The notes below the pieces were generated by a model. The model saw only the letters and a list, made by a program, of their open reading frames with translations. It was not told the origin of the DNA and did no database searches. The position numbers and the translations under genes were made by a program. From Variovorax paradoxus (GTDB lineage Bacteria; Pseudomonadota; Gammaproteobacteria; Burkholderiales; Burkholderiaceae_C): 64,000 bases of DNA. Shown piece by piece: positions 1 through 64,000 of this stretch. Numbering within the stretch: the first letter of the stretch is position 1; each line of letters opens with the position of its first letter. The stretch spans positions 2,540,001 through 2,604,000 of the forward strand of contig NZ_CP102931.1 in assembly GCF_024734665.1 (NCBI RefSeq), written 5' to 3'.

Positions 1-20
1 AATAGGCGGTCAATAAGATA

Positions 21-39
21 TTGAAAAATAGAATTTCAA
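21..39. repeat. Small inverted repeat upstream of the minor-pilin operon
   Basis: TTGAAA (21-26) and TTTCAA (34-39) form a 6-bp dyad in an AT-rich stretch just before the first pilin gene. It could belong to the promoter region. No convincing -35/-10 pair was found, and the preceding DNA lies outside the window. Confidence 0.3.
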
Positions 40-103
40 GCTATTGCAATCAGGGAGAAGCGTTTGCCCAGGCACGATGGTGCGAGTCGGCGGACGGTAC
101 GAC

Positions 104-631
104 ATGAATAACGAATTCTGCGCGTCCGCGCGGGCGCATTCACGCCACCACACCGAAAGGCCGCGAGGCTTCACGCTTGTCGAGATGATGGTCGTCATCG
201 TACTGATGACCGTGCTGCTGGCAATGGCGCTGCCCAGTTTCAGTGGCCTGATCGAAAAGTACCGCGTCGAGGGCATGGCCTCGGCCCTGATGGCGAGCGT
301 GAGCCATGCGCGCTCGGAGGCGGCCCGGCGCGGAAAGACCGTGACCATCCAGGCGCGCACAGGGTGCACCGGCAGGGACTGGAGCTGCGGTTGGGACACC
401 TTGGTTGGCAGCGGCGCCACCATCGAAACACTCAGACGGCAAGACCCCGATACGCGGGTCGCAGTCCAGAAAAACGTGCCCGGAGCCATGTCCTTCGATG
501 CCATGGGTCACTCCAGCTTCGCCAGCTTCAGCTTTTACCCGGCGGGAAACGCCGATTCATCCAACGCCGCCACGGTTTGCATTTCGCTTGGCGGGCGCCT
601 TCGGCGGGTGAAGGGGCGCGACGCATGCTGA
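104..631 (+). CDS. fimT: FimT/GspH-family minor pseudopilin
   Basis: Type IV pilus minor pilin of 175 residues, a likely component of the pilus-priming complex at the inner membrane. The prepilin signature is clear: a basic leader ends in Gly22 and is followed by FTLVEMMVV, with the conserved Glu at mature position 5, then a hydrophobic helix to about residue 43. The PilD peptidase would cut after Gly22 and methylate Phe23. I prefer the ATG at 104 because an in-frame TTG at 44 would give an unusually long 42-residue leader. The 3' end overlaps pilV by 7 bases, so translation is probably coupled. The C-terminal domain contains a Cys pair (GCTGRDWSCG), as is common in GspH-like proteins. Confidence 0.88.
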   Translation: MNNEFCASARAHSRHHTERPRGFTLVEMMVVIVLMTVLLAMALPSFSGLIEKYRVEGMASALMASVSHARSEAARRGKTVTIQARTGCTGRDWSCGWDTLVGSGATIETLRRQDPDTRVAVQKNVPGAMSFDAMGHSSFASFSFYPAGNADSSNAATVCISLGGRLRRVKGRDAC

Positions 632-1176
632 GCGTTCCGATTCGCAAGGCGCATCGGGAGCGCAAAGGGCAGGCAGGCTTCTCGATGATCGAGGCCATGG
701 TGGCCGTTCTCGTGCTCTCGTTCGGCCTGCTGGCGCTGGCTGGCTTCCAACTGCGCGTGCTCGCCGACAGCGCAGGCGCCAGCAGCAAGAACATCGCGGT
801 GCAACTGGCCGGTGACATGGCCGATCGCATTCGCGCCAACCTTATTGCAGGCGCGGCATCCGATAGCCCCTACGTGGCCAACTGGTCAACGGCGAGCGTC
901 ACTGCCCCCGAGCCTCCATGCACAGGAGCCAGCGCCACTTGCAGCGCCGCCCAACTCGCGGCCAATGACCTGTGGAACTGGAAGCGCACGGTAGCGGCCG
1001 CGTTACCGGGCGGACAGGCCGACATACAGGGCAAGGCAACGGCCGGCGGCTTGCTGTTTGTGCACATCGCGTGGGACGAGCCTGCCGTCGTCAACCCGAT
1101 CGCGCCGAACTCGGACTGGGACTGTCCGAGCGGCAAGGCCTGCATGGAAGTCGTCGTTGCAGTGCCGCAGCCATGA
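625..1176 (+). CDS. pilV: Type IV pilus minor pilin PilV
   Basis: Protein of 183 residues with a class III prepilin leader cut after Gly18 (GQAG|FSMIEAMVAV). Glu23 is the conserved +5 glutamate, followed by the hydrophobic N-terminal helix. PilV-type pilins help form the tip or priming complex with PilW, PilX, PilY1 and PilE. The ATG at 625 overlaps the end of fimT, and the gene ends with an ATGA overlap into pilW. Several Cys residues in the globular part could form disulphides. Identification rests on the leader, the length and the position second in the canonical fimT-pilV-pilW-pilX-pilY1-pilE order. Confidence 0.9.
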   Translation: MLSVPIRKAHRERKGQAGFSMIEAMVAVLVLSFGLLALAGFQLRVLADSAGASSKNIAVQLAGDMADRIRANLIAGAASDSPYVANWSTASVTAPEPPCTGASATCSAAQLAANDLWNWKRTVAAALPGGQADIQGKATAGGLLFVHIAWDEPAVVNPIAPNSDWDCPSGKACMEVVVAVPQP

Positions 1177-1988
1177 ACCGCAAGGCACTCGCGCCCATCC
1201 TGCGGCAGGCAGGTTTCACGCTGGTCGAATTTCTTGTCGCACTGATCATCGGCATGCTGGTGGTGCTGGCCGCTGTGGCCAGCATGCTTGGCACGCGCAC
1301 TACAGCCATGACGGGCGACGACGTCAACGCGCTCAACCAGTCGTCGGCATTGGCGTTCAGGCTGCTGGGCCAGCAGATCCGGCAGGCCGGCTACATCCCT
1401 ATCGACGTGACCGAGCCGCTGTACTACTTCAACTTCAACGCCGACAAGAACACGAATCTCGCGAGCGAGCGGGTCTTCTTCGCGATCAAGGGGGAGGAGG
1501 CGCAGGGCAGCTCGGTGAATGACAAGCTGAAGGTCGGGTACGCGCCGAGTCCCGACTACTTCAAAGACTGCCTGGGTCAGGGCGCGGCAACCAACGTGTA
1601 CAACCCCGCCGATCCCACTGCCTCAGGCAACCTGCGAGTGATCACCAGCGAGTTCTCGGTGGCGGATGGCGTCCTGAGTTGCAAGGGCAGCGGCAGCAAC
1701 AAGTCGCAGCCGATCGTCGACGGCGTGGAGCGCTTCGATGTCATGTACGGCATCGGTGCCGAGTCCGGGAGCGAACGGGTGGTGCGTTACGTGACGGCCG
1801 CCGATGTTGCGAACTTCAACCTTGTTCGCACGGTGCGCGTCTGCCTGCGACTTGCGGGCAGCACCAGAAACAACCCGGGCGGCGGCTACACCGACTGCGA
1901 CGGTGAGTCGCAGACCACCAGCGACGGCAAGCTGCGGCGCGTCTACACGGCGGTGTTCGCGCTGCGCAACAACCTGGGGGCGCTATGA
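1173..1988 (+). CDS. pilW: Type IV pilus assembly protein PilW
   Basis: Minor pilin of 271 residues. A short basic leader is cut after Gly14 (RQAG|FTLVEFLVAL) with the +5 Glu19, then a hydrophobic helix to about residue 35. The conserved LLGQQIRQAGYI segment near residues 64-75 is typical of PilW, where a large soluble domain follows the pilin helix. PilW works with PilV and PilX in priming pilus assembly. It overlaps pilV and pilX by 4 bases each (ATGA), indicating translational coupling in one operon. Confidence 0.9.
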   Translation: MNRKALAPILRQAGFTLVEFLVALIIGMLVVLAAVASMLGTRTTAMTGDDVNALNQSSALAFRLLGQQIRQAGYIPIDVTEPLYYFNFNADKNTNLASERVFFAIKGEEAQGSSVNDKLKVGYAPSPDYFKDCLGQGAATNVYNPADPTASGNLRVITSEFSVADGVLSCKGSGSNKSQPIVDGVERFDVMYGIGAESGSERVVRYVTAADVANFNLVRTVRVCLRLAGSTRNNPGGGYTDCDGESQTTSDGKLRRVYTAVFALRNNLGAL

Positions 1989-2671
1989 CGCACTCCTTCT
2001 GCCTTCGCGCACCTCGGGCACAGCGCGGGTTTTCGCTTTTCATCGTACTGATCATGCTGCTGCTCTCGGCCTTGCTGGCGGTGGGCGGCGCGCGGACGGC
2101 CCAGTTGCTGGAGTCCGTGGCGGGCAACCAGCGCGAGCATCAACGCGCCTTCGAGGCCGCGGAAGCGGCGCTGCTGGATGCGGAGCGTGACATCCGGCAA
2201 CTGGCCTTTGCCAGCACTAGCAAGACCTACGTGGCGTGTTCGGCACTCGCGACGTCGCGCTGCCGCAAGGCCGAAGATGGCCGCGTTTTCCCCGATCGCG
2301 ACACAGGCTGGGTGACCGCCTATGTGAACGAAGGCGCCAACAGTTGCGATCGCGGCATCTGCTACTTCTCCGCGACCGATTCGGTGGCGGCTGCATACGG
2401 CAGCGAGGCCTACCGGTTCTGGATCAGCGATACGTACGTGAGCAAGCACGCCTCGTATGGGCAGTTCACAGGAGCTCCCGACGCTGGCAATCCGGCGCTG
2501 AGGGGGGCCAAGTACTGGATCGAGGTCATCGACCGCAAGAGCAGCAGCAAATACCCGTTGTATCGGATCACTGCCGTCGCCACGGGCGCTCGAAGCCCTG
2601 GCACCGCGGGCGGTACGCGGGTCGAACTGCAGATGGCGTTCGACCCGGATCCGGTCACCAAGGTGAATTGA
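1985..2671 (+). CDS. pilX: Type IV pilus assembly protein PilX
   Basis: Protein of 228 residues with the PilX N-terminal region: basic leader, Gly15, then FSLFIVLIMLLLSALLAVGG. As is usual for PilX, the Glu at mature position 5 is absent. An EAAEAALLDAE-like helix follows near residues 55-66. PilX is a minor pilin of the tip complex with PilV, PilW and the PilY1 adhesin. The ATG at 1985 overlaps the pilW stop. A 20-base gap with a GAGGGAGAG Shine-Dalgarno-like stretch separates it from pilY1. Confidence 0.9.
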   Translation: MTHSFCLRAPRAQRGFSLFIVLIMLLLSALLAVGGARTAQLLESVAGNQREHQRAFEAAEAALLDAERDIRQLAFASTSKTYVACSALATSRCRKAEDGRVFPDRDTGWVTAYVNEGANSCDRGICYFSATDSVAAAYGSEAYRFWISDTYVSKHASYGQFTGAPDAGNPALRGAKYWIEVIDRKSSSKYPLYRITAVATGARSPGTAGGTRVELQMAFDPDPVTKVN

Positions 2672-2691
2672 GCAAAGCGAGAGGGAGAGAT

Positions 2692-5600
2692 ATGAACATC
2701 AAAGAGTTTTCGAGGGCTACCGTGGCGTGCGGCCTGGTGCTGGCGCAGTGCGTCGGCCATGCCGCGCAATATCCGCTGATACAGGCGCCGCGCAATACCG
2801 TGGTCAAGGAGCCGGCGCCGAACGTGATCGTGTCCGTCGACAACTCGGGAAGTATGGAAAGGTGGTCTTCGGAATCAGGCCTACCGCTTCCCGGAACACT
2901 CACCCGGATAGAAGCGTTGAAAAAGGCGCTTAGAGACAACTTCTCTGCGGCCAACATTCCCAACGACCGGATCCGCCTCTCCTGGCAGGCGATGAACAGC
3001 AGCAACAAGGACACTAGCTGCGTCGGTTTCTTCGGCGACGTCTCGGAGGGGAGTTATCGGGCCAGCAAGTGTCGGATCGGAGACCGCCCCAATGCGAACC
3101 TGATGCGCTCGTTGGACAGTACGCACCGCGCCAACTTCATGGCTTGGGTCGACACCTTGACTGCGAATGGCGGGACACCGCTGCATGCCATGATGACCCG
3201 GGCCGGTGAGTACATGAAGACCACCGGCCAGTACAACCCTTATTCGGACGATCCGGGTGTGGAAGGAGCCGCGCAGTCGAGTTGCCGCAAGTCCTTCCAC
3301 ATATTCATGACGGACGGCGAGTACAACCTCTTCGGATTCAACCGGGATCCGGCACAACTCAACATGCCGGTCATTGGCAACGCGGATGGGACGCGCCGAG
3401 TCCTGCCCGACTCCGAGGTCTATGAGCCGCGCGCGCCCTACAAGGACAGCGCTGGGGCCATCAACGACAGCGCTAACTGGTACAAGCTGCAGGGCAACTG
3501 GACACCTAATGCCGAATATCGTTCAACCCTGGCCGACATGGCCTTCCACTACTGGGCCAGCGACCTGCAGCCGGGCATTTCGGACAATCTCAAGAAGGTG
3601 ATTGCCGAAGGCGGTAATGTAAAAGTGAGAGCGGCGACAGTCCCCGAGTACTGGAACCCCAAGAATGATCCAGCCACCTGGCAGCACCTGACGACCTACA
3701 CCATTGGTTTCGGCGCCGCATCATCGTGGACGGGCGCACCGGTCATCTCGGCGAATGCACCACAGCCAACATTCAGCGGGGATTACGCACGCTTGGTGGA
3801 TGGCTCGATTACCTGGACCAATCCGTTGGCGAACACCCTGGCCGCCAATTCCAAGGGGGAGGGTTTCCAAGGCTGGAGTTCCTCTGACGCCACATCAGGC
3901 TACTGGCATGAAAAAGTGTCCAACGCCGCAGCCGTCCGCATGGATCTCTGGCACGCTGCGCTAAACAGCCGCGGCACCTTCACGCCGGCCTCGAATGCGC
4001 AAGCACTCGGCGACGCCTTCAAATCCATCCTCGGGCAGATCCTGCTCAACACCAGCCTCCCGCTGACCTCCATTTCGGCAAGCGCCTCCAGGGTATCGAC
4101 CGGCACGGCGGTCTACAGGGCCGGCTACGACACGGCCGACTGGTCAGGCACGCTCACCGCCACCAGGTTCGGCACCGATGGCCAGCTTGCGAGCACGGCC
4201 GAATGGTCGGCGCGCGACCTGCTCGATGCCCGAATGGCCGCAGGAGGCGCGCACGACAGCAACCGCAAGGTGCTCAGCTTCTCAGGCACCGCGGCGGCAA
4301 CGGGCACCAGCGGCGCGACCACCGGTTCCGGCATTCCGTTCCGGTGGGCAAACCTGAGCGATGCGCAAAAGGCCGCGCTCAAGGGAAGCACTGGCACCGA
4401 TGACAAGGACACCGCGCTCGGCCAGGCCGTGCTCAACTTCCTGCGCGGAGACCGCAGCAACGAGGGCACGGGTGACCTGCAGCTGCGCAAGCGTGGCCAT
4501 GTGCTCGGCGACATCGTGGGCTCCAGCGTCTGGTACGCGGGGCAGCCCAACAGCGGCTTCACCAATGATGCCTATGCCAAATTCGCTTCGGTCGCTCGCA
4601 CGCCGATGGTCTACGTGGGCGCCAACGACGGCATGCTGCACGCCTTCAACGCAAGCACCGGCCAGGAAGCATTCGCCTACGTGCCCGAAGGCCTCTACGG
4701 CACGGCGGCCGCGCCCAAGCTCAAGCGGCTGAGCGAAGGCAGCTACTCGCACAGGTACTATGTCGACGGCAGCCCCTTCGTGGCCGACATCTACACGGGC
4801 GCGACCGCCACCGCCTCGACCACCGAGGCCCAGAAGGTGGCCGCGTGGAAGTCTTTTCTCGTGGGCACGCTAGGTGCGGGCGGCAAGGGCTACTTCGTGC
4901 TCGACGTCACCAAACCCCAGGACATCGACGAGACCAAGGCGGCCCAGACGGCGCTGGTCGACACGACTGCGCTTTCCGACGACGACCTGGGTCACCAGTT
5001 CCAGCAACCCGCGCTCGACTCTTTCTCCAGGCGCGCGCTGCAAGTGGCCCCACTGAACAATGACCGCAAGGCCGTGATCCTGGGCAATGGCTACAACAGC
5101 ACGAGCGAGAAGGCGATGCTGTGGATCCAGTATCTCGACGGTGACAAGTCGATCCTCAAGATCCCCGCGCCCGTCACGCAGGGCGCGGGCACCGGCAACG
5201 GGCTGTCCGCCCCGCGGGTGGTGGACCGTGACGGGGACGGCAAGGTCGACTTTGCCTATGCCGGCGACCTTCTGGGCAATATGTGGCGGTTCGACTTGAG
5301 CAATGTCGACAGCAGCAAGTGGAAGGCCACCTTGGGCGCCGCCAGGGCCACCACTACCGCTACCACCGCCGCAGCCGCAGCCGCATCGCGCCTCGACAAC
5401 GTGCCGCTGTTCGCGGCTGGAGCCACGCAGCCGATCACTGCGGCGCCAGTGGTCGTCGGTCATCCGCGCGGCGGCTACATGGTTGTATTCGGCACGGGAA
5501 AGTTGTTTGCCGTCGGCGATGACAGCAGCACCGCCGACCAGTACCTGTACGGCATTCGGGACGGGGCCAACGGCAGTACCGGTACGGCTGTGTTGGCCGA

Positions 5601-6099
5601 CCTGGTGGCGCAGACCGTCGGCGCTGCCACCGTCGAGGAAGACGGTGCCGAGTTCCGCACCGTCTCGGGCAACAGCGTGAGCTACAGCGGTTCCCGCGCC
5701 AAGCGCGGCTGGTACCTTCAACTGCCGACCGCCAGGGAGCGCATCGTCTATCCGGGTGACGCGTTGAGCAGCAGCGCAGGCTTGTTCTCGACCACCATTC
5801 CGGGCACCGGCAGCAACTCGATCGATTGCACTGCAGGCACTGGCGACGACGGCTGGTCGATGGTGGTCGACTTCTTCAGCGGCGCCGCTCCGGGCGGCAT
5901 TGCCTACAACGCGTCCGCCACGGCGGGCAGCTATCTCGGCTTCCGGAATCGTTCAGGCAGGGACGACATCGCCTTCGAGCCGCAGGACCGGGCAAAGGGC
6001 AAGGACGTGATCTGTAATGCGGCCGGCGAATGCAACACGCCGAAGCGGCCGGATATCGTCCGCCGCTTCGGTTGGCGCAATCTGATGTCGTCGAACTGA
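2692..6099 (+). CDS. pilY1: PilY1-like pilus tip adhesin / biogenesis factor
   Basis: Large exported protein of 1135 residues. It has a signal peptide (residues 1-25, ending GHAA before QYPL) and an N-terminal von Willebrand A-like region with a MIDAS motif DNSGSM at residues 50-55 and a second acidic motif MTDGEYN about 150 residues later. The C-terminal part is a PilY1 beta-propeller beginning near residue 641 ([12 protein letters not shown]), with a calcium-binding loop of type DxDxDxxxD near residues 845-853. PilY1 forms the pilus tip and contributes to adhesion, mechanosensing and twitching. The vWA half is visibly less GC-rich than the C-terminal half, consistent with a variable adhesin domain. 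The start at 2692 follows a GAGGGAGAG ribosome-binding site. Confidence 0.9.
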
Positions 6100-6119
6100 C
6101 GACGCGACCAAGGCAAGCC

Positions 6120-6584
6120 ATGAAGAACAAACATCCCAGGGCGCAAGGCCGTGAGCAGATTCGCTCGCGCGGCTTCACGCTGATCGAACTCATGATCGTG
6201 ACGGCGGTGATCGGCATCCTCGCCGCCATCGCCTATCCGAACTACACGCGCTACGTGTTGCGAGCCAAGCGGGCCGATGCCAAGCAACAGTTGCTGCAGG
6301 CGGCGCAGTGGACCGAGCGCTACATGACCGCCAACGGAAGCTACCCCCCGGCGACCGTCGCGCTGCCCTCCGGACTGAGCCAGGCGCCGTCGTCCGGCAC
6401 GGCGAACTATTCCATCAGCTATGCCGCCAGAAATACCACCACCTATACCTTGCAAGCCGTTCCAAGCGGGGCGTCGAGCAACGACGAGTGCGGAACGCTC
6501 AAGGTCAACCAGCAGGGCGTCAAGCTGGCTGGCGGCAGCACCGACGCGTCGAGTGCGCTGGTGCAGCTTTGCTGGAACCGTTGA
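6120..6584 (+). CDS. pilE: Type IV minor pilin PilE
   Basis: Pilin of 154 residues, last gene of the minor-pilin operon, 20 bases after pilY1. The leader is cut after Gly18 ([13 protein letters not shown]), Glu23 is the +5 glutamate and the hydrophobic helix runs to about residue 40. The C-terminus has two Cys residues (DECGT and LCWNR) that can form the D-region disulphide loop. The segment [19 protein letters not shown] is typical of PilE. Because it is grouped with fimT/pilVWXY1 it is more likely a minor pilin than the main fibre subunit. Confidence 0.9.
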
Positions 6585-6618
6585 AATGCCGTCTAGAGAG
6601 GCCGGCGGCCAATGAGGC

Positions 6619-7062
6619 TCAGATGTCGCGCAGCAACTGCCTGAACTCGTCCACGTCCTCGAAGCTGCGGTACACCGAGGCAAAGCGCACGTAGGCGACC
6701 TTGTCGAGCTTCTTGAGTTCGCGCATCACGAGCTCGCCGACTTTCGTCGAGTCGATTTCGCGCAGGCCGCTGGCCAGCAGCTTCTGCTCGATGCGCAGCA
6801 GGGCATTGTCGATCTGCTCGATGCTCACCGGCCGCTTGCGCAGCGCCAGCATCATCGAGGCGCGCACCTTGGCCGATTCGAAGTCGGCGCGGCTGCCGTC
6901 CTTCTTCACGACAACGGGAAAATTGACGTCGGGCCGCTCGTAGGTGGTGAAGCGCTTGTCGCAGGCGCTGCACTGGCGGCGCCTGCGGACAAAGTCGGCG
7001 TCTTCCGAAACGCGGGTCTCCACGACCTGCGTTTCAAGATGACCGCAAAAAGGGCATTTCAT
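6619..7062 (-). CDS. nrdR: Transcriptional repressor NrdR
   Basis: Protein of 147 residues, full length for NrdR. An N-terminal zinc ribbon uses Cys3, Cys6, Cys31 and Cys34, followed by an ATP-cone domain (about residues 49-139, beginning [11 protein letters not shown]). NrdR binds NrdR boxes and represses ribonucleotide-reductase operons in response to ATP/dATP. It lies 24 bases downstream of glyA on the same strand, a pairing common in betaproteobacteria, so the two are probably cotranscribed. It converges on pilE with only 34 bases between the stop codons. Confidence 0.96.
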
Positions 7063-7086
7063 GCGGTCAGGTCTTCTTGCTCGAAA

Positions 7087-8331
7087 TCAGCGGTAGACAG
7101 GGAAGCGGCTCGTCAGCGCGTGAACCTTGGCGCGCACGGCATCGATGTTCGCCGCGTCGCGCGGGTTCTCGAGCACGTCGGCGATCAGGTTCGCGGTGAT
7201 GCGGGCCTCTTCGTCCTTGAAGCCGCGGGTGGTCATGGCGGGGGTGCCGATGCGCACGCCGCTGGTGACCATCGGCTTTTCCGGGTCGTTGGGGATCGCG
7301 TTCTTGTTGATCGTCATGTGGGCGCTGCCCAGCACGGCTTCGGCTTCCTTGCCGGTGATGCCCTTGGCGCGCAGGTCGACCAGCATCACGTGGCTTTCGG
7401 TGCGTCCGCTCACGATGCGCAGGCCGCGCTGGGTGAGGGTGTCGGCCACGATCTGGGCGTTCTTGACCACCTGTTGCTGGTAAGCCTTGAACTCGGGCGC
7501 CATGGCTTCCTTGAACGCGACGGCCTTGGCGGCGATCACGTGCATCAGCGGGCCGCCTTGCAGGCCGGGGAAGATGGCGCTGTTGATGGCTTTTTCGTGC
7601 TGCGACTTCATCAGGATGATGCCGCCGCGCGGGCCGCGCAGGCTCTTGTGGGTGGTGGAGGTGACCACGTCTGCGTGCGGCACCGGGTTGGGGTACACGC
7701 CTGCGGCCACGAGGCCGGCGTAGTGGGCGATGTCGACCATGAAGATCGCGCCGACGTCCTTGGCCACCTTGGCGAAGCGCTCGAAATCGATGCGCAGCGA
7801 ATAGGCCGAGGCGCCCGCGATGATGAGCTTGGGCATGTGCTCGTGCGCCTTGCGTTCCATCGCGTCGTAGTCGATGGCTTCGTTGGCGTCCAGGCCGTAG
7901 CTCACGACGTTGAACCACTTGCCGCTCATGTTCAGTGGCATGCCATGGGTCAGGTGGCCGCCTTCGGCCAGGCTCATGCCCATGATGGTGTCGCCGGGCT
8001 TCAGGAAGGCGAGCATCACGGCCTCGTTGGCCGAGGCGCCGCAATGCGGCTGCACGTTGGCGGCGTCGGCGCCGAAGATCTGCTTGACGCGGTCGATGGC
8101 CAGCTGCTCGGCCACGTCGACGTGCTCGCAGCCGCCGTAGTAGCGCTTGCCCGGGTAGCCTTCGGCGTACTTGTTGGTGAGCTGAGAGCCTTGGGCGGCC
8201 ATGACGGCTGGCGAGGCGTAGTTCTCGCTGGCGATCAGCTCGATGTGATGTTCCTGGCGCGCGTTTTCGGCTTGAATCGCAGCCCAGATTTCGGGATCGG
8301 TCTGTTCGACCAGGATGTTGCGTTGGTACAT
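7087..8331 (-). CDS. glyA: Serine hydroxymethyltransferase
   Basis: Cytoplasmic PLP enzyme of 414 residues interconverting serine plus tetrahydrofolate and glycine plus 5,10-methylene-THF, the main source of one-carbon units. The PLP-binding lysine is Lys229 in [14 protein letters not shown]. Also visible are [14 protein letters not shown] (about residues 30-43), the [11 protein letters not shown] region and [10 protein letters not shown]. Length and sequence are complete. I place the start at [10 protein letters not shown] because the 30 codons in frame upstream do not resemble the family. nrdR follows 24 bases downstream. Confidence 0.97.
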
Positions 8332-8528
8332 GGCAGTCCTTTGAAGACGAGGTCCTTGTTCTTCAACCAAACAAGGGCTGCCCAGGCGAACGGCTGAACG
8401 CCTGTTGTGGTCAGGCGGCACGCTTCCCAGTGGTATTCCACGTCAGCGCGTGGCACCGTGTTCGGGTGCTGCGCCTATCGCCAGTCGCGTACCTGCCGAG
8501 TGTAGCTCACACCCGGCCCAAAACCTCT

Positions 8529-9368
8529 TCAGGAAACGGAGGAGAGCAAGGCCACCTTGGCCGGCTCGGTGCGTTCTTCAGTAGGCTTGGGCGGCGCCGC
8601 CACAGGGATCGGCTGCGGACGCACGGTTGGCGGCGTGATCGTCGACGGCGCGCGGCCGTTGGCCACCTGCAGCAGGCGTTCGTGCTCGGCCATCACCTTG
8701 GCGGCATAGCCGCCGTCGTCCTCGAGGTTGGCTGCGCCCACGTAGTAGCGCAGGCCGCCTTCGAGGGAGCCGGCGCGGGAGATGCATTCCTGCAGCACCT
8801 TGACGCCGACGCGCATGTTGGTCACCGGGTCGAAGGCGGTGAGCGTGCCGCCCGCGCTCTCGTACTTGTCTCCATGCACGCGGGTCATGACCTGCATGAG
8901 GCCTTGCGCGCCGACCTGGCTCTGGGCAAACGGGTTGAAGCTGGACTCGACGGCCATGATCGCGAGGATCAGGGTCGGGTCGATCTTCGTGCGCTTGCCG
9001 ATGCCATAGGCCTCGGCCACGAGCACGCTCAGCGGCTCGGCGGCCACGCGGTACTTCTTGCTCAGCCAGTAAGCCACGGCGGCCTGCTGCTTGGGCAGGT
9101 CGGCGGGGCTCGCGGCCGTGGTGCGCTCGATGGCGGTGGGCTCGAGATCGGTGACTTCAGGCGCAGGCTTGCGCGACTGCAGCCAGCCCATCAGTTGCTC
9201 CTCGCCGGTCTTGCGCAGGTCGGGCCGCGCCACGAGGGCGAGGGCCGCGAACACAATGGCCAGGCCGACCAGTGCAAACCCGTTGTGGGTGATTTCAAAA
9301 AAGCCGTCTGCCACATCGGACACGAAGGTCCTTAGCCCGCGGGCCGTGACATCAAACGCCTTGTTCAT
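8529..9368 (-). CDS. Membrane-anchored lytic transglycosylase (SLT domain)
   Basis: Protein of 279 residues. A hydrophobic segment near residues 30-47 probably anchors it to the inner membrane. Residues about 115-245 form a soluble lytic transglycosylase domain with the catalytic Glu141 in AIMAVESSFNPFA and the GLMQVM motif. It would cleave peptidoglycan between MurNAc and GlcNAc to make 1,6-anhydro ends. The C-terminus is a Pro-rich tail. It lies 197 bases upstream of glyA on the same strand and is probably a separate transcription unit. I cannot assign a specific Mlt subfamily symbol. Confidence 0.85.
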   Translation of the reverse strand: MNKAFDVTARGLRTFVSDVADGFFEITHNGFALVGLAIVFAALALVARPDLRKTGEEQLMGWLQSRKPAPEVTDLEPTAIERTTAASPADLPKQQAAVAYWLSKKYRVAAEPLSVLVAEAYGIGKRTKIDPTLILAIMAVESSFNPFAQSQVGAQGLMQVMTRVHGDKYESAGGTLTAFDPVTNMRVGVKVLQECISRAGSLEGGLRYYVGAANLEDDGGYAAKVMAEHERLLQVANGRAPSTITPPTVRPQPIPVAAPPKPTEERTEPAKVALLSSVS

Positions 9369-10042
9369 CGCTCTTCCTTTCTGTGCGGCACCCGAGTCGC
9401 AACGCCACGGAAGGCGATGGATGAAGGCAGCGGCGCTTGGATTGGTACGAATCAGGCTCCGCGCATGGAGTGAAGGGGGTTAGGGGCGCGGCGACCTGAT
9501 CAAGCCGGGGGAGTTCGGCAGCGGATTCAGGGTGGCTCTGCCGCGTCGGGCGGTCAGAGCAGGGCGGATTCTAGCGTGGCTAAATACCCGGTCAAGCATA
9601 AGGACTTGCTTCGTTATGCTAATAGTTGTTTAAAAAAGTTGCCGTTTCGAGGCGTTTCGGCTTAGGGGAAATCCCTTTGTAAAACGCGTTTGCAATCCGA
9701 GGGTGCGACGCCTAATCTGGACGGGCCTGAGCTTTTCAGGTGTTTTTCCGAGGTCCGGCAGCCCGAGGTGCAAGTCAAGGGTTCAGCGTCCGAGGATCCA
9801 CGGTGGCAATCTCTTGCTGCCAGCACGGCAGGAACCATTGACTTCCGGTCGCGCGAATCGATGGCATGGGTTTTGTGCCCGCCATCAAGCCCGGTGACAA
9901 GACATTCCGTCGAGCCACCGGGCTTTCTTCGTTTGAGGTCCGACGAAGCCGATTTCTCGGCGTTTCTGGCACTTTTCCCAGGGTTTGCCTGCGTCCTTTT
10001 TGCGTATGTAGCGTTGCTGCGTGTTTGCGGCACACTCTGGCG
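9369..10042. other. 674-bp intergenic region with several hairpins, no convincing gene
   Basis: This gap separates the divergent lytic transglycosylase and DUF748 genes. No reading frame here looks like protein. The section 9590-9660 is AT-rich and promoter-like. Between about 9645 and 9850 several short complementary segments occur: AGGCGT/ACGCCT at 9650/9708, CCTGA/TCAGG around 9726-9740, and TGGCA/TGCCA around 9803-9821. A terminator-like hairpin follows at 9887-9925. The arrangement would fit a small plus-strand RNA, but I recognise no family. Confidence 0.4.
9887..9935 (+). terminator. Terminator-like hairpin in the 9.4-10.0 kb gap
   Basis: AAGCCCGGTG (9887-9896) pairs perfectly with CACCGGGCTT (9916-9925) across a 19-base loop. 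A T-rich tail, TCTTCGTTT, follows on the plus strand. No plus-strand protein gene lies just upstream, so it may end a small RNA. Confidence 0.45.
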
Positions 10043-13000
10043 ATGGACGTAGCTTCGATCAAACAAAACAAATGGGTGCGACGTGGGATCGTCGCGGTGC
10101 TGGTTCTGTTGGCCTTCTGGGTCATTGCCTGGCTGGCGGTGCCGCCGATTGCCAAAAGCCAGCTTCAGAAGATCGCAAGCGAGAAGCTCGGGCGGCAGGT
10201 AACAGTCGGCAAGATCGATTTCAAGCCCTGGACACTCGAGCTCGCGCTGAACGACCTGCGCATTGCCACCGCTGACGGCAGCAAGCCGCAGGTGGCCGTC
10301 AGCCGCATCTACGCCGATGCCGAGTTGCAGTCGATCTTCCGGCTCGCACCGGTGATCGATGCGGTCACGATCGACGGGCCCGCCATCCTGCTCACGCACC
10401 AGGCGGACGGCAAATACGACATCGACGACATCCTTGCCAAGCTCTCGGCCGGCCCGCCGCCCGACCCGAACGCCAAGCCGGCGCGCTTTGCCATCTACAA
10501 CATTGCGATAAATGGCGGCTCGATCGACTTCGACGACCAGACCGTCAAGCGCAAGCACGAGCTGCGCGACTTCGTGCTCAAGGTGCCGTTCCTGAGCAAC
10601 CTCGATTCCAAGCGCGACATCAACACCGAGCCCAAGCTCGCCTTCGCGCTCAACGGCAGCAAGTTCGACTCGGCCGCCTTCACCACCCCCTTTGCAGACA
10701 ACCGCAAGACCGACGCCCACGTGCAGTTCAAGGGGCTCGACCTCGTGCCGTATCTCGGCTACATCCCGGGCGGCCTGCCGGTGAAGCTCCAGGCGGGCAG
10801 TCTCGATGCCGACCTGAAGATCGGCTTCGAGCAAGCCACGACCACCGGCCTGAAAATCACCGGCACGGTCGAGGCGCACACCACCAAGGTGGCCGATGCG
10901 CGCGGCCGCGACCTGCTGGCCTTCGAATCGCTCAAGCTGGCGCTGGCCGACGTGCGGCCGCTGGAGTCGGTGTTCCATCTGAGCGAAGTCGCGCTGGTCA
11001 AGCCGCAGCTGGCGGTGGCGCGCGATGCGGGCGGAAAGCTCAATCTGCTGGCCACCGACCCGGCCACCGGAGCGACCGAGAAGGTCGCGTCACCACCCGC
11101 CGCAGCCGCGAGCGCACCGGCCGGCAAGCCGGCGCAAAAGCCCGTGCTGAAGGTACAGGTCGACAAGGTGGCCCTGAACGGTGGACGCATCGGCTGGCGC
11201 GACGAAACCGTCAATCCCGCTGCCGCCGTCGATGTGACCGACCTCGGCATCGACGTCACCGGCGTCACCTGGCCGATGGAAAAGCCGGCCGAATTCAACG
11301 GCAGCACGGCGATTGCCGGCGCCTCGCTCAAGTTCAAGGGCAATGCCACCGACAAGGTGGCCGACGTGCAGACCGAGGTCGATGCGCTGCCGCTGTCGCT
11401 GGCCGCGCCTTATCTGGCGCAGAGCCTGGAGCCCACGCTGGATGGCAAGCTCAGCGGGCAGATCGACATCGCCTGGGCCCAGCCCGACCTGAAGTTCAAG
11501 GCGCGCCGCCTGTCCGCCGATGGGCTTGCGCTGACCCAGGCCAAGACCGCGCTGGCCAGCGTCGGCCGCTTCGAGCTGGTCGACGCCGAGGTCGACATGA
11601 CGAAGCACACATTGAATGTGGCCTCGTTCACCGCGACGAACCCCAAGGTGCGCATCGAGCGCGACAGCGAGAAGCGCTGGATGTTCGAGCGCTGGCTCAA
11701 GACACCGGCCGGTGGTGGCACCAAGGAAGCCGAAGCCAAGGTCGCAGCGCCCAAGCCCGCGGCCGCCGAAACGCCGCAACCCGGCGCCAACACCAAGCCC
11801 TGGGCGCTGACCATCGGCACGCTGGCGGTCGACAACGGCGCTCTTTCTTATGCGGACAAGGCCGGCGCGAACCCGGTGACCGTGGAAGTCACCGCCTTCA
11901 AGCTCCACGCCCAGAAGATCGCGCCCGACACCAATACGACTTCGCCGCTCGAGGTTTCCGGCCGCATCGGCTCCGGGCGCTCCGACCCGGGACGCTTCGA
12001 CTACAAGGGCAACGTCGTGCTCAAGCCGCTCGCGGCCGAGGGCCGGCTGGAGGTGGTTTCGTTCCCCGCGCATACCTTCAAGGCCTATTACGCGGACGCG
12101 CTCAACGTCGACATCCGCCGCGCCTTCGCGAGCTATCGAGGCACGGTGCGCTATGCGACAACGCCCGCGGGCATGAGCATCAAGCTGGCCGGCGACACCG
12201 CGCTCGACGATTTCCGCGCCAACAGCGTCTCGCTTACCCAGTCGCCCGGCTTCGACCGCAACACCAACCAGTTGCTGAGCTGGAAGACGCTGAGCCTGCG
12301 CGGCCTGCAGGTCAGCATGGCGCCCAACGCGCCGCCGAATGTGGACGTGCGCGAGACCACGCTGACCGACTTCTTTGCCCGCGTGATCATCGACTCCACC
12401 GGCCGGCTCAACCTGCTGAACCTGACCAGGAAGGGCGAGGCACAAGCCAACGCCGTTGCTGCGGCAGCGGGCGAAGCCTCCACCCGCAAGGGCCCGGGCG
12501 GCACGACCACCACGACACGAGCTGTGCCGGCCAGGCCTTCGGGCGGCGCTCCGGTGTCGGCCGAAAACATGGTCGGGGGAGCACCCGAGCCGGCCAAACC
12601 GGCGGCAGCCGCCGCGCCCGTCGCCACCGCGCAGGCAGACAGCGGCCCCGCGCCCGTCATCAACTTCGGCCCGATGAGCCTCGTCAACGGCAAGATCGAC
12701 TTCACCGACCTGTTCGTCAAGCCCAACTACTCGGCCGACCTCAGCGAGCTGACCGGCAAGCTCAGCTCGTTCTCGTCGAACCCGCCGAAGGGCGAGAGCG
12801 GCCGGCCCGCGCTGGCCGACCTCGAACTGCGCGGCAAGGCGCAGCAGACAGCCGCGCTGGAAATCACCGGCAAGCTCAACCCGCTGGCCAAACCGCTCGA
12901 ACTCGACATCACCGCCAAGATGCGCGACCTCGACCTGGCCCCGCTGTCGCCGTACTCGGTGCGCTACGCCGGCCACGGCATCGAGCGCGGCAAGATGAGC

Positions 13001-13858
13001 ATGGACGTCAACTACAAGGTCGCCCCCGATGGCCAGCTGACGGCCACCAACAAGCTGGTGCTCAATCAGCTGCAATTCGGCGACGAAGTTGCGGGCGCGC
13101 CTGCCAGCCTCCCGGTGAAGCTGGCCGTGGCCCTGCTGGCCGACCGCAACGGCGTGATCGACGTCGACCTGCCGCTCAGCGGCTCGCTCAACGATCCACA
13201 GTTCAGCGTCGGCCCGCTGATCTGGAAGGCCGTGGTCAACCTGATCGTCAAGGCCGTGACAGCGCCGTTCAGCCTGCTCACCGGTGGTCTGGGCGGCGGC
13301 AGCGGCGAATCGAGCGCCATCACCTTCGAGCCCGGCAGTTCCGAGTTGAGCGCCGCCGCCAAGGAAAGCCTGGACAAGGTCGCCAAGGCGCTGACCGACC
13401 GGACCACGCTGCAGATGACGGTGGTCGGCACTTCCAGCCTCGAGAAAGAGCGCGACGCCTACCAGCGCCAGCGCGTGCGCCAGCTCACCTACGCCGAAAA
13501 GCGCCGCGTCGCGGTGCGCGGCGGCCAGACCGGCACCGACGTGCCACCCGTCACCGACGCCGAATATCCCGAGTTGCTGACCGCCGTGTACAAGCGCGCA
13601 GACATCACCAAGCCGCGCAACCTCGTCGGCCTGGCCAAAGACCTGCCGGTGCCGGACATGGAAAAGCTGCTGTTCGCCAGCGTACCGGTCGACGAGGAGT
13701 CGATGCGCCAACTGGCGGTCGAGCGCGGCGCGGCCGTGCGCGACTACCTGCTCGCGAAGAAGCTGCCTAGCGAGCGTCTCTTCCTGGGGGCGGTGCGCAC
13801 AAGTGCCAGCGGCAGCGACTGGAAGCCGGGCGCCGAGCTCAGCCTGACCATGAAGTGA
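10043..13858 (+). CDS. DUF748 / AsmA-like giant envelope protein
   Basis: Protein of 1271 residues with one N-terminal membrane anchor (about residues 12-30, IVAVLVLLAFWVIAWLAV). Directly after it comes the AsmA-type segment in which a helix leads into KLGRQVTVGKIDFKPWTLELAL. The rest is a long beta-rich repetitive body typical of DUF748, broken by Ala/Pro-rich linkers near residues 345-365, 560-580 and 800-870. A C-terminal region near residues 1090-1150 (FEPGSSELSAAAKESLDKVA) resembles OmpA-like peptidoglycan-binding sequence. Relatives of the AsmA/TamB/YhdP group span the periplasm and are implicated in lipid transport or outer-membrane homeostasis; that role here is inference. I use the ATG at 10043, just before the membrane segment, rather than the in-frame one at 9866. 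Confidence 0.82.
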   Translation: MDVASIKQNKWVRRGIVAVLVLLAFWVIAWLAVPPIAKSQLQKIASEKLGRQVTVGKIDFKPWTLELALNDLRIATADGSKPQVAVSRIYADAELQSIFRLAPVIDAVTIDGPAILLTHQADGKYDIDDILAKLSAGPPPDPNAKPARFAIYNIAINGGSIDFDDQTVKRKHELRDFVLKVPFLSNLDSKRDINTEPKLAFALNGSKFDSAAFTTPFADNRKTDAHVQFKGLDLVPYLGYIPGGLPVKLQAGSLDADLKIGFEQATTTGLKITGTVEAHTTKVADARGRDLLAFESLKLALADVRPLESVFHLSEVALVKPQLAVARDAGGKLNLLATDPATGATEKVASPPAAAASAPAGKPAQKPVLKVQVDKVALNGGRIGWRDETVNPAAAVDVTDLGIDVTGVTWPMEKPAEFNGSTAIAGASLKFKGNATDKVADVQTEVDALPLSLAAPYLAQSLEPTLDGKLSGQIDIAWAQPDLKFKARRLSADGLALTQAKTALASVGRFELVDAEVDMTKHTLNVASFTATNPKVRIERDSEKRWMFERWLKTPAGGGTKEAEAKVAAPKPAAAETPQPGANTKPWALTIGTLAVDNGALSYADKAGANPVTVEVTAFKLHAQKIAPDTNTTSPLEVSGRIGSGRSDPGRFDYKGNVVLKPLAAEGRLEVVSFPAHTFKAYYADALNVDIRRAFASYRGTVRYATTPAGMSIKLAGDTALDDFRANSVSLTQSPGFDRNTNQLLSWKTLSLRGLQVSMAPNAPPNVDVRETTLTDFFARVIIDSTGRLNLLNLTRKGEAQANAVAAAAGEASTRKGPGGTTTTTRAVPARPSGGAPVSAENMVGGAPEPAKPAAAAAPVATAQADSGPAPVINFGPMSLVNGKIDFTDLFVKPNYSADLSELTGKLSSFSSNPPKGESGRPALADLELRGKAQQTAALEITGKLNPLAKPLELDITAKMRDLDLAPLSPYSVRYAGHGIERGKMSMDVNYKVAPDGQLTATNKLVLNQLQFGDEVAGAPASLPVKLAVALLADRNGVIDVDLPLSGSLNDPQFSVGPLIWKAVVNLIVKAVTAPFSLLTGGLGGGSGESSAITFEPGSSELSAAAKESLDKVAKALTDRTTLQMTVVGTSSLEKERDAYQRQRVRQLTYAEKRRVAVRGGQTGTDVPPVTDAEYPELLTAVYKRADITKPRNLVGLAKDLPVPDMEKLLFASVPVDEESMRQLAVERGAAVRDYLLAKKLPSERLFLGAVRTSASGSDWKPGAELSLTMK

Positions 13859-13893
13859 GGCGCGACGACCCGATCAGGAGCCGGTCTGAGGAC

Positions 13894-13921
13894 TTGGTTT
13901 TTTTCTACAGCTTGCTATATA
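13894..13921 (+). promoter_or_regulatory. Putative sigma-70 promoter for the DUF349 gene
   Basis: TTGGTT (13894-13899), a 16-base spacer and TATATA (13916-13921) lie in a notably AT-rich island about 150 bases upstream of the GTG start at 14073. Identified by eye only. Confidence 0.4.
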
Positions 13922-14017
13922 TGTAGTCCGTTAACCTCCACGCCCACAACCCCGCGTACGCCACCGTTTCTGGACGGAATTCAATGGCCAGCCGCAAGTG
14001 GGTGAAAATGTCGATGT

Positions 14018-14037
14018 GCGCCGGCCTTTGCCGGCGC
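14018..14037 (+). other. GC-rich perfect hairpin in the leader of the DUF349 gene
   Basis: GCGCCGGC (14018-14025), loop CTTT, GCCGGCGC (14030-14037), followed by a pyrimidine-rich CTTCGCTTTCTCT tract. It sits 35 bases before the GTG start. It could be a weak terminator of the upstream transcript or an attenuator/stabiliser in the leader. Confidence 0.45.
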
Positions 14038-14072
14038 CTTCGCTTTCTCTACCAAGACAACGATTTCGCGCA

Positions 14073-16943
14073 GTGACCTCTACTTCTTCCAAGCCACACG
14101 ACCTTCAGGCCCTCGACACGCTCACCGGCGGCGCCTTCACCGCGCCGACTTCCGGCGAGCGCGCCGCGCGCATCCGCGACTGGCTCGCGGGCACTCCCAC
14201 TGCCGAGCAGATGCAGGAGGTCTTCAAGGAGCTGAGCGGTCGTGACAAGGGCGCCGCGCGCCTGCTGCGCGAAAAGCTCGACGAACTCAAGCGCGCCAAG
14301 GGGCAGGAGGCAATTGCCGCCGAATGGGCGCAAAAGGCCGAAGCCCTGCTGGGCCAGTCCAAGCTCAACATCGCCGATGCACTGGCCTGGCAGCGCGACG
14401 CCGCCAAGGCTGGCGCGCCGCTGTCGCGCGAGCCGCTGGCCGGCCTGAAGCTCAAGCTGGCCGAGCGCGTCAAGGGCATCGAAGACCTGCAGCACCGCGC
14501 CCAGGTGCACCGCGAAGCCGCCGTGCTGCTGGCGCAGCGCTTCGAAGTGCTGTCCACCAAGGGCTGGCAGGATGCCCAGGCCGCCGAAGAATCGCTGCGC
14601 GCCGACGTGACCCACTGGCAGCAGCAGGCAGCCGAGATCACGACCGACGCCAACTGGACCAGCCTCGACGCCAAGTTCGCACCGCAGCTCGAATCGTCCA
14701 AGTCGCAACTGCTGGTGGTGTCCGACGCATTCCACAGTGCATTGGCCCAGGCCCTTGCAGCTGCCGCCGATGCTGCTGCGCCGCTGCCGCCAGTGCCCGT
14801 GTGGGCCGACGAACTGCGCGCCGCGCGCGGCGAGGTCGTGGCGCCCAAGCCCGCTGCGCCAACTCGCCCCGCCGCACCCAAGATCGACCCGGCCGTGCGC
14901 GCCGCCGCGCAAGACGCCGTGCAGGCCGCGCTCGCCAAGCTCGAACAGGAAACTGCCGAAGGCCATGGCAAGGCCAGCGCCGGCGCGGCCGCCGCGCTGC
15001 GCGCCGTGCTCAAGGAGCACGGCAAGCTGGTCGAAGCGCCGCTCGAAGCCCGCGTGCATGCCGCGCTGGTGGCCGCTGGCGAACTCGAAGGCTGGCAGCG
15101 CTGGAGTGCCGACAAGGTGCGCGAAGACCTCGTCGCCAAGGCCGAAGGCCTGCTCAAGCGCCCCGAAGGCCAGGCCCTTGGCGGTCGCAAGATGCAGGAA
15201 ACGCTGCGCGCCCTGCGCGACCAGTGGAAACAGGCCGACCAGGGCGGCGTGCCGAACCACGCGCTCTGGAAGCGCTTCGATGAAGCCTGCAACGAAGCCC
15301 ACAAGGTGGTCGAGGCCTGGCTCGAAAAGGTCCGCGCCGATGCGGCCGAGCACCGCGCCCTCCGCGTCGCGCTGATCGAAGAGGTCAAGGCCTGGGCTGC
15401 CGAGCATGCCGGCGCCACCGACCTGAAGGCGCACAACCGCGCGCTGCACCAGTTCGCCGACCGCTGGCGCGATGCAGGCCACGTGGGCGAAAAGGTGTTC
15501 GCAGAGCTGCAGCCGCTGTGGAACGAAGCCTTCGGCGCGGCCCGCGCTCCGTTCGAGACCGCGCAGAAGGCCAGCGTCGAACGCCGCCAGGCCATGATCG
15601 CTGAGGCTGCCGAGCTCGGCGCCCAGCCGATGCTGCGCATCGACGCCGTCAAGGCGCTGCAACAGCGCTGGCAGGCCGAGGCGCAGAGCGTGCCGCTCGA
15701 TCGCCGCCATGAACAGAAACTGTGGGACGCGTTCCGCGCGCCCATCGACGAAGCTTTCAATCGCAAGACGGCAGAGCGCGAAAAGGCGTCGGCCGCAATG
15801 AGCGAGCACGATCGCTATGTGCTCGAAGCGTCCAAGGCGCTCGACGCAGCCAATGCCGGCGGCGACGTGCAGAAAATTCGTGCCGCCATTGCCCGCCTGG
15901 AAGGCGCGCTGCGCGGTGAAGCACCGCCGCCCGCGCCGAAGGCCGAGCAGGCCACTGTCGCGAGCGACGGTCCGTCGGTCGGCGCGACCGAGGTCGTGGC
16001 CCCGGGGCAGGCTGCTGCCGAATTCGGCGAAAGCGCCGAGCAGGCGCCGAGCCCGAGCGATGCGGAAGCCTCGCCCGGCACGACCGCCGATGCAGCGCTC
16101 GCCGCTTCGGCCGATCTCGTGGCGCCCGCCGACGGCGCCGATGCCTCGGCACGCACCGATGGCGAGGCGCATGACGCCGGCGAAGCCGTTGCTGCGGAAG
16201 CGCCAGCCGCGGCGCCGAAGCCCGCGCCCAAGCCCGTCGTGGCCATGCGTGGCGACGACCGCCCGAGCAGCAAGAAGGCCGAAGCAGCGCCCGCAGCTCG
16301 CGGCGCCGGTGGCCGTTTCGGTGATCGCCGCGATGGCGGACGTCCTGGTGCCGGCGGCCCGGGTCGCCCTGGTGATCGCGGCGACCGTGGGGCGCCTCGT
16401 GGTGACGCGCGTGGCGATCGCGGTGCACCGGCCGGCCGCTTCGGCGACCGTCCGCCGCGCTTCGAAGATCGCGGCCCGCGCCTCGGCGACGCAGCCTTCC
16501 GTGCGCAGCGCGAAGCGCTCGAACGCGCCGACATGGCGCTGCGCAAGCTCGCAGCACAAGCGCACGGCGAAGCCCTGACCCAAGTGCTGGGCGCATGGGA
16601 ACAGCGCGATGCCAGCCGTCTGCCGAGCATCCAGGAACTGGGCCGCGCGGTCACGCCCGCGGTGCGCAGCGGCTGGTCGCAAGCCATCGGCTCCGCGCCG
16701 ACGGCTGCCGCGAACGATGCCGCCGAAGCGCTGCTGCGTCTCGAAATGGCCGCCGAAGTGCCGACGCCTGCTGAACAGCTCGACGCGCGCCGTGCACTGC
16801 AACTCAAGCTGCTGACGAAGCGCGGCGATCCCGCGCCGGCCCAGACCTGGGGTCAGGATGCAGGGAAGGTGTTGGCCGCGGCGCACGATGCTTCCAGCGC
16901 GCGCCGTCTGCAGAATGCGCTGAAGGCATTGCTGCGAAAGTAA
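14073..16943 (+). CDS. DUF349-repeat protein with Arg/Gly-rich tract
   Basis: Protein of 956 residues, mostly helical and Ala/Glu/Lys/Arg-rich. Residues about 60-610 contain several DUF349-type helical repeats (for example ALRDQWKQADQGGVPN and the LWKRFDEACNEAHK region). An acidic Ala-rich linker (about 620-735) leads to an Arg/Gly/Asp-rich low-complexity tract (about 742-808, with repeats such as RPGDRGDRGAPRGDARGDRG), then a helical C-terminal domain. DUF349 proteins have no firmly established function. The basic Gly-rich tract resembles RNA-binding RGG-like regions, which is inference. I chose the GTG at 14073 (MTSTSSKPHD); the ATG at 13998 would add 25 residues that overlap the leader hairpin. 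A bidirectional terminator follows. Confidence 0.82.
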   Translation: MTSTSSKPHDLQALDTLTGGAFTAPTSGERAARIRDWLAGTPTAEQMQEVFKELSGRDKGAARLLREKLDELKRAKGQEAIAAEWAQKAEALLGQSKLNIADALAWQRDAAKAGAPLSREPLAGLKLKLAERVKGIEDLQHRAQVHREAAVLLAQRFEVLSTKGWQDAQAAEESLRADVTHWQQQAAEITTDANWTSLDAKFAPQLESSKSQLLVVSDAFHSALAQALAAAADAAAPLPPVPVWADELRAARGEVVAPKPAAPTRPAAPKIDPAVRAAAQDAVQAALAKLEQETAEGHGKASAGAAAALRAVLKEHGKLVEAPLEARVHAALVAAGELEGWQRWSADKVREDLVAKAEGLLKRPEGQALGGRKMQETLRALRDQWKQADQGGVPNHALWKRFDEACNEAHKVVEAWLEKVRADAAEHRALRVALIEEVKAWAAEHAGATDLKAHNRALHQFADRWRDAGHVGEKVFAELQPLWNEAFGAARAPFETAQKASVERRQAMIAEAAELGAQPMLRIDAVKALQQRWQAEAQSVPLDRRHEQKLWDAFRAPIDEAFNRKTAEREKASAAMSEHDRYVLEASKALDAANAGGDVQKIRAAIARLEGALRGEAPPPAPKAEQATVASDGPSVGATEVVAPGQAAAEFGESAEQAPSPSDAEASPGTTADAALAASADLVAPADGADASARTDGEAHDAGEAVAAEAPAAAPKPAPKPVVAMRGDDRPSSKKAEAAPAARGAGGRFGDRRDGGRPGAGGPGRPGDRGDRGAPRGDARGDRGAPAGRFGDRPPRFEDRGPRLGDAAFRAQREALERADMALRKLAAQAHGEALTQVLGAWEQRDASRLPSIQELGRAVTPAVRSGWSQAIGSAPTAAANDAAEALLRLEMAAEVPTPAEQLDARRALQLKLLTKRGDPAPAQTWGQDAGKVLAAAHDASSARRLQNALKALLRK

Positions 16944-16973
16944 GAGGCAGCCTCCAAGGCCTCCGGCCAGATG

Positions 16974-17001
16974 AAAAAGACGCCCCGCGGGGCGTCTTTT
17001 T
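16974..17001. terminator. Bidirectional rho-independent terminator
   Basis: Bases 16974-17001 are a perfect palindrome: five A, GACGCCCCG, then its complement ending in five T. It lies between the converging DUF349 gene and mtfA. A run of A before and T after the stem lets it act on both strands. Confidence 0.85.
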
Positions 17002-17055
17002 CTTTGGGGGAGCAGCTGCGCAGCAGCTGCAAATTGACTGCCCCCTGTTCAGGTG

Positions 17056-17847
17056 TCAGGGCCTTCTGGGCAGAAAGAATTCATCGAAGAGCGCGAGCAC
17101 GCCGGGGAAGTCACGGGCGAAGTTCGGGCGGCTCACGAAGTAGGCCTCGCAGGCCACCGCGAAGAATTCGCTGATCGACGTGGCGCCATAGGCGTCGAGC
17201 CACGGCGGCTCGGTGCCGAAGCGTTCCGCCTTGATGGTCTGCTCGCGGAAGTCGTCGTAGGCGGACTGCAGCACGGCGAGCCAGGCTTTGCGGGCTGCGC
17301 GCGCGTTGCGCTGGCCTGCAAAGCCGGGCGGCAGCGGTGGGCAGCCGTTGGCGTCGCCGCTGCGCATGTCGATCTTGTGGGCGAACTCGTGGATCACGAC
17401 GTTGTAGCCGCGCTCGCTGGTGACGCTGCTCGCCAGCACGTCGTCCCAGCTCAGCATGACGGGGCCACGCTCCATGGCCTCGCCGGCCACGACTTCGCCG
17501 TACTCATGCACCACCTGGGCCTCATCGACCACCTTGCGCCGCGCCACCACCTCGGAGCGGTGCACGACGATGCCGACGAAATCGTCGTACCAGTTCAGTC
17601 CGCCCTTGAGGTGCAGCACCGGCAGCACAGCCTGGGCCGCGATGGCCAGCGCCACTTCGTTGGTGATGGTGAAGCCTTTGGCGCCATGGAATTCCTTGTC
17701 GCGCAGGAACTCGGCCGTCAGCGTGCGAAGGCGTTGCCGGTCGGTGTCCGGCAGTGCGCCCAGGAAGGTGTAGCGCCTGAGCGCGGCCTGCCAGGCGGCT
17801 TCGGGAATCGGGGGCAGGGCGCGCAGGCGGCGCAGCCACTTGAACAT
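17056..17847 (-). CDS. mtfA: MtfA-family zinc-dependent peptidase (M90)
   Basis: Protein of 263 residues similar to MtfA, the E. coli zinc aminopeptidase that also binds the glucose repressor Mlc. The zinc motif HEFAH occurs at residues 153-157 (VIHEFAHKID). A downstream glutamate in the SISEFFAVACEAYF segment near residues 220-235 is the likely third ligand. The N-terminus MFKWLRRLRALPPIP is typical. In this lineage the sugar-PTS link is uncertain, so the safe claim is a cytoplasmic metallopeptidase of the MtfA fold. It lies 17 bases downstream of lpxH on the same strand. Confidence 0.88.
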   Translation of the reverse strand: MFKWLRRLRALPPIPEAAWQAALRRYTFLGALPDTDRQRLRTLTAEFLRDKEFHGAKGFTITNEVALAIAAQAVLPVLHLKGGLNWYDDFVGIVVHRSEVVARRKVVDEAQVVHEYGEVVAGEAMERGPVMLSWDDVLASSVTSERGYNVVIHEFAHKIDMRSGDANGCPPLPPGFAGQRNARAARKAWLAVLQSAYDDFREQTIKAERFGTEPPWLDAYGATSISEFFAVACEAYFVSRPNFARDFPGVLALFDEFFLPRRP

Positions 17848-17864
17848 TGGTAGAGGCGGCGCGG

Positions 17865-18641
17865 CTAGCGCAGATCGACGCGCTGCGCGCCGGCGGTGGA
17901 GAGGCACAGCAACTGCGCGCGCGGCGGATGCGCGGCAGCATCCCAGTCGCTCAGCACGACGCGGCGCAGGCCGTTGCCCATGTCGTGATCGGCGGGGCGA
18001 TGCGTGTGGCCGTGCACCAGCGTGGGGGCGTTCGCCTGTTGCAGCCACTCGCGTGCCGCTGCGGTGTCGACATCGGCCCAGACGGTCGACGGATTGCGCT
18101 TGCGGTCTTCACTCTGCACGCGCATGGAGCGCGCGAGCGCGCGGCGTTCTTCCAGCGGCCTCGCGAGGAACGCGGCCTGCCACTCGGATGTGCGAACCTG
18201 TGCGCGGAACTTGAGGTACTCCGTGTCTTCGAGGCAGAGGATGTCGCCGTGGCTCAGCAGCCAGCGCTGGCCGTGCAGCACGAGCACCGTCGGGTCGTCG
18301 AGCAGCGTGAAGCCGCATTGCGCCGCGAGCGCGGGGCCGACGAGGAAGTCACGATTGCCGTGCATGAAGAACACCGGCAGCCGCTGCGCAGTGCGGCGCA
18401 GCAGTTCGGCGCACTGGGCCTCGAAACCGGGCTGGGCAGCGGCATCGTCGCCCACCCACACCTCGAACAGGTCGCCGAGGATGATCAGCGCGTCGGCCGG
18501 CGTGGTCTGCAGATAGCCCTGCCAGGCCTCGAAGGTGGCGGGCTCGCCGGCCTGCAGGTGCAGGTCGGAAATCAGGTCGACAGTGCGCCACGCGGGTGGC
18601 GCCACCAGCTCGGTAAAAGCCGGGTTCGCCACTGTGGTCAT
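17865..18641 (-). CDS. lpxH: UDP-2,3-diacylglucosamine diphosphatase LpxH
   Basis: Calcineurin-like phosphoesterase of 258 residues that hydrolyses UDP-2,3-diacylglucosamine to lipid X in lipid A synthesis at the inner membrane. The dinuclear metal motifs are in order: DLHL (Asp26, His28), GDLFEVW, GNRDF, LSHGD and HGHTHRP near the C-terminus. I chose ATG 18641 (MTTVANPAF); the in-frame ATG at 18677 would run into ppiB's stop. The gene follows the cyclophilin genes in a compact minus-strand cluster and is followed by mtfA. Confidence 0.93.
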   Translation of the reverse strand: MTTVANPAFTELVAPPAWRTVDLISDLHLQAGEPATFEAWQGYLQTTPADALIILGDLFEVWVGDDAAAQPGFEAQCAELLRRTAQRLPVFFMHGNRDFLVGPALAAQCGFTLLDDPTVLVLHGQRWLLSHGDILCLEDTEYLKFRAQVRTSEWQAAFLARPLEERRALARSMRVQSEDRKRNPSTVWADVDTAAAREWLQQANAPTLVHGHTHRPADHDMGNGLRRVVLSDWDAAAHPPRAQLLCLSTAGAQRVDLR

Positions 18642-18660
18642 GCCGCGTCGCGCCTGTTCG

Positions 18661-19173
18661 TCATTCAGCGGTGACAACGGCCTTTTCGATCACGACGTCT
18701 TCGAGCGGCACGTCGTCATGGAAGCCCTTGCGGCCCGTCTTCACGGCCTTGACCTTGTCGACCACGTCGGTGCCGTTGATGACCTTGCCGAACACGGCAT
18801 AGCCCCAGCCCTGGGCCGAAGGTGCGGTGTGGTTCAGGAAGCCGTTGTCGGACACGTTGATGAAGAACTGGGCGGTGGCCGAGTGGGGCGCGCTGGTGCG
18901 GGCCATTGCCACGGTGTAGTTGTCGTTCTTCAGGCCGTTGTTGGCTTCGTTCTGGATCTCGGCGTCGGTGGGCTTTTGCTTCATGCCGGGCTCGAAACCG
19001 CCGCCTTGCACCATGAAGCCGGGGATCACGCGGTGGAACACCGTGTTGTCGTAGTGACCCTTCTTCACGTACGAGACGAAGTTCTCGACCGACTTCGGCG
19101 CCTTGGCGGCGTCGAGTTCGAGCGTGATCACGCCGTAGTTCTTGATGTGCAGTTCGACTTGGGGGTTGCTCAT
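18661..19173 (-). CDS. ppiB: Cytoplasmic cyclophilin-type peptidyl-prolyl isomerase
   Basis: Protein of 170 residues, a single cyclophilin domain without signal peptide. Core motifs include [16 protein letters not shown] (about residues 46-61), the [10 protein letters not shown] active-site strand and the [16 protein letters not shown] segment. It catalyses cis/trans isomerisation of prolyl bonds. Starts at [10 protein letters not shown] with a CAGGAGCC ribosome-binding site nearby. It is preceded 32 bases upstream by an exported paralogue, so the pair arose by duplication and serves two compartments. Confidence 0.95.
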
Positions 19174-19205
19174 GAGGGGCTCCTGCTTGAGAAAGGGAAA
19201 GGAAT

Positions 19206-19814
19206 TTACTTGGCCAGCAGCGTGGCGGACTTGATGGTGACGGCCTCGAGCGGCACGTTCTGCATGCCGCCCTTGTTGCCGGTGGCCACCGCGCGGATCT
19301 TGTCGACCACGTCGGTGCCGGCAACGACCTTGCCGAACACGGTGTAGCCGTAGCCGTCGGGGTTGGGCGCGTTGAGCGAGTCGTTGTTCTTCACGTTGAT
19401 GAAGAACTGCGAGGTCGCGGAATTCGGGTTGCCGGTGCGGGCCATGGCGATCGTGTATTTGTCGTTCTTCAGACCGTTGCTCGCTTCCAGCGGAATGGGC
19501 GCGCGCGTGGGCTTTTGCTGCAGGTCGGCCGTGAAGCCGCCGCCCTGGATCATGAAGCCGTCGATCACGCGGTGGAACACCGTGCCGTCGTAGTGCTTGT
19601 CCTTGACGTATTGCAGGAAGTTCTCGACCGACTTGGGCGCCTTGGCTGCATCGAGCTCGACCACGATGTCGCCGGCCGAGGTGGCGAGCTTGACGCGCGG
19701 TGCCGCGGCCGATTGCGCATAGCTCGTGGCGGCGAACGTGAGTGCGGCGGCCAGGACGAGGGCGCTGCGGCGGCTGAAACGGGAGAGGGTGTGAGTCGTC
19801 AAACGGGGCTCCAT
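19206..19814 (-). CDS. ppiA: Exported cyclophilin-type peptidyl-prolyl isomerase
   Basis: Protein of 202 residues. Residues 1-34 form a signal peptide ([20 protein letters not shown], then QSAAAP). A cyclophilin domain follows with [26 protein letters not shown] and [16 protein letters not shown]. It probably assists folding of periplasmic proteins. It is a paralogue of the next gene, ppiB, from which it differs mainly by the export signal. The symbol is by analogy with E. coli PpiA. Confidence 0.92.
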
Positions 19815-19874
19815 GTGCGGATGAAGGGACGGGGCTGCGCGGCAGGCACCCTGGGGCGCCCGTGCCGGCGGCGA

Positions 19875-20465
19875 TTACTTGCTGGTGCGGCCGACCGGCT
19901 TGCGGATGACCACTGGCGGCGCGGGCAGGGCGGCTGCCTCGGCTTCGGCCTTCGAGCTGAAGATCTGGCGGATCAGCGCGAGCTTGGGAGCGACGCTGGC
20001 GTTGGTGCTGGCGAACTGTTGCGCGCGCACGTATTCCTGTGCCGCGAGGCGGGCGTACACGTCGCCGAGGTTCTCGTGCGCCGTGGCGTAGTTCGGATTG
20101 AGCTTGAGGGCTTGCTCGAGGGCGTTGCGCGCCTGGTCGAACTTGCTTTGCGACGCATAAAGCGCGGCCAGGTTGTTGTAGGGCTCGGACAGCTCGGGGA
20201 AGTCTTGCGTGAGCTGCGTGAAGGCGGTGATGGCCTCGGCCTGCTTGTTCTGCTCGGTGAGGATCACGCCGCGCAGAAAGCGCATCTGCGGGTCGCGCGG
20301 CTTGCCGGCGATGTAGGTGTCGGCCTTGGCGAGCGCTTCGTTCGACTTGCCCTGGCGCAGCAACGCGTTCACGTCGTCGTATTCGTTGGCGTGCACGGCG
20401 GAGCCCCACAGGCTGAACAGCAGTGCGAAGGCAATGGAGAGTCTGGAGAATGCGGCGTGCTTCAT
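19875..20465 (-). CDS. Exported tetratricopeptide-repeat protein
   Basis: Protein of 196 residues with a signal peptide (about residues 1-26, ending SAVHA before NEYDD). At least three TPR-like units follow, e.g. [27 protein letters not shown] and [26 protein letters not shown]. It probably acts as a periplasmic scaffold. I start at ATG 20465 (MKHAAFSRL), which gives a proper signal peptide, and not at the in-frame ATG at 20558. It is the first gene of the minus-strand cluster TPR-ppiA-ppiB-lpxH-mtfA and diverges from cysS. No specific function can be named. Confidence 0.82.
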
Positions 20466-20669
20466 GAAGCCTCGGCGGAAATGGGGGGAGATGCAGGCTT
20501 GCGGGCTTGGGGAACACCCGAACGCTGCGCGGTGGCAGCCGTTTATACTTGGTTTCATTGTAGCCGAGGGGCCATGTCCAACCCCTCGCGACCACAGTCC
20601 CCGTCACCCCTGAAAAACACCGTCGTTCGCCCGTGCCGTACGTGCGCGAAGCGACGCTTTCCGAATCTC

Positions 20670-22046
20670 ATGAGTCTGCGCATCTACAACACGCTGTCGC
20701 GTGAATTGGAGGAATTCTCCCCATTGCAACCGGGACAGGTGCGCATGTACGTTTGCGGCATGACGGTCTACGATTTCTGCCACATCGGCCACGCCCGCAT
20801 GATGATGGCGTTCGACGTGGTGCAGCGCTGGCTGCGCGCCAGCGACTACGCCGTGACCTACGTGCGCAACATCACCGACATCGACGACAAGATCATCGCC
20901 CGCTCCGTGCAGCGCGGCATCACCATCCGCGAGCTGACCGACGAGGTGATCGCGGCCATGCACGAGGACATCGGCGCGCTCGGCATCGAGCCGCCCACCA
21001 TCGAGCCGCGCGCCACCGAATACGTGCCGCAGATGCTCGGCATCATCGAGAAGCTGGAGCAAAAAGGTCTGGCCTACCGCTCGGACAACGGCGACGTCAA
21101 CTACGCGGTGCGCAAGTTCCCGGGCTACGGCAAGCTGTCGGGCAAGTCGCTCGACGAACTGCACGCAGGCGAACGCGTCGCCGTGCTCGATGGCAAGCAG
21201 GATCCGCTCGACTTCGTGCTCTGGAAGGCCGCCAAGCCGACCGAGCCCGCCGACGCCAAGTGGGAAAGCGCCTACGGCACAGGCCGGCCAGGCTGGCACA
21301 TCGAGTGCTCGGCCATGAGCTGCGCCACCCTGGGCGAGACCTTCGACATCCACGGCGGCGGGGCGGACCTCCAGTTCCCGCACCACGAGAACGAAATCGC
21401 CCAGAGCGAAGGCGCCAACGGCAAGCCGCTGTCGCGCTTCTGGGTGCACAACGGCTTCGTGCGCGTGGACAACGAGAAGATGTCCAAGAGCCTGGGCAAC
21501 TTCTTCACCATTCGCGAAGTGCTGCAGAAGTACGACGCCGAGAGCCTGCGCTTCTTCCTGGTGCGCACGCATTACCGCAGCGCGCTCAACTACAGCGACG
21601 CGCACCTCGACGATGCCCGCAATTCGCTCAAGCGCCTGTACACCGCGCTCGACCTGGTCGCCCCGGCCGACATGGCCATCGACTGGACCCAGCCGTATGC
21701 CGCGCGCTTCAAGGCCGCCATGGACGAGGACTTCGGCACGCCCGAAGCCATTGCCGTGCTGTTCGAGCTGGCCGGCGAGGTCAACCGCACCAAGTCCGCC
21801 GAGACTGCCGGCCTGCTGAAGGCGCTGGCCGGCTCGCTGGGTCTGCTGCAAGGCGACCCACGGGCCTTCCTGCAGGCCGGCAGCGCGCTGGACGACGCGG
21901 CCATCCAGGCCCGTATTGCGGAGCGCGCCGCCGCCAAGGCCGCGAAGAACTTCGCCGAAGCCGATCGCATTCGCCAGGAACTCCTCGAGCAGGGCATCGT
22001 GCTCAAGGATTCGCCCACGGGCACGACCTGGGCGGCTGCGCAGTGA
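20670..22046 (+). CDS. cysS: Cysteinyl-tRNA synthetase
   Basis: Class I aminoacyl-tRNA synthetase of 458 residues that charges tRNA-Cys. Visible are the zinc-site Cys in [10 protein letters not shown], the HIGH-type motif CHIGHARM, the second zinc cluster near [10 protein letters not shown] and HHENE, and KMSKSLGN. The C-terminal anticodon-binding domain ends with the [14 protein letters not shown] motif. I start at MSLRIYNTL (ATG 20670). An in-frame ATG at 20574 would add 32 residues that do not look like the family. The alkA-like gene begins 18 bases downstream. Confidence 0.96.
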
Positions 22047-22063
22047 ACGGAACGACGAACCCC

Positions 22064-22714
22064 ATGCCCGCCAGCAAGAAGACCAGCGTTCAGATCTACA
22101 CGCCGGACTATTGGGAAGAGGCATGCAAGCACCTCTCGCGAAAAGACCGCGTCATGAAGCGGCTGATTCCGAAGTTCGGCGACGCCTGCCTCGAATCACG
22201 CGGTGATGCGTTCACCACGCTCGCGCGCAGCGTCGTGGGTCAGCAGATTTCGGTGAAGGCCGCGCAGTCGGTCTGGGACAAGTTTGCCGCGCTGCCGCGC
22301 AAGCTGACGCCGGCCAACGTGCTCAAGCTCAAGGTCGACGACATGCGCGGGGCGGGGCTGTCGGCGCGCAAGATCGAGTACCTCGTCGACCTGGCCCTGC
22401 ATTTCGATTCGGGCATGGTCCACGTCGATGCGTGGAAAGACATGTCGGATGAGCTCATCATCGAAGAACTCGTGGCCATTCGCGGCATCGGCCGCTGGAC
22501 GGCAGAGATGTTCCTCATCTTCCACCTGATGCGCCCGAATGTGCTGCCTGTAGACGACCTGGGGCTGCTCAACGGCATCAGCGTCAATTATTTTTCGGGC
22601 GATCCCGTCAGCCGAAGCGATGCCCGCGACGTCGCCGTGGCCTGGGCACCATATTGCAGCGTGGCGACTTGGTATATTTGGCGATCGCTCGACCCCGTAC
22701 CGGTCGCGTACTGA
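22064..22714 (+). CDS. DNA-3-methyladenine glycosylase II-like protein (HhH-GPD)
   Basis: Protein of 216 residues belonging to the HhH-GPD base-excision glycosylases, closest in layout to AlkA. It has the helix-hairpin-helix [16 protein letters not shown] (about residues 135-150), then the catalytic Asp in LPVDDLGL (Asp164/165). It would excise alkylated purines from DNA. It lacks the N-terminal domain of E. coli AlkA, a common short form. ATG 22064 is my choice; a GTG at 22043 overlapping the cysS stop is possible and would add seven residues. accA follows 16 bases later. Confidence 0.87.
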
Positions 22715-22730
22715 ACAACAGGAGAAGACG

Positions 22731-23711
22731 TTGGCGAAACGAACCTTCCTCGACTTCGAGCAGCCCATTGCTGAACTCGAAACAAAGATCGAAGAATTGC
22801 GCTATGTGCAGACCGAATCCGCGGTCGACATCTCTGAAGAAATCGATCAGCTCGGCAAGAAAAGCCAGCAGCTCACCAAGGACATCTACAGCGACCTGAC
22901 GCCCTGGCAGATCACCAAGATCGCACGGCATCCGGAGCGCCCCTACACGCTCGACTACGTCAACGAAATCTTCACCGATTTCGTCGAACTGCACGGCGAC
23001 CGGCATTTCTCGGACGACCTGTCGATCGTGGGCGGCCTTGCGCGCTTCAACGGCGTGCCCTGCATGGTGCTCGGCCATCAGAAGGGCCGCGACACGAAGG
23101 AGCGCACCGCGCGCAACTTCGGCATGAGCAAGCCCGAGGGCTACCGCAAGGCCTTGCGCCTGATGAAGACGGCCGAGAAATTCAAGCTGCCGGTGTTCAC
23201 CTTCGTGGACACCCCCGGCGCGTACCCCGGCATCGACGCCGAAGAGCGCGGCCAGTCGGAAGCCATCGGCCGCAACATCTTCGAAATGGCGCAGCTCGAA
23301 GTGCCGATCATCGTCACGATCATCGGCGAAGGCGGCTCCGGCGGCGCGCTGGCCATCTCGGTCGGCGATCAGCTGCTGATGCTGCAGTACTCGATCTACT
23401 CGGTCATCAGCCCCGAAGGCTGCGCTTCCATCCTGTGGAAGACCAGCGAAAAGGCGCAGGAAGCGGCCGATGCGCTGGGCATTACCGCGCACCGCCTGAA
23501 GGCGCTGGGCCTGGTCGACAAGATCGTGAACGAGCCCGTCGGCGGCGCGCACCGCGACCATCGCCAGATGGCTGCGTTTCTCAAGCGCGCGCTCAATGAT
23601 GCCTTCCGCCAGGTCAGCGACCTGAAGCCAAAGGAACTGCTGGAGCGCCGCTACGAGCGCCTGCAGAGCTACGGCCGCTTCAACGACACCAAGGCCGACA
23701 CCGGCAGATAA
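22731..23711 (+). CDS. accA: Acetyl-CoA carboxylase carboxyltransferase subunit alpha
   Basis: Protein of 326 residues. With AccD it transfers CO2 from carboxybiotin to acetyl-CoA, giving malonyl-CoA for fatty acid synthesis. The family pattern is complete: [18 protein letters not shown] at the start, the HGDRHFSDD segment, [22 protein letters not shown] and [11 protein letters not shown]. The start is a TTG at 22731, well placed six bases after an AGGAG sequence and giving the expected N-terminus [10 protein letters not shown]. It lies in a tight plus-strand run between the glycosylase gene and tilS. Confidence 0.96.
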
Positions 23712-23726
23712 CGCGCAGGCGCTGTC

Positions 23727-24704
23727 ATGAACTCCGCTTTCGAACGCGCCGTTGCCGCGTTCGAGCCGGCGCACTGGCCGCTGGCGGTGGGGTTCAGCGG
23801 CGGTGCCGATTCAACCGCCTTGCTGGCCGCCTGCGCATCGCGCTGGCCGGGGCAGGTGCTTGCCTTTCATGTGCATCACGGGCTGCAGGTTGCGGCCGAC
23901 GGCTTCGAGCAGCATTGCCGTACCGTGTGCGAGCGCATGGCTGTGCCGCTGGTCGTGCATCGCGTCGATGCCCGGCATGCGCCGGGCGACAGCCCTGAAG
24001 ACGCGGCCCGCCGTGCTCGCTATGGGGCGTTTGCCGAGATGGCGCGCGCTGATGGGGCGAGGGCGGCTATCAAATCCATAGCGCTGGGGCATCATGCCGA
24101 CGACCAGGTCGAAACGCTGTTGCTGGCGCTGTCTCGCGGCGCCGGGCTGCCGGGGTTGGCGGCCATGCCGGTGCATACACAACGCCACGGGCTCGACATC
24201 TACCGGCCGCTGCTTGCGGTTGCCGGCGCCGACATCCGCAAATGGCTGGCCGGCCGCGATCTGCCGTGGATCGAAGACCCGACCAACGACGACGCGCGCT
24301 ACACCCGCAACAGGATCCGCTCCGTGCTGCTGCCCGCGCTGGAGCAGGTATTTCCGCAGTTCCGCGCCACCTTTGCGCGCAGCGCCGGCCATGCCGCGCA
24401 GGCGCAGCAACTGCTGAACGAACTGGCGGCGCAAGACCTGGAAGCCGTGGGTAGCCCGCCGCGCATCGCAACGCTGCAGATGCTGTCGCGTGCCCGCCAG
24501 GCCAACGCGCTGCGCCATTGGCTGATGCAGTCGCACGGTTGCGCCCCCAGCGCCGCGCAGCTCGACCAGCTGCTCGACCAGGTCCGCGCCTGCACCACGC
24601 GCGGCCACCGCATCCACCTCAAGGTGGCCGCCGGTTTCGCCGAGCGGCAGGGCGATTTCCTGCATTGGTACAATGCTCCGCCCTCGCCAAAGACTTTGCT
24701 CTGA
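23727..24704 (+). CDS. tilS: tRNA(Ile)-lysidine synthetase
   Basis: Protein of 325 residues that converts C34 of tRNA-Ile(CAU) to lysidine using ATP and lysine. The N-type PP-loop SGGADST is at residues 24-30, with HVHHGLQ and LGHHADDQVETLL following and EDPTNDD...TRNRIR marking the end of the catalytic domain. It is shorter than E. coli TilS because the last C-terminal domain is reduced. Start ATG 23727 lies 15 bases after accA. lysC follows after 55 bases. Confidence 0.94.
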   Translation: MNSAFERAVAAFEPAHWPLAVGFSGGADSTALLAACASRWPGQVLAFHVHHGLQVAADGFEQHCRTVCERMAVPLVVHRVDARHAPGDSPEDAARRARYGAFAEMARADGARAAIKSIALGHHADDQVETLLLALSRGAGLPGLAAMPVHTQRHGLDIYRPLLAVAGADIRKWLAGRDLPWIEDPTNDDARYTRNRIRSVLLPALEQVFPQFRATFARSAGHAAQAQQLLNELAAQDLEAVGSPPRIATLQMLSRARQANALRHWLMQSHGCAPSAAQLDQLLDQVRACTTRGHRIHLKVAAGFAERQGDFLHWYNAPPSPKTLL

Positions 24705-24759
24705 CAGCTTGCAGGGCGCCGCCTTTCAAGCGGCCCTTTCCTTTTCTCTGATTTCACCC

Positions 24760-26028
24760 ATGGCATTGATCGTTCACAAATACGGCGGTACGTCGATGGG
24801 CTCGACCGAGCGCATCAAGAATGTCGCCAAGCGCGTCGCCAAGTGGGCGCGCGCAGGCCACCAGATGATCGTGGTTCCGAGTGCCATGAGCGGCGAGACC
24901 AACCGCCTGCTCGGCCTGGCCAAGGAACTGGCGCCCAGCAAACCCGGTGTGGCCCACAACCGCGAACTCGACATGCTGGCCTCGACAGGCGAGCAGGCGT
25001 CGTCGGCGCTGCTGGCCATTGCGCTGCAGGCCGAAGGCGTCGAGTCCGTGAGCTACGCGGGCTGGCAGGTGTCGGTTCGCACCGACAACTCGTACACCAA
25101 GGCACGCATCGAAAGCATCGATGACGAGCGCGTGATGGCCGACCTGAACGCCGGCAAGGTGGTGGTCATTACCGGCTTCCAGGGCGTGGACGACGACGGC
25201 AACATCACCACGCTGGGCCGTGGCGGCAGCGACACATCAGCCGTGGCCATTGCCGCGGCCATGAAGGCGCACGAATGCCTGATCTATACCGACGTCGACG
25301 GTGTCTACACGACCGACCCGCGCGTCGAGCCCGATGCGCGTCGCCTGACGACCGTGAGCTTCGAAGAGATGCTCGAAATGGCGAGCCTGGGCTCCAAGGT
25401 GCTGCAAATCCGCTCGGTGGAATTCGCCGGCAAGTACAAGGTGCCGCTGCGTGTGCTTTCGAGCTTCACGCCGTGGGACATCGACATCAATGAAGAGGCC
25501 AAGTCCGGCACGCTGATCACTTTCGAGGAAGACGAAAACATGGAACAAGCCGTCGTATCCGGCATCGCATTCAACCGCGACGAAGCCAAGATCTCGGTGC
25601 TCGGCGTGCCCGACAAGCCCGGCATCGCGTATCACATCCTCGGTGCAGTGGCAGACGCCAACATCGAAGTCGACGTGATCATTCAGAACCTCAGCAAGGA
25701 CGGCAAGACCGACTTCAGCTTCACCGTGCATCGCAACGAGTACGCGAAGACGATCGATCTGCTGCAGTCGAAGGTCATGCCCTCGCTGGGCGCGACCGAA
25801 ATCGTCGGCGACACGAAGATCTGCAAGGTCAGCATCGTCGGCATCGGCATGCGCAGCCACGTGGGCGTGGCGAGCAAGATGTTCCGCGTGCTGAGCGAAG
25901 AGGGCATCAACATCCAGATGATCTCGACCAGCGAAATCAAGACCTCGGTCGTGATCGACGAAAAATATATGGAACTGGCCGTGCGAGCGTTGCATAAAGC
26001 GTTCGATCTCGACCAACCGAGCGCCTAA
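24760..26028 (+). CDS. lysC: Aspartate kinase
   Basis: Protein of 422 residues phosphorylating aspartate, the first step toward lysine, threonine, methionine and diaminopimelate. The catalytic domain shows KYGGTSMGS at the N-terminus, the GRGGSDTSAVAIAAAM nucleotide region and YTDVDGVYTTDPR. Residues about 265-422 carry two ACT domains (SVLGVPDKPGIAYHI and VSIVGIGMRSHVGV), indicating allosteric feedback control. The start is MALIVHKYGG at 24760, preceded by a pyrimidine-rich stretch with no obvious Shine-Dalgarno. tRNA-Ser follows 27 bases downstream. Confidence 0.96.
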   Translation: MALIVHKYGGTSMGSTERIKNVAKRVAKWARAGHQMIVVPSAMSGETNRLLGLAKELAPSKPGVAHNRELDMLASTGEQASSALLAIALQAEGVESVSYAGWQVSVRTDNSYTKARIESIDDERVMADLNAGKVVVITGFQGVDDDGNITTLGRGGSDTSAVAIAAAMKAHECLIYTDVDGVYTTDPRVEPDARRLTTVSFEEMLEMASLGSKVLQIRSVEFAGKYKVPLRVLSSFTPWDIDINEEAKSGTLITFEEDENMEQAVVSGIAFNRDEAKISVLGVPDKPGIAYHILGAVADANIEVDVIIQNLSKDGKTDFSFTVHRNEYAKTIDLLQSKVMPSLGATEIVGDTKICKVSIVGIGMRSHVGVASKMFRVLSEEGINIQMISTSEIKTSVVIDEKYMELAVRALHKAFDLDQPSA

Positions 26029-26035
26029 GTGATGG

Positions 26036-26041
26036 CATAAT
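26036..26041 (+). promoter_or_regulatory. Possible -10 box of the tRNA-Ser gene
   Basis: CATAAT preceded by TGATGG lies 15 bases before the tRNA and just after the lysC stop. No good -35 box is visible. Confidence 0.35.
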
Positions 26042-26055
26042 CTCGGCTTCTTTCA

Positions 26056-26148
26056 GGAACTGTGACCGAGTGGCCGAAGGTGCTCCCCTGCTAAGGGAGT
26101 ATGGGGTGTAGAGCCTCATCGAGGGTTCGAATCCCTCCGGTTCCGCCA
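26056..26148 (+). tRNA. serX: tRNA-Ser (anticodon GCU)
   Basis: A 93-base class II tRNA. The acceptor stem GGAACTG pairs with CGGTTCC (one G-T pair), followed by discriminator G and an encoded CCA (26146-26148). The D arm is GACCGAGTGGCCGAAGGT. The anticodon stem-loop CTCCCCTGCTAAGGGAG has GCT in the loop. A long variable arm typical of tRNA-Ser follows. The T arm is GAGGGTTCGAATCCCTC. It reads AGC/AGU codons. Confidence 0.96.
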
Positions 26149-26152
26149 AGAC

Positions 26153-26191
26153 AAAAGCCCCTGTAGTTGTGAGACTACAGGGGCTTTTTTT
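26153..26191. terminator. Strong bidirectional terminator after tRNA-Ser
   Basis: AAAAGCCCCTGTAGT (26153-26167), six-base loop, ACTACAGGGGCTTTT with a run of seven T on the plus strand. The four A at the left arm give a shorter U-run in the other direction, so it can also stop the minus-strand transporter operon ending at 26226. Confidence 0.9.
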
Positions 26192-26225
26192 CTGTCCGAG
26201 CCCATGGCAGAAAAGAACTTTGGCA

Positions 26226-27557
26226 CTAAGCCTTGCTGCGCAGGGCCGAACCTCCGACCAGGAGCGCCACCAGGCTGGCGGCCGCAGCGAACATCACGTA
26301 CCACGCGGGGGCGAGCGGGCTCCCGGTCCGGGCGATCAGCGCCGTGGCAATGAATGGCGCGAAGCCACCGAAGATCGTGACAGCAAAGTTGTACGCAATC
26401 GAAAGCCCCGTGGACCTCACCTGCGGTGGATAGAGCTCGGCCATGGCGGCGGGAGCGGGGCCGGTGAACCCGGCGATCAGCACGGCAAATACGACCAGCA
26501 CAGCCGTCAAGGTCGCGGCACTCGGAAAGGCCGTGAGCAGCCAGAGCGCCGGATAGGCAAGCACGAGGATCGCCGCAGCGAACCCGATCAACAGCGGCCG
26601 GCGTCCGATCCGGTCCGAGAGCCCGCCGAAAACCGGCGCCAGCACAACCAGCACCAGGAGCCCGGCGCCATTCGCCCACAGCGATGCACTCTGCGGCAGC
26701 TTCAGCGTGCGCACGGCATACGTCGGCATGTAGACCAGAAAGAAATACGTGCACACCGTCCACACGATGGTGACGCCGAACCCGGCAATGATTTCCTTGC
26801 GGTACGAGCCCATCACCTGCCTCAGTGGGGACGCCTGTTGGTTGGCTGCCTTGGCCCGCTCGAAGGTTGCGGGCTCCCGCGTCTTGGCTCGGATGTACCA
26901 GCCCACCGGGCCGATGACCAGGCCGAACAGGAACGGGATTCGCCAGCCCCACGCTTCCAGCTGCTGGGGACTCAGTATTCCCGTGAGCGTCGCGCCAAAG
27001 AGCGAGCCGAGCAGAAGCGCGCCGGCCTGGCTCGCCTGCTGCCAGCTTGCGAAATAGCCCTTGCGATCTTTCGGCGCGTGCTCGACGAGAAACGCTGTTG
27101 CCCCTCCAACCTCGCCGCCGGCGGAGAAGCCCTGGATCAGCCTCGCCAGCACGATCCACGCGGGCGCCCAGAGGCCTGCATCGGCGTACGTCGGCGCCAG
27201 GCCGATCATTGCTGTTCCAAGCGCCATCAGCAGGATCGTTGTCGACAGTGCGGCTTTGCGCCCGTGCGTGTCGCCGAGCGCGCCAAGAATCACCGCACCG
27301 ATCGGCCGCATCACAAAGCCCACGCCGAAGGTCGCTACGGTCAGCAACAGCGAAGAGGTTTCATCGCCGGTGGGGAAGAACAGCTTGGAAATCGTGATCG
27401 CGAAGAAGCCGTAGACAGCAAAGTCGAACCACTCGAGCGTGTTGCCGATGACCGCTGCGGGAATCATCCGGCGCGTTGCATCGTGGGGCTCGTTGGAGGC
27501 GAGCGCGCCGAAGGCGCTGGTGGCATCAGCCACCGTGGCTGCGTCGAGATTTTTCAT
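26226..27557 (-). CDS. MFS transporter, metabolite:proton symporter (MHS) family
   Basis: Membrane protein of 443 residues with about 12 hydrophobic helices. N-terminal GNTLEWFDFAVYGFFA and the GALGDTHGRKAAL loop are typical of the MHS family (relatives of ProP, KgtP and ShiA), as is FSAGGEVGGA in helix 4. It would import an organic anion or zwitterion with protons. It is the last gene of an operon with an ArgE-like deacetylase and a leucine-dehydrogenase-like enzyme, and overlaps the deacetylase by 4 bases. This suggests import of an N-acylated or branched-chain amino acid; the substrate is inference. Confidence 0.88.
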   Translation of the reverse strand: MKNLDAATVADATSAFGALASNEPHDATRRMIPAAVIGNTLEWFDFAVYGFFAITISKLFFPTGDETSSLLLTVATFGVGFVMRPIGAVILGALGDTHGRKAALSTTILLMALGTAMIGLAPTYADAGLWAPAWIVLARLIQGFSAGGEVGGATAFLVEHAPKDRKGYFASWQQASQAGALLLGSLFGATLTGILSPQQLEAWGWRIPFLFGLVIGPVGWYIRAKTREPATFERAKAANQQASPLRQVMGSYRKEIIAGFGVTIVWTVCTYFFLVYMPTYAVRTLKLPQSASLWANGAGLLVLVVLAPVFGGLSDRIGRRPLLIGFAAAILVLAYPALWLLTAFPSAATLTAVLVVFAVLIAGFTGPAPAAMAELYPPQVRSTGLSIAYNFAVTIFGGFAPFIATALIARTGSPLAPAWYVMFAAAASLVALLVGGSALRSKA

Positions 27558-28693
27558 GCTGTCTTGAGAGAAGGGGCGGGTGAGATATCGGCTTCGGCGA
27601 GCGCCCATGCACCGGCCGATTGCATGAAGCGATCGGCCGCCTGCAGCTGGGCTGCGGAGATCCATTCGTCCGGCTGGTGCGCCTGCGCGATGGAGCCGGG
27701 GCCGCATACCACCGTTGAAATGCCGACCTGCTGGAAGAAGCCCGCCTCGGTGCCGAATGGCAGGTCTGCCTCCGGCCAGAGCGCGCCGAGTTCGCGCGCG
27801 ACCGAGACCGCAGCGTCGTTGTCGCGTGCCGACAGCGCCGGCACGCCCGCGACCTGCATGGCCTCGACCGTGACGCCAGCGGGAAGGTCCATCAGCGCAT
27901 CCCGGACCGTATCGCGCACGAGTTCCGCAGCCGCTTCATCTTGCGGACGAAACTCCCACAAGACCTCGCAGCACCCCGGCACGATGTTGATGGCGGTGCC
28001 TCCGTCGATCCGGCCGATGTTGATCGTGGCCTCGCCACCCCGGCTGGCAAAGCTGCGCCGCAGTCCGGCCAGGCAGGTGACCAGGTAGGCGGCAGGCTCG
28101 ATCGCGCTGGCGCCGAGTGACGGGTCGCTCGAATGTGCGGGAAGCCCGCTGAAGAGCGCCCTGTGCCCGAAGAAGCCGCGGTGCCTGACGCCGATCCGCA
28201 TCTCGGTCGGCTCGCCGATGATGGCCAGCGCGGGGGCTTCCACTTGCGTCTTCAAGCGGTTCACGAGCTCCGGAACGCCGAGGCACCCGATCTCTTCGTC
28301 ATAAGAGAAAGCAAGGTGGATCGGACGGCCCAGCGGACGCCGCTGCCAGGCAGGCACGGCCGACAGGCAGGCGGCGATGAAGCCCTTCATGTCTGCCGCG
28401 CCGCGGCCGTGGAAGCGGCCGTCGCGTTCGACCAGCGTGAAGGGATTGGCGCTCCAGTTCTGGTCGGTCACGGGCACGACGTCGCTGTGCCCGGAGAGCA
28501 CCATGCCGCCCGCCATGTCGGGGCCGATGCTGGCGAGCAGGTTCGCCTTCCGCTTGTCCTCGCTGTGCACGAGATGCACTTTCACCCGGTGTCCCGCGAG
28601 GTAGTCGGCGATCCAGTGGATCAGGTCGAGGTTCGAGCGATGCGAGGTCGTGTCGAATGCCACCAGGGTTCTGAGGATCTCGATGGTGGTCAT
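27554..28693 (-). CDS. ArgE/DapE-family deacylase (acetylornithine deacetylase-like)
   Basis: Zinc-dependent M20-family amidohydrolase of 379 residues. The metal-site motifs are GMVLSGHSDVVPV, GRGAADMKGF, SYDEEIGCLG (catalytic Glu-Glu), IGEPTEMR and the C-terminal GPGSIAQAHQPDEW. Sequence pattern and length match the short ArgE group that removes N-acyl groups from amino acids. Location between a leucine-dehydrogenase-like gene and a transporter gene, and not with arginine genes, suggests a catabolic N-acyl amino acid substrate instead of arginine synthesis. Both ends overlap neighbours by 4 bases. Confidence 0.85.
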   Translation of the reverse strand: MTTIEILRTLVAFDTTSHRSNLDLIHWIADYLAGHRVKVHLVHSEDKRKANLLASIGPDMAGGMVLSGHSDVVPVTDQNWSANPFTLVERDGRFHGRGAADMKGFIAACLSAVPAWQRRPLGRPIHLAFSYDEEIGCLGVPELVNRLKTQVEAPALAIIGEPTEMRIGVRHRGFFGHRALFSGLPAHSSDPSLGASAIEPAAYLVTCLAGLRRSFASRGGEATINIGRIDGGTAINIVPGCCEVLWEFRPQDEAAAELVRDTVRDALMDLPAGVTVEAMQVAGVPALSARDNDAAVSVARELGALWPEADLPFGTEAGFFQQVGISTVVCGPGSIAQAHQPDEWISAAQLQAADRFMQSAGAWALAEADISPAPSLKTA

Positions 28694-29793
28694 GCGACAC
28701 GCTCGGCCAGGGCATTGCTGGCGCTGTTGTTGCCGTTGTTCATGCTTCTGCCGGAGTTGCCGCGGCCCAGCCGCTCCTGCACGAGCTGCATGGCTGCGGA
28801 TTGGGTCGGTGTACCGGTGCGTTCAGCGAGTTCGAAGATCCGGTGCAGGGTGGCGCCGATGGCTTTCACCTGCGAATCCACCTTTGCGGCATTGAATCCC
28901 TCGTGCTCCGACGCCACACGGATCAGGCCGCCCGCGTTGATCACGAAGTCCGGCGCGTACAGGATTTCCTTGTCGCGCAGCTGCCTGCCATGTTCGTCGC
29001 CGGCCAGCTGGTTGTTGGCGCCGCCGGCGATCACCCGGAACTTCATCTGCGGCAGGGTTCGATCGTTCACGACGGCACCCATCGCGCAAGGAGAGAACAC
29101 GTCGGCCTGAACGGCGTAGATCGCGTCGGGTTCGACCGCCTGCGCATCGAACTCGGCGCAGGCCTTGCGCGCGAGCGCCGCATCGACGTCGGATACCGTG
29201 AGGCGCGCCCCCGCGGCGGCGAGCAACCGGCACAGGTTCCAGCCGACGTTGCCCAGGCCCTGCACTGCCACTGACAGCCCACGCAGGTCACGATCCAGCC
29301 GATGCGCGACGCTCGCCACGATGCCGTGATAGACGCCCAATGCCGTGGTCGGCGAAGGATCTCCGGTGCCGCCCAGTTCTTCCGGCAAGCCGACCACGTG
29401 CCGGGTGTTTTGTCGTACCCAGGCGAAGTCGGCGACAGTGGTACCAACGTCTTCGGCGGTGATGTAGCGGCCCCCCAGGCGGTTGACCGCCACGCCCATC
29501 GCGCGCAGCAGTTCGGGCGTCTTGCTCTTGCGCGGGTCGCCGAGGATCACCGACTTCCCGCCGCCCAGGCCGAGTCCCGCAGCCGCGGCCTTGAAAGTCA
29601 TTCCACGCGACAGGCGAAGCACATCGCGCAGGGCGGAAGCTTCGTCGGCGTAGGGATACATGCGGCATCCGCCCAGGGCCGGCCCGAGCCGGGTGCTGTG
29701 AATGGCGATGATGGCCCGGAGCCCGACCCGATCATCGGATACGAAGACGACCTGTTCGTGGTCCGCAAAAGACTCGGTAGAGAAGACGGTCAT
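28690..29793 (-). CDS. Leucine dehydrogenase-like Glu/Leu/Phe/Val dehydrogenase
   Basis: NAD-dependent amino acid dehydrogenase of 367 residues. The N-terminal dimerisation/substrate domain contains GPALGGCRMYPY, the conserved MTFKAAAAGLGLGGGKSV (Lys68 and catalytic Lys80) and GDPR. The Rossmann half has VAVQGLGNVG (about residues 175-184). Length and motifs fit leucine/phenylalanine dehydrogenases, not hexameric glutamate dehydrogenases. It deaminates a branched-chain or aromatic amino acid to the 2-oxo acid. A low-complexity Asn/Ser-rich tail follows residue 345. It is first in the operon with the deacylase and MHS transporter, overlapping the deacylase by 4 bases. Confidence 0.87.
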   Translation of the reverse strand: MTVFSTESFADHEQVVFVSDDRVGLRAIIAIHSTRLGPALGGCRMYPYADEASALRDVLRLSRGMTFKAAAAGLGLGGGKSVILGDPRKSKTPELLRAMGVAVNRLGGRYITAEDVGTTVADFAWVRQNTRHVVGLPEELGGTGDPSPTTALGVYHGIVASVAHRLDRDLRGLSVAVQGLGNVGWNLCRLLAAAGARLTVSDVDAALARKACAEFDAQAVEPDAIYAVQADVFSPCAMGAVVNDRTLPQMKFRVIAGGANNQLAGDEHGRQLRDKEILYAPDFVINAGGLIRVASEHEGFNAAKVDSQVKAIGATLHRIFELAERTGTPTQSAAMQLVQERLGRGNSGRSMNNGNNSASNALAERVA

Positions 29794-30073
29794 TTATTTA
29801 TCTGTTTTTTGAGTTTCGATGTGAACGAATGCGGACGCGGCCTGCTCCAGGGCCGCTGCCGCATCAATGCCTGGGGGCGCAGGCTAGAAACAGCAGCAAG
29901 CGATGTAGATATAGCGATAGCTCTACTGGAGGAACGTCGAGCACCGCATCGGTGAGCGACAGAACTTCAGGGCTTGCTTGGCGGAATGATTGCGTCATGT
30001 GATGGCCTCGCTGTTGGGCACAGCATGACATCGGGAGACGCGGTGATATTGGTGAAAATTTGGCGCCGCAAGA

Positions 30074-30751
30074 TCAGGCGCGGGACGGTTGCAATGCGGG
30101 CGCCGTCGTAATCAATCCCATCTCCCTGAACAGCCTTTGGTACTCGTTCAGTGCGAGATCCTGCAGCGATTGGTGATGCTCGGGATTGATCGTTATCTCA
30201 TCGATTGAAAAATCGAATTCCGCCGAACTCATCCAATCTTCATATCGAAGTTTGATTGGCGATGCCGGATGCTCCAGGTCGGGAGCTTCAATCGTTGAAT
30301 GAATATCCGGTATTCCCGGTTCGCCTTGAGGAATCAGGCAAGTCCAGACAAGGCCATGGCGTTCAACAGCCGGAAACATCGTGATCCTGAAGCATTCCAC
30401 CGTCTTGAGTGCAAGCTTCTCGGGGGCCTTGCGGCATTGCCCATCGGACCCGTAGCGCAGGCCGTGATAGGCGCAGACCAGCTCGTTGTCTTCGATGCGC
30501 CCCGTGCTCAATGGCAGCCCGCGATGCGGGCACATGTCTCGGCCAATGCGAATGCCATCGGGCATGCGATAGATGGCCAACCTGAGGTTAAGCAAGATCA
30601 TCTGCCTGGGCTTTGCCGCCACCTCGTCGACACGTGAGACCGGAAACCACTGCCTGGCCAGAACCGGCCAGTCTTGCTCGGAGAACGTGCAGTTCGGAGG
30701 CAAAAAGCCCTCGGGCAGAGGGCGCGAGGGGGGCGGTTCAACGGGCGGCAT
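30074..30751 (-). CDS. Stand-alone Rieske [2Fe-2S] protein
   Basis: Protein of 225 residues. Residues about 33-130 are a Rieske domain of the ring-hydroxylating-oxygenase type: Cys74-Pro-His76 (CPHRGLPLS) and Cys93-x2-His96 (CAYHGLRY) bind the cluster. The chain stops where the mononuclear-iron catalytic domain of a full oxygenase would begin. No 2-His-1-carboxylate motif is visible in the remaining hundred residues. It may be an electron carrier for the oxidase in the same operon or a degraded oxygenase. Last gene of the six-gene operon, 12 bases after the AlaX gene. No reductase is nearby. Confidence 0.8.
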   Translation of the reverse strand: MPPVEPPPSRPLPEGFLPPNCTFSEQDWPVLARQWFPVSRVDEVAAKPRQMILLNLRLAIYRMPDGIRIGRDMCPHRGLPLSTGRIEDNELVCAYHGLRYGSDGQCRKAPEKLALKTVECFRITMFPAVERHGLVWTCLIPQGEPGIPDIHSTIEAPDLEHPASPIKLRYEDWMSSAEFDFSIDEITINPEHHQSLQDLALNEYQRLFREMGLITTAPALQPSRA

Positions 30752-30763
30752 GGCTCGCTCGTC

Positions 30764-31489
30764 TTATTTGACCAAGCCGATCCGGATCCTCCGGTTGTGC
30801 TGTCCCTTGTTCTCGATCTTCAGGATGCGCAACGGTGCCGATTGCGAAGTCTTCGAAAGATGCGTTCCGCCGCAGGCCTGCCGGTCGAGTCCCACGATCT
30901 CGATGATGCGCGTGGTGCCGTCGTCCTGGCTCGGTGGTGCTACAGAACGGCTGCGGAGTACCCCGGGTTCGCGCGAGAGTCCGGCCGCGTCGAGGTAAAC
31001 CGCATTCACCTGCAGCCCGTCGGAGATGAGGGTGTTGAGTTCGGGCTCGAGCATGCGCAGTTCGTTGTTGTCGGCCGCGGGCAAGTCGAAGTCGATGCGG
31101 GCCGTGCCATCGGCTGCCATTTGCACGCCCGTTACCAGCGAGCCCTCGAAGCGCTGATAGACGAGCGCATTGAGGATGTGCAGGCCCGTGTGCAATTGGC
31201 TCATCATGAAGCGGAAATCCTGGTCCACTTTGGCGACGACCTTGTCGCCGGGAATGGAGGCGGTTTCAGCTTCGTCGAAGACGTGCCACGCATTGCGACC
31301 CTCCGTTTCGACCCGGCTGATCTTGATCTCGCCACCATTCCATTGCAGCGTGCCGCGATCCGCCAATTGCCCACCGCCGCCCGGATAGAAGAAAGACCGG
31401 TCGAGAAGAACCGCATTCGGGCGGCGCGCTATGACATTGGCTTCGAATTGAAAGCAATCAGGTTCGATATGGCAGAGATAAGGAGACAT
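30764..31489 (-). CDS. AlaX-type alanyl-tRNA editing protein
   Basis: Protein of 241 residues homologous to the editing domain of alanyl-tRNA synthetase. The four zinc ligands are present: HTGLH (His100, His104) and CGGTH (Cys206, His210). The N-terminal signature FYPGGGGQLADRG is at residues 34-46. Free-standing AlaX proteins hydrolyse mischarged tRNA-Ala (Ser- or Gly-tRNA). Its setting in a putative biosynthetic operon beside an EamA exporter suggests it clears tRNA mischarged with the pathway's own amino-acid-like product; that is inference. The ATG at 31489 follows a GAGGA ribosome-binding site. Confidence 0.9.
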   Translation of the reverse strand: MSPYLCHIEPDCFQFEANVIARRPNAVLLDRSFFYPGGGGQLADRGTLQWNGGEIKISRVETEGRNAWHVFDEAETASIPGDKVVAKVDQDFRFMMSQLHTGLHILNALVYQRFEGSLVTGVQMAADGTARIDFDLPAADNNELRMLEPELNTLISDGLQVNAVYLDAAGLSREPGVLRSRSVAPPSQDDGTTRIIEIVGLDRQACGGTHLSKTSQSAPLRILKIENKGQHNRRIRIGLVK

Positions 31490-31513
31490 GAATTCCTCGG
31501 TTGACGGAAACGC

Positions 31514-32428
31514 TTAAGAAAATCGTCGTGCGGTAACGATGCCGATCAGAATGATCACGGCCCCCGCAAACTCGGTGGCGCTCAGATATTCATGGAACAG
31601 ATAGGCGCCGAGCACGGTTGCAATGACGGGCTGTATCAGCAGGGTGATTGAAGAAAGCGCGGCCGGAAGCTTGGCCAGCGCATAGGCAATGAGGCCCTGG
31701 CCTCCGACGTGCGAGACGACTGCCAGCGCCAGCAGCATCAGCATTCCGTTGATCGTGTGCGGAACAAGCGACTCGCCGCGCAGGAGCGTGATGGGCAGGA
31801 GAATGATCAACGTACCGACGCTGCTCCATGCCATGACGGTCATCGTCCGATAGTTCGAGCGCACAAGGCTGACCGCCAGGAGATACGAGCCGTAAAAAAC
31901 TGCGGTCAAAAGTCCTAACAGATTTCCCGCCATATAGGTCGAACCGAAATCCAGCCGATGCCCGATCAGGATGAATGCGCCGGCCAGCGCAAACAGCATC
32001 CCGAACAGGAAGCCGGGCTTGAACTTTTTACCCAGAAACAGGTTGGACCCAAGCACCACGAAGATCGGAGCAAGGTTGGCAAGAAGATTGGAATTGGCCA
32101 GCGTGGTCAGCGTCATCGACCAGTGATAAAGCGCCAGATTCCCGGAAAAAATGAAGCCGACAAGAATGAGCTTGACCGGAATGGCCGGCATTTTTTCAGA
32201 GGGCGAGCCGGTCGCGCGCACTGGTTCGGCTCTTGCCGCAAGCATGTCGAGCAGGAAGAAAATCGGAATTGCCAACGCAACCCGATAGACCGCGCTCGCG
32301 GTCGGAGGCAATTCGCTGTGGCGAAGAAAAACGCCACCCAGCGCCAACGCCGCCGCGCCAAGCAGAAGCGCAACGAAAGAAAAGAAGTTTTTGCTTTTTG
32401 AAGCAACAGGTAGGGCAATAGTCGTCAT
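31514..32428 (-). CDS. EamA/DMT-family exporter
   Basis: Inner-membrane protein of 304 residues with about ten hydrophobic helices in two EamA halves. The first half ends near ANLAPIFVVLGSNLFLGKKF and the second near LLIQPVIATVLGAYLFHEYL, both typical EamA repeat ends (P followed by a paired last helix). DMT transporters of this type often export amino acids and related metabolites. In this operon it is the likely exporter of the cluster product. A 10-bp hairpin lies 11-39 bases upstream of its start. The Shine-Dalgarno is weak (GGAATGAAAT). Confidence 0.88.
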   Translation of the reverse strand: MTTIALPVASKSKNFFSFVALLLGAAALALGGVFLRHSELPPTASAVYRVALAIPIFFLLDMLAARAEPVRATGSPSEKMPAIPVKLILVGFIFSGNLALYHWSMTLTTLANSNLLANLAPIFVVLGSNLFLGKKFKPGFLFGMLFALAGAFILIGHRLDFGSTYMAGNLLGLLTAVFYGSYLLAVSLVRSNYRTMTVMAWSSVGTLIILLPITLLRGESLVPHTINGMLMLLALAVVSHVGGQGLIAYALAKLPAALSSITLLIQPVIATVLGAYLFHEYLSATEFAGAVIILIGIVTARRFS

Positions 32429-32438
32429 ATTTCATTCC

Positions 32439-32467
32439 GGCACGACCGGGTCTCCATCGGTCGTGCC
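32439..32467 (-). other. Perfect hairpin between the DUF1330 and EamA genes
   Basis: GGCACGACCG (32439-32448) pairs with CGGTCGTGCC (32458-32467) across a nine-base loop. On the minus-strand transcript it lies inside the operon, just before the EamA start, with no U-run after it. It is therefore more likely a processing or translational element than a terminator. Confidence 0.6.
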
Positions 32468-32516
32468 AGCCAGTTTGTTTTTTAAAGCATCAAAAGGGCA
32501 GGGCGAAGAGCTATCG

Positions 32517-32810
32517 CTATTCAAATCCCTCGATCACCATGAGCTGCATATCGGCTGCAGCATCCTTTCGCAATCCCTTCGCAAAGGTGTATTCCGGCGA
32601 TTCGTAGAATTTTCTCGCCGCATCGGCAGATTTGAATTCAACAAGAACCACGCGCCGATCATCCAGAGCGCCTTCCAAATGCATGCGCTCGCCTCCCCGC
32701 GTCAGAAACCTGCCTCCAAACTTTTCTATGATCCCGGGCGTGAGTTGCTTGTATTGGTTGTATTGATCCGGGTCCACAATGGACATCCGGCCAATCAGAT
32801 AGGCGACCAT
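32517..32810 (-). CDS. DUF1330 protein
   Basis: Small protein of 97 residues matching DUF1330 in length and layout: MVAYLIGRMSIVDPDQYNQYK at the start, a central GGRFLTRGGE turn, then VLVEFKSADAARKFYESPEY. The fold is a dimeric ferredoxin-like alpha/beta barrel related to antibiotic-biosynthesis monooxygenases and NIPSNAP; no general function is established. It sits between the oxidase and exporter genes and may act on the pathway intermediate. I start at ATG 32810; an upstream in-frame ATG at 32894 would overlap the preceding gene by 59 bases. Confidence 0.85.
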   Translation of the reverse strand: MVAYLIGRMSIVDPDQYNQYKQLTPGIIEKFGGRFLTRGGERMHLEGALDDRRVVLVEFKSADAARKFYESPEYTFAKGLRKDAAADMQLMVIEGFE

Positions 32811-32835
32811 ATGACAACCAGGCTTGGGGCCGCCG

Positions 32836-33654
32836 TTATACGTAAGCCACTTTTCTCTGCTCTGCGGCGACACCGGATTGCAGCAATGCCGCATCCAGAA
32901 CGTCCCAGAGGCCGGTCAGCGAATCGAGAAAATCGTCTGCGCCTTCGATGACCAAGTGGGCGTACTCGGTTTTCAGGGCCAGCTCGACCGCGGTGCGGGC
33001 GTTTTGCTCGTGGTGCTGCTCGGCGCCGACTTCGCCCCAGTGCTCCAGCAGGTAGTGCATTTCAGGCACCTCGAGATCGGCGTTGTAGATGCCGCTGTCC
33101 ACCAGGCAATACTTTTCGCCCGGAATCAATTGCTGGTTGGAGATCATTTCCAGCGCCAGCGTGGTGCCGAGATTCCGGTAGGTGTTCTCGATGTCCGTCA
33201 TCTTGCGGTGATCGAAGACGCCAATGGCCTTTCGGACTTGCGCGGTCAACCCGGTGTCCATGTCGTAGCCGGGCAGGGAGCCGAGCAACTGGTTGGAGAA
33301 GTCCTTGAGCTTCGCTTCGACCTTCTCCTGGTTGTAGAGGTCTGCAAACACGGGCTTTTCGGCCGACTGGTTGACGATGTATCCCGCCATCGTCGCCAGC
33401 TCGGGGCCGTGGCCCGATTCGCTCTCGACGATTTCTTCCAGCAACTCGCTCTGCCTGTGCAGCCCATGCTCCTTGAGCGCATCCGGAAAACTCCATCCGG
33501 GACGCGTGGACGCGCAGAAGCTCTGGATCTGGTGGAAAAGGGCTCCCACAACAGGAGGCTCTGGTTCGATCTTTACCCAATTCTTGAAAATCGGGTGGGA
33601 ATAGCAACGATGACTTTTAACTCTCTCAACCAGATCGGAAATGGTAACGCTCAT
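32836..33654 (-). CDS. Heme-oxygenase-like (putative di-iron) oxidase
   Basis: All-helical protein of 272 residues resembling the iron-containing redox enzyme group with the heme-oxygenase-like fold (relatives include UndA, BesC, SznF, FlcD, PolF and CADD). The N-terminal SHPIFKNW is typical. Candidate iron ligands are Glu79 and His82 (ESESGHG), Glu169 (TLALEM), and a C-terminal helix with His205, Glu208, Glu212 and His215 (LLEHWGEVGAEQHH). The canonical H-x3-D-x2-H here reads E-x3-E-x2-H, a variation. Such enzymes desaturate, cleave, hydroxylate or cyclise amino acids and acids. A good AGGAG site precedes ATG 33654. It lies 47 bases after the methyltransferase-like gene. Confidence 0.75.
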   Translation of the reverse strand: MSVTISDLVERVKSHRCYSHPIFKNWVKIEPEPPVVGALFHQIQSFCASTRPGWSFPDALKEHGLHRQSELLEEIVESESGHGPELATMAGYIVNQSAEKPVFADLYNQEKVEAKLKDFSNQLLGSLPGYDMDTGLTAQVRKAIGVFDHRKMTDIENTYRNLGTTLALEMISNQQLIPGEKYCLVDSGIYNADLEVPEMHYLLEHWGEVGAEQHHEQNARTAVELALKTEYAHLVIEGADDFLDSLTGLWDVLDAALLQSGVAAEQRKVAYV

Positions 33655-33701
33655 TTCGTGCTCCTAATTACAGTTGGTTAAAAAATGCCGTGGGAACTCA
33701 G

Positions 33702-34694
33702 TTATTTACTTGCCATCAACATTCGCCCTCCAGGGTGATCAAGTATTTCGACCCGCACATTGGAAAAGCCCGCGCGGAACAATTTTTCAGTCCATTCGTC
33801 TTCACTGAGGAGTTTTCTGGACATGAAATGATTGTGCAGATGATTGAATGCCGCGGCGAACGGCTTTTCCCAGCCGGATTGAGCAACAGGAATTGCATCG
33901 ACGATGATCAGCGTGCCCTTGATTGCATTGGCACAGCAGGCGCGCAGCAATGCGTCGAGCGTTTCTTCTTCGGCAGGAAGAAGATCGTGCATGACAAATC
34001 CTGCGTGGATGATGTCCGCGTCCCTGATGAGAGATGCATCTTCCGTGAGGATCTGGATGGGGGCAGTCACGAACTGGAGCCTGTCGCTCATTCCCGCTTC
34101 ACTGGCTGCGCGAACGGCCTGTTCGGTGGCCGACGCGCTCAGATCAATTCCAACGCCTTTTGAGCCCGGAATTTTCCTGAGCATGCGGATCAGGAACCCT
34201 CCGGAGCCTGATCCAAGATCTACGATTTTCTTTGGTGCCATCGCGACGATGGCGTTTTCCGGCTGCGGATAGAAGGATTTTTCGCCCATCCATTTCGATG
34301 TGCGGGCAACCAGGCCGCCGCTGCGCGGGTATTTGAGTTGCGCCTCTTCGTTGTTTTCCGAAAATTCTTTCGCGTTGTTGATCAACGGGGCACAAGCGCG
34401 GAGCGCCCACGAGAGGTACCCGACTTCATTGATCAGTTCGTCGAAATTGCTGCCAGCCTTGTAGGTTGCTGGTGCTTTTTCATTCAATACCTCGATGATT
34501 CCGGCCTTGCTCAGGGAGTCGAGGTAGGCGGAAATCACCGATTCCTTGATTCCGCAGGATCGGGATGCCGTTGCAGCGTCCACGATCGGCGATTTCTGGA
34601 GAAATTCAATGATTCCGTACTCCGCGCCTATTTCCAGCAGGATTGCGGAGCCTGCGAGGGAGGAACCAGTAATGCCGCGATCAACATTTTGCAT
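33702..34694 (-). CDS. Class I SAM-dependent methyltransferase-like enzyme
   Basis: Protein of 330 residues. An N-terminal helical/winged-helix-like dimerisation region (about residues 10-90) precedes a Rossmann methyltransferase domain with motif I VDLGSGSGG (158-166) and the acidic residue Asp184 (GVGIDLSAS). The layout is that of small-molecule O-/N-methyltransferases. A segment SGGLVARTSKWMGEKSFYP (125-143) just before motif I is a probable substrate lid. First gene of the operon and therefore likely the committing or tailoring enzyme. Some proteins of this shape (azetidine-2-carboxylate synthases such as AzeJ/VioH) cyclise SAM and do not methylate, so the reaction is open. Visibly AT-richer than flanking genes. 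Confidence 0.82.
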   Translation of the reverse strand: MQNVDRGITGSSLAGSAILLEIGAEYGIIEFLQKSPIVDAATASRSCGIKESVISAYLDSLSKAGIIEVLNEKAPATYKAGSNFDELINEVGYLSWALRACAPLINNAKEFSENNEEAQLKYPRSGGLVARTSKWMGEKSFYPQPENAIVAMAPKKIVDLGSGSGGFLIRMLRKIPGSKGVGIDLSASATEQAVRAASEAGMSDRLQFVTAPIQILTEDASLIRDADIIHAGFVMHDLLPAEEETLDALLRACCANAIKGTLIIVDAIPVAQSGWEKPFAAAFNHLHNHFMSRKLLSEDEWTEKLFRAGFSNVRVEILDHPGGRMLMASK

Positions 34695-34923
34695 GGGTCA
34701 CCTGTGGGTTAAACACTATTGAAAACGAACTGATTACTTTGCAGTGGTCGAAACCATTTAGTTGCACGATAGTCAGCGCGGAGAAACCCGTATTGGTAAA
34801 AATTGCGGCCGGAAGCAATCGCGCCAAAAAGACGAATCCGAATTCCGCGCGAGCCGAGCGGAAACAAGAAGCGGAAGAAGGAAGACCCTCAGCGCATGGC
34901 TCGAGGGCCGGGGAGGCGGTCTC
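34695..34923. other. 229-bp gap upstream of the six-gene operon
   Basis: AT-rich near 34700-34800, where the minus-strand promoter of the operon must lie. An AGGTG ribosome-binding site precedes ATG 34694. I could not define -35/-10 boxes with confidence, and no palindromic operator stood out. Confidence 0.4.
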
Positions 34924-35763
34924 TCAGCAGGTCCGTGCGCGGACGTACTGGAGAGGCGTCATGCCGAAGGTGCGCTTGAAATGCCTGGTGAGAGCGCTCT
35001 GGTCGTAAAAGCCGCTCGCAACGGCGGCTTCGATCAGCGGCCGGCCGGCAGTGAGGTGACTGATGGCGGCCCTGAGCCGCAACTGCGTGAGGTACGTGTG
35101 CGGCGTCAGTCCGATCGTGCGGTTGAATGCGCCGATCAGCTGAAAGGGCGTCAGGTCGGCGGCCGCCGCCATCTGCTCGAGCGTCAATCGCTCTGCGAAG
35201 GAGTCGCGCAGCAACTCCAGCACTGGCGCGAGCACGTTGGCATCTGCCGGCACCGGGAGCACGCGTTGCCCTGGCTGTGCGTGGCTCTGGAAGAGTGTTC
35301 CGAAGCTATGGACGAACAGTTCCTGCTGCCGCAGAGGGTCCCATTGATCGCTGTTTCCGTCGTAGGCGCGATGAAGCTCCAGAAAGCTGCCGATGAGCTC
35401 CTGGTTGCAATAGATGTTCGATCCGAAGTACCGGGTCTGATCGATGCCCAGTGTCGTCATCAGATGCCTGATGCCCGGCTCGGCCAGATAGAGAGCCCTG
35501 TACCGCCAGCGGGCACTGCCGCCCATGCGGCCCGAGTGTGGTTCGGCCGGGTTGAACACGAGGAGCGCCTGCTGATTGGCAATGCCCGTGCGGCCGCGGC
35601 TCTTGAACTCCGCGCCTCCAAGCTCGGTGACCGCAATCACGAAGGAATGGTGCACATGGGGTGCGTATTCATGTGTCGTGAAGTCCGCATGGAGCATGTC
35701 CATGCCCGGCATGCCAGGCACATGCCAGTAGCGCGATGTATTCAGAGGGTCCAGCTTGGCCAA
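34924..35763 (-). CDS. AraC-family transcriptional regulator
   Basis: Protein of 279 residues. Residues about 20-150 are a cupin-like AraC ligand-binding domain (HEYAPHVHHSFVIAVTELGG, VFNPAEPHSGR), and residues about 180-279 carry two HTH motifs ending FGMTPLQYVRARTC. I choose a TTG start at 35763 because a GGAGG sequence lies five bases before it and it gives the sensible N-terminus AKLDPLNTSRYW. An ATG 44 codons upstream has no such site. It is tandem with the downstream six-gene operon (229 bases) and divergent from the acyl-CoA dehydrogenase gene. It could control either. Confidence 0.88.
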   Translation of the reverse strand: MAKLDPLNTSRYWHVPGMPGMDMLHADFTTHEYAPHVHHSFVIAVTELGGAEFKSRGRTGIANQQALLVFNPAEPHSGRMGGSARWRYRALYLAEPGIRHLMTTLGIDQTRYFGSNIYCNQELIGSFLELHRAYDGNSDQWDPLRQQELFVHSFGTLFQSHAQPGQRVLPVPADANVLAPVLELLRDSFAERLTLEQMAAAADLTPFQLIGAFNRTIGLTPHTYLTQLRLRAAISHLTAGRPLIEAAVASGFYDQSALTRHFKRTFGMTPLQYVRARTC

Positions 35764-36042
35764 CGAAGCCTCCGTTTGGATCAGCGGTTGTAACGCTTTC
35801 AGCGTCCAACCGGTTGCATGGCACCTGAATGGTGAGCAAGGCTGTCTATTCCAGTGACTACGGCGCGATCTGGGGAGCGGGCGGGGCGGCGCCAAGTCGC
35901 TGTACCTTGAGCACGCAAAGACTGTGCCATTTTGCGGTCCTGGTGTGTCGCGTGCCCGGCCCGGGAAAGAACGGATTCAGGTTCACGAATCTCGAAGAAT
36001 GATTCACTATGCCTGCAGCGCGGCGAACTCCTGGAGACCTTC

Positions 36043-37755
36043 ATGAACATGCCCCTCGAAAGTACGGCACTGGCGTTTCAGTTTCCCCTGGCCGATGGCG
36101 TCGAGACGCACAGGGTATTCAACCAGGCCAGTGCTTGCACCGGCCACAACGCATTCACAGGCGATGTGGCTCTACGAGAACTCGTGGCGCGCCACGCGTC
36201 CTGGAGCATTCCCGACGCAACGGCGGTCGGCGCATTGGCGGGCAACGAAGAGGTGCAGGACCTCGCACGATTGGCCAACGAACACAGCCCGCAGCTGCGC
36301 ACGCATGATCGGTTCGGCAATCGCCTGGACTGGGTCGAGTTCCATCCTGCATGGCATCAACTCATGGCCTTGGGGTTCGCGCATGGCGTACCGAGCCTTG
36401 CGTGGACAACCAATGAGCCCTCGGGCCACCTTGCGCGTGCGGTGCTGAGCTACCTGTGGAACCAGGTCGAGAACGGCACCGGATGCCCCACCGGCATGGC
36501 CTACGCTGCCTGCGCCGGTTTTGCGGGGCGGTCGGAGTTTGCAATGTGGCGGGAGAAGACACTCTCCGGTCGCTACGACCCACGCCGCCTGCCGCTCCCG
36601 CAGAAAACGGGCGCCGTCATCGGCTACGCCATGACCGAGAAGCAGGGCGGCTCCGACCTGCGCCAGACGCAGACCACGGCCACTTTCGTCGGAACCGAGA
36701 ACGGCGCCCGCATCTACAACGTGACCGGCCACAAGTGGTTCTTTTCGGTCCCTACCTCCGACGGCTTCTACACACTGGCTCAAACCAATTCGGGCGTGAG
36801 CTGCCTCTTCGTTCCGCGCTTCCTGCCGGACGGCAGTGCCAATCGTGTTGCCGTGCAGCGCCTGAAAGACAAGTGCGGAAACCGCTCCAACGCATCGAGC
36901 GAGGTCGAGTTCAACAAGACCTGGGCGATGCTGGTCGGCGAAGAGGGGCGCGGCATTCGCGAGATCCTGTCGCATGCACACCTGACCCGCCTCGACTTCG
37001 CAGTGGGTTCTGCAGGCCTGATGCGCCAGGCGCTCACGCTGGCGATCAACCACGCATCGACACGCGACGGCTTCGGTCGCCGGATGGCCGACCTGCCCAT
37101 GCAGACGAATGTGCTGGCGGACTTGGCGCTGGAAAGCGAAGCGGCCATGCTGTCGGCGATGCGCGTCGCACGCGCAACCGACAGCATGGAATCGAATGAA
37201 CGCGAGCGGCTTCTTGCCCGCGTGGCAACGCCCGTGGTCAAGTACTGGAACTGCCAGCGTGCGACGTACTTCGTCTACGAGGCATTGCAGGTTCACGGCG
37301 GCAACGGCTTCATCATGGAGAACCCCATCGCGCGGCTGTATCGCGAGGCGCCGCTCAATTCGATCTGGGAAGGCACGACGAACATGATGTGCATGGACGT
37401 GGTTCGCGCGCTCGGCCGCGAGAAGGGTTCGCTCGAAGTCTTTCTCGATGAAGTCTCCCAGCCGGGAGTTGCCAACGCGGCGTATGCGAAATTCATCGCC
37501 GGTTTGCGCGACGATCTTTCTGCGGGTGCCGTCGATGAGGGCAATTCGCGCGCCATCGTGACGCGCATGGCCCTTGCGCTTCAGGCGAGCGAGATGCTCA
37601 GGCACAGCGATGGCGCGGTGGCGCAGCGCTTCGTCGAGTCGCGCCTGGGCGGTCGGCACGCCGGTGTGATGGGGACTCTGGTCGCGGGGGCAGATCTGCG
37701 CGGAATCGTTGCTCGCGCCGATGTGACTGAGGCGGCGCAATCGGCATCTATCTGA
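36043..37755 (+). CDS. AidB-like acyl-CoA dehydrogenase
   Basis: Protein of 570 residues of the acyl-CoA dehydrogenase superfamily, closest in length and motifs to AidB/isovaleryl-CoA dehydrogenase-like flavoproteins. Visible are the FAD-binding GYAMTEKQGGSDLRQTQT (about residues 192-209), GHKWFFSVPTSD and the C-terminal REAPLNSIWEGTTNMMCMDV, which contains the acidic residue of the active site. AidB proteins protect against alkylation damage in E. coli; others act in fatty-acid or amino-acid catabolism. GGAG lies a few bases before ATG 36043. Divergent from the AraC gene with 279 bases between. Confidence 0.87.
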   Translation: MNMPLESTALAFQFPLADGVETHRVFNQASACTGHNAFTGDVALRELVARHASWSIPDATAVGALAGNEEVQDLARLANEHSPQLRTHDRFGNRLDWVEFHPAWHQLMALGFAHGVPSLAWTTNEPSGHLARAVLSYLWNQVENGTGCPTGMAYAACAGFAGRSEFAMWREKTLSGRYDPRRLPLPQKTGAVIGYAMTEKQGGSDLRQTQTTATFVGTENGARIYNVTGHKWFFSVPTSDGFYTLAQTNSGVSCLFVPRFLPDGSANRVAVQRLKDKCGNRSNASSEVEFNKTWAMLVGEEGRGIREILSHAHLTRLDFAVGSAGLMRQALTLAINHASTRDGFGRRMADLPMQTNVLADLALESEAAMLSAMRVARATDSMESNERERLLARVATPVVKYWNCQRATYFVYEALQVHGGNGFIMENPIARLYREAPLNSIWEGTTNMMCMDVVRALGREKGSLEVFLDEVSQPGVANAAYAKFIAGLRDDLSAGAVDEGNSRAIVTRMALALQASEMLRHSDGAVAQRFVESRLGGRHAGVMGTLVAGADLRGIVARADVTEAAQSASI

Positions 37756-37764
37756 GGGCTAGTC

Positions 37765-39708
37765 TCAAGCCGACTGGCGTTCCCGCTGCATCGGCAGCCA
37801 CAACACGAACCGCGTTCCCGTCGGTTTCGATTCCCACTGGACCACGCCCTTGATCGCCTGCGCTCGCCGCCGCTGGTTCTGCAGGCCTCGGCCCCCCGCG
37901 GACTGATTGCCCATCACCTTCTGGACGTCGAAGCCCTGGCCGTTGTCCTCGATCGTCACCTGCACGCCCGCGCCCTCCAGCGAGGTGCCCACGCGTATCT
38001 CCGTCGCGCGCGTGTGCCTCAGGATGTTCGAGATGCTTTCCTGCACGATGCGCAGGATGTGCAGCGCGCTCGATGGGTCGAGCCAGTCCAGCGCGGGCAG
38101 CTCCTGCACTTCCCACCGCAGCGAAACACCGGTGCCTTCAAGCCGCGGTTCCAGCCGGTAGCGCAGCGTGGCCAGCAGCAGCAGCAGGTCGGCCTCGATG
38201 GGCTCCAGCGAGTCGAGCGTGAGCTTCAGGTCGTCCAGGCAGCTCTTGAGAATCTGCGAGACCTTGTCGTCGCTCATGCCGCCGCCTTCGACCGAGCGGA
38301 TGGCGCTGATCAGCGAAGAGCCGAGGCCGTCGTGCATGTCCTGCATCAGGCGCTGGCGTTCGTCGCTGATGGTCTGCAGGCGCTCGACCTCGCGCAGCCG
38401 CCGGTGGCTGAGCTCGAGTTCGGCTTCGCGCTTCTGCAGGCGCTGCGCAAGGCTCGCATTGAGCTGCTCGACCTCGCCTATGGCGTGCATGTACCGGCGG
38501 TACATCAGCGCGCCGAACACGCTGAAGGTGACGGCGTTGGTGTACGCCCCCAGGTACCAGCCTTCGGGGCTGATGAAGTTGTTCTGCAGCAGCCAGTCGG
38601 TCATGCCCAGCAACACGCAGATGCCGATGCCGACCGCGACCAGTCGCCCTTCGGTGGAGCGGCGCCATGCGCTGACGCTACCCACCAGGCAGACCAGGGT
38701 GCCCATCAGCGCCGCGACAGCGTAGATCAGCGGCGTTACCTGCGGCGTGTTCTGCACGATGTTCAAGCCGGGCAGGGTGACGAGGCCGATGGTGGTGGTC
38801 GCCACGACCACACCGACGGTCAGCCACTTGAGCTGCAGGCCGTGCAACTGGCGCAGGAAGAAGTGCACCACCATCACCAGCCAAAAGAGCGAGTTGACTG
38901 TCAGCCACGCGAACCAGTCATTGGCGACGGGCAGGCTCACGTAGAAGTGAAGTCCCCGCATGAAGGAAGTGGCCGCGAGGTTGAAGAACAGCAGGTAGCC
39001 CGTTTCGTCGCGGCGCCTGAACCACACGAACAGGGCGAACACGCCCACGGCCATGAATGCTGCGCCGAGCATCGCGGGCAGCTCCTGCTGCAGCCACTGG
39101 CGCATGCCGTAGCGGCCCCTGAGCGCGTCGATGGGGCCGATCCACAGCGACGACAACGCCACCTGGGCATTGCGGGTGTGCTCCAGGCGCAGGAGGATCT
39201 CGCTGGGCGGCTTGCTGTCGACGCTGTTGTCCAGCTGGACCCACAGCGGGGTGCGGGTGCTGTTCCACAGCGGGCCCGACTGCTGCGCGCGGTGGACCAG
39301 CTGGCCGTCGGCATAGACCGCGATGGTGCCATCGGTCTTGATCCGGATGCCGTACAACGCCAGCGGCCCGGCGTCGGGCGGCAGGCCGCGCGTGGACAGC
39401 CGGATCCAGGTGGTGCGCGTCGTCCTGGTGGAGGCGGTCTCCGCCTGGCGCAGCAGTGCGATGGGAAGGGCCAGGGGCAGTTCGACCCGCTTCCAGGTGT
39501 CCGGCAGGGCGCCGCTGTCCTGCTTCAACGGCGGAGTGCTGAATCCCGAGGCTTCGTCGACCTGCCAGTCGGCGCGCGTCAGGTGCAGCAGCGAGTCGGA
39601 CTGCTGCAGGCCGGCTGTCCCGCCCAGGAAGGCCCCGATGGCGCCCAGCAGTGCCATCGACAGGACGAGCACCACGTTGGCGAAGAAGGGTGCGGGACGG
39701 TAGTTCAA
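37765..39708 (-). CDS. Orphan 7TM-type sensor histidine kinase (HPK7/NarX-like)
   Basis: Membrane histidine kinase of 647 residues. Helix near 10-30, periplasmic sensor region to about residue 215 (resembling 7TMR-DISM extracellular modules), then about seven membrane helices to about 405 and a coiled-coil linker (EQLNASLAQRLQKREAELE). HisKA_3 contains the phosphoacceptor His459 in MQDMHDGLGSS. The HATPase domain ends with DNGQGFD and GGRGLQNQRRRA. No response regulator adjoins it: both neighbours are unrelated, so its partner must be elsewhere. It converges on the acyl-CoA dehydrogenase gene (9 bases). Confidence 0.9.
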   Translation of the reverse strand: MNYRPAPFFANVVLVLSMALLGAIGAFLGGTAGLQQSDSLLHLTRADWQVDEASGFSTPPLKQDSGALPDTWKRVELPLALPIALLRQAETASTRTTRTTWIRLSTRGLPPDAGPLALYGIRIKTDGTIAVYADGQLVHRAQQSGPLWNSTRTPLWVQLDNSVDSKPPSEILLRLEHTRNAQVALSSLWIGPIDALRGRYGMRQWLQQELPAMLGAAFMAVGVFALFVWFRRRDETGYLLFFNLAATSFMRGLHFYVSLPVANDWFAWLTVNSLFWLVMVVHFFLRQLHGLQLKWLTVGVVVATTTIGLVTLPGLNIVQNTPQVTPLIYAVAALMGTLVCLVGSVSAWRRSTEGRLVAVGIGICVLLGMTDWLLQNNFISPEGWYLGAYTNAVTFSVFGALMYRRYMHAIGEVEQLNASLAQRLQKREAELELSHRRLREVERLQTISDERQRLMQDMHDGLGSSLISAIRSVEGGGMSDDKVSQILKSCLDDLKLTLDSLEPIEADLLLLLATLRYRLEPRLEGTGVSLRWEVQELPALDWLDPSSALHILRIVQESISNILRHTRATEIRVGTSLEGAGVQVTIEDNGQGFDVQKVMGNQSAGGRGLQNQRRRAQAIKGVVQWESKPTGTRFVLWLPMQRERQSA

Positions 39709-39861
39709 AGGGTGTTCGGATGAATCGCGCGCAAGGCTGACGCGAAGGACATGTAACCTATTTTCTCACTCTGTAACCAAGCGCGTGATGTTTCCCGCCC
39801 GATGCCCTTTGAGGCGGTGAGCGTTCCTGGGACAGACGTAGTGCATTCACGACAAATGCGG

Positions 39862-39890
39862 TTCAAGAGTAACTATATGTATGGTTAAAT
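39862..39890 (+). promoter_or_regulatory. Putative sigma-70 promoter of the lipoprotein gene
   Basis: TTCAAG (39862-39867), 17-base spacer, TTAAAT (39885-39890), 34 bases before the start at 39925. Identified by eye in an AT-rich patch. Confidence 0.4.
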
Positions 39891-39924
39891 CCCCGCAACT
39901 ATCGCGAAGAAGACGAGGGATTGC

Positions 39925-40593
39925 ATGAAGCTGCTGCTGAGCATTGCGTTCGCTGCCGTGGCCCTGGCCGGTTGCGCCAGCGCACCGACTACACCCACCG
40001 AGCCCGGAACGGGCAGGGGCACTTCCTATGTGCCCATGGTCGCCATGGAGGGCGTGGACAAGGTCCGCTACGACAACGACGTGGCCGAATGCCGCACGGC
40101 GTCGAACCGCATCACGGCGCGCAGCGAAACCGGCGACGCCATGTGGGGCGCGCTGGGCCTGGGCCTGATCACGGTGCACGGACAGGGCATCGTCGCCGCG
40201 GCGTCGTACACCGGCATCACGGCGGCCATCATCGACTGGAACGGCCGCCCCGACTCGCAGCTGATTGCCGAGCACCAGCAGATCGCCATCGTGCATTGCA
40301 TGGCCAAGCGCGGCTATCGCAACCTCGACCCCAACGTGCGCGACTCGTTCTACGGGAACACCTTCGACCCGGGCGTCGTCATGAAGCCGCGCCGCACCGG
40401 CATCGACACCTACAACGTCGAAACGCTGGCCAAGGCCGGTCGCTGCAACCTGCAGCCGCGTGCCGAGCTGACGGCCAAGGGCCCCGGCTACGAAACCTAC
40501 AACGTGCCTTGCGACAACGGCGGAACCTGGGCGGTGCGCTGCGAGTTCGGCAAGTGCCGCGTGCTGGCGCAGGCGCTGATCCGCCGCTCCTGA
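39925..40593 (+). CDS. Lipoprotein of unknown function
   Basis: Protein of 222 residues with a lipoprotein signal peptide: hydrophobic stretch and lipobox LAGC with the lipidated Cys17, followed by Ser/Ala so it probably goes to the outer membrane. The middle has a Gly/Ala-rich segment (about residues 73-98, ALGLGLITVHGQGIVAAASY) that may interact with the membrane. Several further Cys residues occur after residue 50. I do not recognise the family. It converges on the PPK2 gene. Confidence 0.75.
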   Translation: MKLLLSIAFAAVALAGCASAPTTPTEPGTGRGTSYVPMVAMEGVDKVRYDNDVAECRTASNRITARSETGDAMWGALGLGLITVHGQGIVAAASYTGITAAIIDWNGRPDSQLIAEHQQIAIVHCMAKRGYRNLDPNVRDSFYGNTFDPGVVMKPRRTGIDTYNVETLAKAGRCNLQPRAELTAKGPGYETYNVPCDNGGTWAVRCEFGKCRVLAQALIRRS

Positions 40594-40636
40594 GCTTCGA
40601 TGGGCCCGCGAGGGCCCCTGCCTGCTCAGCTGTCGC

Positions 40637-41443
40637 TCACTTGACGATCATTCCCTTGAGCGCCGGGTCCGGCGGCGGAGCCTTGAGCTTCATCTGACGC
40701 ATCGTCTTCACCAGCAGCTGCGCGATCATCACGTTGCGATGCCGCTTGCTGTTGGCAGGCACCACGTACCACGGCGCGTGGTCGGTCGAGGTGGCGCCCA
40801 GCGCGTTCTGGTAGGCCTGCTGGTAGGCACTCCACTTGGTGCGCACCTCCAGGTCGTCCATGCTGAACTTCCATTGCTTGCCGGGCGTGTCGATGCGGGC
40901 CTGCAGGCGTTCGCGCTGCTCGTCCTTGTCGATGTGCAGCATGCACTTGACCACCACCGTGCCGGTCTCGGTGAGCAGCCTCTCGAAGTCGTTGATCTGC
41001 GCGTAGCGGCGTTTTGCCTCGGCCTTGTCGATCCAGCCTTCGACCACGGGCACCAGCACGTCTTCGTAGTGACTGCGGTTCCACACCATGATCTCGCCGG
41101 TGCGCGGCACGACGGCGTGGCAGCGCCAGAGGTAGTCGCGCGCGCGTTCGTCCACGGTCGGCGCCTTGAAGGCCGATACGCGCACGCCCAGCGGCGAGGT
41201 GCGCGAGAACACCCAGCGCACGGTGCCGTCCTTGCCGCTGGTGTCCATGCCCTGCAGCACCAGCAGCAGCTTGCGCCGCCCCTCCGCGTGCAGCAGGTCT
41301 TGCAGCTCGTCGAGCTCGACGGCCAGCGCATCGACTTCGGCGCGCTGAGAGGCTTCGTCGCCCTCGCAGAAGGGCGTGTCGTCGGGGTCGATGTGCGAGA
41401 GCTTGAACTTGCCGCCGACGCGGTATTTCTTGAAGCTGGCCAT
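40637..41443 (-). CDS. Polyphosphate kinase 2 family protein
   Basis: Protein of 268 residues with a single PPK2 domain. Walker A is GMDTSGKDGT (residues 65-74), Walker B/lid region includes RCHAVVPRTGEIMVWNRSHYEDVL. PPK2 enzymes use polyphosphate to phosphorylate nucleoside mono- or diphosphates; short single-domain forms include class I and class III (AMP and ADP phosphorylating). The class cannot be fixed by eye. I start at MASFKKYRVGGKF (41443). The upstream in-frame ATG (41584) would overlap the Hsp15 gene. Confidence 0.9.
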   Translation of the reverse strand: MASFKKYRVGGKFKLSHIDPDDTPFCEGDEASQRAEVDALAVELDELQDLLHAEGRRKLLLVLQGMDTSGKDGTVRWVFSRTSPLGVRVSAFKAPTVDERARDYLWRCHAVVPRTGEIMVWNRSHYEDVLVPVVEGWIDKAEAKRRYAQINDFERLLTETGTVVVKCMLHIDKDEQRERLQARIDTPGKQWKFSMDDLEVRTKWSAYQQAYQNALGATSTDHAPWYVVPANSKRHRNVMIAQLLVKTMRQMKLKAPPPDPALKGMIVK

Positions 41444-41507
41444 GAAGCGGGACTCCGTGAAGAACAACGAAGCCGACAGCGTAAGCGATCGACCCGACGG
41501 ATGGTCG

Positions 41508-41945
41508 TCAGCGGTCGTCGTCTTCAGGGGGCAGCGAGGCGCTCCAGCGGTTGTCCCAGTCGGCATGCTGGCGCACTGCGCCATCGAGATCGCGCCGGTC
41601 GCGCTTGGTGGGGCGGCCCTGTTCGATGGCCAGTGCCGGTTCGCTGCCCATGCGGCGCAGCTCCCGGAAGGCGGCCTGCGCCGCCACGCTTTCGGCTGTT
41701 TCCTCGTAGAGCTGCTGCGCGACCGGTGCCGGTCCGCGCTGGCCGCTGAGGCCGAGCACCTTCACGGTTCGCGTCAGCGGGCCCATGCGCATGGCCACGG
41801 TGTCGCCGGCCTTGACCTCGCGCGAGGCCTTGGCGACGTCGCCGTTCACCTGCACGCGGTTCTTGCCGATTTCCTCCGCGGCCAGCGAGCGCGTCTTGAA
41901 GAAGCGGGCGGCCCAGAGCCATTTGTCGATGCGCAGACGGTCCAT
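41508..41945 (-). CDS. hslR: S4-domain RNA-binding heat-shock protein Hsp15
   Basis: Protein of 145 residues. An S4 RNA-binding domain at residues 1-65 (MDRLRIDKWLWAARFFKTRS, then NRVQVNGDVAKASREV) is followed by a basic C-terminal tail. Hsp15 binds free 50S subunits carrying nascent chains and helps recycle stalled ribosomes. It lies 19 bases after the histidine-kinase gene on the same strand and 64 bases before PPK2. Confidence 0.9.
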   Translation of the reverse strand: MDRLRIDKWLWAARFFKTRSLAAEEIGKNRVQVNGDVAKASREVKAGDTVAMRMGPLTRTVKVLGLSGQRGPAPVAQQLYEETAESVAAQAAFRELRRMGSEPALAIEQGRPTKRDRRDLDGAVRQHADWDNRWSASLPPEDDDR

Positions 41946-41964
41946 GAAGTGTCGGAAGTGGATT

Positions 41965-43410
41965 TCAGGAATTGTGCCGCGAGAGCGGCATCGACGGCAG
42001 CGGCAGGCGCACGACGGCGTCGAGCCCGATCACCCGTTCGGCGCCATCCTCCCCGGCCGGCGCAATGCGGTTGTCGAGGCTGATGCGCCCGCCGAGCGCC
42101 AGCACGATCTCGCGGCAGATCGCCAGCCCCAGCCCCGAGCCGCTCGACGTGCTGCCGGCGGAGAAGGGCGCGAACAGGCGCTGCCGCAGTTCGGGCGAGA
42201 TGCCGGGGCCGCTGTCGCGCACCGTGAGCACCGCATCCGCGCCTTCAGAGCGCACCGAGACCGACAGCGCGGCGCCCGCGGGGCTCTGCTTGATCGCGTT
42301 GTGCAGCAGGTTGCGCGTGAGCTCCTGCAGCATCCAGTGGTGGGCCTGCACCGGCACGGGCTCGTCGATGGCGAGTTCGAAGTCGAGCGCCTTGTCGGCC
42401 ACCAGCGGCGACAGGTCGAGTGCGATCTGCCGGGCCACCTCCCCGAGGTCGAGCGTCACCGACTCCGGCTGCTGGCGCAGTTGCTCCACCTTGGCGAGCG
42501 ACAGCATCTGGTTGGCCAGCGTGGTCGCGCGCTCCACCGTGTGGCTGATTTCGCCCAGCGCCTGCTCGGGCGCCACGTCGCCGCGCTGCGCCGACTGCAC
42601 CTGCGCCTTCAGCACGGCCAGTGGCGTACGCAGCTGGTGGGCGCTGTCGCGCACGAAGCGCTTCTGGTGGTCCAGCAGCTGCTGCAGCCGGCCCATGACC
42701 TGCGTGGTGGCGTCGATCAGCGGCCGCAGCTCGCGCGGCGCGTCGGGCGCGTCGATGGGCGAGAGGTCGTCGGCCGGGCGCTTCTCGATGGCTTCGCCCA
42801 GTTCGCGTACCGGCCGCGTGGCGCGTTGCACCACGAACACGGTGACCAGCGCGATCACGCCCATCAGCAGCAGCTGGCGCCACAGCATGTCGATCAGCAG
42901 CTTGCGCACCAGCGTTTCGCGCAGCTCCAGCGTCTCGGCCACCTGCACCACGGCCATGCCGCGGCCGGTTGCGCTTGCCACCGGCTGCAGCAGCACCGCG
43001 ACGCGCACCGGCTGGTTGCGGAACTGCGCGTCGTAGAAGTCGACCAACGCCGCATACGCGCTGCGATCCGGAATGCGGCCGCGCCAGAACGGCAGCTCGG
43101 CAAAGCCCGAGATCATTTCGCCGTCGAGCGCCGAGACCCGGTAGAACAGCCGGCTGCGGTTGTCGGCCTCGAAGGCCTCGAGCGCGGAATAGGGCACGAT
43201 GGCCCGCAGTTGCGCCAGGTCGTCGTAGCCCTCCACGTCGAGCTGTTCGCCGATGGTCTTGGCCGAGGCGAGCAGCGTGCGGTCGTAGGCCGTGGTGGCT
43301 GCCGCAAGGCTCTGGCGATACAGGCTCACGCTGTTGATCACGATGAACACGGCAATCGGCGCGAGGATGCCGAGCAGCAGCCGCGCGCGAAGCGAAGAGA
43401 CGCGGGTCAT
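41965..43410 (-). CDS. tctE: Sensor histidine kinase TctE-like
   Basis: Protein of 481 residues. Membrane helices at about 10-30 and 175-195 flank a periplasmic domain. A HAMP-like linker then leads to the HisKA box RFVRDSAHQLRTPL with His258, and a HATPase domain with LLHNAIKQSP, DSGPGI and GSGLGLAICREI. Partner of the preceding response regulator (4-base overlap). Divergent from tctCBA, as in known tricarboxylate-responsive systems; tricarboxylate or related carboxylate sensing is inferred from this context. Confidence 0.9.
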   Translation of the reverse strand: MTRVSSLRARLLLGILAPIAVFIVINSVSLYRQSLAAATTAYDRTLLASAKTIGEQLDVEGYDDLAQLRAIVPYSALEAFEADNRSRLFYRVSALDGEMISGFAELPFWRGRIPDRSAYAALVDFYDAQFRNQPVRVAVLLQPVASATGRGMAVVQVAETLELRETLVRKLLIDMLWRQLLLMGVIALVTVFVVQRATRPVRELGEAIEKRPADDLSPIDAPDAPRELRPLIDATTQVMGRLQQLLDHQKRFVRDSAHQLRTPLAVLKAQVQSAQRGDVAPEQALGEISHTVERATTLANQMLSLAKVEQLRQQPESVTLDLGEVARQIALDLSPLVADKALDFELAIDEPVPVQAHHWMLQELTRNLLHNAIKQSPAGAALSVSVRSEGADAVLTVRDSGPGISPELRQRLFAPFSAGSTSSGSGLGLAICREIVLALGGRISLDNRIAPAGEDGAERVIGLDAVVRLPLPSMPLSRHNS

Positions 43411-44090
43411 GCCTCGGGGCGCAATAAATAGCCGAGGCCGCGCATGGTCATCAGCACCGCGCCGGTGCCCGCGAGCTTCTTGCGCAGCCGGTACACCACC
43501 ACCTCGATGGCTTCGTACTGCACCTCGGTCTCGCCCGGGAACACCAGCTCGAACAGGCGCTCCTTGGTCACGGCATGGCCCGGCTTCATCATCAGTCCCT
43601 TCAGCAGCGCCAGCTCGCGCGGCGTGAGTTCGAGCAGTTCGGCGCGGTTGTAGATGGCGCCGTTGTCGGGTTCGAAGCGCAACCCGCCTATCTCCTGCGG
43701 ATTGAGCCCCGCGTCCGGTCCGGCAACGCCGTGGCTGCGCCGGCGCAGCGCGCGGATGCGGGCTTCCAGCTCGTCGAGGTCGAAGGGCTTGGGCAGGTAG
43801 TCGTCGGCGCCGGCGTTCAGGCCGACGATGCGGTCGCCGACCGTGCCGCGCGCCGTCAGCAGCAGCACCGGTGTGCGCAGGCCTTCGGCGCGGGCCTGGG
43901 CCAGCACCTGCAGGCCGTCGAGGTTGGGCAGGCTCAGGTCGAGGGCGACCACGTCGGGCTCGATGGCGCGCCACTGGGCGACGGCTTCGGCCCCGTCGCC
44001 GCAGACACGCACGTCGATCCGCCGGCGCCCGAGGGTGCGCTGCAGGGTGATTTGCATCGAGGGGTCGTCTTCGACCAGCAGCAGCTTCAT
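43407..44090 (-). CDS. tctD: OmpR-type response regulator TctD-like
   Basis: Protein of 227 residues. Receiver domain with Asp51 as the phosphorylation site (VVALDLSLPNLDG), the acidic pair Glu7/Asp8 and Lys in YLPKPFDL, then a winged-helix DNA-binding domain (about 130-225, LTPRELALLKGLM, VYRLRKKL, RGLGYLL). It probably activates the divergent tctC gene across the 136-base gap. It overlaps the kinase gene by 4 bases. Confidence 0.92.
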   Translation of the reverse strand: MKLLLVEDDPSMQITLQRTLGRRRIDVRVCGDGAEAVAQWRAIEPDVVALDLSLPNLDGLQVLAQARAEGLRTPVLLLTARGTVGDRIVGLNAGADDYLPKPFDLDELEARIRALRRRSHGVAGPDAGLNPQEIGGLRFEPDNGAIYNRAELLELTPRELALLKGLMMKPGHAVTKERLFELVFPGETEVQYEAIEVVVYRLRKKLAGTGAVLMTMRGLGYLLRPEA

Positions 44091-44226
44091 ACGTTGGCGG
44101 CGAGGGTGCGTACTTTGGTGTTTTCCCCAGTCTGGCGGACAGCCAACTGACAGCGGGGCGGCGCATGATAGCGCTCAGCTAAAAGTCAGCTTCCTTTCAA
44201 GTTCCTTCCAATTCCAGGAGACACGC

Positions 44227-45186
44227 ATGCGTCGCGACACCTTTCTGAAGTCTTTGGCCGCACTGGCCGCCGCCGGGGCGCTGCCGCTCTCGGCACGTGC
44301 TGCAGCCAACGTCAAGATGATGATCCCCGCCAACCCGGGTGGCGGCTGGGACACCACTGGCCGTGCGCTGGGCAAGGCGCTGAGCGACGCCAAGGTGGCC
44401 GACACCGTCACCTACGACAACAAGGGCGGCGCCGCCGGCGCACTGGGCCTGGCCCAGTTCGTGAACGGCTCCAAGGGCGACGCCAACGCGCTGATGGTCA
44501 TGGGCTCGGTCATGCTGGGCGGCATCATCACCGGCAAGCCGCCGGTCAAGCTCGAGCAGGCCACGCCCATTGCGCGCCTGACCACCGAATACAACGTGTT
44601 CGTGCTGCCGGCCAATTCGCCGCTCAAGACCATGAAGGACGTGGTCGACCAGCTCAAGAAGGACCCGGGCAGCGTCAAGTGGGGCGGCGGTTCGCGCGGC
44701 TCCACCGAGCACATCGCTGCGGCCATGATCGCGCAGAAGGTGGGCGCCGATCCTTCCAAGATCAACTACGTCGCCTTCCGTGGGGGCGGTGAAGCCACCG
44801 CCGCCATCCTGGGCGGCAACGTCACCATCGGCGGCAGCGGCTACAGCGAGTTCGCCGAGTACATCGCCGCCGGCAAGATGAAGGCCATTGCCGTCACCTC
44901 CGCGCAGCGCCTGCCGGGCATCAACGTGCCCACGCTGAAGGAGCAGGGCATCGACGTCGAGATTGGCAACTGGCGCGGCGTGTACGGCGCCCCCGGCATC
45001 TCGGCCGAGCAGCGCAAGGCGCTGACCGACATGGTGCTGGCCGCCATGAAGAGCTCGTCGTGGGCCGAGTCGCTCAAGAAGAACGACTGGACGCCGGCCG
45101 TGCTGTCGGGCGAGGCTTTTGCCAAGTTCGTCGACGACGACTTCGCCAGCCTGCGCGCCATCATGACGAAATCCGGCATGGTCTGA
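44227..45186 (+). CDS. tctC: Tripartite tricarboxylate transporter substrate-binding protein (Bug family)
   Basis: Periplasmic binding protein of 319 residues with a signal peptide (1-25, MRRDTFLKSL..., ending ARA). The mature part carries the Bug signature MMIPANPGGGWDTTGRALG and the second-lobe GGSRGSTEHIAAAMIAQ. It captures a carboxylate and delivers it to the TctAB membrane complex. The ATG at 44227 follows AGGAG by seven bases. First gene of tctCBA, divergent from tctDE. Located next to its own transport genes, so it is the cognate binding protein and not an orphan Bug protein. Confidence 0.93.
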   Translation: MRRDTFLKSLAALAAAGALPLSARAAANVKMMIPANPGGGWDTTGRALGKALSDAKVADTVTYDNKGGAAGALGLAQFVNGSKGDANALMVMGSVMLGGIITGKPPVKLEQATPIARLTTEYNVFVLPANSPLKTMKDVVDQLKKDPGSVKWGGGSRGSTEHIAAAMIAQKVGADPSKINYVAFRGGGEATAAILGGNVTIGGSGYSEFAEYIAAGKMKAIAVTSAQRLPGINVPTLKEQGIDVEIGNWRGVYGAPGISAEQRKALTDMVLAAMKSSSWAESLKKNDWTPAVLSGEAFAKFVDDDFASLRAIMTKSGMV

Positions 45187-45232
45187 AATTAGCTCGCCCC
45201 CAGGCTGCGCGCACTTCGTGTCGCTACGCCAA

Positions 45233-45284
45233 CCCCCTACCGGGGGCAACACCTGCGGCCCGGCAAAGCCGGTTCCGCGGTGTT
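45233..45284. repeat. REP-like palindromic intergenic element between tctC and tctB
   Basis: Two consecutive hairpins: CCCCC-TACC-GGGGG (45233-45246) and a longer imperfect stem at 45248-45284 in which AACACC pairs with GGTGTT, GCGG with CCGC and CCGGC with GCCGG around AAA. The surrounding sequence resembles an intergenic repeat I recall as widespread in Comamonadaceae genomes. It may adjust tctC versus tctBA expression. Confidence 0.65.
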
Positions 45285-45324
45285 TCTGGAAGGGGCACCC
45301 GTACTCCCACTCCAGGACAAAAAA

Positions 45325-45861
45325 ATGACAACTCCAGAATCCTCGGCCCCTGCGCAACCCGCGGCCACGTGGCCGCAAACCCTGGTCGGTGTCGGCGTGC
45401 TGCTGACCGGCCTGGCGCTGGCCTTCGGCGCGATCGGCATTTCTTCCGAAGCCGGCTACGGCGGCGTCGGCCCCAACTTCCTGCCTTGGCTGGTGTCCGT
45501 GGTGCTCGTGCTGTGCGGCGGGTGGATCCTGTGGGAGGCGCGCACGGGCGGCTTCCGCGAGCTCGACGCACCCACGGGCGCGGAGCATGCCTACTGGCCC
45601 GGCTTCGTCTGGGTGTCGGCGGGGCTGCTGCTCAACGCGGCGCTCATCACCACGCTCGGCTTCATCGTGAGCTGCACGCTGTGCTATCTGCTGGCCGTGC
45701 AGGGCCTGCGCCGCGCTAGCGGGCAGGGCGGCGTCAATTCGCTGCGCACCTGGCTCATCGATATCGTCACCGGCGCGCTGATCGCGGCCCCGGTGTTCTG
45801 GATGTTCACGCAATTCCTGGCCATCAACCTGCCTGGCCTCACTTCCACCGGGTGGTTCTGA
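45325..45861 (+). CDS. tctB: Tripartite tricarboxylate transporter small membrane subunit TctB
   Basis: Membrane protein of 178 residues with four hydrophobic helices (about 14-36, 48-66, 90-130 as a pair, 150-170). The family feature GYGGVGPNFLPWLVS follows the first helix. TctB is the small subunit associated with TctA. ATG 45325 follows CCAGGACAAAAAA. The stop is one base before the tctA start, indicating coupling. Confidence 0.88.
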   Translation: MTTPESSAPAQPAATWPQTLVGVGVLLTGLALAFGAIGISSEAGYGGVGPNFLPWLVSVVLVLCGGWILWEARTGGFRELDAPTGAEHAYWPGFVWVSAGLLLNAALITTLGFIVSCTLCYLLAVQGLRRASGQGGVNSLRTWLIDIVTGALIAAPVFWMFTQFLAINLPGLTSTGWF

Positions 45862-45862
45862 C

Positions 45863-47386
45863 ATGGAAATCTTCAACGCACTCATGGCGGGTTTCGCCGC
45901 GGCGATCACCCCCTACAACTTGTTCTGCTGCCTGCTCGGCTGTGCCCTGGGCACGGCCGTGGGCGTGCTGCCTGGCATCGGCCCGGCCGTGGCGGTGGCC
46001 ATGCTGCTGCCGATCACCGGCAAGGTCGACATCACGGCCTCGATGATCTTCTTCTCAGGCATCTACTACGGCGCCATGTACGGCGGCTCGACCACCTCCA
46101 TCCTGCTGAACACGCCCGGCGAAACCGCCAGCATGGTGACGGCGATGGAGGGCAACAAGATGGCCAAGAGCGGAAGGGCGGGCGCGGCACTCGCCACGGC
46201 CGCCATCGGCTCTTTCGTGGCCGGCACCATTGCCACCGTCATCGTCACGCTGTTCGCGCCCTTCGTGGCCGAGTTTGCGGTCAAGCTCGGCCCGCCCGAG
46301 TACTTCCTGCTGATGCTGCTGGCCTTCACCACCGTGAGCGCTGTGCTCGGCAAGAGCACGCTGCGCGGCATGACGGCGCTGTTCGTCGGTCTGGCGGCCG
46401 GCTGCGTCGGGCTCGACCAGATCTCGGGCCAGGGCCGCTACACCGGCGGCGTGCCTGAGCTGCTCGATGGCATCGAGATCGTGTTGGTGGCTGTGGGCCT
46501 GTTCGCCGTGGCTGAAGTGCTGTACGCCGTGCTCTACGAGGGCAAGGTGGTCGAGGGCCAGAACAAGCTCAGCCGCGTGCACATGACCAAGCGCGACTGG
46601 AGGCGATCCATTCCCGCCTGGCTGCGCGGCACCGCCATCGGCACGCCCTTCGGCTGCATTCCGGCCGGCGGCACCGAGATCCCGACTTTCCTGAGCTATG
46701 CGATGGAAAAGAAGCTGGCCAAGGACAAGGACGCCAAGGCCGAGTTCGGCACCACCGGTGCCATCGAAGGCGTGGCCGGCCCCGAGGCTGCCAACAACGC
46801 CACGGTGACGGCCGCGTTGATTCCGCTGCTCACGCTCGGCATTCCGACCTCGAACACCACCGCCATCCTGCTGGGCGCGTTCCAGAACTACGGCATCCAG
46901 CCGGGCCCGCAACTCTTCACCACCTCGGCCGCGCTGGTCTGGGCGCTGATCGCCTCGCTCTACATCGGCAACGTCATGCTGCTGGTGCTGAACCTGCCGA
47001 TGGTGGGCCTCTGGGTCAAGCTGCTGAAGATTCCGAAGCCGCAGCTCTACGCCGGCATCCTGATCTTCGCGACGGTGGGTGCCTACGGCATGCGCCAGAG
47101 CGGGTTCGACCTGTTCCTGCTGTACGCCATCGGCCTGCTGGGCGTGGTGATGCGCCGCTTCGACTTTCCGACCGCGCCCGTGGTGGTCGGCATGATCCTC
47201 GGCCCGCTCGCTGAAGCGCAACTGCGCAACGCCATGTCGATCGGCGAGGGCAGCGCAGTGGTGTTCTTCCAGCGCCCGATGTCGATTGCGCTGGTCGTCA
47301 TCGTCGTGGCTGTGCTGGTGCTTCCTCGCCTGGCCAAGCGCATGAGCGAACGCAAGCTGAAGCGGCTGGCACAGCTGGACGCCTGA
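45863..47386 (+). CDS. tctA: Tripartite tricarboxylate transporter large permease TctA
   Basis: Membrane protein of 507 residues with about 11-12 hydrophobic helices. It contains the conserved TctA motifs [17 protein letters not shown] (about residues 32-48), [19 protein letters not shown] and the second-half [15 protein letters not shown]. It forms the sodium- or proton-coupled transport channel with TctB, fed by TctC. A strong terminator follows 17 bases later. Confidence 0.94.
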
Positions 47387-47402
47387 CGCTCCTCGGGGCT
47401 CG

Positions 47403-47437
47403 AAAAAAAAGCTGCGGCATTGCCGCAGCTTTTTTTA
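47403..47437. terminator. Bidirectional rho-independent terminator
   Basis: A run of eight A, GCTGCGGCA, its complement TGCCGCAGC and at least seven T. It separates the converging tctA and RND efflux operons and can end both transcripts. Confidence 0.9.
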
Positions 47438-47453
47438 TTTCCGCCAGGGCGGC

Positions 47454-50400
47454 TTATCGCCCCGCCGCAGGCGTCTCGACCAGGTCGTCGTCGATATGCG
47501 GGTCCGCCGGCTGCCCGCGCAGCTTGCGCACGGTGCGCCGGATCCAGTGCTCGATGTCGTCCACGTAGGTGAACACGGCCGGTACCACCAGCAGGCTCAG
47601 CACCGTCGAGGTGATCAGCCCCCCGATCACCGCCATCGCCATCGGCGAGCGGAAGCTCGAGTCGGCCGCGCCGAATCCGACCGCGATCGGCAGCATGCCA
47701 GCGCCCATGGCGAGCGTGGTCATGATGATGGGCCGCGCGCGCTTGTGGCAGGCGTCGCGCAGTGCGTCCCATCGGCTCATGCCGTGGTCGCGGCGCGCGA
47801 CGATGGCGTACTCCACCAGAAGAATGGAGTTCTTGGTGGCAATGCCCATCAGCATGATGAGCCCGATCAGCGAGGGCATCGACAGCGCCTTCTGCCCGAT
47901 CAGCAGCCCCACGAAGGCGCCACCCAGGGCCAGCGGCAGCGCGCACAAGATGGTCACCGGGTGCAGGAAGTCCTTGAACAGCAGCACAAGCACGATGTAG
48001 ATGCACAGCACGCCCGTCAGCATGGCAAGGCCGAAGCTGGCGAACAGCTCGGTCATGACTTCCGCGTCGCCTATCTCGGCAATGCGCACGCCCGGTAGCA
48101 GGTTCACGATCGACGGCAGCTTCGTCACCGCGTCCTTGGCGTCGCCCAGGCCCACGCCCGACAGCTCGATTTCGAAGTTCACGTTGCGTGAGCGGTCGTA
48201 GCGGTCGATGACGGCCGGGCCGCCTTCCATGGTGAGCGAAGCCACCTGGTTCAGCATGACCGGCCCGCGCGTGCCCGGCACTGCCAGGCGTCCGAGCAGG
48301 TCGATGTCTTTTCGCGCCGAGTCTTCCAGCTTCACCACGATAGGCACCTGCCGCTGCGCGAGGTTGAGCTTGGCCAGCGACTGGTCGTAGTCGCCCAGCG
48401 TGGCCACGCGCAACGTTTCGGCGATGGCGGAGCTGGTCACGCCCAGGTCGGCTGCGCGCGCGAAGTCGGGGCGCACGGCAATTTCGGGGCGAATCAGGCT
48501 CGCGGTGGAAGTGATGTTGCCCAGGCCGGGAATGGTGCGCAGGTCTTTTTCGACCGCGCTGGCGGCGCTGGCCAGCGCCACCGGGTCTTCGCCGGTCAGC
48601 GCCAGGATGTACTTCTCGCCCGAGCCGCCCAGGCCCACGGTGCTGCGCACGCCGGGCAGCGTTTCGAGCGCCGCGCGAATCTGGTTTTCGATCACCTGCT
48701 TGCGCGGCCGGTCGCCGCGCTCATCGAGCTTGATGGTGAGCGTGGCCTTGCGCGTCTCGGGCGTGCCGAAGTTTGCGAACGGGTCGCCGCCCGCGCTGCC
48801 GCCGGCCACCGTGGTGTAGACGCTGCGCACATGGTTGATCTGCATCACGCGGTTGCGGGTTTCCTCGGCGGCCGCGGTGGTTTGCGCCAGCGTGGAGCCG
48901 GGTGCGAGCGAAAGGTAGATCTGCGTCTGCGAGTTGTCGTCCGGCGGAATGAAGCCGGTCTTGAGCAGCGGGATCATCGCCAGCGAGCCGAAGAAGAAGA
49001 GGGTGGCCAGCACCATCGTCTTGAAGCGGTTGTGCGTGCTCCACGTCACCGCGCGCATGTACCAGCGCAGCCAGCCCGGCTCCTTTTCGGCCGTGACCAC
49101 GGGCTTGAGCATGTAGGCCGCCATCATCGGCGTGAGCACTCGCGCGACCACCAGCGAGGCGAACACCGCGAGCGATGCTGTCCATCCGAACTGCTTGAAG
49201 AACTTGCCGGCCACACCGCTCATGAAGGCCGTGGGCAGGAACACCGCGATCAGCGTGAAGGTTGTGGCGATCACGGCCAGGCCGATTTCATCCGCCGCTT
49301 CCATCGCAGCCTGGTAGGGCGACTTGCCCATGCGCAGGTGGCGCACGATGTTCTCGACCTCCACGATCGCGTCGTCCACCAATATGCCGACCACCAGCGA
49401 CAGCGCGAGCAGCGAGATCACGTTGACCGAGAAGCCCAGCAGGTGCATGCCGATGAACGCCGGAATCACCGACATCGGCAGTGCAATCGCCGAGACGAAG
49501 GTGGCGCGCCAGTCGCGCAGGAACAGCCACACCACGATCACCGCCAGGATCGCGCCCTCGTACAGCAGGTGCAGCGAGCCGTTGTATTCCTCTTCCACCG
49601 GGTCGACGAAGTTGAAGGCTTCGGTCAGCTCGATGTCGGGGCGCTGCGCGCGCATGTCGGCCAGCGCCTTCATCACCGCGTGGCCCACTTCCACTTCGCT
49701 GGCGCCACGGCTGCGGGCCACTTCGAAGCCCACCACCGGCTTGCCGTTGAGCAGCGCGGCCGCGCGCGGCTCGGCGATGGTGTCGCTCACGCGCGCCACC
49801 TGGTCGAGGCGGATGCGCCGGCCGTCGGTCAGCACGATCTGCATGTCGGCGAGCTGGTCGGCCGACTTCACGGTGGCCATGGTGCGCACCGGCTGTTCGC
49901 TGCCGCCCAGGTCGAAGCGGCCGCCCGCGCTTTCGGTCTGCACCTGGCGCAACTGGCGCGAGATGTCGGCCGCCGAGGCGCCCAGCGCCTGCAGCTTGCT
50001 CGGGTCGAGGTCGATGTGCACCTGGCGCGTGACGCCGCCCACGCGGTTCACCGCGCCCACGCCGGGCAGCGCGAGCAGCTTCTTGGTGACGTCGTTGTCG
50101 ACGAACCAGCTGAGCGCCTCTGCGTCCATTGCCGACGAGGCAATGGTGAAGGCCAGCACCGGCTGGGCAGCGAAGTCGAGCTTGGTGACGACCGGGTCGC
50201 GCACGTCGGCCGGCAGGTCGGCGCGCACGCGCTGCACTGCGGAGCGCACGTCGTCCACGGCCTCCTGCACCGGCTTCTCGAGGCGGAACTCGACGATCAG
50301 CGTGGCAGCGCCGTCCTGTACCTTGGTGGTGATGTGCTTCAGGCCCTGCACCGTGGCAATGGAGTTCTCGAGCTTGCGCGCGACGTCGGTCTCAAGCTGC

Positions 50401-50570
50401 GAAGGCGCAGCGCCGGGCAGCGACGCCGAAACCGTGACGGTCGGCAGGTCGATGTCCGGAAAGTTCTGCACCTTCATCGCGTTGAACGACAGCAACCCAC
50501 CGAAGGTGAGCAGCACGAACAGCATCACCGCCGGAATCGGGTTGCGTATGGACCAGGCGGAAACGTTCAT
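47454..50570 (-). CDS. RND-family efflux permease (inner membrane)
   Basis: Proton-driven pump subunit of 1038 residues, the usual HAE1-type length. The first helix (about 10-30, IPAVMLFVLLTFGGLLSFNAM), large periplasmic loops, and 12 helices are visible. The helix-4 acidic pair lies in LALSLVVGILVDDAIVEVENI (near residue 405). Sequence style is closer to the MdtB/MexK-like branch than to AcrB, but I would not name the substrate. Last gene of the TetR-OMF-adaptor-pump operon, 21 bases after the adaptor. Likely substrates are drugs, detergents or metabolites. Confidence 0.94.
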   Translation of the reverse strand: MNVSAWSIRNPIPAVMLFVLLTFGGLLSFNAMKVQNFPDIDLPTVTVSASLPGAAPSQLETDVARKLENSIATVQGLKHITTKVQDGAATLIVEFRLEKPVQEAVDDVRSAVQRVRADLPADVRDPVVTKLDFAAQPVLAFTIASSAMDAEALSWFVDNDVTKKLLALPGVGAVNRVGGVTRQVHIDLDPSKLQALGASAADISRQLRQVQTESAGGRFDLGGSEQPVRTMATVKSADQLADMQIVLTDGRRIRLDQVARVSDTIAEPRAAALLNGKPVVGFEVARSRGASEVEVGHAVMKALADMRAQRPDIELTEAFNFVDPVEEEYNGSLHLLYEGAILAVIVVWLFLRDWRATFVSAIALPMSVIPAFIGMHLLGFSVNVISLLALSLVVGILVDDAIVEVENIVRHLRMGKSPYQAAMEAADEIGLAVIATTFTLIAVFLPTAFMSGVAGKFFKQFGWTASLAVFASLVVARVLTPMMAAYMLKPVVTAEKEPGWLRWYMRAVTWSTHNRFKTMVLATLFFFGSLAMIPLLKTGFIPPDDNSQTQIYLSLAPGSTLAQTTAAAEETRNRVMQINHVRSVYTTVAGGSAGGDPFANFGTPETRKATLTIKLDERGDRPRKQVIENQIRAALETLPGVRSTVGLGGSGEKYILALTGEDPVALASAASAVEKDLRTIPGLGNITSTASLIRPEIAVRPDFARAADLGVTSSAIAETLRVATLGDYDQSLAKLNLAQRQVPIVVKLEDSARKDIDLLGRLAVPGTRGPVMLNQVASLTMEGGPAVIDRYDRSRNVNFEIELSGVGLGDAKDAVTKLPSIVNLLPGVRIAEIGDAEVMTELFASFGLAMLTGVLCIYIVLVLLFKDFLHPVTILCALPLALGGAFVGLLIGQKALSMPSLIGLIMLMGIATKNSILLVEYAIVARRDHGMSRWDALRDACHKRARPIIMTTLAMGAGMLPIAVGFGAADSSFRSPMAMAVIGGLITSTVLSLLVVPAVFTYVDDIEHWIRRTVRKLRGQPADPHIDDDLVETPAAGR

Positions 50571-50591
50571 GGGCGTGTTCCTTTGAATTGC

Positions 50592-51800
50592 TTACTTGGC
50601 CGCGGCAGCGGAGGCGGCTGACCTGGCCGGCTGCGCCGCGGTTGCGGGCACTGGTACGGGCGCATCCACCACGCGCACCAGGTCGCCGTCGTTGAGGAAG
50701 CCCGCGCCTTGCACGATCACCTGGGCGCCGTCGGGCAGCGCGCTGGTGATCTCGATGCGGTCGTTCAGGCGCCGGCCGATCTGCACCTTCAGCTGCGTCA
50801 CCTTGTTGTCGGGCTTGAGCAAAAAGACGTTGTTGAAGCCGTCGCGCGGCACGATGGAGGCCTGCGGCACCGTCGGCGCCGTGCTGCGGCCCAGTTCGAA
50901 GTCGCCGCGCGCGAACATGCCGGCCTTGATGCCGGTGTTCTGCTGCACGTTGGGCAGATCGACGTACACCAGCGCAGCACGCGTCTGCGGATCGACCGTG
51001 GGCGCGATGCTGCGCACCTTGCCGCGCACCTGCGCGCCGCTGGCGCTGACCACGAAAGCGGTGGTGCCGACCGCGACGCGGCTCAGCTCAGCCGAGGTCA
51101 CCTCGGCGCGCCATTCGAGCCGGCCCTGGCGGATCAGGCGGAACAGCTCGGTGCCGGCCGACACCACGCTGCCCACCGTGGCCGTGCGCGCGGAGATCAC
51201 GCCGTCGTCGGGTGCCAGCACCTGCGTATTGCGACCGCGTACCTGCTGCGCGGCCAGCACGGCCTCTGCCGCCTCGACGCGTGCCTTGGCGGTCTGCTCG
51301 GTGGTCTGGTACTGGTTGATCTGCTGCTGGCTCAGTGCGCCGGTGGCCTGCAGCGTGCGGGCGCGTGCGGCATTGCCTGCGGCGTCGGCCGCGGTGGCGC
51401 GAGCTTCGGCCAGAGAGGCGCGCGATTGCGCGATGTCGGCCTGTACCGTCTCGGGCGAGAACACCGCGAGTACCTGACCCTTCTTGACCAGGTCGCCCAC
51501 GTTCACGCGCACCTCGGCCAGCTTCAGGCCGTTGGACTCGGAGCCGACCACGGCCTCCTGCCAGGCGGCCACGTTGCCGTTGGCTGCGAGCGTGAGCATC
51601 AGCTCGGTGGCTTCAGGCTTGGCGACGGTGACGGTCAGCGCGGGCTTGGGCGAGTGGGCGCCGTCCTTGGTCTTGGCTGCTGCGGCAGGATCGGCCGACT
51701 TGTCCGACGGCTTGCCGCGCGTCATGAAGAAGATCGCCGCGATGACGACGACCAGCGCAATCAGCGCGATGACGAGGGTGGAACGCTTCATTGATTTCAT
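50592..51800 (-). CDS. RND efflux periplasmic adaptor (membrane fusion protein)
   Basis: Protein of 402 residues. An N-terminal membrane anchor (about 8-26), a lipoyl-like half motif (VRVNVGDLVKKGQVLAVFSPE), a helical hairpin (about 115-190, with QQQINQYQTTEQTAKARVEAAE) and the second lipoyl half (VLAPDDGVISARTATVGSVV), then beta-barrel and membrane-proximal domains. It links the RND pump with the NodT-type channel. Start ATG 51800 overlaps the outer-membrane-factor stop (ATGA). C-terminal Ala-rich tail. Confidence 0.93.
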   Translation of the reverse strand: MKSMKRSTLVIALIALVVVIAAIFFMTRGKPSDKSADPAAAAKTKDGAHSPKPALTVTVAKPEATELMLTLAANGNVAAWQEAVVGSESNGLKLAEVRVNVGDLVKKGQVLAVFSPETVQADIAQSRASLAEARATAADAAGNAARARTLQATGALSQQQINQYQTTEQTAKARVEAAEAVLAAQQVRGRNTQVLAPDDGVISARTATVGSVVSAGTELFRLIRQGRLEWRAEVTSAELSRVAVGTTAFVVSASGAQVRGKVRSIAPTVDPQTRAALVYVDLPNVQQNTGIKAGMFARGDFELGRSTAPTVPQASIVPRDGFNNVFLLKPDNKVTQLKVQIGRRLNDRIEITSALPDGAQVIVQGAGFLNDGDLVRVVDAPVPVPATAAQPARSAASAAAAK

Positions 51801-53296
51801 GGCGACGTCGCGACCTTGGTGGCCGGGGTGGAGGTCATTGAGGACGATTCGGAAGATGGGGCCGAGGCCGACTGGCGATTCCAGCCGCCGCCCATCGAGC
51901 GGTACAGCGCAACCCATGCCTCGGTGCGCTCGCGCTGCAGCGTGACGCGCGCGGTCTGCGCGGTGAACAGCGTGCGGCGCGAGTCTTCCAGCTCGAACAG
52001 GCTCGCGAGGCCGCTGCTGTAGCGAGCCTGCGTGGCGTCGAAGGAGGCCTGGTAGTTCTTCACCGCGGCATCGGCGTCGGTGGTGCGGGCGTCGGTGGCG
52101 TCGAGGTTGACCAGCGCTTCTTCGACTTCGCGCACCGCCTGCCGCACGTTGGAGCGGTAGAGCGACACGGCTTCGGCGTAGCGCGCCTTGGCGGCATCGA
52201 TGTTCGCCTTGCGTGAGCCGCCGTCGAGCAGCGGCACGGTCAGCGAGATCGGGCCCACCGTCCAGGTTTCGAGCGACTGGCGCAGGCCGTCGACACGGTA
52301 CTGCGTGCGACCGATGGAGCCCGACACCGTGAGCTTGGGGTAGCGCTCGGCCTCGGCCGAGCCCACGTCGGCGCTGGCCGAGGCCACGCCGAGTTCGGCC
52401 GAGTACACATCGGGCCGCTGCGAGATAGCCTCGGCCGGCACGCTGGCGATGCTGCCCACGACCGGCAATGCGCGCTGTGCGGGCGAGGCGGCGAGCTTCT
52501 GTTCGAGCGTGGTTTCGTCGATGCCGCTGAGCGCCACCAGCGCCTTGCGCTGCACCGCGCATTGGGCGCGCTGCTGCGTGAGCCGGCCCGAGGCATCGGA
52601 GGCGCTGGCGCGTGCCAGCGCGGCATCGGCCGGCGCGGTGAAGCCGGCCTTTGCGGAGAGGTCGTTGAGCCGCGCGGTTTCCGAGCGCGAACGCGCGTCC
52701 GCTTCGGACACGCGCAGCTGCTGCTGGCAGGCGCGCTCGGAAAAATACGCGTTGGCCGTCTCGGCCGCCACCGCCACGCGGGCGTCGTGCCACTTGGCGT
52801 TGGCGCTGTTCTGCTTGGCTTCGGCTGCGTCGCGGTCGGCGCGCAGGCGGCCGAACAGATCGACTTCCCACTTCGACTGCAGGCCAGCCTGCAGCGTGGT
52901 GATTGGCGTGCTGGCCGAGAGGCTGCTGCTCGAACTGCTGCTGGAAGAAAGGCCCGAGGTGCCGCGGCTGGCCGAGGCCGTGCCGTCCAGGCTCGGCAGC
53001 AGAGCGGCTCCGGCCTGCACGCGCGTGGAGCGCGCCTCGGCCACGCGTGCCGCGGCGCTGGCGACGTTGGGGCTCGCGGCTTCGGCGGCGGTGATCAGCT
53101 CCACCAGGAGCGGATCGTCGAGCTGGCGCCACCAGTCGGCCAGCGACGCGAGCGAGCCGCCGTGGGGCAGGGGGGCGTGCCATTGCGCGGGGATCGGTGC
53201 TTCCACCTGCGCCGGCGGGCGCGTCAGCGAACAGCCTGCGAGGCCGATGCCCAGGCAGAGGGCTGTCATCAGTTTCAGTCGGAGTCTTCTCATCAT
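51797..53296 (-). CDS. NodT-family outer-membrane efflux lipoprotein
   Basis: TolC-like outer-membrane factor of 499 residues with lipobox GLAGC (lipidated Cys22). It shows the internal repeat of the family: WWRQLDDPLLVELITAAEAASPNVASAAARV in the first half and AEAERYPKLTVSGSIG in the second. A run of nine Ser near residues 108-123 sits in a loop. It forms the exit duct of the RND pump. It overlaps the TetR stop and the adaptor start by 4 bases each. Confidence 0.93.
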   Translation of the reverse strand: MMRRLRLKLMTALCLGIGLAGCSLTRPPAQVEAPIPAQWHAPLPHGGSLASLADWWRQLDDPLLVELITAAEAASPNVASAAARVAEARSTRVQAGAALLPSLDGTASASRGTSGLSSSSSSSSSLSASTPITTLQAGLQSKWEVDLFGRLRADRDAAEAKQNSANAKWHDARVAVAAETANAYFSERACQQQLRVSEADARSRSETARLNDLSAKAGFTAPADAALARASASDASGRLTQQRAQCAVQRKALVALSGIDETTLEQKLAASPAQRALPVVGSIASVPAEAISQRPDVYSAELGVASASADVGSAEAERYPKLTVSGSIGRTQYRVDGLRQSLETWTVGPISLTVPLLDGGSRKANIDAAKARYAEAVSLYRSNVRQAVREVEEALVNLDATDARTTDADAAVKNYQASFDATQARYSSGLASLFELEDSRRTLFTAQTARVTLQRERTEAWVALYRSMGGGWNRQSASAPSSESSSMTSTPATKVATSP

Positions 53297-53988
53297 TTCT
53301 TCAGCTTTCTCTCGGCGCGGCGGCGGGCCGCTTCGGCCTCCACCAGCGCCAGCGCATAGCCCGTGAGGCGATCGGCCCAGGTGTCGATGGCTCGCGGCGT
53401 GCGCAGCAGCGATGGGCGGATGGCCTCGATGAAATCCTGGCTCACGTAGAGCTGCATCGACAGCCCGGTGATCGCGAAGGTCAGGCGGTGGATGTCGTCG
53501 TCGGCCCGCTCCACCTTCAGGTGGCGGCACAGCAGGTCGGCAATGGCGCGGTGCGGGCCCTTGATGTCGCGCTCCAGCTCCTCGGCCCAGCGGCTGGTCG
53601 GCTCCAGCATCTCGCGCATGTGCAGCTGGATGCATTGCCGCACGATCTCGCCCTGCTTGAGCGGGTCGATCATGGACACCATGCACAGGCGCAGCGTGGT
53701 TTCGAGCGACTGCCCGGGTGCATTGCAGACGGCGATCAGGTCGCTGGAGTCGCCGCCCATCGGCTCGCTGAAGGTGGCCGCGTACAGCCCCTCCTTGTCG
53801 CCGAAGTAGTAGCTGATGGCCGAGATGTTGACTTCGGCCTCGCGGGCGATCTCGCGCGTGGAGGTCTTGGCAAACCCCTTTTGCGCGAACAGCCGCAGCG
53901 CGGTGTGGAGCAGCCTGTGGCGTGCCTCGGCGCCATCGCTGCGCGGTGCGCGGCGCGGGGCCTGGGTGATCGGGTCTCTCGCGTTCAT
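53293..53988 (-). CDS. TetR-family repressor of the RND operon
   Basis: Protein of about 231 residues. N-terminal HTH (ALRLFAQKGFAKTSTREIAREAEVNISAISYYFGDKEGLY) and an all-helical C-terminal ligand domain of the CerR/DUF1956 type (GEIVRQCIQLHMREMLEPT). First gene of the coupled efflux operon, so it is probably autoregulated. I use the ATG at 53988 (MNARDPITQ). An ATG at 54009 would add seven residues but lies only two bases from a palindromic operator-like sequence. Divergent from the sigma-54 activator gene. Confidence 0.9.
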   Translation of the reverse strand: MNARDPITQAPRRAPRSDGAEARHRLLHTALRLFAQKGFAKTSTREIAREAEVNISAISYYFGDKEGLYAATFSEPMGGDSSDLIAVCNAPGQSLETTLRLCMVSMIDPLKQGEIVRQCIQLHMREMLEPTSRWAEELERDIKGPHRAIADLLCRHLKVERADDDIHRLTFAITGLSMQLYVSQDFIEAIRPSLLRTPRAIDTWADRLTGYALALVEAEAARRRAERKLKK

Positions 53989-54010
53989 GCCCGGCATTAC
54001 ACCATGCATG

Positions 54011-54028
54011 AAATCAAACGATTGATTT
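54011..54028. promoter_or_regulatory. Putative TetR operator palindrome
   Basis: AAATCAA-ACGA-TTGATTT, a perfect 7-bp dyad with a 4-base centre, located between the divergent TetR and sigma-54-activator genes. Position and symmetry fit an autoregulatory operator. Confidence 0.6.
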
Positions 54029-54135
54029 ACTTAAGGCTTGCTGAAGGGTTTTGTCCGCGGGCCGGATCCTGAGCATTTCCTGAAGGCATTTGATGCCCGG
54101 TTTGTTGCGGTTTGATGCGCGCTACGATTCGCGCC

Positions 54136-55665
54136 ATGCCCGCCGCCCCCACCGCACCGCCCACATTGCCCCTCGATGCCGAAGGGATCCTCGCGCTGGC
54201 CGCGCGCTCGATGTTTCATTTGTTTTCAAGCATCAGCCAGGGCATGTTCCTCGTGGACAGCAGCGGGCGCATCGTGTGGGTGAATGAAGGCTACCGGCGC
54301 TTTCTGCCGGCGCTGGGCTTTTCTTCCATCGACCAGTTCATGGGGCACATGGTGGAAGACGTGATTCCCAACACGCAGATGCGGCGCGTGCTCGAGACCG
54401 GTGAGCCGATATTGATCGACTTGCTGACCAACAAGGCCGGCACCTTCGTGGTCAGCCGCATCCCGCTGCGCGAAGAGCGCGGGGGCGGCGAAGGAGGGAT
54501 GGGAGACGTGATCGGCGCCATCGGCATCGTGCTCTTCGATCAGCCCGAGACCACGCTGCAGCCGCTCATCAGCAAGTTTGCGCTGCTGCAGCGCGACCTC
54601 GACGATGCGCGGCGCGAACTCGCGAGCCAGCGCAACAACCCGCTCTATCAGCATGCGCCCGACGGTCAGCGCCGCTCCAAGTACACCTTCGCGAGCTTCA
54701 TCGGCAGCAGCCCGGCGGCGGTGGAGGTGAAGCGGCATGCGCGGCGTGCGGCGCAATCGGCCAGTCCGGTGCTGCTGCTGGGTGAAACGGGCACCGGCAA
54801 GGAACTGCTGGCGCACGCGATTCATGCGTCGTCTGCGCGCGCGAAGGGGCAGTTCGTCAGCGTCAACATCGCGGCCGTGCCCGACACGCTGCTCGAAGCC
54901 GAGTTCTTCGGCTTCGCGCCCGGCGCCTTCACCGGCGCCGACCGCAAGGGCCGCGAAGGCAAGTTCAAGCTGGCCGACGGCGGCAGCCTGTTCCTCGACG
55001 AGATCGGCGACATGCCGCTGGGCCTGCAGGCCAAGCTGCTGCGTGCGCTGCAGGAAGGCGAGATCGAGCCGCTGGGCTCCAACAAGCTCGTGCCCTTCGA
55101 TGCGCGCGTGATCGCCGCCACCTCGCGCGACCTGCCCGAGCTGGTGCGGCGCGGGCAGTTCCGCGAAGACCTTTACTACCGCCTCAACGTGCTGCCGCTG
55201 CGCGTGCCGCCATTGCGCGAGCGGCGCGCGGATATTCCCGCGCTGGTCGAGGCACTGGGTGAAGACATGGCGCTGCGCAGCGGCGAGGCGCCGCCCGAGC
55301 TCACGCCCGACGCGCTCGCGCTGCTCGCGGGCCAGCACTGGCGCGGCAACATCCGCGAGCTGCGCAACGTGCTGGAGCAGGTGACCATGCGCAGCGACTC
55401 GCAGCGCATAGACGCCGTGCAGCTCGAACGCATCCTGCGCGAAGCCGGGCTGGACCAGATTGCGCCGCCTGACGCCATGCAGCAGTTGTCGGGCGACGAA
55501 GAGGGTGCGCTGCTGCGGCCGCTGGCCCAGCAGATTGCGGAGCTAGAGCACAAGGCCATTGCCGCCGCGCTCGCGAGCACGGGCGGCAACAAGCTCGCCA
55601 CCTCGCGGCTGCTCGGCATTTCGCGCGCTACGCTGTATGAGCGCATGACGAATCCGGGTCGCTGA
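54136..55665 (+). CDS. PAS-domain sigma-54-dependent transcriptional activator
   Basis: Bacterial enhancer-binding protein of 509 residues. PAS sensor (about 30-135, [19 protein letters not shown]), coiled linker, and an AAA+ domain with Walker A GETGTGKE (216-223), the sigma-54 contact loop GAFTGA (263-268) and Walker B FLDEIGD (286-292). A Fis-type HTH ends the protein ([20 protein letters not shown]). The intact GAFTGA means it can work with sigma-54. A near-consensus sigma-54 promoter 1.5 kb downstream (57163-57178) is the obvious candidate target. I start at ATG 54136; ATG 54112 would add eight residues. Confidence 0.9.
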
Positions 55666-55780
55666 AGAAGCGTTCAGGCCTGCGGGCCGGCCGCGTTCGG
55701 CAACAAAGCTGCAACACGGTGAAATTTGTGCGCAAAGCGGCTTGTGGAAGCTGCGGGTTTTAACCTGCAAGAAACCCCAC

Positions 55781-56725
55781 ATGAAAACCTTCGGCGCCCA
55801 CCCCGAATCGCAGCACCACGGCCACAGCCTGGCAGAAGACCTTCCGCGCATGGAGGCACAACTCCTGGAGCGCCGCCGAGCCTTGCTCTGGCTTTCTTCC
55901 TCGGCGTTGCTGGCCAGTTGCGGTGGGGGCGGCGGCAGCGATTCGAGCGGCGCCAGTGCGCTGACCGCTGCTGCCGTAAGCGCCGCGGCGACGTCGGGCA
56001 CCACGGCAGCCAGCACGAGTACGACCTCCAGCACGTCGACCAGCACAACCACCACGACCAGCAGCAGCGCGTGCCCCGCCTTGCCCGCGGAGACGTCCGG
56101 CCCCTATCCCGCGGACGGCACCAACACCGCCTCCGGCTCGACCTCCGACGTGCTCACCGCCAGCGGCATCGTGCGAAGCGACATCCGCAGCAGCTTCATC
56201 AGTTCGAGCACCGTGGCACAAGGCGTGGCCCTGACGATCACGCTGACGCTGCAGAACACCAATGCCAGCTGCGCCGGGCTGGCGGGCTATGCGATCTACC
56301 TGTGGCACTGCGACCGCAGTGGCAACTATTCGTTGTACACGGCCTCGGCCGAAAGCTACCTGCGCGGCGTGCAGGTCACCGACAGCGCGGGGCAGGTGAG
56401 CTTCACGACCATCTTCCCGGCCTGCTACTCGGGCCGCTGGCCGCACATGCACTTCGAGGTGTTCACCAGCCTGTCGGCCGCCACCACCGGTAAGAACTCC
56501 GTGCTCACCTCGCAGCTGGCCATGCCGAGCGACGTCTGCAATGCGATCTACCCGAACGTCACCGGCTACAGCGCGAGCGTGGCCAACCTGGCGGCGGTGT
56601 CGCTGTCCACCGACAACGTCTTCGGCGACAACACGGCCGCGCAGATCGCGGCGATGACGCCCACGATGTCGGGCAGCGCCACCGCTGGCTACACCGCGCG
56701 TGCAGTCATCGGCCTCGCGGTGTAG
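55781..56725 (+). CDS. Surface intradiol ring-cleavage dioxygenase-like lipoprotein
   Basis: Protein of 314 residues. An Arg-rich segment and hydrophobic stretch end in lipobox LLASC (Cys47), then a Gly/Ser-rich run and a Ser/Thr low-complexity linker (about 70-97). Residues about 100-300 match intradiol dioxygenases: SGPYPADG, Tyr183 in GNYSLY, LRGVQVTDSAG, and Tyr216-x2-Arg219-x2-His222-x-His224 in CYSGRWPHMHF. All four Fe(III) ligands (Tyr, Tyr, His, His) and the Arg are present, so it may be active on a catechol-like substrate outside the cytoplasm. Substrate unknown. A hairpin follows the stop. Confidence 0.83.
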   Translation: MKTFGAHPESQHHGHSLAEDLPRMEAQLLERRRALLWLSSSALLASCGGGGGSDSSGASALTAAAVSAAATSGTTAASTSTTSSTSTSTTTTTSSSACPALPAETSGPYPADGTNTASGSTSDVLTASGIVRSDIRSSFISSSTVAQGVALTITLTLQNTNASCAGLAGYAIYLWHCDRSGNYSLYTASAESYLRGVQVTDSAGQVSFTTIFPACYSGRWPHMHFEVFTSLSAATTGKNSVLTSQLAMPSDVCNAIYPNVTGYSASVANLAAVSLSTDNVFGDNTAAQIAAMTPTMSGSATAGYTARAVIGLAV

Positions 56726-56753
56726 ATGCTCTGAGCGGTCCGAGTGATCCGAG

Positions 56754-56779
56754 AATGGGGGCATCGCATCACCCCCATT
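56754..56779 (+). terminator. Terminator-like hairpin after the dioxygenase gene
   Basis: AATGGGGG (56754-56761), ten-base loop, CCCCCATT (56772-56779), followed by TCG with no true T-run. It lies between the dioxygenase stop and the HNH start. Confidence 0.4.
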
Positions 56780-56790
56780 TCGTATCACCC

Positions 56791-57054
56791 ATGAGCGTGC
56801 AAGCACTCAGATCGTCTTTCGGATCCAACTGCCACTGGTGCGGCTTGCCGATGGATTTCGAAGAACCGCGCGACAAGCCCGATTCGGCGACCATCGAGCA
56901 TCTTTTCGACGCGACCCTGGGCGGCGTTCGAAAACCAAAGTACCGGCGGCTCGCGCATGCCATCTGCAATCACACGCGTAACGAATTCAGGCTGCAGGCG
57001 CAGCGCCAGTTCGAGCAGTGGATCGCGCAGCGCCAAACCTCTGGCAAACCCTGA
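56791..57054 (+). CDS. Very small HNH-type (treble-clef) protein
   Basis: Protein of 87 residues. It reads as a minimal HNH module: Cys14-x2-Cys17 (CHWCGLP), Glu36-His37 (IEHLFDATLGG) and His56-x2-Cys59-Asn60 (LAHAICNHTRNEF). Zinc would be held by Cys14, Cys17, His56 and Cys59, with His37 and Asn60 in the catalytic places. HNH proteins are usually nucleases, but nothing nearby ties this one to restriction, phage or intron functions. I use ATG 56791; an in-frame start at 56755 overlaps the upstream hairpin. Confidence 0.65.
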   Translation: MSVQALRSSFGSNCHWCGLPMDFEEPRDKPDSATIEHLFDATLGGVRKPKYRRLAHAICNHTRNEFRLQAQRQFEQWIAQRQTSGKP

Positions 57055-57065
57055 CTGCAAAAAAT

Positions 57066-57110
57066 ACACTTGTCCGAAATTCAGGCAATACAAGTGTTTT
57101 GAATTCAGGC
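57066..57110 (+). promoter_or_regulatory. Candidate activator-binding region upstream of the sigma-54 promoter
   Basis: ACACTTGT (57066-57073) and ACAAGTGT (57090-57097) form a perfect 8-bp dyad with a 16-base spacer. AATTCAGGC occurs twice as a direct repeat (57078 and 57102). The centre is about 107 bases before the predicted transcription start, the usual distance for enhancer-binding proteins. Confidence 0.6.
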
Positions 57111-57162
57111 GAAAGGCACATCTTCCGAGTGAAGAAGCCTTTGTTATCAACGAGTTGGCGCG

Positions 57163-57178
57163 TGGCACGAACTGTGCA
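57163..57178 (+). promoter_or_regulatory. Sigma-54 promoter of the ABC transporter/PHB depolymerase operon
   Basis: TGGCACGAACTGTGCA matches the -24/-12 consensus TGGCACG-N4-TTGCA with a single mismatch and the correct 10-base GG-GC spacing. The predicted start near 57189 is followed by AGGAG (57198-57202) and ATG 57211. Confidence 0.75.
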
Positions 57179-57210
57179 ATATTCAGTCACCAATATCAGG
57201 AGACATGAAT

Positions 57211-58398
57211 ATGAATCGTCGCCACCTCGTCGCGCTGGCTGCGCTCGCCACGTGTGCCGCAGCCGCCCCCGCATGGGCCCAGTCCAACGAAATCCGCATT
57301 GCCCACATCTACAGCAAGACGGGTGCGCTGGAGGCCTACGGCAAGCAGACCCAGACCGGCTTCATGATGGGCCTGGACTACGCCACCGGCGGCACGATGA
57401 CGGTCAACGGCAAGAAGATCGTGGTCATCGAGAAGGACGACCAGGGCAAGCCTGACCTCGGCAAGTCGCTGCTGGCGGCTGCCTATTCCGACGACAAGGC
57501 CGCGCTGGCCGTGGGCCCGACTGCATCGGGCGTGGCGCTGGCGATGCTGCCCGTGGCCGAGGAATACAAGAAGATCCTGCTGGTCGAGCCCGCCGTGGCC
57601 GACTCGATCACCGGCGACAAGTGGAACAAATACATCTTCCGCACCGGCCGCAATTCGAGCCAGGACGCGATCTCCAACGCGGTGGCCGTCGACAAGGCCG
57701 GCGTTACCGTCGCCACGCTGGCACAGGACAACGCCTTCGGCCGCGACGGCGTGAAGGCCTTCGGCGCCGCGCTCAAGAAAGCCAAGCTGGTTCATGAAGA
57801 GTACCTGCCGCCCACCACGACCGACTTCACGGCCGGCGCGCAACGCCTGATCGACAAGCTGAAGGACCAGCCTGGCCGCAAGATCATCTGGATCGTGTGG
57901 GCCGGCGCGGGCAACCCGTTCAAGATTGTCGACCTCGACCTGAAGCGCTACGGCATCGAGATCGCCACCGGCGGCAACATCCTGCCGGCCATGGCGGCCT
58001 ACAAGTCGCTGCCGGGCATGGAAGGCGCGGCTTACTACTACTTCGGCATTCCGAAGAACCCGGTGAACGAGGCCATGGTGTCGGCGCACTACAAGCAGTT
58101 CAAGACGCCGCCGGACTTCTTCACCGCTGGCGGCTTCTCGGCCGCGATGGCGGTGGTGACGGCGCTGAAGAAGACCAACGGCGACACCAACACCAACAAG
58201 CTCATCAGCACCATGGAAGGCATGAGCTTCGACACGCCCAAGGGCAAGATGACTTTCCGCAAGGAAGACCACCAGGCGATGCAGTCGATGTATCACTTCA
58301 AGATCAAGGTCGACCCGGCGTTCGCCTGGGGCGTGCCGGAGCTGGTGCACGAGATCAAGCCTGAGGAAATGGACATCCCGATCAAGAACAAGCGCTGA
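57211..58398 (+). CDS. Branched-chain-amino-acid-type ABC transporter substrate-binding protein
   Basis: Periplasmic binding protein of 395 residues (LivJ/Peripla_BP_6 type). Signal peptide at residues 1-23 (ending PAWA before QSNEI). The mature N-terminus IRIAHIYSKTGALEAYGKQTQTGFMMGLDYA is typical of the family. Type 1 fold proteins bind amino acids, amides, aromatic or other carboxylates, so family alone does not set the ligand. The ATG at 57211 is eight bases after AGGAG; the ATG at 57205 is too close to it. It is followed by a secreted PHB depolymerase and the remaining LIV-type components, which points to a hydroxybutyrate-type ligand (inference). Confidence 0.92.
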   Translation: MNRRHLVALAALATCAAAAPAWAQSNEIRIAHIYSKTGALEAYGKQTQTGFMMGLDYATGGTMTVNGKKIVVIEKDDQGKPDLGKSLLAAAYSDDKAALAVGPTASGVALAMLPVAEEYKKILLVEPAVADSITGDKWNKYIFRTGRNSSQDAISNAVAVDKAGVTVATLAQDNAFGRDGVKAFGAALKKAKLVHEEYLPPTTTDFTAGAQRLIDKLKDQPGRKIIWIVWAGAGNPFKIVDLDLKRYGIEIATGGNILPAMAAYKSLPGMEGAAYYYFGIPKNPVNEAMVSAHYKQFKTPPDFFTAGGFSAAMAVVTALKKTNGDTNTNKLISTMEGMSFDTPKGKMTFRKEDHQAMQSMYHFKIKVDPAFAWGVPELVHEIKPEEMDIPIKNKR

Positions 58399-58578
58399 AC
58401 ACGACAGCGCCGATCAACCCCTGACCCGCGCGGCGCTCGAGGAAGCGCTGCACCCCTTTCGCCCCGGATGGCCGCCGGGCGAAGCGCCAGCCTGCGTCCG
58501 CGCAACCTGTCGCGACCCACGGCCGATTCGTCATTCTGCAAAGCAAGCGTTCGATACCCACAACACAAGGAGACAGCG

Positions 58579-60030
58579 ATGCCAGCGATGAAATGGAACT
58601 GGAAGGGACTTGCCGCGGCCGCGGTAATGACGGTGGCGGCGCATGCCGCGACGGCGGCGGTGCCGCTGCCGGCGCTCGGCGCCAATCCGGCGGAGGTGAG
58701 CGTGTCGGGCCTCTCTGCGGGCGGCTTCATGGCAGTGCAATTGCACGTGGCGTACTCGGCCACATTCAAGCGCGGCGCCGGCGTGGTGGCGGGCGGGCCG
58801 TTCTATTGCGCCGAAGGTTCGGTGGTCAACGCCACCGGGCGCTGCATGACGCACAGCACCAGCATCCCGGTGTCGACGCTCGTCAGCACCACCAACAGCT
58901 GGGCGGCCAGCGGGGCGGTCGACCCGGTGTCGAACATGAGCGGCTCCAAGGTCTACCTGTTCTCGGGCACGTCCGACAACACCGTCAAGCAGGCGGTGAT
59001 GGACGACCTGAAGACCTACTACCAGAGCTTCGTGCCCACGGCCAACACGGTCTACAAGAACAACATCGGCGCGGGCCACGCGATGGTCACCGACGACTAC
59101 GGCAGCGCCTGCAGCACTACCGCCGCGCCATACATCAACAACTGCGGCTTCGACCTGGCAGGCGAGATCCTCACGCAGCTCTACGGGCCGCTGAACCCGC
59201 GTAACAACGGCACGCTGGGCGGCACCTTCACCGAGTTCAACCAGTCGGAGTTCATCATCGGCCATGGCATGGCCGCCACCGGCTGGATCTACGTGCCGCA
59301 GGCCTGCACCGCCGCGTCATGCCGCGTGCACCTGGTGCTGCACGGCTGCAAGCAGAACTACACCGACGTGAGCGACCAGTACGTGCGCAAGACCGGCTAC
59401 AACCGCTGGGCCGACACCAACAATATCGTGCTGATCTATCCGCAGACCAGCACGGCCGCCACCAACAGCTGCTGGGACTGGTGGGGCTACGACAGCGCCA
59501 ACTACGCGAAGAAGTCGGGCCCGCAGATGGCGGCGATGAAGGCCATGATCGATCGCGTCACCGGCTCCTCGGGCGGAAGCGGCCTGCCTGCGCCTACCGG
59601 CGTGGGCACTTCGGGCGCGACCAGCAGCAGCATGGTGATCGGCTGGGCCGGCGTGACGGGCGCGAGCGGCTACAACGTGTACCGCGGCGGCAGCAAGGTC
59701 AACGCCGCGCCGGTTGCCGCCACCAGCTACACCGACACCGGCCTGGCCGCCTCCACCACCTACAGCTGGACCGTGGCCGCGCTGGACGCCAGCAACGTGG
59801 AAGGCGCGATGTCGACCGCAGCCACGGGCGCGACCACCGCAGGCTCTGGCGGCGGCGGAACGTGCTACACCGCGAGCAACTATTCGCACACCGTGGCCGG
59901 GCGCGCCTATGCGCTGTGGGGCCTCACCTATGCCTACGGCTCGGGACAGTCGATGGGGCTGTGGAACATCTACGTCACGACCACGCTGAAGCAGACGGGC
60001 CCCAACTACTACGTGATCGGCACCTGTTGA
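58579..60030 (+). CDS. phaZ: Extracellular poly(3-hydroxybutyrate) depolymerase, type 2 catalytic domain
   Basis: Secreted enzyme of 483 residues. Signal peptide 1-27. The lipase box GLSAG (Ser46) comes near the N-terminus, then Asp133 (GTSDNT) and His167 (GAGHAMVTDDYG), with the oxyanion motif LVLHGCKQ (His255-Cys257) after them. That circularly permuted order defines type 2 depolymerases. A fibronectin III linker (about 337-420) and a C-terminal substrate-binding domain (about 430-483, CYTASNYSHTVAGRAYALWG) follow. It hydrolyses PHB granules outside the cell to 3-hydroxybutyrate oligomers. AAGGAG precedes ATG 58579. It sits inside an ABC transporter operon. Confidence 0.93.
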   Translation: MPAMKWNWKGLAAAAVMTVAAHAATAAVPLPALGANPAEVSVSGLSAGGFMAVQLHVAYSATFKRGAGVVAGGPFYCAEGSVVNATGRCMTHSTSIPVSTLVSTTNSWAASGAVDPVSNMSGSKVYLFSGTSDNTVKQAVMDDLKTYYQSFVPTANTVYKNNIGAGHAMVTDDYGSACSTTAAPYINNCGFDLAGEILTQLYGPLNPRNNGTLGGTFTEFNQSEFIIGHGMAATGWIYVPQACTAASCRVHLVLHGCKQNYTDVSDQYVRKTGYNRWADTNNIVLIYPQTSTAATNSCWDWWGYDSANYAKKSGPQMAAMKAMIDRVTGSSGGSGLPAPTGVGTSGATSSSMVIGWAGVTGASGYNVYRGGSKVNAAPVAATSYTDTGLAASTTYSWTVAALDASNVEGAMSTAATGATTAGSGGGGTCYTASNYSHTVAGRAYALWGLTYAYGSGQSMGLWNIYVTTTLKQTGPNYYVIGTC

Positions 60031-60078
60031 GGCATGCCGGTCTTCATTTCTCCTTTCGATTCGCAATGACCAACAACG

Positions 60079-60843
60079 ATGCTTGAGACCCGAGATCTGA
60101 CCATCCGCTTCGGTGGGCACGTGGCCGTCAACAGTGTGAGCTGCGCTTTCGCGCCGGGCACGCTGACGGCCATCGTCGGCCCCAACGGGGCGGGCAAGAC
60201 CACCTACTTCAACCTGATCTCGGGCCAGCTCAAGGCGAGCGCCGGCACGGTGTCGCTCGACGGGAAGCTGCTGTCGGGCCTGTCTCCATCCGCACGTACG
60301 CACGCGGGGCTGGGGCGGGCCTTTCAGCTGACCAACCTGTTCCCCAACCTCACGGTGCTGGAGAACGTGCGCCTCGCGGTGCAGGCCACGCGCGAGGGTG
60401 CGCACCGGCGCGGGCTCAACCTGTGGAGCATCTGGAGCGACCACAAGGCGCTGACGGAGCGCGCCGACCAGATCCTGGCCGACGTGGCGCTGAAGTCGCG
60501 CGAGCGCGCGACAGTGGCGAGCCTGCCGCATGGCGACCAGCGCAAGCTCGAAGTGGCGTTGCTGATGGCGCTGGAGCCCAAGGTCTTCATGTTCGACGAA
60601 CCCACGGCCGGCATGAACGCGGCCGAGGCGCCCGTCATCCTCGGCCTGATCCGCAAGCTGAAGCAGGACAAGAGCAAGACCATCCTGCTGGTCGAACACA
60701 AGATGGACGTGGTGCGCGAACTCGCCGACCGCATCATCGTGCTGCACAACGGCACGCTCGTAGCCGACGGCGAACCGGCGGAGGTGATCGCCTCGCCGGT
60801 GGTGCAAGAGGCCTACCTGGGCGTCGCGAAGGAGGCCGCATGA
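60079..60843 (+). CDS. livG: ABC transporter ATP-binding protein, LivG type
   Basis: ATPase subunit of 254 residues. Walker A GPNGAGKTT (about residues 34-42), the LivG-type insertion RAFQLTNLFPNLTVLENVRLAVQ, a variant signature SLPHGDQRKLE in place of LSGGQ, Walker B VFMFDEPTAGMN and the switch His in LLVEHKMD. It pairs with the LivF-type ATPase to drive import. No clear Shine-Dalgarno precedes ATG 60079; an out-of-frame ATG 13 bases upstream opens a six-codon frame that overlaps it. It overlaps livF by 4 bases. Confidence 0.92.
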   Translation: MLETRDLTIRFGGHVAVNSVSCAFAPGTLTAIVGPNGAGKTTYFNLISGQLKASAGTVSLDGKLLSGLSPSARTHAGLGRAFQLTNLFPNLTVLENVRLAVQATREGAHRRGLNLWSIWSDHKALTERADQILADVALKSRERATVASLPHGDQRKLEVALLMALEPKVFMFDEPTAGMNAAEAPVILGLIRKLKQDKSKTILLVEHKMDVVRELADRIIVLHNGTLVADGEPAEVIASPVVQEAYLGVAKEAA

Positions 60844-61568
60844 GCACACAGAATCTTTTGACGCTCGAAGGCGTGCACACGCACATCGGGGCGTATCACA
60901 TCCTGCATGGCGTGGACCTTGCCGTGCCCAAGGGCCAGCTCACCATGCTGCTGGGCCGCAACGGCGCGGGCAAGACGACCACGCTGCGGACCATCATGGG
61001 CCTGTGGCATGCGTCGCAGGGCAGGGTGCGCTTCGGTGACAAGGAAATCACCGCGCAGCACACGCCGCAGATCGCCGGCCTGGGCATTGCCTACGTGCCG
61101 GAGAACATGGGCATCTTCTCCGATCTCACGGTGAAGGAGAACATGCTGCTCGCCGCGCGCGGCGCGAAGAATGCCGCACAGATCGACGACACGCGCCTGA
61201 AGTGGATCTTCAAGCTCTTCCCCGCGGTCGAGAAGTTCTGGAACCATCCGGCGGGCAAGCTCTCGGGCGGGCAGAAGCAGATGCTGGCCGTGTCGCGCGC
61301 CATCGTGGAGCCGCGCGAGCTGCTCATCATCGACGAGCCCAGCAAGGGCCTGGCGCCCGTGATGATCAACAACATGATCGACGCCTTCGCCGAGCTCAAG
61401 CGCAGCGGCGTGACCATCCTGCTGGTGGAGCAGAACATCAACTTCGCCCAGCGACTGGGCGACAACGTCGCGGTGATGGACAACGGCCGCGTGGTGCACA
61501 GCGGCTCCATGGCGGCGTTCTCGGCTGACGCGCAATTACAGCAATCTTTATTGGGTCTCGCGCTATGA
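60840..61568 (+). CDS. livF: ABC transporter ATP-binding protein, LivF type
   Basis: ATPase subunit of 242 residues. Walker A GRNGAGKTTT, the LivF-type IAYVPENMGIFSDLTVKENM, signature KLSGGQKQMLA, Walker B LLIIDEPSKGLAP and the LLVEQN switch region. It forms a heterodimer with LivG. ATG 60840 overlaps the livG stop and is preceded by GGAGG. The gap to livH (154 bases) is unusually long for this operon and is filled by a large inverted repeat. Confidence 0.93.
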   Translation: MSTQNLLTLEGVHTHIGAYHILHGVDLAVPKGQLTMLLGRNGAGKTTTLRTIMGLWHASQGRVRFGDKEITAQHTPQIAGLGIAYVPENMGIFSDLTVKENMLLAARGAKNAAQIDDTRLKWIFKLFPAVEKFWNHPAGKLSGGQKQMLAVSRAIVEPRELLIIDEPSKGLAPVMINNMIDAFAELKRSGVTILLVEQNINFAQRLGDNVAVMDNGRVVHSGSMAAFSADAQLQQSLLGLAL

Positions 61569-61580
61569 CGTACTTGATGT

Positions 61581-61709
61581 CTTGTCCCCTCTCCCGCTTG
61601 CGGGAGAGGGCTAGGGTGAGGGCAGGCGGCCTGCGCAACGGCCGTGCCCTCGTATCGGCGCTGTCAGCCCTCACCCCAACCCTCTCCCGCAAGCGGGAGA
61701 GGGGGCAAG
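61581..61709. repeat. Large near-perfect inverted repeat between livF and livH
   Basis: Two 43-base arms (61581-61623 and 61667-61709) are inverted copies with three mismatches, around a 43-base centre. Each arm itself contains the palindrome CCCTCTCCCGC/GCGGGAGAGGG. This is a REP/MITE-like intergenic element of a kind I recall as common in beta- and gammaproteobacteria. It begins 13 bases after the livF stop. Confidence 0.88.
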
Positions 61710-61722
61710 AGGAGGCGCAGCA

Positions 61723-62703
61723 ATGAAGCTCGACTTCGACTGGAGGCCGCTGCTGCTGGCCCCGATCCTCGCGCTCGTCGCGCTGCCGCTCACGGGTTCT
61801 TTCTCGACCTGGCTCACGCTCACGGTCGCGGGGCTTGCGATGGGCATGATCATCTTCATCATCGCCTCGGGCCTCACGCTCGTGTTCGGACTGATGGACG
61901 TGCTGAACTTCGGCCACGGCGTGTTCATCGCGCTGGGCGCCTTCGTGGCGAGCAGCGTGCTCGGCCTGATGGGCGACTGGACGGGTTCTGGCGAGCTGTG
62001 GCGCAACCTTGTCGCCGTGTTCCCGGCGATGCTCGTCGCGATGGCGGTCGCAGGCGCAGTGGGCCTGGCCTTCGAGCGCTTCATCGTGCGGCCCGTGTAC
62101 GGCCAGCATCTGAAGCAGATCCTCATCACGATGGGCGGCATGATCATCGGCGAAGAGCTCATCAAGGTAATCTGGGGCCCGGCGCAGATTCCGCTGCCTT
62201 TGCCCGAGGCGCTGCGCGGCTCGCTGCTGATCGGCGACGCGGCTATCAGCAAGTACCGCCTGCTCGCAGTGGCTGTGGGCGTGGTGGTGTTCGGTGTGCT
62301 GGCATGGACGCTGGGCCGCACCAAGATCGGCCTGCTCATTCGCGCCGGCGTGCAAGACCGCGAGATGGTCGAGTCGCTGGGCTATCGCATCGGTCGGCTG
62401 TTCGTCGGCGTGTTCGTGGTGGGCAGCGCGCTGGCCGGCCTGGGCGGCGTGATGTGGGGGCTGTTCCAGCAGAACCTGGTGCCGCAGATGGGCGCGCAGG
62501 TCAACGTGCTGATCTTCATCGTGATCATCATCGGCGGGCTGGGCTCGACGGGCGGGGCGCTCATTGGCGCGCTGCTGGTGGGGCTGATGACCAACTACAT
62601 CGGCTTTTTGCTGCCCGCGCTCACGCAGTTCGCGAGCATCTTCCTGATGGTGGCCGTGCTGCTGTGGCGTCCGCAGGGTGTGTACCCCGTGGCGAACCGT
62701 TGA
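61723..62703 (+). CDS. livH: Branched-chain-type ABC transporter permease LivH
   Basis: Membrane protein of 326 residues with about eight hydrophobic helices. Family features are GLTLVFGLMDVLNFGHGVFIALGAF (about residues 49-73) and the C-terminal VIIIGGLGSTGGALIGALLVGL coupling region. It forms the channel with LivM. The start lies 13 bases after the large inverted repeat, with AAGAGGAGGCGCAGCA as the ribosome-binding region. Confidence 0.93.
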   Translation: MKLDFDWRPLLLAPILALVALPLTGSFSTWLTLTVAGLAMGMIIFIIASGLTLVFGLMDVLNFGHGVFIALGAFVASSVLGLMGDWTGSGELWRNLVAVFPAMLVAMAVAGAVGLAFERFIVRPVYGQHLKQILITMGGMIIGEELIKVIWGPAQIPLPLPEALRGSLLIGDAAISKYRLLAVAVGVVVFGVLAWTLGRTKIGLLIRAGVQDREMVESLGYRIGRLFVGVFVVGSALAGLGGVMWGLFQQNLVPQMGAQVNVLIFIVIIIGGLGSTGGALIGALLVGLMTNYIGFLLPALTQFASIFLMVAVLLWRPQGVYPVANR

Positions 62704-62716
62704 GGAAGAAGACGAT

Positions 62717-63784
62717 ATGTTCCTGAAACGACTTCTCTCCAACGACATGCCGAAGAGCCGCCTGCTGGCCGTGCTGCTGCTGGCGTTGTTCATCGCGCTT
62801 GCGTTCGCGCCGTTCATCTTTCCGGGCGTGAAGGCGCTGAGCGTCGCGGCCAAGATCCTGGTGTTCGTGGTGCTGGTGGCCAGCTTCGACCTGCTGCTTG
62901 GCTACACCGGCATCGTGAGCTTTGCGCACACCATGTTCTTCGGCATCGGAGCCTACGGCATCGCGATTTCGGCGACGCGGCTCGGCCCCAGCTGGGGCGC
63001 GGTGCTGGTGGGGCTGGGCGCATCGCTGGCGATCTCGCTGGTGCTCTCGTTCGCCATCGGCCTGTTCTCGCTGCGGGTGCGCGCGATCTTCTTCGCGATG
63101 ATCACGCTGGCCGTGGCCTCGGCCTTCCAGACGCTGGCCTCGCAGTTGTCGGACTTCACCGGCGGCGAAGACGGCCTGACCTTCAAGCTGCCCGAGCTGA
63201 TCTCGCCGAGCTTCGAGTTTTCGGAAGAACCGTTTCTCGGCGTCTCCCTCGATGGCCGGTTGCTGTGCTACTACCTGCTGTTCGTGGCCGCGGTGGTACT
63301 GGTGCTGGCCTTGCTGCGTATCGTGAATTCGCCCTTCGGCCGCGTGCTGCAGGCCATTCGCGAGAACGAGTTCCGCGCGGAGGCCATCGGCTACCGCGTG
63401 GTGGTGTATCGCACCACGGCCGCTGTGTTGTCGGCGCTGTTCGCCACGCTGGCCGGCGCGATGCTCGCGATCTGGCTGCGCTACAACGGACCCGACACCT
63501 CGCTGAGCTTCGAGATCATGATCGACGTGCTGCTGATCGTGGTGATCGGCGGCATGGGCACCATCTACGGCGCGGCCATCGGCGCGGTGCTGTTCGTGGT
63601 GGCGCAGAGCTATCTGCAAGACCTGTTGCGCTTGGGTAGCGAGGCCGCGAGCGGGCTGCCGTGGCTGGCGGCGCTGCTGTCGCCCGATCGTTGGTTGTTG
63701 TGGCTTGGCGTGCTGTTCGTGCTGTCGGTCTATTACTTTCCGACCGGCATCGTTGGCAAGCTGCGGGCGAGGGCGGCGCGATGA
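62717..63784 (+). CDS. livM: Branched-chain-type ABC transporter permease LivM
   Basis: Membrane protein of 355 residues with about ten hydrophobic helices. It has the LivM feature DLLLGYTGIVSFAHTMFFGIGAYG (about residues 58-81), the RAIRENEFRAEAIGY-type loop and the C-terminal VVIGGMGTIYGAAIGAV segment. It partners LivH. I start at ATG 62717 (13 bases after livH). The stop overlaps the start of the next gene by 4 bases. Confidence 0.93.
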   Translation: MFLKRLLSNDMPKSRLLAVLLLALFIALAFAPFIFPGVKALSVAAKILVFVVLVASFDLLLGYTGIVSFAHTMFFGIGAYGIAISATRLGPSWGAVLVGLGASLAISLVLSFAIGLFSLRVRAIFFAMITLAVASAFQTLASQLSDFTGGEDGLTFKLPELISPSFEFSEEPFLGVSLDGRLLCYYLLFVAAVVLVLALLRIVNSPFGRVLQAIRENEFRAEAIGYRVVVYRTTAAVLSALFATLAGAMLAIWLRYNGPDTSLSFEIMIDVLLIVVIGGMGTIYGAAIGAVLFVVAQSYLQDLLRLGSEAASGLPWLAALLSPDRWLLWLGVLFVLSVYYFPTGIVGKLRARAAR

Positions 63785-64000
63785 GCGACAACAACATTCC
63801 ACTCTCCCGCTACGCGCAGCTCGCGGGCCGCGAGGTCCACTGGCTCGAATGGGGTGCGCCCGAGGCGCCGGTGGTCATTGCCTGGCACGGCCTGGCGCGT
63901 ACCTGCCGCGACATGGACGAGCTGGCGCAGCACTTCGCGTCACGCGGGTTCCGCGTGATCTGCCCCGACACCATCGGCCGTGGCCTGAGCCAGTGGAGCC
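63781..64000 (+). CDS. Alpha/beta hydrolase (N-terminal part; runs off the window)
   Basis: Only the first 73 codons are present. The sequence begins MSDNNIPLSRYAQLAGREVH and continues VVIAWHGLARTCRDMDELAQHF, then FRVICPDTIGRGLSQW. This matches the N-terminal strand-turn of alpha/beta hydrolases, with the oxyanion-region HG at about residues 36-37. There is no signal peptide, so it is cytoplasmic. It overlaps livM by 4 bases and therefore belongs to the transporter operon. A hydrolase for imported 3-hydroxybutyrate oligomers would fit the context, but the nucleophile elbow lies beyond the window. Confidence 0.85.
   Translation, partial: MSDNNIPLSRYAQLAGREVHWLEWGAPEAPVVIAWHGLARTCRDMDELAQHFASRGFRVICPDTIGRGLSQWS

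Follow-up and report, generated by a model that had tools for sequence, protein, structure and literature searches.

The window, by which we mean the whole 64,000-nucleotide stretch of DNA from the soil bacterium Variovorax paradoxus that was analysed, carries six consecutive minus-strand genes at 30074..34694 in its list of open reading frames, separated by gaps of exactly 47, 25, 88, 24 and 12 bases with the DUF1330 gene starting at 32810. A preliminary description of the locus had given the same coordinates and five gaps, all of which were confirmed, and its claim of an AT-richer block also holds, as the GC content of the block (0.565) lies below the minimum of 0.633 found across 502 other overlapping 4621-bp segments within the 64 kb, none of which touches the block (mean 0.6625, sd 0.018). 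The six-gene extent proported there was too narrow, however: the cluster spans approximately 26226-37755 and about 11 genes, with flanking dehydrogenase, ArgE-like and AidB-like genes that track the oxidase gene. Pfam bore out the earlier domain calls for the Rieske, AlaRS editing, EamA, DUF1330 and methyltransferase genes, whereas Pfam gave nothing for the heme-oxygenase-like protein, whose fold was assigned by prediction and comparison. The genes are as follows.

26226..27557, minus strand: MHS-type MFS metabolite/H+ symporter (TIGR00883, 412 bits, below the cut-off of 443)
27554..28693, minus strand: ArgE-like M20 deacylase (TIGR01892, above cut-off)
28690..29793, minus strand: Glu/Leu/Phe/Val-type amino-acid dehydrogenase, ScyB-like (PF02812/PF00208; NF035922, 380 bits, below the cut-off of 600)
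30074..30751, minus strand: stand-alone Rieske protein, possible electron donor (PF00355; CxH-x16-CxxH motif at residue 74)
30764..31489, minus strand: AlaX-type trans-editing protein (PF01411/PF07973; GGGGQ, HTGLH and CGGTH motifs)
31514..32428, minus strand: EamA/DMT exporter (PF00892; TIGR00950, 59 bits, below cut-off)
32517..32810, minus strand: DUF1330 protein, CmaL-like (PF07045; 55% identity to P. syringae plasmid CmaL)
32836..33654, minus strand: heme-oxygenase-like dimetal oxidase, HDO (predicted fold and structural comparison)
33702..34694, minus strand: SgvM-like alpha-keto acid C-methyltransferase, MT (best PDB sequence match 8ftr, E 8.6e-70)
34924..35895, minus strand: AraC-family regulator, start uncertain (PF12833, PF02311)
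35932..37755, plus strand: AidB-like acyl-CoA-dehydrogenase family flavoprotein, divergently oriented, start uncertain (NF008594, 464 bits, below the cut-off of 545)

The ArgE-like and MFS genes overlap by 4 bp, and no sigma-70-like promoter was found within 26150-38000. Both the ArgE-like gene and the AidB-like flavoprotein gene are present in all 11 Variovorax loci, and the MFS gene in six of them. Among the 41 genomes searched, the ArgE-like gene at an identity of at least 87% and the flavoprotein at E<=1e-200 were detected only in the four HDO-bearing genomes; the flavoprotein match in one genome (G011) has one internal stop. The ScyB-like dehydrogenase is intact in three of these four genomes and a remnant in one, with at most distant matches (<=45% identity) in the other 37, and on this comparison the leucine-type enzyme is, within Variovorax, specific to the cluster. 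Such a dehydrogenase also adjoins the HDO gene in 6/6 Streptomyces loci of one HDO clade. The Rieske protein is the least conserved product, at 59-74% identity between the window and other Variovorax.

The MT aligns with SgvM over residues 11-329, its H236 and H287 fall on the SgvM metal ligands H244 and H296, and both histidines are invariant in 16/16 sequences. An excerpt of PMC10502145 describes SgvM as a C-methyltransferase that depends on a metal and acts on branched alpha-keto acids, and by alignment the window MT is a close relative in which the metal-ligand pair is kept. However, F329 and T331 of the SgvM pocket correspond to H320 and G322 here, such that two of the three engineered pocket residues differ, which suggests that the MT substrate is probably other than alpha-ketoleucine, and the window cluster, unlike that of SgvM, includes no peptide synthetase among its genes. 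The MT is rare, with a match at E<=1e-25 in 1/321 genomes of the class, its own. An AzeJ-type azetidine synthase was also considered and ruled out: an excerpt of PMC11794875 gives FY (17-18), PFNxxGN and RxxYYxxC as signature motifs of the AZE synthases AzeJ and VioH, but the best PDB match is SgvM-like, PFNxxGN and RxxYYxxC are absent and FY occurs only at 141. The AzeJ/VioH PDB entries named in that excerpt are absent among the best 60 of 93 PDB matches to the MT.

The predicted model of the HDO (pLDDT 92) matches diiron HDO enzymes in structural comparison, and the protein is accordingly modelled with the seven-helix heme-oxygenase fold of these enzymes. E79, H82, E169, H205, E208, E212 and H215 are invariant in 27/27 sequences. 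Their spacing, judged by eye, resembles that of MboA, the known HDO ligand set being three histidines and three carboxylates. Sequence searches of the PDB with the HDO and its family profile gave no credible match and found no PDB HDO. PolF is an HDO azetidine/desaturase enzyme whose substrates are L-Ile and L-Val; fold and amino-acid context are common to both, but identity in structural alignments is only ~9-14%. The MboA/MboB mangotoxin system likewise places an HDO in a small non-modular amino-acid or peptide cluster with a possible redox partner co-encoded, whereas in the window no ATP-grasp ligases were seen and the putative partner is a Rieske protein rather than an MboB-type flavin/Fe2S2 reductase. 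The HDO has a match at E<=1e-30 in 1/399 genomes of the order, its own, and none at E<=1e-20 among 72,556 plasmids, which sets the unit apart from known plasmid cassettes.

The DUF1330 protein, against 40% for the next-best DUF1330 of the genome, is by identity the nearest CmaL relative encoded there. Worley and colleagues reportedly found in 2013 that CmaL is needed for L-allo-isoleucine. The coronamic acid (cma) cluster of P. syringae, to which the gene names cmaE, cmaT and cmaU belong, has in common with the window a CmaL-like DUF1330, an amino-acid exporter, AlaX and isoleucine-type chemistry, but the window has the SgvM-like MT, HDO, Rieske protein and dehydrogenase instead of CmaA, CmaB, CmaC and a carrier protein; Pfam and/or NCBIfam scans found no CmaA ligase, CmaB halogenase or CmaC among the 11 cluster proteins. 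Three elements recur in pairwise combinations, namely the MT-HDO pair, CmaL and the cma cassette. Variovorax, Noviherbaspirillum and one planctomycete combine MT-HDO with a CmaL-like protein; Pseudomonas L021/L023 and Legionellales L029 combine it with a cma-like cassette but lack a close CmaL; and the two plasmids tested have cma and CmaL, with no MT-HDO seen. In Pseudomonas and Legionellales, MT-HDO lies upstream of the coronamic-acid-type biosynthesis genes.

A lack of conserved co-occurrence had been set beforehand as refuting, but MT, HDO and AlaX were found together in four groups (11 loci in Variovorax, 2 in Noviherbaspirillum, 2 in Pseudomonas and 1 in Legionellales). A second refuting condition was that homologues sit mainly in housekeeping contexts; in the minority of neighbours scanned with Pfam, HDO relatives adjoin genes of amino-acid metabolism (for a leucine-type dehydrogenase, a chlorinating enzyme and a carrier-protein ligase) as well as other oxygenases. 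The HDO occurs without MT and AlaX in 19/25 non-Variovorax loci, and its reaction is therefore not confined to the pathway of this cluster. AlaX is present in five of the six non-Variovorax loci with both MT and HDO, compared with 0/19 HDO loci without MT (three AlaX queries, E<=1e-3).

The window AlaX keeps the HxxxH and CxxxH editing motifs (HTGLH and CGGTH) and scores 179.4 bits against the AlaXM equivalog NF040865, below the cut-off of 300. It is an extra copy in its genome and belongs to a distinct clade. Across the MT-HDO loci AlaX comes from distant AlaX groups, and the exporters vary as well (EamA, LysE). In L021, L023 and L029 the cma-type AlaX lacks HxxxH, and L078, in the frame that was read, lacks CxxxH. 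Of 21 plasmid matches to the cma-type AlaX, all nine from Pseudomonas lie in cma, 3' of the thioesterase gene, intact or broken, and a Legionella adelaidensis match lies outside cma; one Burkholderia match has no annotation, and 6 Legionella and 4 Vibrio matches fall outside the context count. The link between AlaX and cma is thus not exclusive. On eight coronatine-type plasmids the match is split in two pieces, and AlaX therefore seems dispensable there. Among the literature matches listed, nothing joined AlaX or alanyl-tRNA to coronatine or HDO enzymes, and nothing was found pairing heme oxygenase-like with coronamic acid.

Related AraC, AlaX and ArgE-like genes without an HDO are found in six other Variovorax genomes, where the AraC relatives (63-72% identity) adjoin AlaX and the EamA transporter is different. 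No similarity is detectable between the latter and the window EamA, so it is AraC, AlaX and ArgE that carry the claim of a shared module. The HDO-free cassettes resemble stand-alone resistance.

We give about an even chance to the reading that this small cluster directs the biosynthesis of a non-proteinogenic amino acid, free, beta-branched and of the isoleucine type, and also encodes the means of self-protection. The earlier proposal that these genes make, modify, export and tolerate a toxic amino-acid analogue is borne out in part: it is sharpened on the biosynthetic side by the keto-acid C-methyltransferase, the CmaL-like DUF1330 and the cluster-specific dehydrogenase, and is amended by the gene number of about 11 and by AraC, AlaX and ArgE-like genes that also occur without biosynthetic genes. 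We infer the product, its toxicity, the HDO reaction and the AlaX editing specificity along the following lines. The MT, placed by family and metal ligands, would methylate the beta-carbon of an alpha-keto acid, and the CmaL-like DUF1330 may, by analogy with CmaL, help to set the beta-stereocentre. The keto acid would become the amino acid through the leucine-type dehydrogenase or an aminotransferase with housekeeping functions. The HDO would then oxidise this amino acid with O2 and two irons, most likely from the tertiary beta C-H as in PolF, to a dehydro or ring compound; the Rieske protein may supply the electrons. EamA would export the product, AlaX would clear it from mischarged tRNA, probably tRNA-Ala, and AraC would sense it. 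The related AraC, AlaX and ArgE-like genes that travel with another EamA and without biosynthetic genes could form a resistance or utilisation cassette.

More tentatively, and at somewhat less than an even chance, AlaX could be a dedicated self-immunity factor for HDO- or Cma-made isoleucine-type amino acids, with producers carrying AlaX and an exporter in the operon and same-genus neighbours holding AraC-AlaX-EamA-ArgE for resistance only. If so, amino-acid mimics would be weapons between bacteria, and tRNA proofreading a trait of the resulting arms race. Should the main reading hold, a sequence-divergent HDO family would be tied to a defined substrate class, and the AlaX gene in coronamic acid operons would be explained. 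tRNA editing as producer immunity can be put to a direct test, the occurrence of cassettes that lack biosynthetic genes suggests a role of the product in interactions between bacteria, and the locus would offer new amino-acid chemistry in compact form, with no peptide synthetase involved. Several observations count against our best explanation: AlaX was not found in planctomycete L014, which has MT-HDO-DUF1330, the dehydrogenase is missing or decayed in 3/11 Variovorax loci, the Noviherbaspirillum loci yielded no Rieske relative, and the Pseudomonas MT-HDO precedes cma genes with a ligase that resembles an L-allo-isoleucine ligase.

The ligases of L021 and L023 are 80% and 66% identical to plasmid CmaA, with identical residues, read by eye, at the presumed specificity positions, and their genomes have no close CmaL (best 36% and 30%). 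This would fit MT-HDO-DUF1330 just supplying L-allo-isoleucine by an alternative route, with AlaX having no dedicated link, a reading that we regard as improbable; it offers no role for the diiron oxidase and leaves the restriction of AlaX to MT-bearing loci unexplained. Quite improbable, too, is an AlaX that serves general translation quality control and sits in the operon by chance: it is an additional, phylogenetically distinct copy, it is kept in 11/11 Variovorax and 5/6 other MT-HDO loci, and its recruitment from distant groups argues against coincidence, even if AlaX-type domains are widespread (a query match somewhere in 40/41 Variovorax genomes, AlaRS included) and the cma-type subfamily also occurs elsewhere, as in L. 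adelaidensis.

The locus might instead serve the utilisation and detoxification of a foreign (e.g., plant or microbial) amino-acid analogue, with the MFS as importer of an N-acylated amino acid, which the ArgE-like enzyme would free and the dehydrogenase and acyl-CoA-dehydrogenase-like protein would degrade, while AlaX and EamA would protect the cell. We consider this rather unlikely, as biosynthesis is indicated by a keto-acid C-methyltransferase that consumes SAM, by a CmaL homologue, and by the position of MT-HDO upstream of coronamic-acid-type genes. A precedent exists in canavanine users, in which, according to an excerpt of PMC10018355, the canavanyl-tRNA deacylase CtdA is encoded beside canavanine-use genes. 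CtdA and AlaX are both stand-alone tRNA editing proteins adjoining genes that handle toxic amino acids, but CtdA is of the B3/4 family, concerns another tRNA and lies beside degradation genes, whereas the window AlaX lies beside putative biosynthesis genes. Utilisation also agrees with AraC-AlaX-EamA(-ArgE) in the six HDO-free Variovorax genomes and with the arrangement AlaX-DMT-dehydrogenase-argE-MFS on Agrobacterium pAt plasmids, with no HDO or MT nearby. The order of AlaX and EamA is reversed in Agrobacterium.

Comparative genomics largely upholds the preliminary description of a mini biosynthetic operon with built-in export and tRNA-level immunity: its genes and their linkage stand and the chemistry can be sharpened, but the cluster is larger than the six genes proposed, with about 11 genes at 26226-37755. 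It is best read as a non-modular amino-acid cluster of small size, set apart by tRNA editing that probably serves as immunity. The six consecutive minus-strand genes at 30074-34694, with intergenic gaps of 47, 25, 88, 24 and 12 bases, were recovered as described, and so was their AT-richness (GC 0.565; the 502 remaining overlapping windows of equal length within the 64 kb average 0.6625, sd 0.018, and never fall below 0.633). A 280-base gap separates the Rieske gene from a dehydrogenase, an ArgE-like and an MFS gene on its 3' side, which overlap by 4 bases and are not AT-rich (GC 0.655-0.675), and thus the cluster may combine parts of two origins.

The heme-oxygenase-like dimetal oxidase (HDO) occurs in 4/37 genomes of the genus, the window's own counted, while its neighbors were sought in 41 genomes, four of which were not searched for HDO. 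At E<=1e-200 the acyl-CoA-dehydrogenase-like gene (35932-37755) is confined to the four HDO-bearing genomes, the match in genome G011 carrying one internal stop, as is the ArgE-like gene at >=87% identity, with a 63-68% homolog in five others. The dehydrogenase is intact in three of the four and a remnant in the fourth, and matches elsewhere reach <=45% identity; the short G011 remnant lies between the Rieske and ArgE-like genes (locus L073, 7437-7811). Genomes G009 and G016 are apparently the same records as loci L011 and L005, and 11 distinct Variovorax loci were counted (the window, L005-L012, L020, and L073). All 11 match the methyltransferase (MT), HDO, DUF1330, EamA, AlaX, Rieske, AraC, ArgE-like, and acyl-CoA-dehydrogenase-like genes, the dehydrogenase being matched over most of its length in eight, as a remnant in one and not at all in two, and the MFS gene in six. 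A tRNA-Ser(gct) and a terminator-like hairpin (26056-26188) mark the cluster's left edge, adjoining an ORF read as aspartokinase; the counterpart of this region lies about 51, 217, and 61 kb from HDO in G009, G011, and G016, respectively.

The closest solved structure to MT is 8ftr (E 8.6e-70), titled "Methyltransferase." It has histidines at 244 and 296, the positions that PMC10502145 gives for the SgvM metal ligands, and on this basis we take it for SgvM. H236 and H287 of the window MT align with these histidines and are invariant in 16/16 aligned family members. The SgvM pocket residues F329 and T331 correspond to H320 and G322. More distant relatives are MppJ and 2-ketoarginine methyltransferase, counted in that paper among keto acid C-methyltransferases. 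An initial suspicion that MT was an AzeJ-type azetidine synthase was rejected.

The comparison shows the genes, their families, the linkage and conserved likely metal ligands; all substrates and products, as well as toxicity, are inferred, most likely along the following route. A starting keto acid would be beta-methylated by MT, its beta-configuration would next be set by DUF1330, and amination would precede diiron oxidation; the oxidized product would be exported, and AlaX would clear any mischarged tRNA. Among HDO enzymes, PolF gives the best precedent for action on Ile and Val through beta-hydrogen abstraction (PMC12614342). Azetidine-2-carboxylic acid, likewise an unusual amino acid, is reportedly used in vitro by alanyl-tRNA synthetase (PMC11794875), and such mischarging is the kind of problem that AlaX could solve. 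CtdA demonstrates that bacteria do keep a stand-alone editor next to toxic-amino-acid genes (PMC10018355).

The cluster DUF1330 proteins of MT-bearing Variovorax, Noviherbaspirillum, and planctomycete loci share 53-59% identity with the CmaL annotated on plasmid pB13-200A, which has no match at E<=1e-3 in the remaining HDO loci and shows <=40% identity to other DUF1330 proteins of the window's genome. CmaL is said, by the title of a 2013 paper of Worley and colleagues, to be required for L-allo-isoleucine formation. MT-HDO lies upstream of coronamic-acid-type genes in L021, L023, and L029, where the best genome-wide CmaL matches are 36% (L021) and 30% (L023), with none found in the L029 genome.

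AlaX accompanies MT: among 25 non-Variovorax HDO loci, some cut by contig ends (L039, whose contig ends inside HDO, is omitted), it is present in 5/6 with MT vs. 0/19 without (Fisher 1.1e-4, kinship ignored, L015/L037 and L021/L023 being same-genus pairs). In Pseudomonas and L029, about 5 kb separate AlaX and HDO. In a quick, unrooted tree, three AlaX groups fall in separate parts: the window with Noviherbaspirillum, a Variovorax housekeeping type, and a coronamic acid (cma) type.

The Pseudomonas loci L021/L023 read GntR, MT, HDO, CmaE-like hydrolase, adenylation-carrier protein, chlorinating enzyme, VOC, thioesterase, AlaX, and LysE (domains checked in L023, whose chlorinating enzyme matches TIGR01762 at 520 bits). 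Their genes are 64-91% identical to cma genes of the P. tremae plasmid NZ_CP066271 (LysE from L023 only), in whose cma operon no MT or HDO was seen. L029 is a more distant version (32-58% identity) that also encodes a carrier protein, two aminotransferases (one of branched-chain type), and a TauE-type transporter. The cma-type AlaX matches nine Pseudomonas records in the plasmid collection, in every one directly after the thioesterase-position gene that itself lies 3' of cmaC. The P. tremae copy (L086) is intact and annotated; the other eight, on coronatine-type plasmids (L087, L090-L096), are unannotated two-piece matches. LysE follows AlaX directly in five records, past insertion sequences in one (L087) and beyond the viewed stretch in three. 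No mention of this AlaX gene was found among the coronatine-literature matches listed. A CmaB-like chlorinating-type enzyme (50% identity to plasmid CmaB) lies about 4 kb from HDO in Streptomyces curacoi (L017).

A protective set also occurs without the biosynthetic part, as seen from HDO-free cassettes in Variovorax and Agrobacterium. Six HDO-free Variovorax genomes (L075-L080) carry AraC, AlaX, and EamA in a row, followed by ArgE in the five whose contig continues; identities to the window are 63-72% (AraC), 52-55% (AlaX), and 63-68% (ArgE). Cassette EamA proteins are 86-92% identical to the L076 copy and show no detectable similarity to the window EamA. AlaX of the window/cassette type is found on four Agrobacterium plasmids, and on the two opened (L074 and L097, conjugative pAt) the consecutive genes are AlaX, DMT transporter, dehydrogenase, argE, and MFS. 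AlaX precedes the transporter there, the reverse of the EamA-AlaX order in the window. TetR and AraC regulators adjoin this row. A biosynthesis-free set is as expected for resistance or utilization, with an exporter that differs from the window's, and the AraC-AlaX-EamA(-ArgE) cassette looks like stand-alone resistance.

An HDO relative adjoins a leucine-type dehydrogenase in 6/6 Streptomyces loci (L025, L027, L028, and L030-L032), where simple gene calls place a PaaA/PaaC-like gene before it in five and a nitroreductase-type gene after it in three. Genes for 4HBT thioesterase-like and PaaA-like proteins precede HDO in Chromobacterium (L033-L035). In Planctomycetota (L018, L036, L024, and L026) HDO relatives lie near members of a shared protein cluster; the only one examined, from L018, is a GNAT acetyltransferase.
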